From positions 1 through 32,899 of the IMG/VR virus record IMGVR_UViG_3300025728_000393: 32,899 nucleotides of DNA. The stretch is one strand, 5' to 3'. Source of the DNA: a virus. Below the pieces are notes generated by a model. It ran no database searches, had not been told where the DNA came from, and saw nothing but the letters and a program-made list of their open reading frames with translations. Below, in pieces: positions 1-32,899 of this stretch; positions within the stretch are counted from its first letter, which is position 1; each line of letters begins with the position of its first letter. The position numbers and the translations under genes are program-made.

Positions 1-237
1 ATGAAGAAGATCAGAACTAACCGAAAAAATCTCAACAAGACTGTCAGGAAAAAAGAAAGAGTAAACTTCATCATCTTAACGTTTGACCAGTACGAAAATA
101 TTTTATGCAGCAACATATCAATTGCTCGCATTTGTAATGTGCTTAAAGTTAACTGTGATAAGAATTTTTTCAGAAAGTTAAAGGCGAACGAGTTAACTGA
201 GTACGAAGACTGGTATAAGAAAGTGAAAGGTAATTAG
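1..237 (+). CDS. Small basic protein, unknown function
   Basis: This is a 78-residue ORF that starts with ATG at the first base of the window, so its ribosome binding site and any longer N-terminus cannot be seen. The protein is Lys/Arg/Asn-rich at the N-terminus, followed by a mixed segment that looks foldable (TFDQYENIL, then a Cys-containing helix). I recognise no family. It lies upstream of, and in the same direction as, the unknown gene at 396. It could be a small DNA-binding or regulatory phage protein, but nothing in the sequence proves this. Confidence 0.5.
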   Translation: MKKIRTNRKNLNKTVRKKERVNFIILTFDQYENILCSNISIARICNVLKVNCDKNFFRKLKANELTEYEDWYKKVKGN

Positions 238-300
238 AGTGAACAATACAATTTATCAATACCCAATATCAGAATAAACTTTTATACAATATATAAAAAC

Positions 301-345
301 AAAAAATCCCGGTATGTTGGAACCATAACCGGGCATTAATTTTAA
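301..345 (-). terminator. Hairpin with T-run on the minus strand
   Basis: CCCGGT (308-313) pairs with ACCGGG (328-333), and inner pairs extend the stem after a one-base bulge. Read on the minus strand the hairpin is followed by ATTTTTTG and more T residues, as in a Rho-independent terminator. Read on the plus strand there is only a weak T-rich tail. No minus-strand gene feeding it is visible, so it may act as a bidirectional insulator before the gene at 396. Confidence 0.4.
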
Positions 346-395
346 GGAACGTATACACATGAACTATATACTCAACTATTTATTAGGTGATCACA

Positions 396-878
396 ATGGC
401 TAAAAAGGAAGTCTGTCATGACAACACTCAAATCAAGGAAGAACTAAAGAGCATTCCAAAGTACAGCAGCCTATCCAGCGAAGCTAAGAAAGTACTATAC
501 GATACCATCAATAATTGTCCGTCACTCGGTAAGTACAAGTTACCCGTCGAAGATATTTTCTACATAGTGCGTAACGCTAACGAGCTTTCGAAGGCACAGG
601 TAGAGTATCACTTAACGATCTACCGCTCGGACAAATCGAAGAAGTTTCCCAACAGCGTGTCATCTATAGAGAAGTACAAACGAGCATGTACAGCAGTGGT
701 GGTAGCACTGGAAGCATTCACTGATGATGGCGGTATCTTGTGTGGCACGAAAGCAGCCATTAAGAAAGTACTTCCACCTAAACCAATGACCGATGACCAA
801 TACGCCGCGATTCAGTCAATGATAGACACAAGAGCGACTATCGATGACTTTACCGCATTTTTTAAGTCAATCTCATAA
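396..878 (+). CDS. Unknown 160-residue protein
   Basis: I chose ATG 396 because AGGTGA (385-390) sits five bases before it; an in-frame GTG at 387 would overlap that ribosome binding site. The product is a soluble, mostly helical, Lys-rich protein without signal peptide, TM segment or any motif I know. Its stop codon overlaps the first copy of a repeated AACCGTAAC element, so its 3' end forms one edge of the repeat-rich gap that follows. GTAC occurs about six times in 483 bases, as in the phage backbone, which suggests long residence with this phage. Confidence 0.6.
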   Translation: MAKKEVCHDNTQIKEELKSIPKYSSLSSEAKKVLYDTINNCPSLGKYKLPVEDIFYIVRNANELSKAQVEYHLTIYRSDKSKKFPNSVSSIEKYKRACTAVVVALEAFTDDGGILCGTKAAIKKVLPPKPMTDDQYAAIQSMIDTRATIDDFTAFFKSIS

Positions 879-940
879 CCGTAACGGAAAAAAACGGTTA
901 TTATAAGTTATTGATTTGTAATTACTTAATAACCGTAACT

Positions 941-983
941 ATAACCGTAACATAGAAGTAAAAAATACGGTTATTATTTTTTT
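941..983 (+). terminator. Rho-independent terminator built from the repeat
   Basis: ATAACCGTA (941-949) pairs perfectly with TACGGTTAT (966-974) around a 16-base loop, and a run of T residues follows (977-983). It would end transcription from the gene at 396. It is assembled from two inverted copies of the local repeat, so its function may instead be protein binding. Confidence 0.55.
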
Positions 984-994
984 GAAGAATAATT

Positions 995-1012
995 ATTGCA
1001 TAGGAATGCAAT
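995..1012. promoter_or_regulatory. Operator-like inverted repeat
   Basis: ATTGCAT and ATGCAAT form a perfect 7-base inverted repeat with a 4-base spacer. The size and symmetry suit a dimeric repressor, but no regulator gene is adjacent. Confidence 0.3.
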
Positions 1013-1538
1013 AAAATGCGTTAATTAATCACTTTTAGGGTATTTTATGCATATATTATTCACTTTCAACCGTATTCAAGAATAACCGTAACTAATATAG
1101 TGAAAACCATAATGAAGACAAATAAGCAGGGAATCGAATCATTTCCAGTCTTAGAGAGCCTGTCTCGCTTTGCTCGGCAGTCTCTATAAAACTCAAAATT
1201 ACTGATTAAACCTTCGTTTTTGTCGCACTGAAGTACTCCAAAGAACGCCGGGTTTGGTTTTGTCTTTCGACTAATGATTAGTACTTACTTGGCAAGTGAT
1301 TTGGCCTGACGTCTCCGTGAGTAACTACGCGGCTTCGCCTTGTGTGTTCGTGTTGAACTTACAGAAAAGTACTTAACAATTATCAACTGCTACAAAGTTA
1401 TTAAGCAAGTATCGCTGTGTAATAGATCCGTCGAAGTGAACGCCGGCCTCATAAAAATTCCAGTGTCAGAACACCCGAAAAAACTGGATCAGTTATGCCC
1501 TTTGTATGTACAAAGAAGTACTTGAAAGGGAGATGGGT

Positions 1539-2258
1539 ATGAACAGAAAGCAATTTATCCAGTCAGAGGGGGCTACTTGTAGCAACTGGACCTGGAGTTG
1601 GTCATTTGTTAATCACGACAAGAAAATGGTTATTTTTGGTTCTTGGGATGTTGAGAGCGAACAGGAAAGGGCTGTAATCCTTCGTGAGAAGTGGGAGTAC
1701 AACTCAAATAACAAAAGACAACTCGGATATGCTCAGGCACTTGAACACATTCAACTGGTGCATGAAGGATATGAACTGCACACATTTAAAATGGTGTTTT
1801 CAGAGCACCCGGATAACCCCGAAGTTGCGGTAATTAAAGATTTCGAGAGAAAACTTGAAAAGCGATATCTTAGAAAAGAAGGTACTGTCTGGTATGCAGA
1901 CTTCTTACCCAACCCATTCCCGGATGAAATTCCAGCATCAGAGAATTATGCGGAAGGTGCTAAAAAGCAGGTAACTGTAAACTCATACGAACGTGATCCA
2001 AGAGCACGACAGGCTTGTATTGACCACCACGGTACTACCTGCAAATGCTGTAATTTCGACTTCGAGAAAGTCTATGGTGAACACGGTAAAGGCTTCATCC
2101 ACGTACATCACATCAAGCCACTATATACCGTAGGAGAGGGCTATGTGGTAGATCCTATCGCTGACATGATACCCCTTTGTCCAAACTGCCATGCAATGGT
2201 GCACAGAGGTAGTGAAGTACTTACTATCGAAGCTTTGAAAGGGAGAATGGGAATTTAA
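1539..2258 (+). CDS. HNH endonuclease (McrA-like C-terminus)
   Basis: The C-terminal third carries a zinc-bound HNH nuclease: C168, C170 and C171, HVHH at 188-191, the DP..D.IPLCPNCHAM segment around 205-220 with C214, C217 and H218, and H222. This layout matches HNH domains of the McrA type, which cut DNA with one metal ion. The N-terminal 150 residues, with a Trp-rich stretch at 17-36, form a separate domain I cannot name; in similar proteins such a domain reads modified bases or another signal. I chose ATG 1539 because AAAGGGAG lies six bases upstream; ATG 1533 and 1506 are in frame but fit less well. It stands alone with no methyltransferase beside it, so a phage homing or competitor-cutting role, or defence against modified DNA, are all open. 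Confidence 0.8.
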   Translation: MNRKQFIQSEGATCSNWTWSWSFVNHDKKMVIFGSWDVESEQERAVILREKWEYNSNNKRQLGYAQALEHIQLVHEGYELHTFKMVFSEHPDNPEVAVIKDFERKLEKRYLRKEGTVWYADFLPNPFPDEIPASENYAEGAKKQVTVNSYERDPRARQACIDHHGTTCKCCNFDFEKVYGEHGKGFIHVHHIKPLYTVGEGYVVDPIADMIPLCPNCHAMVHRGSEVLTIEALKGRMGI

Positions 2259-2263
2259 ATAAA

Positions 2264-2286
2264 TGGGCACTTGACGTGTGCCCACG
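2264..2286. terminator. Hairpin between convergent genes
   Basis: TGGGCAC and GTGCCCA form a 7-base stem between the HNH gene and the convergent membrane-protein gene. On the minus strand a T/A-rich tail follows; on the plus strand there is no T-run. It is probably a weak bidirectional terminator. Confidence 0.35.
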
Positions 2287-2313
2287 TAAAAAACTTTCAC
2301 AAATTTAATATTA

Positions 2314-3051
2314 TTAATTATCGTTAAATGTGAGAAAATAACTTTCTGGTGTTTTCCCAGAACGGAAAATATCAAGAATTATCTTGTTGCACTTTGATAG
2401 GTCTTCATAGATTACTTTATGAATTCTATTTAACTCATTTACTCCATTGTTGAACCTCTCAATTTCAATATCATTCATAGGTTTGAATTCAGATATTGCG
2501 GCATAGATTTTTGCATATTCTTTTGTTTGCTCTTCAGCGGTTATATAAAGACGATACAGGGTGTTTATTTTATCATCGGTTTCTGCCGTAAACTTCCAAC
2601 CATATGTATTAAAGTAAATTATGTACTCATAAAGTAATGACGATAATTCTTTTGTCTCTTTTGTAAGTTCTAATTGATTTTGTAGGCATTGAGTAGCGAT
2701 GTTACTATTGTAATAGGTTTTGATGCTTAAGATTCTTGGTAATTCTGAGAAAGGTTCAATGAGATAATAGAAAGTTGCGATTTTTTTTGAATAGGAAATC
2801 ATAAACTCAGAAAAGAATTCGGATGCTTTATTATGTACAATTTCATTGTTTTTTGATTTTATCCAGTGCGGTGCTTTCTTAAACGCTACGTACGCAATAA
2901 TGAATGTACCAAATGTACTGAGGCTGCTTACCCAATCAGATAAGTTACCTATATCTTTTTTGGATGCTGCTCCAATTACAAGCCAGAGTGAAAGTACTAA
3001 AAGTACTGCTATTGATGCTTTAACAAAGACGTCATATACCTTGCGAATCAT
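2314..3051 (-). CDS. Two-TM membrane protein with helical cytosolic domain
   Basis: The 245-residue product has two hydrophobic segments near the N-terminus (about 11-29 and 40-58) separated by a short charged loop, then about 180 residues of charged helical sequence. I chose ATG 3051 because GAGGGA sits seven bases upstream; a TTG at 3066 is the only earlier start. The middle of the soluble part contains LLYEY followed after eight residues by GW, a pattern also present in the protein at 32123-32899 with the same two-TM plan. The family has no function I know. A phage cargo gene encoding a membrane-anchored helical protein could act in superinfection exclusion or abortive defence; this is inference. 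It is divergent from the small gene at 3110. Confidence 0.7.
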   Translation of the reverse strand: MIRKVYDVFVKASIAVLLVLSLWLVIGAASKKDIGNLSDWVSSLSTFGTFIIAYVAFKKAPHWIKSKNNEIVHNKASEFFSEFMISYSKKIATFYYLIEPFSELPRILSIKTYYNSNIATQCLQNQLELTKETKELSSLLYEYIIYFNTYGWKFTAETDDKINTLYRLYITAEEQTKEYAKIYAAISEFKPMNDIEIERFNNGVNELNRIHKVIYEDLSKCNKIILDIFRSGKTPESYFLTFNDN

Positions 3052-3109
3052 GGTCTTATCCCTCAACCCAAAACATGATAAATACCATAAAATTCAGAGG
3101 AATAACACT

Positions 3110-3304
3110 ATGAAAATCGATAAATTCACTATAGGCCGTTTTGGGCTTACCAATACTGATGGAACAATTCGGTACTTCATCGATGGTGAGGAAGTACAGT
3201 TTGCGGAACTTGAGTATGGTTCACCAGAGAAGATTACTTTGGAAGTTTTAAAAGAAAAGTACGATCATGAGAGTCGTGATAATGAACTGAAGTGGGAAAG
3301 TTAA
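3110..3304 (+). CDS. Unknown 64-residue protein
   Basis: ATG 3110 follows AGAGGA with good spacing; the longer ORF that begins at 2846 only shadows the minus-strand gene. The product is a small acidic soluble protein with alternating strand-like segments (IGRFGLTN, TIRYFIDGEEV) and a Lys/Glu-rich tail. No family is recognised. GTAC occurs three times in 195 bases, matching phage backbone composition. A divergent promoter shared with the membrane-protein gene probably lies in 3052-3109. Confidence 0.6.
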   Translation: MKIDKFTIGRFGLTNTDGTIRYFIDGEEVQFAELEYGSPEKITLEVLKEKYDHESRDNELKWES

Positions 3305-3306
3305 TA

Positions 3307-3346
3307 AGCCATACATGTCAATCATCAAGATCAATCTAATATGGCT
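3307..3346. terminator. Possible hairpin between convergent genes
   Basis: AGCCATA (3307-3313) and TATGGCT (3340-3346) are perfect inverted repeats with a 26-base loop, placed between the ends of two convergent genes. There is no T-run, so terminator function is uncertain. Confidence 0.25.
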
Positions 3347-3353
3347 GTATAAA

Positions 3354-3632
3354 TTAACTAAACTTGCTTCTTAATACATTTAATAAGGTTTGTTTTGCAC
3401 GTTTAACGAAATCATCTTCAGACTCACCTGGTAATACATCACCAATTTTGCTGTCTAGTTTGGTGATAAATTCATCACTTTTTACAACTTCCATAACATC
3501 ATCGGAAAACTTTTCCGCCTTAGTGCTACTCCCAAGAATAGGTGTTGTAAGGCGGGTAAGAGTTAGATGTGCGTTTTCTAACTTCGCAACGTTGAAGCTT
3601 TTTTTAAGTAAAACCAGATCATTTTTATCCAT
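3354..3632 (-). CDS. Unknown 92-residue protein
   Basis: I chose ATG 3632 because GGAGAAT lies about eight bases upstream and the sequence before it in the same frame reads as a shadow of the neighbouring gene. The product is charged and helical, with no TM segment and no motif I know (starts MDKNDLVLLKK, acidic middle GESEDDFVKRA). It is the second gene of a two-gene minus-strand unit, four bases after the stop of the gene at 3637-3837. No GTAC is seen in this pair, unlike the surrounding phage genes. Confidence 0.6.
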   Translation of the reverse strand: MDKNDLVLLKKSFNVAKLENAHLTLTRLTTPILGSSTKAEKFSDDVMEVVKSDEFITKLDSKIGDVLPGESEDDFVKRAKQTLLNVLRSKFS

Positions 3633-3636
3633 GATT

Positions 3637-3837
3637 TTATTCTCCAGCATTACCAGCGGTTTTATTTTTAAACATTTGGCGAAATAGTGAATCAAACATT
3701 TCAATGACAACGGAATATATCTTTTCTTTAGTCTCTGGTGGAAGTGATGAGAAAAAATGATAAATCGACATAACGAGCTTGATGAGCGTAGCAACATTGC
3801 AATTTCCTCTAAGAAATGATGCAAATATTATCGGCAA
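3637..3837 (-). CDS. Small helical protein, start uncertain
   Basis: The C-terminal 44 residues (from ATG 3771) look like real protein: SSLPPETKEKIYSVVIEMF followed by an amphipathic basic helix, typical of short phage proteins. The full 66-residue frame begins at a TTG (3837) without a good ribosome binding site. An excellent site (AGAGGA, six-base spacing) precedes ATG 3797, but that ATG is in a different frame. A one-base indel just after the start codon would join the two. The gene is therefore either started at 3771, or carries a recent frameshift or sequencing error. Function is unknown. Confidence 0.45.
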   Translation of the reverse strand: MPIIFASFLRGNCNVATLIKLVMSIYHFFSSLPPETKEKIYSVVIEMFDSLFRQMFKNKTAGNAGE

Positions 3838-3885
3838 TTCATTAAAAAACTTTAAAAGTGTTTATTGTTTTGAGACAATTTTAGT

Positions 3886-3938
3886 GCCCTGAACCGTAAC
3901 AGCGGGTTGTTCTGCACAAACTTTCCGTGGTTCAGGGC
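3886..3938 (-). terminator. Long-stem hairpin after the 3946-4275 gene
   Basis: GCCCTGAACC (3886-3895) and GGTTCAGGGC (3929-3938) form a perfect 10-base stem with a 33-base loop, directly downstream of the minus-strand gene. The tail on the minus strand is ACTAAAATT, not a strong T-run. The left arm also contains a copy of the AACCGTAAC repeat (3892-3900). Confidence 0.4.
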
Positions 3939-3945
3939 GTATCTA

Positions 3946-4275
3946 TCAAAACGGCAATTCACCCTGCATATCACAGAACTCATCAAGATTACCGTCATGT
4001 GCATTGATCATCTCTTGCTGGTGCCTGTACCAGTTATCAACATCATAGATTGATACTGGCTCGTCCAGTACAAACCAATATGCAGTTTGAGTAACCCGCC
4101 CAAACCAAAACATGCGTTGACCATCGACGGGTTTTGTCTCAACTAACAGTACTTCGCCCGGTTCAATATGCGGTAAGTAAGCCCCGGTCTGATGAAGTAC
4201 CGTTACACGTTCATTAGTCCAAAAGTACTGAACGCCTGAAGTTTGAGCGGGATTGAATGTGTTCTTATTGCCCAT
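3946..4275 (-). CDS. Unknown 109-residue protein
   Basis: The start is ATG 4275, read away from the TGATCA-rich control region. The product is aromatic-rich (about six Trp, many Tyr/Phe) and strand-like, resembling a small barrel or SH3-like fold rather than a helical protein: PHIEPGEVLLVETKPVDGQR then MFWFGRV and AYWFVLDEPV. No signal peptide or TM segment is present and no family is recognised. It is divergent from the EAL-like gene and may share its regulation. GTAC occurs about five times in 330 bases, as in phage backbone genes. Confidence 0.6.
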   Translation of the reverse strand: MGNKNTFNPAQTSGVQYFWTNERVTVLHQTGAYLPHIEPGEVLLVETKPVDGQRMFWFGRVTQTAYWFVLDEPVSIYDVDNWYRHQQEMINAHDGNLDEFCDMQGELPF

Positions 4276-4318
4276 AGTGAGTACCTCACCAAATCATTAA
4301 TACTGTAAGGATATACAG

Positions 4319-4444
4319 TGATCATAATGCTAACAAGAGGTAGCACATAAAATTAAATAAAAATGATCATTTTCAGTGGTTTACGTTGATCATTTGATGC
4401 TGTTTACACTTTTAAAGATATCGAAAATGATCAATAGTTGATCA
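4319..4444. promoter_or_regulatory. Divergent control region with five TGATCA palindromes
   Basis: TGATCA occurs at 4319-4324, 4364-4369, 4387-4392, 4428-4433 and 4439-4444. The second is the centre of a 14-base perfect palindrome (4360-4373). The sites lie between divergent genes, as expected for operators of a dimeric regulator. Each also contains GATC, the Dam methylation site, so methylation could affect binding. Confidence 0.5.
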
Positions 4445-4468
4445 ATTATTCATTTTGGATATCAAGTA

Positions 4469-5023
4469 ATGGATGCTTTTTGGACAGTACTACACAGTGA
4501 AGACGGCAAGATCATCGGCCTGCAATATCAGGGACAGATTGAGAGTACTGATCAGTTCATCAGTCTTATGCATTTCATTGAAGGGAAGGCCAGGTACATT
4601 GAGCGTCATGATCTTGTAATGGTGCTACCTATTGGATTTTCGATTGCTTCAGTACTTGGCTATGAAACGAATATCAGCAAGCTACTCGATACATATCCCT
4701 TCATACGCTTGATGATCAGTGAGGATTTCCCAAACCTCATAGACGGTCGTAAGAACCGGCTTCTCGATGAACTTAGCCAGCGATACAAACTATGGCTTGG
4801 CAATCTTGGCAGCGGTGCACGTACAAACCTGATTGCTGTTATGGAAGGGTGCTTTGAGGGTTTGATACTCGATGAGCGATTTACTCAAGGAAATAGGGAC
4901 AAAGTAATCTTTCCGGCAGTACTGAACGAAATGAGCAAATACACAAACAACCTGATTGTGCCCGGTTTCAATACTGGCAGGTACAGACCTGTACGTCTGT
5001 CGCACATAGAACAATTAATGTAG
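4469..5023 (+). CDS. Degenerate EAL-domain protein (no catalytic residues)
   Basis: This 184-residue protein keeps the skeleton of an EAL c-di-GMP phosphodiesterase domain but not its active site. LMISEDF (81-87) stands where EITES normally is, LWLGNLGSGARTNL (108-121) replaces L.DDFGSG...L, FEGLILDERF (129-138) replaces FD.VKLD, and LIVPGFNT (162-169) replaces VIAEGVET. The N-terminal EAL signature itself is absent, and the metal-binding acids are changed (DD to GN, E to P). Catalytically dead EAL proteins such as enterobacterial YdiV act by binding partners, for example FlhDC. A phage copy could alter host motility or c-di-GMP signalling; this is inference. It is followed 11 bases later by the exported-protein gene. 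The ribosome binding site is weak. Confidence 0.65.
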   Translation: MDAFWTVLHSEDGKIIGLQYQGQIESTDQFISLMHFIEGKARYIERHDLVMVLPIGFSIASVLGYETNISKLLDTYPFIRLMISEDFPNLIDGRKNRLLDELSQRYKLWLGNLGSGARTNLIAVMEGCFEGLILDERFTQGNRDKVIFPAVLNEMSKYTNNLIVPGFNTGRYRPVRLSHIEQLM

Positions 5024-5034
5024 GAATAATAAAA

Positions 5035-5376
5035 ATGAAAAAACTATTAATCGCAGCACTGTTTGCCTTTACCACTAGCTGTAGCTCACACCATATATGG
5101 ATGGACAAAGCCTATGTTGGCTATGTAGATAATCAGGCCGTAGTGATGTTTGATGCAGGTACACGTAACGGTGCTCATTATTACCGTCCACAGTTTCAAA
5201 GCCAATGCCATTACAATAAGGCGTACTTTGATGAACAGTCCAGTACAGGTTGTGTGATCAATGAAGCTCGAATTGCAGATCTTCACCCTTACAGTGAACA
5301 TGTAGAGCGTGTGTGGAAGGGTGGCAGTACTCAGGCCAATCATGAGTTCTTGGAAGGGGTAAACAGTTCATTGTAG
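5035..5376 (+). CDS. Small exported protein, possible lipoprotein
   Basis: The first 18 residues are a signal peptide (MKKLLIAALFAFTTSC), with a Cys at the cleavage region; the -3 residue is not Leu, so the lipobox is imperfect. The mature 95 residues contain two further Cys, many His/Tyr and no TM segment. It begins 11 bases after the EAL-like gene, so they are probably co-transcribed. Phage-encoded envelope proteins of this size often change surface properties or block superinfection, but no specific family is recognised. Confidence 0.6.
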   Translation: MKKLLIAALFAFTTSCSSHHIWMDKAYVGYVDNQAVVMFDAGTRNGAHYYRPQFQSQCHYNKAYFDEQSSTGCVINEARIADLHPYSEHVERVWKGGSTQANHEFLEGVNSSL

Positions 5377-5406
5377 ATAAGTTGAGTGTTCTATTTAGAA
5401 AACTAC

Positions 5407-5425
5407 CCCCATAAATTTCATGGGG
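5407..5425. terminator. Hairpin between convergent genes
   Basis: CCCCAT and ATGGGG form a 6-base stem around a 7-base loop between the exported-protein gene and the convergent OLD gene. There is no clear T-run. A bidirectional terminator is likely from position. Confidence 0.4.
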
Positions 5426-5439
5426 ATAGCAAAGTTTAA

Positions 5440-7463
<2,024 letters not shown>

Positions 7464-8057
7464 CTAGAAGATAATATAGCCAATCTTATCACAGTCGCAC
7501 GATGAACTTGCTGGATAGCAGTTACAAAGATTAACCTTTTTGCAAATGTTAGGGTAATCAGAGTAATATTTTTTTAGAATTCCCTTTACATCTCTTACTG
7601 AAGAAATATCTGTATCTAAAAAGAATCCAACACACCAAAAAGAACGCATTTTTGAATCTGATTTCTTTATGTAAGATTGTTTGATAGAGCTAAGTTTAGT
7701 TGCGTCACTTTCCATCTTATAATAAAGGTTTAGTGCGGTGTCATAACATTTAAGCTCAACATAAATGTAGTGATCATCTCTAGAGCTTCTTTTTCTTATC
7801 AATAAATCAACAAAGATATTGTACTTCCCTAGAAGATATCTTTGATCTGATATTGCTCTTACTTCTCTTTTAGCTTCGCAATTACATAAGTTTTCAAAGT
7901 GATATTCAAGTTCAAGTTGAAGCCATTTTTCCCAGTCTTTGGTTTTTCTTGATAAGACCAAGTTTAACTTGTCACGGGTGTTGTCTAAATCTAGAAAGCT
8001 TTTTATAGAGCTATTCAATAAATTGAAATCTGATCTAAAGTCCATTTTAGCTACCAT
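7464..8057 (-). CDS. PD-(D/E)XK nuclease-like protein with CxC clusters
   Basis: With ATG 8057 the product is 197 residues; ATG 8045 is an alternative. Neither start has a strong ribosome binding site, and the longer ORF to 8144 overlaps the terminase start and is unlikely. The fold is suggested by E49/E51 in LQLELEYHFE, D84 in IFVDLLI and E101-x-K103 in YVELKC, the order and spacing of a restriction-endonuclease-like core. Three CxC pairs (58/60, 178/180, 187/189) and C172 may bind a metal. The gene is oriented away from the terminase and toward the OLD gene, which suggests a functional pair. GTAC is not enriched. The nuclease call rests on motifs only; a non-catalytic relative is possible. 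Confidence 0.6.
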   Translation of the reverse strand: MVAKMDFRSDFNLLNSSIKSFLDLDNTRDKLNLVLSRKTKDWEKWLQLELEYHFENLCNCEAKREVRAISDQRYLLGKYNIFVDLLIRKRSSRDDHYIYVELKCYDTALNLYYKMESDATKLSSIKQSYIKKSDSKMRSFWCVGFFLDTDISSVRDVKGILKKYYSDYPNICKKVNLCNCYPASSSCDCDKIGYIIF

Positions 8058-8084
8058 AAATAATAAAAAAGGAATTTTATTATA

Positions 8085-8615
8085 ATGATAAGCATTAATC
8101 AATTGGCAAAGCAGTATGGCTATGATGAATCCACCATAAGACAAATTTGGATTCCAAAAGGCCTAGATATGACTCTTTCAGAGCAAGAAATTAGGGCGTG
8201 GATCGTACAAAACATTCTGAAGCCCCTAAGAGATACAGATCTCAACGAACAGATTCAACGTGAACGACTACGCCGTATGGCAGCAGAAGCAAGTCAGGCA
8301 GAGTTAGAACTAGAAAAGCAATTATCGCTGGTAGTTGATACCGCATATCTTGAATCTTCTCTATCAGAGTTCTTCAGTCAAATGAAGAATTACCTCCGCA
8401 CAATCCCACAGAAGCATTACTTAGAACTCTATGAATCAGAGGATGCACTACAACTAAAAACGAGACTAGCAGGCTTCATAGACGAAGTACTGAATGAAAT
8501 TGGCTCTCAGGAATACGAGATGCCAGAGGAAGAAAATGAACAAGGACAAGTTAACGAAGATCCTGAATCGGGCAGTGAAGAAGATACTTCCACCGAAGAG
8601 GATGAAACCAAGTGA
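8085..8615 (+). CDS. Terminase small subunit
   Basis: The 176-residue protein has an N-terminal winged-helix-like DNA-binding segment (QLAKQYGYDESTIRQIW), a central charged helix rich in Arg/Glu (ERLRRMAAEASQAELELEKQ) and a very acidic C-terminal tail. This layout matches gpNu1-type small terminase subunits, which recognise the cos site and recruit the large subunit. The ATG follows AAAAAAGGAA at somewhat long spacing. It overlaps the large subunit by about 80 bases and begins the packaging operon. A cos site would be expected nearby upstream but is not recognisable by eye. Confidence 0.8.
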   Translation: MISINQLAKQYGYDESTIRQIWIPKGLDMTLSEQEIRAWIVQNILKPLRDTDLNEQIQRERLRRMAAEASQAELELEKQLSLVVDTAYLESSLSEFFSQMKNYLRTIPQKHYLELYESEDALQLKTRLAGFIDEVLNEIGSQEYEMPEEENEQGQVNEDPESGSEEDTSTEEDETK

Positions 8616-10443
8616 ATGGTGCGAAGAAAATCTCACATTTCCAGATGGCCCAATGGGTGGACAGAGATTAAGTCTATTTGAATTCCAAAAAGAACCACTC
8701 GATATAATCACTAATCAGAAAATACGTAAAGTCGTACTTCAATCTTCAGCACAATTATTAAAAACAACAGTAATGTTAAACGCTGCAATGTACTTTATGG
8801 CTAATGATAATTCCAATATGGCATTTGCTTCCAGTACTGGAAAAGAAGTAAAGCTAATGAAAACAGGGAAGTTTGATAATGTAATTTCTCGTTCAGATAT
8901 TCTTTCGGAGATAGTCACTGATAAGAACAATAAGAACTTTGCAAACAACGCAGATCAGACACAGATGATTGATGGAACATTCCTGTACTGGCTAAACCTT
9001 AATGCAGCTTCAACTCTTCGTGGGAAGACAAACAAGAGACTATTCCTCGATGAAGTATCAAACGTTGAAGCAGATGGTGAAGAGGGCAACCCCCTAAGAC
9101 TTGCTGAACAACGTGCCAGTACTTTCACTGATGGCCTTGTTATGGTGGCGTCAACGCCAAAATTGAAAGATGACCTTATATGCAACGAGTACCAGCTCAG
9201 TGATCAACGCCGTTTCTATGTTCCATGCCCACACTGCCAGTACGAACATACTCTTGAATGGGAAAATGTCCGGTTCAAATGGCGTCAGATCAATGGCGGT
9301 CGCCGTGCAATACCAGATGAGGAAACAGCAACCTTACATTGTCCGAAGTGCGACAAGGAAATCAGTGAAGCACAACGAATACGTATGGTTAAACAGGGCA
9401 AATGGATTGCCACAAATCCAGAAGTAAAAGATGTTGCCGGGTTCCAGATCAGTCGTCTCTATAGTCCGATTACAACGATTAAGAAACTTGTTTCTGAATT
9501 CGCACAGGCACATTTCGAATTCGATCTAATGTCATTTTTTAACAACGCCCTTGGTTTACCTTGGGATGATGAAATGAATTCGGACATTGATTTAGTTGTA
9601 CTTGAGAACTTACGTAACAGTACATTCAACATCCGTTCAATCCCCGATGATGTTCTTGCCGTGACACATGGCATTGACCAGCAATTAGACCGCCTTGAAG
9701 TAACCACAATCGGATTTAGTGAAAAGAAAGTACACGTACTTGACCATAGATCATTCTTCGCCCCCGATTGTACTAAACCGGGTGCAAAGGCATACACAGA
9801 ACTTGATACGTTCATTAATGCACAATTGCGTACTGTCTCAGGACGTCCGGTAAAAGTTCTCGGTTCGTTCATTGATAGTTCAAACGGTAACGCATCAAGC
9901 ACGGTTTATCGCTATGCCAGCAACCGAAAGAACGTATTCGCCATTAAAGGAAGTTCATCCGCATCAAGTGATCTATTCAAATCAACTCGCGTTTCAGGTC
10001 AACAGGATCTGTTAATGCTTAACGTCAATGAAGGTAAGAACACTATACGGCGTCTTATTAATGGGGCAGTGAGTGAAGAGTGGGAAGAAATGCCCACACA
10101 ATTACACTTCACTAATGATCTTCCTGATGACTATTTTGAACAATTGACCAGTGAAGAACTTAAACGTAAGGGTGATAACCTCTATTGGGTACTGAAAAAG
10201 GGCTATAAGCGTAATGAAACACTGGACTGTTTGAACTATGCCCTAATAGCTAAAGAGTTTTTTCTAAGTAAACTTGGCAGTAATCCATATGCGAAATTAC
10301 GTATCTTCGTATCAAAGCAGAAAGAACAATCAAGTTCTGAACCAGTACAAGTACAAAATGATAAATACACGGAAGAACAACCAAAACAATCACGCCCACA
10401 ACGTATTCAACCACAGAGGAAGCGTAATAACTGGTTTAACTAA
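8536..10443 (+). CDS. Terminase large subunit (GpA family)
   Basis: This 635-residue protein is the packaging ATPase and nuclease of the lambda gpA type. It has the early WCEENL.FPDGP segment, a Walker A-like loop SSAQLLKTT (70-78), Walker B RLFLDE (168-173), and a zinc-finger insert with CPHC (231-234) and CPKC (269-272). The C-terminal nuclease part shows Asp residues in HGIDQQLDRLE, GSFIDSSNG and ETLDCLNYAL. I chose ATG 8536 because GAGGAAGAAA lies directly upstream; the ORF is open back to 8494. It follows the small subunit with overlap and precedes the joining protein by eight bases. Confidence 0.93.
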   Translation: MNKDKLTKILNRAVKKILPPKRMKPSEWCEENLTFPDGPMGGQRLSLFEFQKEPLDIITNQKIRKVVLQSSAQLLKTTVMLNAAMYFMANDNSNMAFASSTGKEVKLMKTGKFDNVISRSDILSEIVTDKNNKNFANNADQTQMIDGTFLYWLNLNAASTLRGKTNKRLFLDEVSNVEADGEEGNPLRLAEQRASTFTDGLVMVASTPKLKDDLICNEYQLSDQRRFYVPCPHCQYEHTLEWENVRFKWRQINGGRRAIPDEETATLHCPKCDKEISEAQRIRMVKQGKWIATNPEVKDVAGFQISRLYSPITTIKKLVSEFAQAHFEFDLMSFFNNALGLPWDDEMNSDIDLVVLENLRNSTFNIRSIPDDVLAVTHGIDQQLDRLEVTTIGFSEKKVHVLDHRSFFAPDCTKPGAKAYTELDTFINAQLRTVSGRPVKVLGSFIDSSNGNASSTVYRYASNRKNVFAIKGSSSASSDLFKSTRVSGQQDLLMLNVNEGKNTIRRLINGAVSEEWEEMPTQLHFTNDLPDDYFEQLTSEELKRKGDNLYWVLKKGYKRNETLDCLNYALIAKEFFLSKLGSNPYAKLRIFVSKQKEQSSSEPVQVQNDKYTEEQPKQSRPQRIQPQRKRNNWFN

Positions 10444-10451
10444 GGGATAAC

Positions 10452-14272
<3,821 letters not shown>

Positions 14273-14274
14273 TC

Positions 14275-14562
14275 ATGAGGGCGTTTGATAATTCACTATT
14301 AAACGTCCTGATTGATACCTTTGGTGAACCACTTACATTAGTGGGTGGTTCAACTGCTTTTAATGTGATCTTTGAATCCCAGACTGTTGCAATTGATACG
14401 GCTGAAGGATTCATTGAGACACAGGAAACCTATCTAACAACAAAAAAAGGCCAAATGGATTATTCCAGTACATTCACGTATTTGGGAAAACTTCAGGAAG
14501 TCTATAACATCATTGATGACCTATCAGGGGCGATCAATGTCTATTTTCGGGAATCAGAGTAA
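14275..14562 (+). CDS. Head-tail attachment protein (gpFII-like)
   Basis: This 95-residue, strand-rich protein starts two bases after the capsid stop and overlaps the next gene by one base. Its size, its strand-rich pattern (DTFGEPLTLVGG, FNVIFESQTVAID) and its place between capsid and tail terminator match lambda FII, which joins the filled head to the tail. Similarity is by pattern and synteny rather than a clear motif. Confidence 0.65.
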   Translation: MRAFDNSLLNVLIDTFGEPLTLVGGSTAFNVIFESQTVAIDTAEGFIETQETYLTTKKGQMDYSSTFTYLGKLQEVYNIIDDLSGAINVYFRESE

Positions 14563-14960
14563 TGAATCTTATTAAAATCAAGAATCATGTACATGATTCC
14601 CTTTTTTCGTTGGGTTTTCAGGTAAGAAATGCAACCACTATCAATCAAGATGCGGCAGATTACATTTTAGTAATCACTAATCTATTAGAACAAAATGAAA
14701 ACATCGCAATGGGTAACAGTACATACAGTTCATTAACACTTGATATTGTTTGTACATCGAAGGATGAAACAACAGTACAGGACGTTATGACACAGATTTA
14801 TGACTATGTACGTACTGATGATTTCAGCAAAGGTTTTGTAACACAGCAAGATATAGCAGTCAGTACTGTAACGATCATTTCCATCGCAGATGACACAGAT
14901 ACAACCAGCGGCATAAATACCATGATGTTAACAATTCAGTTAAATTACATATCGAGGTAA
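14562..14960 (+). CDS. Tail terminator protein (gpU-like)
   Basis: The 132-residue protein begins on a TAATG overlap with the head-tail attachment gene. It has a helix-rich start (KNHVHDSLFSLGFQV), a central LTLDIVCTSKDE strand and a C-terminal MMLTIQLNYI strand, fitting gpU-type terminators that cap the tube and join it to the head. Position before the tube genes agrees. No catalytic function is expected. Confidence 0.6.
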   Translation: MNLIKIKNHVHDSLFSLGFQVRNATTINQDAADYILVITNLLEQNENIAMGNSTYSSLTLDIVCTSKDETTVQDVMTQIYDYVRTDDFSKGFVTQQDIAVSTVTIISIADDTDTTSGINTMMLTIQLNYISR

Positions 14961-14964
14961 TATA

Positions 14965-17900
14965 ATGTCGTCAATTTTCCACGGTGGAAATACATACATC
15001 TTTTATAATACTGATAGTTCAAATGTACAACCAAATAGCGTTGACTATAAGAACATTGATCAGTTAGGTGCATTTCCACAAGTAAAAATCAATTCAAGTA
15101 ATACAATACTTGAAACTTATAATGACGAATGGGTACAGGTGCTTTCTGGCAATATGACAATTGATTCAGTATCAATCGTTGTACACTATATCGCAGATAA
15201 TGACTCTCACGTCTATCTAAACAATGCTTTTACCAGCAGTACAGCATTTCAAATTAAAATCGCACTATATGAATCTAACACTTCATTAGAACAACATTAT
15301 ATTGTACTAAATGGTCATGTTTCTGGATACCAGGACAGCGGCGATCAGAATCAAGTTTATGATCGTACATATACATTTGTTCCAACATCCATTGTTTCCC
15401 GTGGCACAGCTACAGATCCTGCTAACTTACGTGTTGGTGATTATGGCGTTGGTGCTGATGGTGAACTAATCCCACACGTGGAATCTGAAATTCCATCTGG
15501 TAACAGTTTTATCAAGGTTCCTGCTTTACGTACTGACAATACCGTTGGTGTTGATATGGGCGGCATTGCCTTTATTGATAATGGCGGTGATAAGTACGCA
15601 AACATTGTTGCAACCACAGAAGGGCATTTAAATCTATATGCTCGCAATAGTGATAGTGCATGGACTCAAATTCCACTTAAAAGTGATAACGATGCGTTAT
15701 ATGTGCCTATGGCACGTACTGTTAACGGCAAGGCATTAAGTTCAAACATTACTCTTAGTGCAAGTGATGTATCAGCGTTACCTTTAAGCGGCGGTACGCT
15801 TACTGGTGAATTGAATGGTACAACAGCTACATTCAGCGGTGCTTTAACCGCTTCATCTGCCACATTCAGCGGTACTGTATCAACAGGTGCTTTAACCGCT
15901 ACAACTGGTAATTTCAGTGGTGCATTAACTGCTTCGAGCCTAAACCTTACAACAGATCTAAGCATTGCTAATGGTGGTACAGGTGCGAGTACTGCTCAGG
16001 ATGCGTTAACAAATCTTGGTGCGGTCGCAAAAGCTGGCGACACAATGACAGGTACATTAAACGGTACGGCAGCAACATATTCTGGAACCATTACGGGACG
16101 TGAAATTAACACTACCTATCGCCAGACGATGAGCCGTAGTGATGCCTTTGCCCCATATACGATCATGAATCGTCTTGATCAGGTAGATGGAACATTACCA
16201 ACCGCAATTACTCAGGTTGGATATATTCAGGCAGATCTTACAACAACCGATGGTAGTCCATACGGTAGGGCTTTAGGCTCATTAGGTTTCGACTACGATA
16301 CATCCGGCGGCGGTAGAACGACACTTGCGGCATCAAACGTTGCGGGTACTAATTCATCCATGATCGTACTTGATGGTGATGAAGCACTTGCTACGGTAAC
16401 TGGTGCGGTAAAGGTTAACAGTACTTTGACAACTTCAGGTGCTATCAGCCGTTCAGGTTCCGGTACTTTAAGTTTTAATGCTAATAGGACTGATTCAGCA
16501 AATGATAGCTATTATGGTGTTCAGACAACCGCTGGTTCTGTCTATTTCGGTACAGGTTCAGGTACTAACTTTATTGTAAATGGAACACAAAGCAGTACTG
16601 GTTTATGGCTTTCAATGGATGGCACGAACGCGGCATTCAAAACCAAACTAACCGTACCAGCTATTGTAGTTCAATCGATAACAGGCTTGTCCGGTACTCT
16701 ATCGTTGGGTGCTGATGCAGTTAGTGCCTATGATGCAGTCACATTACGTCAACTACAGGCGGCAACGGGTACTGGTACTGCCACCATTAACGGTGTAATG
16801 AATAACTTCCTTGGTGCGGTCGAATGGTTCCTTGGAACACGTGCGGCAATGCCTGGTGGTCACTTGGCGGCAGATGGACAGTTACTTAGCCGTGCTACTT
16901 ACCCTGATTTATGGGCTGCAATCTCAAGTGGTGTTTTGAAGTCAGTAAGTGAATCAGCATGGCAGACAGTATCAAACCGTGGGATGTACTCAACTGGCGA
17001 TGGTTCAACAACTTTCCGTATGCCAGACTTGAACGGTATTCAATCAGGTTCTGTTAACGCCTTATTCCTACGTGGTGATGGTGGTATTTCTTCTGGAGTA
17101 GGCTCCGTAGGAATAAGTAAAGCACCAAATATTGTAGGTTCGGTAGATGGTAATACAGACTTTGGTCAAGCATCGTCTGCTACAGGTGCATTTAGAACTG
17201 GTAACGTTGCAAATGCGACCATGCAAGCAAACACAGGTGGTGCGTCTTCACATGCATTAAGTTTTGATGCAAGTCGCATCAGTTCTGTCTATGTAACTGG
17301 TGCTGCCGAAGTTAGCCCAAACTATGCTGCTGGTATCTGGTTAATACGTGTAAATGGTCTTTTCAGTGCTTCTAATACAAATTTCAACGTAATTACCGCA
17401 GATACAGCGTTACCAGCAACAGGAACTATAGTTTATGGTGGTGATATTCGTTCGGCATATCGTGTTGCGGGTGCTGAAACAAACGTTGCTCGTTTACGTT
17501 CTAAGTACATTATCGGTACTGACAAGTACGCATCATTATCTATTGATGGCGGTACTGGTGAAATGACAGTTAGTTCCAGTGGTGAAGTCAGTTCTTCTGG
17601 TACAAATACCTATCGTATAGCTAATTCAACTACAAGTGCTTTCCAGCGAATGGATAGTACAAACTGGTATTTCATGTTTTCAGATACCCCCACTGGTTCA
17701 TACAACGCATTGAGACCAATTTCTATTAATCAATCTTCCGGTACTGTAACTATGGGGAATGGTTTAGCATTCACCACTGGTGGCGGTGGAATTGTTATGA
17801 ACGGTAATGCAATTACAAGTTCAGGACAGATTGCATTTAGTTCAACTGCTAACGCAAGACAGACATTAATCAATACTGGTGTGACGGGTAACATAAGTTC

Positions 17901-18210
17901 ATTACGAATTCCAATCAGTACAACTCAGGCTGTGTTAATCCAATCTGGAACGAGTGTTATTTCTTTCAACTCAAGCGGTGAAGCAACATTAACTTTCCCA
18001 ACTGGTTTTACAAGTGTAAATACATTCGTATGTTCTAACGGTGATGCAAACGTACCTGGTGATGGCTATGTTGATAGCCTCGATAGTTGGTCACTAACAA
18101 CAACTGGTTCAAACATTCGTAATCGCCGTATTACCGGTGGCGGTTCAGTTATTTGGGTCACTGGTGCATACCGAATTAACTGGATTGCAACCGGACTTGT
18201 AAATATCTAA
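14965..18210 (+). CDS. Tail-tube / tail-fibre chimera
   Basis: Residues 1-150 resemble the tail-tube protein at 18689 along their length: IVVHYIADNDSH matches LTVNYLADDAVH, and YIVLNGHVSGY matches YVVYNGFVSAD. After a linker come fibre repeats rich in Thr/Ser/Ala/Gly (SGGTLTGELNGT, IANGGTGASTAQ), a phage collar-type domain at about 616-690 (PGGHLAADGQLL, YPDLWAAI, RMPDLNG), and a C-terminal tip (about 900-1081) ending WIATG. The Tfa-type chaperone gene follows ten bases later. The likely product is a tube subunit carrying a long fibre, placed on the outside of the tail or at one ring. The locus looks like a tube-gene duplication fused to a fibre. A separate tail-tip fibre that merely borrowed a tube domain is the alternative. 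Confidence 0.85.
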   Translation: MSSIFHGGNTYIFYNTDSSNVQPNSVDYKNIDQLGAFPQVKINSSNTILETYNDEWVQVLSGNMTIDSVSIVVHYIADNDSHVYLNNAFTSSTAFQIKIALYESNTSLEQHYIVLNGHVSGYQDSGDQNQVYDRTYTFVPTSIVSRGTATDPANLRVGDYGVGADGELIPHVESEIPSGNSFIKVPALRTDNTVGVDMGGIAFIDNGGDKYANIVATTEGHLNLYARNSDSAWTQIPLKSDNDALYVPMARTVNGKALSSNITLSASDVSALPLSGGTLTGELNGTTATFSGALTASSATFSGTVSTGALTATTGNFSGALTASSLNLTTDLSIANGGTGASTAQDALTNLGAVAKAGDTMTGTLNGTAATYSGTITGREINTTYRQTMSRSDAFAPYTIMNRLDQVDGTLPTAITQVGYIQADLTTTDGSPYGRALGSLGFDYDTSGGGRTTLAASNVAGTNSSMIVLDGDEALATVTGAVKVNSTLTTSGAISRSGSGTLSFNANRTDSANDSYYGVQTTAGSVYFGTGSGTNFIVNGTQSSTGLWLSMDGTNAAFKTKLTVPAIVVQSITGLSGTLSLGADAVSAYDAVTLRQLQAATGTGTATINGVMNNFLGAVEWFLGTRAAMPGGHLAADGQLLSRATYPDLWAAISSGVLKSVSESAWQTVSNRGMYSTGDGSTTFRMPDLNGIQSGSVNALFLRGDGGISSGVGSVGISKAPNIVGSVDGNTDFGQASSATGAFRTGNVANATMQANTGGASSHALSFDASRISSVYVTGAAEVSPNYAAGIWLIRVNGLFSASNTNFNVITADTALPATGTIVYGGDIRSAYRVAGAETNVARLRSKYIIGTDKYASLSIDGGTGEMTVSSSGEVSSSGTNTYRIANSTTSAFQRMDSTNWYFMFSDTPTGSYNALRPISINQSSGTVTMGNGLAFTTGGGGIVMNGNAITSSGQIAFSSTANARQTLINTGVTGNISSLRIPISTTQAVLIQSGTSVISFNSSGEATLTFPTGFTSVNTFVCSNGDANVPGDGYVDSLDSWSLTTTGSNIRNRRITGGGSVIWVTGAYRINWIATGLVNI

Positions 18211-18219
18211 GGATAGATA

Positions 18220-18633
18220 ATGAAATATTATTATAGCTTAAACCCGAAAGGTTTCTTTCGGGATGACATGCAACAGGTAATTGCTGATAACGGCCTGACT
18301 ATGGCTGATTTAGTGGAAATTGATGAAAATGATTATAACAATCTATTCAATCCCCCTGAAGGCATGTATATGGTTTTTGATGACAATGGGCCTCGTTTAG
18401 AGTTTATCCCAGCTCCAGATTATGTACTGATAGCAACTCAGAAACGCGATGCTTTACTTGCTGAAATGCAAGCGGCAACTTATTCACTAAACATGAAACT
18501 AAATCTTGGTCGTACACTTACTGACGAAGAAAAAGCAGTGCTTAATGCATGGTTAGATTATGCAGATGCACTAACCGCATTAGATTTAAGCACTGCACCT
18601 AATATAACATGGCCTGTAAAGCCAAATGAATAA
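18220..18633 (+). CDS. Tail fibre assembly chaperone (Tfa family)
   Basis: The 137-residue product has the Tfa layout: an N-terminal strand part that binds the fibre tip, the hinge APDYVLIATQKRDALLAEM, and the C-terminal WLDYADALTALDLSTAP.I.WP.KP signature typical of this family. Tfa proteins help trimerise the fibre C-terminus and may stay bound. It lies immediately after the tube-fibre chimera, which supports that protein as a working fibre. An inverted repeat (CCCGAAA/TTTCGGG, about 18243-18262) lies in its first codons. Confidence 0.85.
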   Translation: MKYYYSLNPKGFFRDDMQQVIADNGLTMADLVEIDENDYNNLFNPPEGMYMVFDDNGPRLEFIPAPDYVLIATQKRDALLAEMQAATYSLNMKLNLGRTLTDEEKAVLNAWLDYADALTALDLSTAPNITWPVKPNE

Positions 18634-18647
18634 ATAAACAAGAAAGT

Positions 18648-18663
18648 ACCGAAAGGATTCGGT
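18648..18663 (+). terminator. Hairpin before the tail tube gene
   Basis: ACCGAA and TTCGGT form a 6-base stem with a 4-base loop. No T-run follows, so it may be an RNA-processing or stability element that separates the fibre/Tfa insert from the highly expressed tube gene. Confidence 0.3.
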
Positions 18664-18688
18664 GCTAACCTTATAAGGATATTACCTA

Positions 18689-19147
18689 ATGGCATTTCAT
18701 ATTCAATCAGGTGCTAACATTCGTGCATCTGTTGGTACTGCTGGAAGTACTGAATCAGCAACTTTCACTGAAGTACCCCAACTGGCATCATTCACCACTT
18801 CAGGCGGTTCTTCTACCGTGATTGATGTGGTTGTATTCAATTCTGTCTTTAACGACAAACTTTTGGGTACTAAGTCCGTAAGCGACATTTCTCTAACTGT
18901 TAACTATTTGGCAGACGATGCTGTACACCAACAATTAGTTCAGGCGAACGAAAATCAAACAGCTATTCAGCTTAAATTAGAATATTTCCAGGACAATACC
19001 CGTACTGAAGGTTTCTATGTTGTATACAACGGTTTTGTATCTGCTGATACCCTTGCTGGTGACAAAGATGCGGTTGTAACACGTGAATTCACATTTGCTG
19101 TTACTGGTGGCCCTGTATCTTCAGGACTTATCGACGTAACCCCATAA
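18689..19147 (+). CDS. Major tail tube protein
   Basis: The 152-residue protein is strand-rich and fits the tail-tube fold: EVPQLASFTTSGGSST, then the long KSVSDISLTVNYLADD loop and strand, and the C-terminal TREFTFAVTG strand. It precedes the G/G-T chaperones and tape measure, the place of lambda V, but lacks V's C-terminal Ig-like domain. AAGGA lies upstream of the ATG. A hairpin after the gene (19167-19188) may adjust expression relative to the chaperones. The N-terminus of the chimera at 14965 is its paralogue. Confidence 0.8.
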   Translation: MAFHIQSGANIRASVGTAGSTESATFTEVPQLASFTTSGGSSTVIDVVVFNSVFNDKLLGTKSVSDISLTVNYLADDAVHQQLVQANENQTAIQLKLEYFQDNTRTEGFYVVYNGFVSADTLAGDKDAVVTREFTFAVTGGPVSSGLIDVTP

Positions 19148-19166
19148 TCTAAATGGAATTAAATTA

Positions 19167-19188
19167 ATGGGGATCATGATATCCCCAT
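19167..19188 (+). terminator. Hairpin after the tail tube gene
   Basis: ATGGGGAT and ATCCCCAT form a perfect 8-base stem with a 6-base loop, followed by an AT-rich stretch but no T-run. It could partly terminate transcription or stabilise the tube mRNA. Confidence 0.45.
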
Positions 19189-19211
19189 ATTCATAATAAA
19201 AAGGAAATAAT

Positions 19212-19517
19212 ATGAACATAGAACAATTGAAGGCAGCATTGAAGCCTGCTTTATCCAAAATCACTCTATCAAATGGAATTGAATTATACACACATCGCCC
19301 AACTTTATCTGATCTCGAAAAGTGTACTACACCAAAAGGTACTCTGATTCACTGTATCTGTGATGAAACTGGCTATCATGTATTTGCCGATGGTGATGAA
19401 TCTGGAAAGATCAATATCAATACTGAAATTGATTCAGTTGTTGCAAATGAACTATTTGAAAAATCTATGTTGTTATGGGGCGATGATTCCACACAGGATG
19501 AAATCGAAAAAAAATAA
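19212..19517 (+). CDS. Tail assembly chaperone (gpG-like)
   Basis: The 101-residue protein follows the tube gene and ends in a Lys/Glu-rich stretch encoded by an A-run. In lambda-type tails gpG and its frameshift product gpGT bind the tape measure during tube assembly. The ORF ends at TAA just after the slippery sequence at 19508-19514, and the -1 frame is open from there into the downstream ORF, which supports this assignment more than its own sequence does. Confidence 0.8.
   Translation: MNIEQLKAALKPALSKITLSNGIELYTHRPTLSDLEKCTTPKGTLIHCICDETGYHVFADGDESGKININTEIDSVVANELFEKSMLLWGDDSTQDEIEKK
19508..19514 (+). promoter_or_regulatory. -1 ribosomal frameshift site (A AAA AAA)
   Basis: In the G frame the heptamer is read A|AAA|AAA right before the stop TAA. 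Slipping back one base gives an open frame (ATA AGA ACC GGT ...) that runs without a stop into the ORF at 19553-19915. Confidence 0.8.
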
Positions 19518-19915
19518 GAACCGGTGATCCCCGTATTAACTTCTGTCTAAAGATGATACATAAAAGGGGACTTTCACCGGATGAACTCGACCAGCTTGAT
19601 CCAGAACTATTCAATGCTTTATTCCTGTACGATGCGGTTATTGAACCAAACGGGGAAAGAATCGATCAGATTCGTTATGCAAACTTATGTCATTTGATAT
19701 TAATGTCTTCAGGTAATTTAACTGAATCAGGTATGAAGTCTGCAAAGGTAAGCGATTGGGATATGTTCGGATTGCTTGCCAATAAGACAACTAAGCAGAT
19801 TGCTAAAGATGAAGAACTTGCGAAACAAGAACGCGAAGTAAGTAACTTTAATGCAGTGGCTGAAATGATTAAGGCAGAAGCATTAAAGGATAAAAATAAA
19901 AATGGCAAAAAATAA
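19514..19915 (+). CDS. T extension of the tail chaperone (gpGT-like, by -1 frameshift)
   Basis: This frame continues the chaperone after -1 slippage; the joint reads IRTGDPRINFCLKMIHKRGL. It contains LSPDELDQLDPELFNALFLYD and a charged helical tail ending in Lys residues. An ATG at 19553 exists but without a clear ribosome binding site, so expression through frameshifting is more likely than independent translation. The fusion from 19212 to 19915 would be about 235 residues. It overlaps the start of the tape-measure gene. Confidence 0.75.
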   Translation: MRTGDPRINFCLKMIHKRGLSPDELDQLDPELFNALFLYDAVIEPNGERIDQIRYANLCHLILMSSGNLTESGMKSAKVSDWDMFGLLANKTTKQIAKDEELAKQEREVSNFNAVAEMIKAEALKDKNKNGKK

Positions 19916-22109
19916 ACAACAGATGATTTTTGAAATTGATGGTGATGTAACTGGTTTACGCCGTACATTAGCTCAGGCTGCTAACTCGATCCATTCATTC
20001 GGTGCTGAATCGGATGATATGTTTGGGGGATTCACAAAACAGTTTACAGACCTTACTGAAAGGTTCGGTGGTTTCAATACTGGTATTGTGGGCGTTGCTG
20101 GTGCTCTTGGTTTGGCTGCTGGCGGAATATACAGTCTTGTTAGCTCAAGTTCAGACTATGTTAAGACATACAATGAAGTTGCAAAAACTACAGGCGTTAC
20201 CGTTGAACAATTACAACGATTAGAAAAGCAATTTGCCAGCACTGGATTAACTGTAGAATCATTCGGGACAATAAATCAGGATACACTCGATAAACTTGGT
20301 GATGCATTCCGTGCCGGTGGTGGTGTTTCTGATGACTTGAAAGAATATGGTTTAGATATTCAACAGTACAACAAATATCTTAATCAAATGGATGGTGGTA
20401 TACAGGCCGTAATCCATACATTCTATGAAATGCAAAAAGCAGGGAAAACTAATGCAGAAATAACTAACGTTATGGAAACGTTAGCGAGTGATTCAAGTCA
20501 TTTGGTCAGTACTCTAAAAGACTATAGTACAGAGCAAGATGCATTAAATGCTATTCAATCACAACACATCATACTTACAAATGAGACAGCGGAAAAATAT
20601 CAAGATTTTGATAAAAAGATTACTCAGTTAGGCAGCTCCTTTCAGTTATTCAAGGCCGAAGCATTAGGGCCTACTCTTGATGATATACAAACACTATTCG
20701 ATTTGATGAATAAAGATTGGTCTAAGACCGATTTCATGCAAATGTTCCGTAACTTCTATTATGGTGGTGATAATGCTATTGCTAAATTCTTACGTGATGT
20801 TGATGGGGTAGATCCTGCTGGCATTGTGGGTACTAAAGAATGGAACGCAAAGCATAAAGACGATAAACCAGTACTGGAACAACCTAAACCCGCACCAAAG
20901 GGCGGATGGGTAAATCAGGAAGGGGAATCAGCCAAAGCAGCCGCAGCCGCTACGAAGGCAGAAGCAGCCGCTAAGGCACTTGCCGCAAAGAAAGTACAGG
21001 CAGAAAAAAACCTACAACAGACGCTATCACAGATTGGTTTATCCGATGGTGATGTTCGCGTTAAGACGTTCCAACGCCAGCAGGACGAGATAGTAACTAA
21101 AATCAAAGAATCAGCTAAGACACTTGGTAAATCTGAACAAGATACAAACTCTATGCTTACTCAGGCATACGATAGCCGTACTAAGAAGTTCAAGGAAATG
21201 ATCGATGATATGATTGGATATTCAGATCCTAATAAGAATCTGAAAACACTATCAGATAATATTGCCGGAATTGGTAATAATATGTCTAACGATCAGGCAA
21301 ATTACTTACTTGAACAACAAAACCAGCGTGTAGGTTTAAACAATTTTGGTAGTGATGAAAGTAACCCATTTGATAATTCAAATATACTTGCTCAGAAACA
21401 AAAAGACCTTCAGGACGAAATGCAACTTGAATTAACCCTAAATGCTCAATTGAATGAAAAATTAGGTACGAGCCATGAAGATTATTTGAAGCGTAAGAAT
21501 GCTATTACTCAGAAGTACAATACAAAGGCAATGGCAATAGAGGCTCAGAATACACAAGCCCAAATGGACTTACTCGCTAATAGTGCTGGCAGTATCGGTA
21601 CAACGATGGCGGGTGCTTTTGGTGAAGGTTCTAAGGCCGCACAAGCAGCATTCGCAGTACAGAAAGGCATAACCATTGCGAACACAGTGATGAAGATTCA
21701 GGAAGCTTTAGCAACTGCACTTGCTACGCCATTCCCGGCTAACCTTGCCAACTATGCAAGTATCCTTTCTATGGGTGCAAGCATTATTACCACGGCTAAA
21801 GGTGCTGCAAGTGGACAGGCTCACAGTGGTATTGATTCAGTACCGACAATGGGCGGCAAGGATGAAAGTACTTGGATTCTTCAGGCGGGTGAACGTGTTC
21901 TATCTAAGAGCAATAACCGTGATTTAACTCAGTACCTATCTAATGCTAATGCTAACGGCGGATCAGATAGTAATCCAGTAACTGTAAACGCACCTCTTAT
22001 TATTCAGGGAAGTACAAATATGAGTGATGCACAGATGAACGAGCTATTGAAGAAGAACTCTAACAGCGTATTACAATCTGTACGTTCAGCACAAAAAAGA
22101 AACTCATAA
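19902..22109 (+). CDS. Tape measure protein
   Basis: The 735-residue protein is long and helical, with a hydrophobic Gly/Ala segment near the N-terminus (about 60-82, VGVAGALGLAAGGIYSLV), an Ala/Lys-rich coiled coil (about 345-385) and the C-terminal HSGIDSVPTMGGKDESTWILQAGERVL segment typical of tape measures in lambda-type phages. At about 1.5 angstrom per residue it would set a tail near 110 nm. It overlaps the chaperone gene by 14 bases and is followed by a terminator and a minus-strand gene that interrupt the tail operon. Confidence 0.9.
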   Translation: MAKNKQQMIFEIDGDVTGLRRTLAQAANSIHSFGAESDDMFGGFTKQFTDLTERFGGFNTGIVGVAGALGLAAGGIYSLVSSSSDYVKTYNEVAKTTGVTVEQLQRLEKQFASTGLTVESFGTINQDTLDKLGDAFRAGGGVSDDLKEYGLDIQQYNKYLNQMDGGIQAVIHTFYEMQKAGKTNAEITNVMETLASDSSHLVSTLKDYSTEQDALNAIQSQHIILTNETAEKYQDFDKKITQLGSSFQLFKAEALGPTLDDIQTLFDLMNKDWSKTDFMQMFRNFYYGGDNAIAKFLRDVDGVDPAGIVGTKEWNAKHKDDKPVLEQPKPAPKGGWVNQEGESAKAAAAATKAEAAAKALAAKKVQAEKNLQQTLSQIGLSDGDVRVKTFQRQQDEIVTKIKESAKTLGKSEQDTNSMLTQAYDSRTKKFKEMIDDMIGYSDPNKNLKTLSDNIAGIGNNMSNDQANYLLEQQNQRVGLNNFGSDESNPFDNSNILAQKQKDLQDEMQLELTLNAQLNEKLGTSHEDYLKRKNAITQKYNTKAMAIEAQNTQAQMDLLANSAGSIGTTMAGAFGEGSKAAQAAFAVQKGITIANTVMKIQEALATALATPFPANLANYASILSMGASIITTAKGAASGQAHSGIDSVPTMGGKDESTWILQAGERVLSKSNNRDLTQYLSNANANGGSDSNPVTVNAPLIIQGSTNMSDAQMNELLKKNSNSVLQSVRSAQKRNS

Positions 22110-22111
22110 AC

Positions 22112-22133
22112 CCCTCTCACGAGGGTTTTTTAT
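22112..22133. terminator. Rho-independent terminator after the tape measure gene
   Basis: CCCTC-TCAC-GAGGG is followed by a run of six T residues. Its right arm overlaps the stop of the minus-strand membrane gene. Transcription of the downstream tail genes must pass it, either by antitermination or from a new promoter. Confidence 0.75.
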
Positions 22134-22728
22134 TTATAAATTCATCAACAACAACCCTGTTTTTATTGACTTTTCTAAACAATCGAATCATCTGAAAAGA
22201 TAAGTAACTTGAAATGCTCATGAGCAAGATATATGCATGAATATTAAATGATTGAGCCATATGAAGTAAATTTGAGTAATCAATTTTCATTTTAAAATAT
22301 AAAGTTATGAAGGCGATTAGTGTGCTTATTGAGAAAATAAACAGTAACCACATCCAGAAAAAATCGGATTTGGATACTTTTTTAAGTGAGAAATCAGTGT
22401 GGTTAAAATAGCCGCCTAAGTTACTGAATAAATCAATATTAAGATTATTATCTTTTATCCAAGTTAGAAAGCTTGTTATCTCTTCAATTTTTTTAAAGTT
22501 GAAGTTGTTCGTAGCATTGAACTTCTCAATGTCATGACGTTCATTTGAGAATTCTTCAATTTGCTTGTTGTAATATGCCTTCTCACCAATAAAAGTTGAC
22601 CACAACTTGTTCATTATGATCATCGATGAGCCTCTTAATAATCTCATTCTGATTGCAAGGATTATCAAGAAAAGAGGGAACGCAATGGAAGTAAGGTAAG
22701 GCCAACATTTTTCAATTATATCGAGCAT
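22117..22728 (-). CDS. Membrane protein inserted in the tail operon
   Basis: With ATG 22728 the product is 203 residues. It has one N-terminal TM segment (about 10-27), a charged helical middle, a second TM near 122-145 (FFWMWLLFIFSISTLIAFI) and a third near 160-180. An upstream in-frame ATG (22791) overlaps the next tail gene and is unlikely. It is antisense to the tail operon, flanked by a terminator, and has no GTAC where backbone genes have many; all signs of a moron. It may belong to the DUF6216 type of membrane proteins, but I am not sure. A role in superinfection exclusion is possible, not shown. Confidence 0.65.
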   Translation of the reverse strand: MLDIIEKCWPYLTSIAFPLFLIILAIRMRLLRGSSMIIMNKLWSTFIGEKAYYNKQIEEFSNERHDIEKFNATNNFNFKKIEEITSFLTWIKDNNLNIDLFSNLGGYFNHTDFSLKKVSKSDFFWMWLLFIFSISTLIAFITLYFKMKIDYSNLLHMAQSFNIHAYILLMSISSYLSFQMIRLFRKVNKNRVVVDEFINKKPS

Positions 22729-22765
22729 GATAAATAAGATATGGTTATTAATAGGGAAGTAAACA

Positions 22766-23323
22766 ATGCCACTTTTTTCTAAAAACATCAAGATAGGCGA
22801 CTATACATTGTCATCAATTGAACCTCGCTACAGCAATCGTAGTTGGACAGGTTCCCAAATACAGAGAAGTACTGGCATTCAGTATTACTCAATTCAATTC
22901 ACATTGAACTTCAATAAGAAGAACATACAGGAATATCAAAACTTCATCGCCACCTATGGACAAGGGGCAGCCTTTTCTATGGACTTGGGACACTTGAGTA
23001 CATATTACGGTTCACAAACAACAGCAGTGCGTGCAACAGTCGCTGCTGCTAAAGGTGTAAGTGCTATCACATGTAACGGCAATACACTTGAGGTAGGTAC
23101 TCTCATTCAGTTTCAAAACCACAAGAAGATTTACCGCATTATAGGTCACGTGGGTAATGTACTGACAGTATTCCCGGCATTACTTGCTTCAGTGGCAATA
23201 AATGAAACCGTTACATATAACAATGTTCAGGGTTCATTTACACTCGACGTGGACAATGATCTAAAGCTCAATGTTCAAAACGTAATGAGTATTACCCTCA
23301 AAGCAACTGAGGACTTTACATAA
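22766..23323 (+). CDS. Minor tail / distal tail protein (gpM-like position)
   Basis: The 185-residue protein starts after AGGGAAG at seven-base spacing. It is strand-rich, with an N-terminal part (IGDYTLSSIEPRYSNRSWTG) like distal tail proteins, a central insert (about 85-145) and a C-terminal LKATEDF. It is the first tail gene after the tape measure and overlaps the next by one base. Position and fold pattern suggest the ring between tube and hub; family assignment is tentative. Confidence 0.6.
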   Translation: MPLFSKNIKIGDYTLSSIEPRYSNRSWTGSQIQRSTGIQYYSIQFTLNFNKKNIQEYQNFIATYGQGAAFSMDLGHLSTYYGSQTTAVRATVAAAKGVSAITCNGNTLEVGTLIQFQNHKKIYRIIGHVGNVLTVFPALLASVAINETVTYNNVQGSFTLDVDNDLKLNVQNVMSITLKATEDFT

Positions 23324-23961
23324 TGAATAGTGCGATTTTCACAAATGCCGCACTATTGAGTTATTACAATATGACTCATGGAACGGTCTTAACAATACTT
23401 AATCTTGCTCAATTAATGTCTATGGGTGTTCACGTTAAGTGTGTTGATGTATACCCAGTACAGGGAACAGGTGTGAATGCTATTCATTTAACTGACGGAT
23501 ACATTGATATAGTCGCTAATGGGATTAACTATACTGCTTTCCCCGATTTCATTAATGATAGCTTTCCTACATTCAGTGAACAGAAAGATATAAGTAACGA
23601 TTCAATCAACTTTAAAATCAGTAATGTTAAAAGTTCATTTCGAGTACTTGCTCTTGGCGGTGCTTTCAAATCAGCACAGGTTAATGTCTATCTGACTATT
23701 CTTAGTCCTGCTGACAATTCAGTACTTGTACATGATTTGATGTATTCAGGTTATATCGACTATTTCGAATCAGTAAGTAATAATAGTGCTGATGGATTAA
23801 CTAATGAACTTACAGTTAACCTCAATAGTGTATGGAAAAAATTAGACGTTCAAACTAAGACCGTAGCCGCAAACTCAGTGCATCAATCACAGCATCCAGG
23901 TGATGCATATTTCAGTTTGTTGGGAATAGTTAACAGCGGGCAGGTATGGAAATATAAATAA
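23323..23961 (+). CDS. Minor tail protein, DUF2163/gpL-like hub component
   Basis: This 212-residue strand-rich protein shows YSGYIDYFES, ELTVNLNSVWKKLD and the C-terminal HQSQHPGDAYFS segment, a pattern I associate with DUF2163-type baseplate hub proteins. It lacks the Fe-S cysteines of lambda L. It follows the distal tail protein and precedes the NlpC/P60-like gene, the usual order. The function is structural, at the tail tip. Confidence 0.6.
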   Translation: MNSAIFTNAALLSYYNMTHGTVLTILNLAQLMSMGVHVKCVDVYPVQGTGVNAIHLTDGYIDIVANGINYTAFPDFINDSFPTFSEQKDISNDSINFKISNVKSSFRVLALGGAFKSAQVNVYLTILSPADNSVLVHDLMYSGYIDYFESVSNNSADGLTNELTVNLNSVWKKLDVQTKTVAANSVHQSQHPGDAYFSLLGIVNSGQVWKYK

Positions 23962-23963
23962 TA

Positions 23964-24362
23964 ATGAATAAGAGAGAAAGACTAAAACACTTACTTGCAC
24001 ATGCGGAGCAAGTATTAAGCAAACCATATGAATTAGGCACTAACGATTGCAATATTATAGTTGTAAGGGCTATCGATATTCTTTGTGATACTGAATACAC
24101 ATCTATTGCATATGGTAAGTACACGACTGTTAAAGACGGTTTACAAATATTTAAAGACAAGGGTTTTGAAGACCTGGAAGATCTCGTATCTAAACATGGG
24201 ACTATTACTGAATTCCCCGTTATAGGTGACATTATGATTGATAACATTAACGCAAGCATTGTACTTAATGATTGTGTACTGGCAGTTAATCACACAACAA
24301 AACAATTCGAAGTAAAGCGACTATCTGAATTTAGGAATAAGGTATTTTACACAATAAAATGA
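23964..24362 (+). CDS. NlpC/P60-like tail-tip protein
   Basis: The 132-residue protein has PYELGTNDCN near the N-terminus, with C29 in the place of an NlpC/P60-type catalytic Cys. It lies just before the hub gene, as lambda K and similar genes do. This small DUF6950-like version lacks a JAB domain. Whether it still cuts peptidoglycan is unclear because the His partner is not obvious. It starts two bases after the hub-component gene. Confidence 0.6.
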   Translation: MNKRERLKHLLAHAEQVLSKPYELGTNDCNIIVVRAIDILCDTEYTSIAYGKYTTVKDGLQIFKDKGFEDLEDLVSKHGTITEFPVIGDIMIDNINASIVLNDCVLAVNHTTKQFEVKRLSEFRNKVFYTIK

Positions 24363-24371
24363 TAATTAATT

Positions 24372-27300
24372 ATGGGTTCAGGTGGAAACGGAATTCTTGG
24401 GGCTATCATTACCGCCGTTGCGGTTTTCGCGGCTGCTTATACTGGTGGTGCTTCTCTTGCCGCTGCTGCTGCTTGGGGGGCTGCTGCTGGTGCTGCATCA
24501 TTCGTCGCAACAAGTATGATGTCACAATTGGGACTTGCGGCAACAAGTGATACGGCAACAACACTTAGCCGAAGTACTGCACCAACTTCAGGGATGCCAA
24601 TTCTATATGGTGGTGACAAGCCTAATTTAAACAGTGGTTGTTATATTAAAACAGGTTCTATCGTTAACTGGTTTAATGTACAGAATAGTGAATCACAATA
24701 CTTGTTCACAAGTCATGCTATAGCTATGGGTGAAATCAAAAATGTTATCAGCCAAATCTATATTGATGACGAACCAGTACTTGCACAATCAATTACAACT
24801 GAAGGTGTAGTATCAAGTGATAAGATCTTATCTAAGTACCGTCCATATCTTCAATTGGAAGTATATTTTGGTAAGGATAATTATACATCGCCTAAAGTAC
24901 TCGCAGGTCAATATGCTGGCGTTAATTGGAATAACTCAACATTCCATGGTAACGATGTTGTACAGATCTACACAGTAATCAAGAAGACACAAGACAGTTT
25001 AGAGGATTCAATCCTAATCAATGATAATTATGTACTGACTTGCGAGGCTAAAGGCCGTCTGATCATTGACCTTGTTGATTTACAGACTCGTGATGCGTCA
25101 AACGGGCCTTCACAGATTTATGATCTAATCACTAATACAGAGTTTGGTATGGGATTAGATCCCAACATCATTGATTTAGATAGTTTCCGATCATGTGCTC
25201 AGTACTGCGAAAACTTTGAATATTACAGTAATGGTGCTATTGACTATAGCCAGACTTATAAAAGCAACATTGAGCTAATTCTTCAGACATTCGGCGGAAT
25301 TCTCTATATTCATGCCGGTAAGATGTATATGACTGTCGATGTACAAGGCACTTCAGTTGCTACCTTCAATGAGACTAATATCTATGGTGATTTCAAAGTA
25401 ACAACTTCAGGAATGTCCGATTATGCGAACATAGTTGATGCAACATGGAAGAATGTTAATAACAGCTATTCCGATGATGTACTTCGTATTCCATCAGATA
25501 TTACTCAGGATGATGTAGTACTTTCAGATGGACAGGTAATTACTGTTTCTCGCGATTATACTTGGTCATATGATAAAACCGCTGTTGCTGCAATGGTCAA
25601 TATTGACTTGCTCAAATTGAAGTATTCACAAACGCAAGTAAGTTTTGCAACTATGGATGGTTGGGATTTGAAAGTATGGGACATTATCAGTGTTTCATTT
25701 AACGAAGTGGGTTATACCAATAAATTATTTCGTATTCTCAGCAAAGACATTCTAACAAGTCAGGACAGCATAGGATTAGTTCAGATTACCGCAGTTGAAT
25801 ATCACAATGAAATTTATCAGGGCGTTGATCCGGGTGTATGGCCTGTTGATGGTTCAATTAGTCAGGTTGTTAATGTAATCCCCCCAACTAACCTACAGGT
25901 TACAAAAGTGGGCGGTACTGTCGCTAATGGTAACGTGGTTGTAATGGATTGGGACGCCTCAGTTGATCCATATCTTAGAGGTTATTACGCCTATTATAGA
26001 ATCGCGGGTACAACAACATGGACATTCGCGGGGCAAGTATCGCAGTACGTTACAAGTTATGAATTGTTTTCATTACAAAAGGATCAGCAGTATGACTTTG
26101 CTGTCGCGGCATATAATAACCTTGGTTTTATCTCAAGTAAGTTAACGATCAATGGTGTTACACCAGATTATGAATTTACCTTGCCGGGTGTTGTAAACCT
26201 ACACTTAGTGAACTTTGAAGATTCACCAACGAGTACAAACTCAAGCGATTTTATGTTTGAGTGGAATGATCAATCAAACCTAACCGTTAATGGCAAACCG
26301 TTTAAAACATACTTCACTCGTTATGAAGTCATTGTATATAACTCAAGTGGTGTTGCTCAGAAATCGTACTATACAACCGACAATACATTTATCTATACAT
26401 TGGCAATGAACAAGGCCGATCAGATAGGGCGTAACGTTAAGATCGGCGTTGTCGCATGGGGTGCTACAAGTGGTACATACTCACCTGAAGTACAGCTATC
26501 AGTGAATAACCCACAGGCACCGCAGCTACAGAATTTTGTTGCTCGTTCGGGCATTGGTCAGATCGTGTTTACATGGGATGACGCAAACAGGCCGGATGAT
26601 TACGCGGGGATCTTGTTCCTTGTATCAAGTTCTGAAAACTTCTCTACGGGTGTTCAATATTTCACAACTGATAAATGGTACACCGAATGGGTAACAGTAC
26701 CTGATGGGCAGTATTACATTAAGGCGGGTCAATATGACGTATTTGGTATGGATGGAATAATCTATACCGATATGATTCCATTCCTTCAACAAACTGACAT
26801 TCCATTTAGCCAACTTAATAATGATGTTGTTGATGGTATTCTTGCAAGTTCCGAATTTAATGAAGTTGTTGAATCTATCATTGAAGAAGTGGGTAGTACT
26901 GGATATTACCTTTCTGTTAACTCTAATGGTTATGTTGCTGGTATAGGTATCAAAGTTGATGGTGTTGAACAAACATCCGTATTCACTATTATCGCTGATC
27001 GATTTTCTATTATAAGTTCTGCTACAGCGGGTAATACAACTAAGGTATATCCATTTGTAGTACAGAATGGTGTTACATGGTTGAACTCGGCAATCATTCA
27101 AAACGCGGCAATAGGCACGGCACAAATTGCAGACTTGGCAGTATCCAACGCGAAGATAGCTAACGCCTCAATCAATGCCGCGAAGATTCAGGACGCCGCA
27201 ATAGGTTCTGCTCAGATAGCTAACACTATTCAGAGTAATAACTACGTGGCTAACTCGCAAGGATGGCAAATAAAAAAGAATGGTACATTTTACATCAATG

Positions 27301-27392
27301 GTAATGGAAATGGTCGATTGGTAATAAATAACACACAAATATTGGTATATGACGCTAACAACGTGTTACGCGTTAGGATGGGATTATTTTAA
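24372..27392 (+). CDS. Tail tip hub / host-specificity protein (gpJ-like)
   Basis: The 1006-residue protein begins with a Gly/Ala-rich hydrophobic stretch (ILGAIITAVAVFAAAYTGGA), followed by PILYGGDKPNLNSG and IYDLITNTEFGMGLDP, segments typical of J-like hubs. From about residue 505 come two or three fibronectin type III-like modules (PTNLQVTKVGGT, YAYYRIAGTTTW, YDFAVAAYNNLG). The C-terminus has a gpJ-type region (FTIIADRFSIIS) and Ala/Ile repeats (AAIGTAQIADLAVSNAKIANA) likely forming a trimeric stalk. It probably forms the central tip and contacts the host receptor. It is followed two bases later by the small tail-tip genes. Confidence 0.88.
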   Translation: MGSGGNGILGAIITAVAVFAAAYTGGASLAAAAAWGAAAGAASFVATSMMSQLGLAATSDTATTLSRSTAPTSGMPILYGGDKPNLNSGCYIKTGSIVNWFNVQNSESQYLFTSHAIAMGEIKNVISQIYIDDEPVLAQSITTEGVVSSDKILSKYRPYLQLEVYFGKDNYTSPKVLAGQYAGVNWNNSTFHGNDVVQIYTVIKKTQDSLEDSILINDNYVLTCEAKGRLIIDLVDLQTRDASNGPSQIYDLITNTEFGMGLDPNIIDLDSFRSCAQYCENFEYYSNGAIDYSQTYKSNIELILQTFGGILYIHAGKMYMTVDVQGTSVATFNETNIYGDFKVTTSGMSDYANIVDATWKNVNNSYSDDVLRIPSDITQDDVVLSDGQVITVSRDYTWSYDKTAVAAMVNIDLLKLKYSQTQVSFATMDGWDLKVWDIISVSFNEVGYTNKLFRILSKDILTSQDSIGLVQITAVEYHNEIYQGVDPGVWPVDGSISQVVNVIPPTNLQVTKVGGTVANGNVVVMDWDASVDPYLRGYYAYYRIAGTTTWTFAGQVSQYVTSYELFSLQKDQQYDFAVAAYNNLGFISSKLTINGVTPDYEFTLPGVVNLHLVNFEDSPTSTNSSDFMFEWNDQSNLTVNGKPFKTYFTRYEVIVYNSSGVAQKSYYTTDNTFIYTLAMNKADQIGRNVKIGVVAWGATSGTYSPEVQLSVNNPQAPQLQNFVARSGIGQIVFTWDDANRPDDYAGILFLVSSSENFSTGVQYFTTDKWYTEWVTVPDGQYYIKAGQYDVFGMDGIIYTDMIPFLQQTDIPFSQLNNDVVDGILASSEFNEVVESIIEEVGSTGYYLSVNSNGYVAGIGIKVDGVEQTSVFTIIADRFSIISSATAGNTTKVYPFVVQNGVTWLNSAIIQNAAIGTAQIADLAVSNAKIANASINAAKIQDAAIGSAQIANTIQSNNYVANSQGWQIKKNGTFYINGNGNGRLVINNTQILVYDANNVLRVRMGLF

Positions 27393-27394
27393 TT

Positions 27395-27685
27395 ATGGCT
27401 CAGGGCTTACAGTGCTGGAATGGTTCCGGCACTTTAATTGTAGATTTACAAGATTACAACATGCGTTATGTTGGTTCACAAACATTGTCACTTGGTGGTA
27501 CTTGGCAATGGAACATTGCTTACAGTGGTATGACAGCTAACGGTTGGATCGTCTATCCGCAAGTGGGGAATCTGTTTCAAACATATATAGTTCGTTGTTA
27601 TGACGGTGGTTATGTCATTTCACATGCTCCGACCACAACGCCACCAACAAGAACAATAACTTTTGATATTTGGACATATTCATAA
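27395..27685 (+). CDS. Small tail-tip protein with GxQxWN start
   Basis: The 96-residue product begins MAQGLQCWNGSGTLIVDL. The next gene begins with the same pattern, so the two are related at their N-termini. It is strand-rich, with no signal or TM segment. Position right after the hub and before the lysis genes suggests a tail-tip or fibre-associated protein. Similar starts (DUF6453-type) are found near hub genes of other phages, from memory. It overlaps the next gene at TAATG. Confidence 0.65.
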   Translation: MAQGLQCWNGSGTLIVDLQDYNMRYVGSQTLSLGGTWQWNIAYSGMTANGWIVYPQVGNLFQTYIVRCYDGGYVISHAPTTTPPTRTITFDIWTYS

Positions 27686-28326
27686 TGAGCGGTTTTCAGG
27701 CATGGAACTCGGCAGGGGTTCTAACAATAGATGGTACGCAAAAGCCAGCAATGATAAGTGCCTATCAGGGCATTACATCAGTAACTGATCTGGGGTATTA
27801 CCAGATTACTAACCCGTTTGTAGGTGAATACTCATTTGGTTTTCTACCACAGAATTTTTATCCTAACCCTTCTGCACGTTGGGTTAGATTGAATGCGGGT
27901 CAGGCATGTTTTCCGGGAGCGGATTCTTTCATGCCCAACTCTGGCGGTATGATGATAAGCAGTCAGAACAACGGTGTATCGAGTGGTTATCTTGATGTGT
28001 TCGATGGTGACGGTTCACTTATCTGGAGTGCTAACAGTGCTGCCAGTGTTCCACGCATACTGGACTTCATCGACGTTCCTGCGGGTTTTGACCTACAGAA
28101 CAATACATACAGTAAATCCCTCAATTTTCAACCGTGGTTTTTACAGAATGCTTGCCCCAATAACATTAGTGATGATGGTGAAGTTACTGGCTTGTCAGGT
28201 GTTATCATTTACTGGACGGGTTCAGCTATTCAGGTTAGATACATTTCTAAGTTACAAAGGGCATATTCGGCAACATTACAGAATGTAGGATTGCGAATTC
28301 CATTAGCCTACTTTACTGGTTATTAA
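27685..28326 (+). CDS. Tail-tip protein with GxQxWN start, larger paralogue
   Basis: ATG 27685 overlaps the previous stop. The 213-residue product begins MSGFQAWNSAGVLTIDG, matching the G.Q.WN..G.L..D pattern of the preceding gene, then continues as a long strand-rich protein with several Trp/Asn/Gly loops. The shared N-terminus may be a docking unit for the hub; the remainder may bind a receptor. An ORF start at 27670 is shadowed by the previous gene and not used. Confidence 0.65.
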   Translation: MSGFQAWNSAGVLTIDGTQKPAMISAYQGITSVTDLGYYQITNPFVGEYSFGFLPQNFYPNPSARWVRLNAGQACFPGADSFMPNSGGMMISSQNNGVSSGYLDVFDGDGSLIWSANSAASVPRILDFIDVPAGFDLQNNTYSKSLNFQPWFLQNACPNNISDDGEVTGLSGVIIYWTGSAIQVRYISKLQRAYSATLQNVGLRIPLAYFTGY

Positions 28327-28378
28327 TAAATACATGTAGCACTTATTGTGCTTAATAATAACTATAAAGGAACAATCA

Positions 28379-28642
28379 ATGGAATGGCTATTAGGCTCAG
28401 TACTGATACCAATCGTTATCTGGTTGTGGACAGTCTATAGAGATCGATTAGCTGATAATAAGGATAATGAAGAACGCTTTGGTGAACTTGAAACCAGAAT
28501 ATCAGTTGCAGAAACTAAACTTGAAACGCTCGAACGAGATGTTACGGAAATCAAAAAAATGTCAGATAAGATAGAACAAATTCAAATGGATTTGATTAAA
28601 GTTCTAACCTTACTTGAAGAACGTACAAACAAAGGCCAGTAA
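28379..28642 (+). CDS. TM plus coiled-coil protein (XhlA-like, lysis region)
   Basis: ATG 28379 follows AAAGGAACA. The 87-residue product has one N-terminal TM helix (LLGSVLIPIVIWLW) and a heptad-rich coiled coil (ERFGELETRISVAETKLETLERDV). This resembles small lysis-associated proteins such as XhlA, though there the TM is C-terminal. It is the first gene of the lysis region, ends in a strong terminator, and may be an anchor, spanin-like or holin-modulating protein. Confidence 0.6.
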   Translation: MEWLLGSVLIPIVIWLWTVYRDRLADNKDNEERFGELETRISVAETKLETLERDVTEIKKMSDKIEQIQMDLIKVLTLLEERTNKGQ

Positions 28643-28657
28643 CTCGGCCTTTTTTTT
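28631..28657 (+). terminator. Rho-independent terminator
   Basis: AAAGGCC pairs with GGCCTTT around an 8-base loop, followed by a run of T residues to 28657. The left arm lies in the last codons of the TM/coiled-coil gene. Confidence 0.85.
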
Positions 28658-28707
28658 CGTCTGTAGTAAATAAAGTATATCAACCATTAATTAAAAGGAA
28701 TTGAATA

Positions 28708-29160
28708 ATGGATATAGTTGCACAATTAAAAGAATATGAAGGTACTAAAGCGTACCAAATGTACAAGGGATCTTATAAGAATAGTAAATTTCATGTATAC
28801 AAAGACAGTTTAGGCTATGACACGATTGGATATGGTCATTTAGTTAAAGCTGATGAAGCATTTCCCGATGGTATTACTGAAGCACAAGCCGATGCAATGC
28901 TATTGGCTGATATTGGAAATGCACGTGTTGAAGTTGATCAATTGCGTCTTGGATTACCATTTGATTCGCAATGGAATGATTTTATGGTGCTAATGGTATT
29001 CCAACTTGGAATTACTAAAACCAATCAGTTTAAGAAGTTCCTAACGGCATTACGTGCTGGTATCTATGCTACCGCTATTGCAGAGGTGAAGGATTCAAAC
29101 TGGTATCGCCAAACCCCAAATCGCGTTAACAAGATGCTTGACGACGTATTGAAGGGGTAA
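28708..29160 (+). CDS. T4-type lysozyme endolysin (GH24)
   Basis: The 150-residue protein has the GH24 active-site layout: E11 in KEYEG, D33 in YKDSLGYDTIGYGH and T39 in the same motif, matching E11-D20-T26 of T4 lysozyme with a longer loop between E and D. It cuts the glycan strands of peptidoglycan. No signal or SAR segment is present, so it needs the holin encoded at 30511 for release. AAAAGGAATTG precedes the ATG, and it starts just after the strong terminator, so a promoter or read-through is needed. Confidence 0.92.
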   Translation: MDIVAQLKEYEGTKAYQMYKGSYKNSKFHVYKDSLGYDTIGYGHLVKADEAFPDGITEAQADAMLLADIGNARVEVDQLRLGLPFDSQWNDFMVLMVFQLGITKTNQFKKFLTALRAGIYATAIAEVKDSNWYRQTPNRVNKMLDDVLKG

Positions 29161-29163
29161 GTT

Positions 29164-29595
29164 ATGAATCCGTGGAAGTATGCGGATGAACTTACTGAAG
29201 AAGAATTGATTAGCGGCGGGTATGTTGGCTTTGTGTACGCTTTCCATTTTGAGGACGGTTCCTGGTATTTGGGTTCAAAGCAGATGTACAAGCGTGTTAA
29301 GGACACGAGCAAACTGAAGGATACCAGTACTGAAAACGGCTGGCGGGACTATAGCTCAAGCTCAAAGATAGTTAACGCGAAGATTGAAGAAGGGATTGAG
29401 TACACCCGTACAATACTTTGGCCTTTCACGAGTATGAAAGAAACATTACTTGTTGAGGCTGCTTTGATTATGTCAGTGGGTTTACATCCATCATGTATCA
29501 ACCTCGCGTTGATGCACAAAGTAAGATTACCTAATGCGAAGGATCGCAGGCGTCTATATGGCGTAATACAAGAAATACAAGGATGGTTAACATAA
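29164..29595 (+). CDS. GIY-YIG family nuclease
   Basis: The 143-residue product has the GIY-YIG core: VYAFHF (24-29) and WYLGSKQ (34-40), then WRDYSSSSKIVNAKI (60-74) and E98 in ETLLVEAALI, in the order and spacing of phage GIY-YIG nucleases. The strict GIY triad is VYA here, common in phage variants. It starts three bases after the lysozyme stop and overlaps the next gene, so it belongs to the lysis operon. It may be a free-standing homing endonuclease or help in packaging or anti-competitor cutting. Confidence 0.75.
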   Translation: MNPWKYADELTEEELISGGYVGFVYAFHFEDGSWYLGSKQMYKRVKDTSKLKDTSTENGWRDYSSSSKIVNAKIEEGIEYTRTILWPFTSMKETLLVEAALIMSVGLHPSCINLALMHKVRLPNAKDRRRLYGVIQEIQGWLT

Positions 29596-30185
29596 TGGCT
29601 TGGAGACAGGGAAGCGGCCCGGATGATGCGGGACGATGGATAAACGATGAAGGCGGTAGAATCATCATTAACGTACAGAGTGAAATTACTAAGAGATGTA
29701 GAGAACTTGCCCGCCAGATGCAAAATCAACTAAACGAAGAAATTAAAGGCGGCCCGGTGGCATTCACTAAGCGTGCGTTGTTCTTCAATTACATTCAGTC
29801 AGGTGACAAACGAATCAATCAAATAATTGTTCGTGGTGATCAGGCTGCATACCTCAGAACAGTACTTAATCCTGAAGATGCAAATGAACTATATGAAAAG
29901 ATCATTCCAACAGGATCAGCCCGATTAACTAAACAGGGAAATATAAGTGCTTTAAATAAGGGTATATCAAGTAAAAAACTTATTGTTGTTGAAGAGAAGG
30001 GTAAGAAATACCTGATTGATCCCAGTAAGAAATCTAAGAAACAACACTCAAAACGCGTAATAGGTGTTAAGGAAAAGAAGAAACGAAAACTTGTTTACGA
30101 TTTCTTCAAGAATGCTGAAGACAGGGCAAAGTTACTTTTGAGTGATGTTAACGGTACTTTTAAATTTACAAGAAGGACAGAATAA
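29595..30185 (+). CDS. Unknown basic protein in the lysis operon
   Basis: I chose ATG 29595 (overlapping the previous stop) over 29583, which has its ribosome binding site too close. The 196-residue product starts MAWRQGSGPDDAGRWI, has a central ALFFNYIQSGDKRINQIIV segment and a Lys-rich C-terminal half (KKSKKQHSKRV, KEKKKRKLVYDF). Its basic charge suggests nucleic acid or head-tail contact. It might be a displaced minor tail protein, but I recognise no family. It overlaps the next gene by one base. Confidence 0.6.
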   Translation: MAWRQGSGPDDAGRWINDEGGRIIINVQSEITKRCRELARQMQNQLNEEIKGGPVAFTKRALFFNYIQSGDKRINQIIVRGDQAAYLRTVLNPEDANELYEKIIPTGSARLTKQGNISALNKGISSKKLIVVEEKGKKYLIDPSKKSKKQHSKRVIGVKEKKKRKLVYDFFKNAEDRAKLLLSDVNGTFKFTRRTE

Positions 30186-30523
30186 TGACAGAACAACATT
30201 ATACACAGGAAGAAAATCAAGACTTGGCACTTGCAGGTGTTGAACCATTAATGAATAGCTATATGTATCATTTAAGTGAAATGGCCCCAGAGTTTCATAC
30301 TGGAGAACATAAAGTTAACCCCAATGCGGGAATGTGTATGAACATTGCATTTATGGATGGTACAGAACCAGCAGATTTAAAACCGGGACAATTCAGTACG
30401 TGGACACGATACGATGAGCAATGGCCTTGCAGGGTCTTACGTAAAAGAAAAGTATTTATAAAGGGCGTATGGGTTCAGCTATTCGTCATTCAATTAAAGG
30501 AATTAGTTAAATGTTCGGATTAG
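30185..30523 (+). CDS. Unknown 112-residue protein in the lysis operon
   Basis: The gene begins on the stop of the previous one and overlaps the holin start by 13 bases, so translation is coupled. The product is soluble and Met-rich, with an acidic N-terminus and a strand-rich basic C-terminus (VLRKRKVFIKGVWVQLFVIQL). No family is recognised. Confidence 0.6.
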   Translation: MTEQHYTQEENQDLALAGVEPLMNSYMYHLSEMAPEFHTGEHKVNPNAGMCMNIAFMDGTEPADLKPGQFSTWTRYDEQWPCRVLRKRKVFIKGVWVQLFVIQLKELVKCSD

Positions 30524-30807
30524 GTGCAATTATAGATTTAGTGAAAACCGCAGTGGGGTACTTCACTAAGAAGCAGGAAAGCAAAGAAGAGTTAGAAGCA
30601 AAGAACTCTGAACAACAGAATGAGATCACACTTGAGGAAACACGTAAGGGCTTTACGTGGCGTCAGGCGTTGGGCTATGTGCTAACGTTCATCGTTGCGT
30701 GGAACTATGTAGTGATTCCAATATTGGCATTGTTTGGGGTTGTACTTCCCACAATCCCACTTGCTGATGTGTGGAAAGTACTGATTATTCTTGTTGGTGG
30801 TAATTAA
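30511..30807 (+). CDS. Holin, 3-TM type
   Basis: The 98-residue product starts with an amphipathic helix (MFGLGAIIDLVKTAVGYF), has a charged Lys/Glu-rich stretch (20-50), then the GFTWRQALGYVLTFIVAWNYVVIPIL hairpin-like membrane region and a final hydrophobic segment. This matches the 3-TM holin family. It would open the membrane for the lysozyme encoded three genes upstream. AAGGAATT precedes the ATG. It is the last gene before a terminator. Confidence 0.75.
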   Translation: MFGLGAIIDLVKTAVGYFTKKQESKEELEAKNSEQQNEITLEETRKGFTWRQALGYVLTFIVAWNYVVIPILALFGVVLPTIPLADVWKVLIILVGGN

Positions 30808-30818
30808 TACCTAATGCA

Positions 30819-30850
30819 GGCAAGTTTAAGAATAAAAGCTTGCCAATTTT
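30819..30850 (+). terminator. Terminator of the lysis operon
   Basis: GGCAAG (30819-30824) pairs with CTTGCC (30839-30844) and is followed by AATTTTTA. It lies between the holin gene and the convergent GTPase gene and marks the end of the phage late region. Confidence 0.65.
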
Positions 30851-30873
30851 TAGACACACCAATCACAATGAAG

Positions 30874-31767
30874 TTACCAAAACTTAAATTTACCAAGCAG
30901 CTTAGAACCAACTGCGATTAGTGTTGCTGCCGCTGCTTCAACTACCACATCTTTCACTGAATGCCAGGCATCACCAACCCATTCTTTAACTGAATCCCAC
31001 ACGCCTTTTTCTGCTTTTTCCGCCATGGTTTCTGTTTTTACGCTTTCTCCTGCTTCTCGGTAAAATCCGTACTTTTTTTCGTTTGGGATCACATCTATAA
31101 TCAACTCCATAAGTTCGGAAAGGTTGTAATTCTTCTTCGATGATGTTGCAATAATATTTTTGGCAGGCATGTCAAAGGCACGACTAATTTCAAGCACTTT
31201 CTCGCTTACGCTATGCAGTTGTAAGCTGGTCGGTTTGTTCTCTGCTTTACTCCAGTATCTTTCCCCATCATCATCTTCCATGGGTTCAATTTTTTCAGTA
31301 GCACTGATAGCAAATATCACTGGGCATTTTTTAATGTTTGGAAGTAGGATTTCTTGGTATGCCTTTTGTGAGTCAGCATATTGTCTTTCATCTGATTTTA
31401 TAACCCAAACAACAACATCCAATTCGCTTACTTTCTCTTTGTATAACTTCAAATACTCTTCGTTTCTTGCGACGGTTTCCGCAATTCCTGGGAAATCGAC
31501 GATAATTACACCGCCACCTTCACCATTTTCAGGTTTCAAGTGTATTTCTTGAATTTCTCTAGTTCCAGCGGCGACATGGCTCACTTTAGCAATGTCGCGA
31601 CCAAATAATGCATTACAAAGAGAGGACTTACCAACGCCAGTAGAGCCCCAGATACCAATTTTAGGTGTGTAGTCTTTTATTTCTTTTATCTTTGCTTCAA
31701 TAGCTTTGCGTACTTTTTCTCTATTAGTTTCTTTCTGAAGGTCTATCTTTTCCATGATATTATCCAT
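30874..31767 (-). CDS. YfjP/YeeP-type GTPase
   Basis: The 297-residue protein has G1 GSTGVGKSS (41-49), a Thr-containing AAGTRE segment (67-71), G3 DFPG (91-94) and SATEKIE (155-161) in the G4 region, the pattern of the YfjP/YeeP/YkfA GTPases of E. coli cryptic prophages, related to IRG-like GTPases. The C-terminus has a Trp-rich stretch and an Ala/Val hydrophobic helix (about 275-290), which may touch membranes. ATG 31767 lacks a strong ribosome binding site; ATG 31755 is an alternative. It is convergent with the lysis operon and has few GTAC sites, so it is likely cargo. A role in host defence or stress is possible. Confidence 0.85.
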   Translation of the reverse strand: MDNIMEKIDLQKETNREKVRKAIEAKIKEIKDYTPKIGIWGSTGVGKSSLCNALFGRDIAKVSHVAAGTREIQEIHLKPENGEGGGVIIVDFPGIAETVARNEEYLKLYKEKVSELDVVVWVIKSDERQYADSQKAYQEILLPNIKKCPVIFAISATEKIEPMEDDDGERYWSKAENKPTSLQLHSVSEKVLEISRAFDMPAKNIIATSSKKNYNLSELMELIIDVIPNEKKYGFYREAGESVKTETMAEKAEKGVWDSVKEWVGDAWHSVKDVVVEAAAATLIAVGSKLLGKFKFW

Positions 31768-31894
31768 TGATTTGAGTTGAAATTAAAGATGTTTCTTCTA
31801 TGTGTTGTGAAATAAGAATAAATGATAGTTATCGGCTGGTTTGAAGAAAACTTTAAGTTTTTCTTAAGGTGAAGGCTAAAAATTATAATCTAGT

Positions 31895-31921
31895 TTGAAG
31901 TTGATTGATTTTATATATAAT
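31895..31921 (+). promoter_or_regulatory. Possible promoter for the right-end membrane gene
   Basis: TTGAAG (31895-31900) and TATAAT (31916-31921) resemble -35 and -10 boxes, with 15-base spacing, shorter than the usual 17. The tandem repeat lies between it and the gene start. Confidence 0.3.
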
Positions 31922-31984
31922 TATGGCTATATGGATTTCAATTATCAAATAGCTAAAGATGTGTTTTACTAACAAGTATTGCAT

Positions 31985-32024
31985 CCCATGATCCCATGAT
32001 CCCATGATCCCATGATCCCGTGAG
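31985..32024. repeat. 8-base tandem repeat, four perfect copies
   Basis: CCCATGAT is repeated four times (31985-32016), followed by a degenerate copy CCCGTGAG (32017-32024). Each junction contains GATC. It lies about 100 bases before the start of the two-TM gene, in its probable leader. Confidence 0.9.
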
Positions 32025-32122
32025 CTAAGGGGATGTTTATACCTAACTACATGAAGTAAAAAAGATGGTAGTTGATTTCCAAATGCTTCAGTAGTTTAAT
32101 GAGGTTTTTAGGAGGGATGCTA

Positions 32123-32899
32123 ATGAAGAAACGTTTGGAACACATAACGTATGCGTTTTTGATAATATTCGTTATGTTCTTGATAGTTAATAAATCAACT
32201 GCTGTTAATGAAACAACGAACTGGATTATTGCAATTGCCAACGTTGTAATGGCTGGTGCTGCTATTACTGGTGTTGTATATGCTCGTAAATATGTCAATG
32301 AACTTGCAACTAAAGATGGTTATGAAGCCGCTGTTCAACTAAAAGAAGAGATACTTCCTCATTTGAAGCCCGACTTTTTTGGCGGTGTAACTATCAGTAA
32401 TATGAATCACGGCGTTAAACTAATTTCTGAAAAACCATTCTCAAAAAGGGATTACTTTGTTCATTTTATGGAATCATTCAAAGTATGCGATGCTGAATGT
32501 GTAAGATTTCAGGAATTGCTTTTTGAATTCGATAAGGTATTGAGGAGACTATCTACGTGTGGTTGGGGTGTTGTGAGCGGTAAGCAAACCCAATATGAAA
32601 AGCTTATCGAATCAGCAAGAAACTATTCAATGGCTCTTCAAGTTTTAACTAACTACACTGGCTCTTTTATGATGGATCGTAGTATTTTCAAAGACGATTT
32701 CCCCAAAAAAGTCAAACAGTTGAATGCTGATGAATTAGTTACCAGACGGCCTTTATTTCAAGGTTTAGATGAAGAATCCAAGTTGAATGTTATAAATTTT
32801 GTGAGTAACTATTCAACTGCAAAGGATGAACTCAATAAATCACACGCTGCGTACTTCGAAGGTGAACCACATCTATTTAAGTTTTTCGCTGTAAAGTAA
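32123..32899 (+). CDS. Two-TM membrane protein with helical cytosolic domain
   Basis: ATG 32123 follows AGGAGGG at good spacing; the ORF is open back to 32072 but those residues are not expected. The 258-residue product has TM segments at about 8-23 and 33-52, then a charged helical domain with LLFEFDKVLRRLSTCGWG and YEKLIESARNY. The LLxEx...GW pattern and overall plan match the protein at 2314-3051, so both probably belong to one divergent family. The stop codon is the last base of the window, so the gene is complete. Low GTAC content suggests it is a later addition. Function is unknown; a membrane-linked defence or exclusion role is inference. Confidence 0.75.
   Translation: MKKRLEHITYAFLIIFVMFLIVNKSTAVNETTNWIIAIANVVMAGAAITGVVYARKYVNELATKDGYEAAVQLKEEILPHLKPDFFGGVTISNMNHGVKLISEKPFSKRDYFVHFMESFKVCDAECVRFQELLFEFDKVLRRLSTCGWGVVSGKQTQYEKLIESARNYSMALQVLTNYTGSFMMDRSIFKDDFPKKVKQLNADELVTRRPLFQGLDEESKLNVINFVSNYSTAKDELNKSHAAYFEGEPHLFKFFAVK

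Follow-up and report, generated by a model that had tools for sequence, protein, structure and literature searches.

In phage lambda the side fibre Stf is trimeric and has the chaperone Tfa; the stf and tfa genes are found downstream of J, and Stf lacks a tube domain. In phage T5 the platform for the side fibres is p140, the product of a duplication of the tail-tube protein (TTP) gene (PMC10038345). Together with p132 it is a landmark of the T5-like phages, and other siphophages, notably the lambdoid ones, must anchor their side fibres in a different manner (PMC10038345). Both a tube paralogue acting as a fibre platform, as in T5, and tube subunits with extra outer domains (the Ig domain of lambda, the FN3 domain of SPP1 and the TpeX extension) are already known. 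A search of open-access papers (PMC) turned up no account of a complete tail fibre joined to a paralogue of the tube protein, in line with the original prediction, which knew of no well-described example.

The locus and comparison with known systems

The stretch of DNA analysed (the window) is a linear virus record of 32.9 kb from IMG/VR. Its central feature is a tube–fibre protein of 1081 aa (the fusion), encoded by an open reading frame at 14965-18210 on the + strand and followed by genes for a Tfa chaperone (18220-18633) and the plain TTP (18689-19147). The features of the region are as follows.

14562..14960, + strand: putative tail terminator, 132 aa, directly upstream of the fusion; assigned from position and conservation in near relatives, with a weak Pfam tail terminator match (E=0.023)
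14965..15414, + strand: tail-tube-paralogue domain of the fusion, residues 1-150; identity with the TTP, PHROG 158, predicted lambda gpV tube fold
15415..15681, + strand: linker and 'shoulder' of the fusion, residues 151-239; from alignments, with separate model strands at 181-236
15682..18207, + strand: fibre shaft and tip of the fusion; VNGKALSSNITL-type repeats, Collar 620-654, Gp34_trimer 853-921, variable C-terminal tip
18220..18633, + strand: Tfa-type tail fibre assembly chaperone, 137 aa; PF02413 (Caudo_TAP/Tfa) E=2.4e-24, PHROG 188
18645..18666, + strand: RNA hairpin upstream of the TTP gene; 9-bp stem, AGGA loop
~18672-18679: Shine-Dalgarno of the TTP gene
18689..19147, + strand: plain TTP, 152 aa; PF08813 E=2.5e-7, PHROG 158 E=1.5e-21, predicted gpV fold
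19212..19517, + strand: G-position tail assembly chaperone, named by gene position; conserved order
19553..19915, + strand: GT-position tail assembly chaperone, named by gene position; conserved order
19902..22109, + strand: tape measure protein (TMP), 735 aa; PHROG 13674 E=7.2e-78
22766..23323, + strand: distal tail protein (Dit); PHROG 1302 E=2.5e-16; proposed tailward neighbour of a fusion ring
24372..27392, + strand: J-like central tail-tip protein, 1006 aa; PHROG 31 E=2.2e-58, PF09327 E=1.3e-25

The locus resembles that of lambda in combining a trimeric-type side fibre and Tfa with a lambda-type tail with J, but the fibre gene lies before that of the TTP and the fibre would be anchored by a tube paralogue. 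As with T5 p140 (TTMP), a duplicate of the TTP gene is found close to the TTP gene itself. However, in T5 and DT57C a dodecamer of p132 (LtfC) holds the fibre, which is a protein of its own, whereas here the fibre is covalently fused to the tube domain (PMC10038345, PMC10713586). The TTP of T5 is trimeric, with tandem domains and an Ig domain, compared with the single 152-aa domain of the TTP here, and while the position of p140 has been solved, we infer that of the fusion from the divergence of a loop. The MTP-TpeX of lactococcal 936 phages is likewise a tube subunit extended at its C-terminus by a host-binding part and occurring beside unextended subunits, but it arises by programmed frameshifting of one gene, carries a carbohydrate-binding module and comprises 470-530 aa in all (PMC6669499). 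The fusion, by contrast, is a separate paralogue bearing a trimeric-type fibre, with a length of 548-1351 aa among relatives. In SPP1 gp17.1/gp17.1* and lambda gpV a C-terminal decoration emerges on the outside of the tube from the equivalent point of the fold, but these decorations are single FN3 or Ig domains, with neither a separate paralogue nor a fibre (PMC8718954). The original prediction held known tube decorations to be far smaller than the fibre; this is correct for these single domains, but not for the frameshift-extended lactococcal proteins (PMC6669499). The evolved Hcp of type VI secretion (PMC3235180, PMC8262886) is a specialised paralogue of the tube protein with a large C-terminal extension, present beside a plain tube protein. 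There the extension is secreted cargo, rather than an outward host-binding fibre.

The N-terminal domain of the fusion is a paralogue of the TTP

A BLASTP alignment of fusion residues 1-158 with the TTP covers 117 residues without a gap at 31% identity (E=7e-17), the paralogous part extending from residue 6 to residue 150. The resemblance is far from chance, and residues 6-150 are a true paralogue of the TTP, so the tail-tube gene has been duplicated, as was originally proposed. PHROG 158 ('major tail protein') is common to both proteins, matching the fusion with E=2.1e-10 over residues 4-159 and the TTP with E=1.5e-21, and it was matched by all 41 of the fusion N-termini tested. The Pfam family PF08813 matches the TTP but not the fusion, and a search of NCBIfam gave no model for either.

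An AlphaFold model of residues 1-252, built with 41 homologues, has a pLDDT of 74, with values of mostly 78-90 in the blocks of the barrel. The tube fold of the model is complete, with a beta-sandwich, a flanking helix and a long beta2-beta3 loop, although this stacking loop (residues 45-63) is modelled with low confidence. Structure prediction had been suggested as a check on whether the domain might fold as something other than a tube. In the model residues 6-150 take the fold of the lambda gpV tube (Foldseek 5.8e-7; VIA Z 14-15, with 135-141 residues aligned), and many other siphophage tubes match it as well. The model of the TTP (pLDDT 47) was of low confidence and was used for topology only; it has the same order of strands and helix and the same best matches as the fusion, with Z of 13-14. 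Beyond the barrel, residues 181-236 of the fusion model form a small separate shoulder. In alignments the linker and shoulder (residues 151-239), with the motif GDYGVG...GNSFIKVPA...W, are kept in the fusions and absent from the TTPs, and a homologous region is present in the distant fusion of Escherichia phage DCP80.

The fusion and the TTP form a conserved pair

Ninety-four fusion loci were collected, a few of which are the same prophage in two collections. In 80 of these a complete fusion of 548-1351 aa (median about 1000) is followed by a plain TTP, and 51 of them are distinct at 93% identity. The conserved order is portal, capsid, (terminator), fusion, [Tfa or a separate fibre of 745-1081 aa], TTP, G, GT, TMP, Dit, J, and the exceptions are truncated or broken loci. 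A search for the same gene order in relatives, suggested with the original prediction, thus returned a constant pairing of fusion and TTP. The fusion might in principle be a chance joining, an assembly error or a degenerate gene confined to one contig, and a few relatives are indeed broken or split (L082, L100, L103, L123). The 80 complete fusions with a TTP, drawn from metagenomes and bacterial genomes alike, refute this, and an artefact can be dismissed with near certainty.

The sources are IMG/VR contigs, a contig of Pantoea sp. RIT-PI-b and bacterial genomes. Within the family of Pantoea sp. RIT-PI-b the fusion occurs in 13 of 392 sampled genomes, and beyond it the order and class samples yielded a single weak match to the tube domain. 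Among ~50,700 phage records the fusion was present in DCP80 only, where it has 698 aa, is 25% identical over 253 residues (E=9e-20) and is followed by a separate 745-aa fibre and then the TTP. DNA-level searches of phage and E. coli genome collections gave no close relatives, the plasmid protein search found no fusion, and a short-peptide search of viral contigs confirmed no relative of the DCP80 fusion. The group is widespread in phages of Pantoea and its relatives, and is almost undescribed.

The fibre and the exchange of its tip

Judged by its domains, the remainder of the fusion is a tail fibre of the trimeric type, served by a Tfa chaperone, as had been read from the sequence at the outset. 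Pfam identifies Collar (620-654) and Gp34_trimer (853-921), tail-fibre PHROGs cover residues 471-1002, and gp37_trimer is also matched in the fusions of relatives. The adjoining Tfa gene of the original description is present here, with its strong match to PF02413, and after the fusion in L068, L084 and L087, but it is not a general feature, since most relatives have no adjacent Tfa. In four of eight other fusions scanned a C-terminal Peptidase_S74 chaperone is found instead, and the type of chaperone changes along with the fibre tip.

In 16 pairs of phages the tube domains are 87-99% identical, the shoulders 88-100% and the TTPs 94-99%, whereas the last 250 residues of the fusion are only 18-31% identical. 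Fibre tips have thus been swapped between near-identical tube domains. With its constant anchor and exchanged tip the fusion behaves as expected of a receptor-binding protein, and its tube domain and shoulder stand out as a natural plug that can carry different fibres. Downstream of J the window yielded no further fibre gene, so that the fusion is probably the only side fibre of the phage. A likely host-range gene is thereby identified in many otherwise unannotated Enterobacterales prophages.

Origin of the pair

In a tree built from the tube domains of 51 fusions together with 51 TTPs, with the TTPs of Vibrio phages as root, the fusion domains fall into one clade (SH-aLRT 97, a single change), although the longest branches (DCP80 and L039/L040) are less surely placed. 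Such grouping indicates one old duplication, and distances between phages measured on the fusion and on the TTP are strongly correlated (Spearman 0.79), the fusion evolving faster (mean distance 0.60 vs 0.42). It therefore appears from the sequences that a single ancient duplication has been inherited as a fusion-TTP pair. In the related Vibrio phages the TTP comes directly after the terminator with no fusion, an order that fits duplication and the gain of a fibre between terminator and TTP. The pair illustrates one route by which phages can evolve a new site of fibre attachment. Programmed frameshifting was considered as a source of the long form and rejected: there are two separate genes, 31% identical, each one continuous open reading frame.

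Proposed placement of the fusion in the tail

The 1081-aa fusion would be the side tail fibre of a lambda-like siphophage, anchored by a duplicated tube subunit. Its tube domain (residues 1-150) would occupy a place in the tail wall. The chain would leave the barrel where the Ig-like decoration of lambda gpV leaves it, cross the conserved shoulder and trimerise into the fibre. Tfa would help the fibre to fold here, and in many relatives the S74 chaperone at the C-terminus would do so. The rest of the shaft would be built by the ordinary TTP of 152 aa, and J would form the tip. We put at roughly 0.6 the probability that the fusion assembles into a single specialised ring of the tube, whose most likely site, in the manner of T5 p140, is at the tail tip immediately above Dit. 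The six subunits of one such ring would feed two fibre trimers. Anchoring of this kind would offer a possible explanation of how side fibres are held outside the T5 group, in one large set of lambda-like phages: the tube gene has been duplicated and the fibre fused on.

Tail tubes stack mainly through the beta2-beta3 loop, which contacts the neighbouring ring and its N-terminus (PMC8718954, PMC9022992). In DT57C the hairpins of the TTP contact the top of the TTP-like ring TTMP, the loops of TTMP reach down to Dit on the tailward side, and the fibre collar surrounds TTMP (PMC10713586). The corresponding loop has changed in the fusions. Its mean net charge is -3.7, compared with +0.45 in the TTPs, and it contains the conserved acids E50 and E55. 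An Arg-Lys pair is present complete in 47 of 51 TTPs, while even one of the two residues is found in only 20 of 51 fusions. Positions conserved among TTPs are kept in the fusions at 4 of 17 sites in the loop and at 13 of 27 in the part that follows, a difference that does not reach significance (Fisher p=0.12). The fusions largely retain the N-arm motif (I, F, G) and also much of the barrel. A stacking loop that has diverged and changed its charge, together with a retained N-arm motif, would favour a special ring, by analogy with the solved precedent of T5 p140 (PMC10038345).

The fusion gene adjoins the terminator and not Dit, which counts against the tip position and could indicate the neck. 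In siphophages the genes are often arranged in the order of their products in the virion, and a gene between the putative terminator and the TTP might supply the last head-proximal ring under the terminator, with neck or collar fibres folding along or away from the tail as in the neck passage structure of the lactococcal 936 phages, which have neck fibres (PMC6669499). The tailward loop of such a ring would, however, stack on a TTP ring and should resemble that of the TTP; instead it is diverged and acidic, and this position seems rather unlikely. The fusion could alternatively be mixed with the TTP along the shaft, since its tube fold is predicted to be complete and minor extended tube subunits are known (3:1 in SPP1, PMC8718954; TpeX, PMC6669499). 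The tail would then be decorated with many complete receptor-binding fibres in place of the small domains of SPP1 gp17.1* and TpeX, the two proteins co-polymerising in a ratio set by a hairpin before the TTP gene. Shine-Dalgarno energies and start-site folding showed no difference between fusion and TTP; equal strengths would suit mixing, although they give no guide to the copy number of the fusion. Against mixing, the stacking loop has lost TTP-conserved positions, trimeric fibres of 400-1200 residues on up to ~180 subunits would be bulky, and the hairpin, placed before the TTP gene only, suggests that TTP output is set separately. We regard co-polymerisation along the shaft, including control of its ratio by the hairpin, as unlikely. 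Finally, the tube fold might have been put to a new use in docking, as a soluble or external domain (such as a collar around the tube) that never enters the tube wall; Dit, the baseplate hub and p140 are all modified tube folds with different contacts (PMC10038345). The close sequence relationship with the phage's own TTP and the largely conserved N-arm motif fit a place in the wall better, making external docking highly improbable. Of the two placements originally offered, the special ring is thus the one favoured by the diverged loop and the T5 precedent, while decoration of the whole shaft found no specific support and is the less likely.

An RNA hairpin upstream of the TTP gene

Just ahead of the TTP start, 44 of 49 loci have a stable hairpin; ahead of the fusion start, 2 of 49 do. 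The hairpins of the TTP genes comprise 42 distinct sequences and covary, with five or six standard types of pair at each stem position counted. Pairs were counted by script from the loop outwards, because alignment with MAFFT did not hold the stems in register. The trinucleotide GGA lies in or at the loop in 35 of the 42; across 803 kb, GGA-looped hairpins are otherwise rare. The hairpin belongs to no family listed in Rfam, which gave no match anywhere in the window, and there is no run of U following the stem, making it unlike an ordinary terminator. It may raise or regulate the output of TTP relative to fibre, through putative mRNA protection or ribosome standby. Alternatively, the GGA of the loop may be a candidate CsrA-type site, paired with the GGA of the Shine-Dalgarno sequence.

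Variant layouts of the fusion gene

The fusion of a tube-paralogue domain to a tail fibre is differently arranged in some of the collected loci. In eight of these (L037, L038, L039, L040, L105, L106, L111 and L007) the fusion is short (548–699 aa), and a separate fibre-like gene (745–1081 aa) lies between it and the plain tail-tube gene; the two products are probably proximal and distal half-fibres. In L100 (at ~8001) and L103 the fusion is broken into a tube ORF of 168 or 177 aa followed by a fibre ORF, which may reflect decay, sequencing error or frameshifting.

Escherichia phage DCP80 (PQ671644.1, L011) is classed in the database as a T4-like Gaprivervirus. The initial ~24 kb of its record (1–24000) carries siphophage head and tail genes, including tape measure and J-like genes, and the annotation rIIA appears twice. 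This record may be chimeric, made up of parts from two phages.

The hairpin upstream of the tail-tube gene

The start of the tail-tube gene is preceded by a covarying hairpin, 20–30 bases away and within the 62 upstream bases, in 44 of 49 loci.

18645–18666, window: hairpin; strong covariation across loci, most of which have GGA in the loop

A search of the window against Rfam returned no match for the hairpin. It is a possible regulatory RNA element.

Other genes

The interval between the tape measure and distal tail protein genes contains an inserted reverse-strand gene that looks like a lysogenic-conversion gene.

22117–22791, −, window: DUF6216 match
14482–15126, −, L004
13321–14130, −, L005

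Further genes of the window have endonuclease, ATPase/nuclease or GTPase matches.

1506–2255, +: HNH endonuclease
5440–7266, −: ATPase/TOPRIM nuclease of the OLD family (PADLOC match to Old, E = 8.5e-72; Pfam matches to AAA_15 and to OLD-like_TOPRIM)
29164–29592, +: SegE-type GIY-YIG endonuclease-like gene, 3′ of the lysozyme gene
30874–31767, −: small GTPase of dynamin/MMR_HSR1 type, with weak similarity to LeoA/LeoBC

The OLD-family gene is possibly an anti-phage defence gene carried by the phage. The GTPase gene closes the late region of the window.
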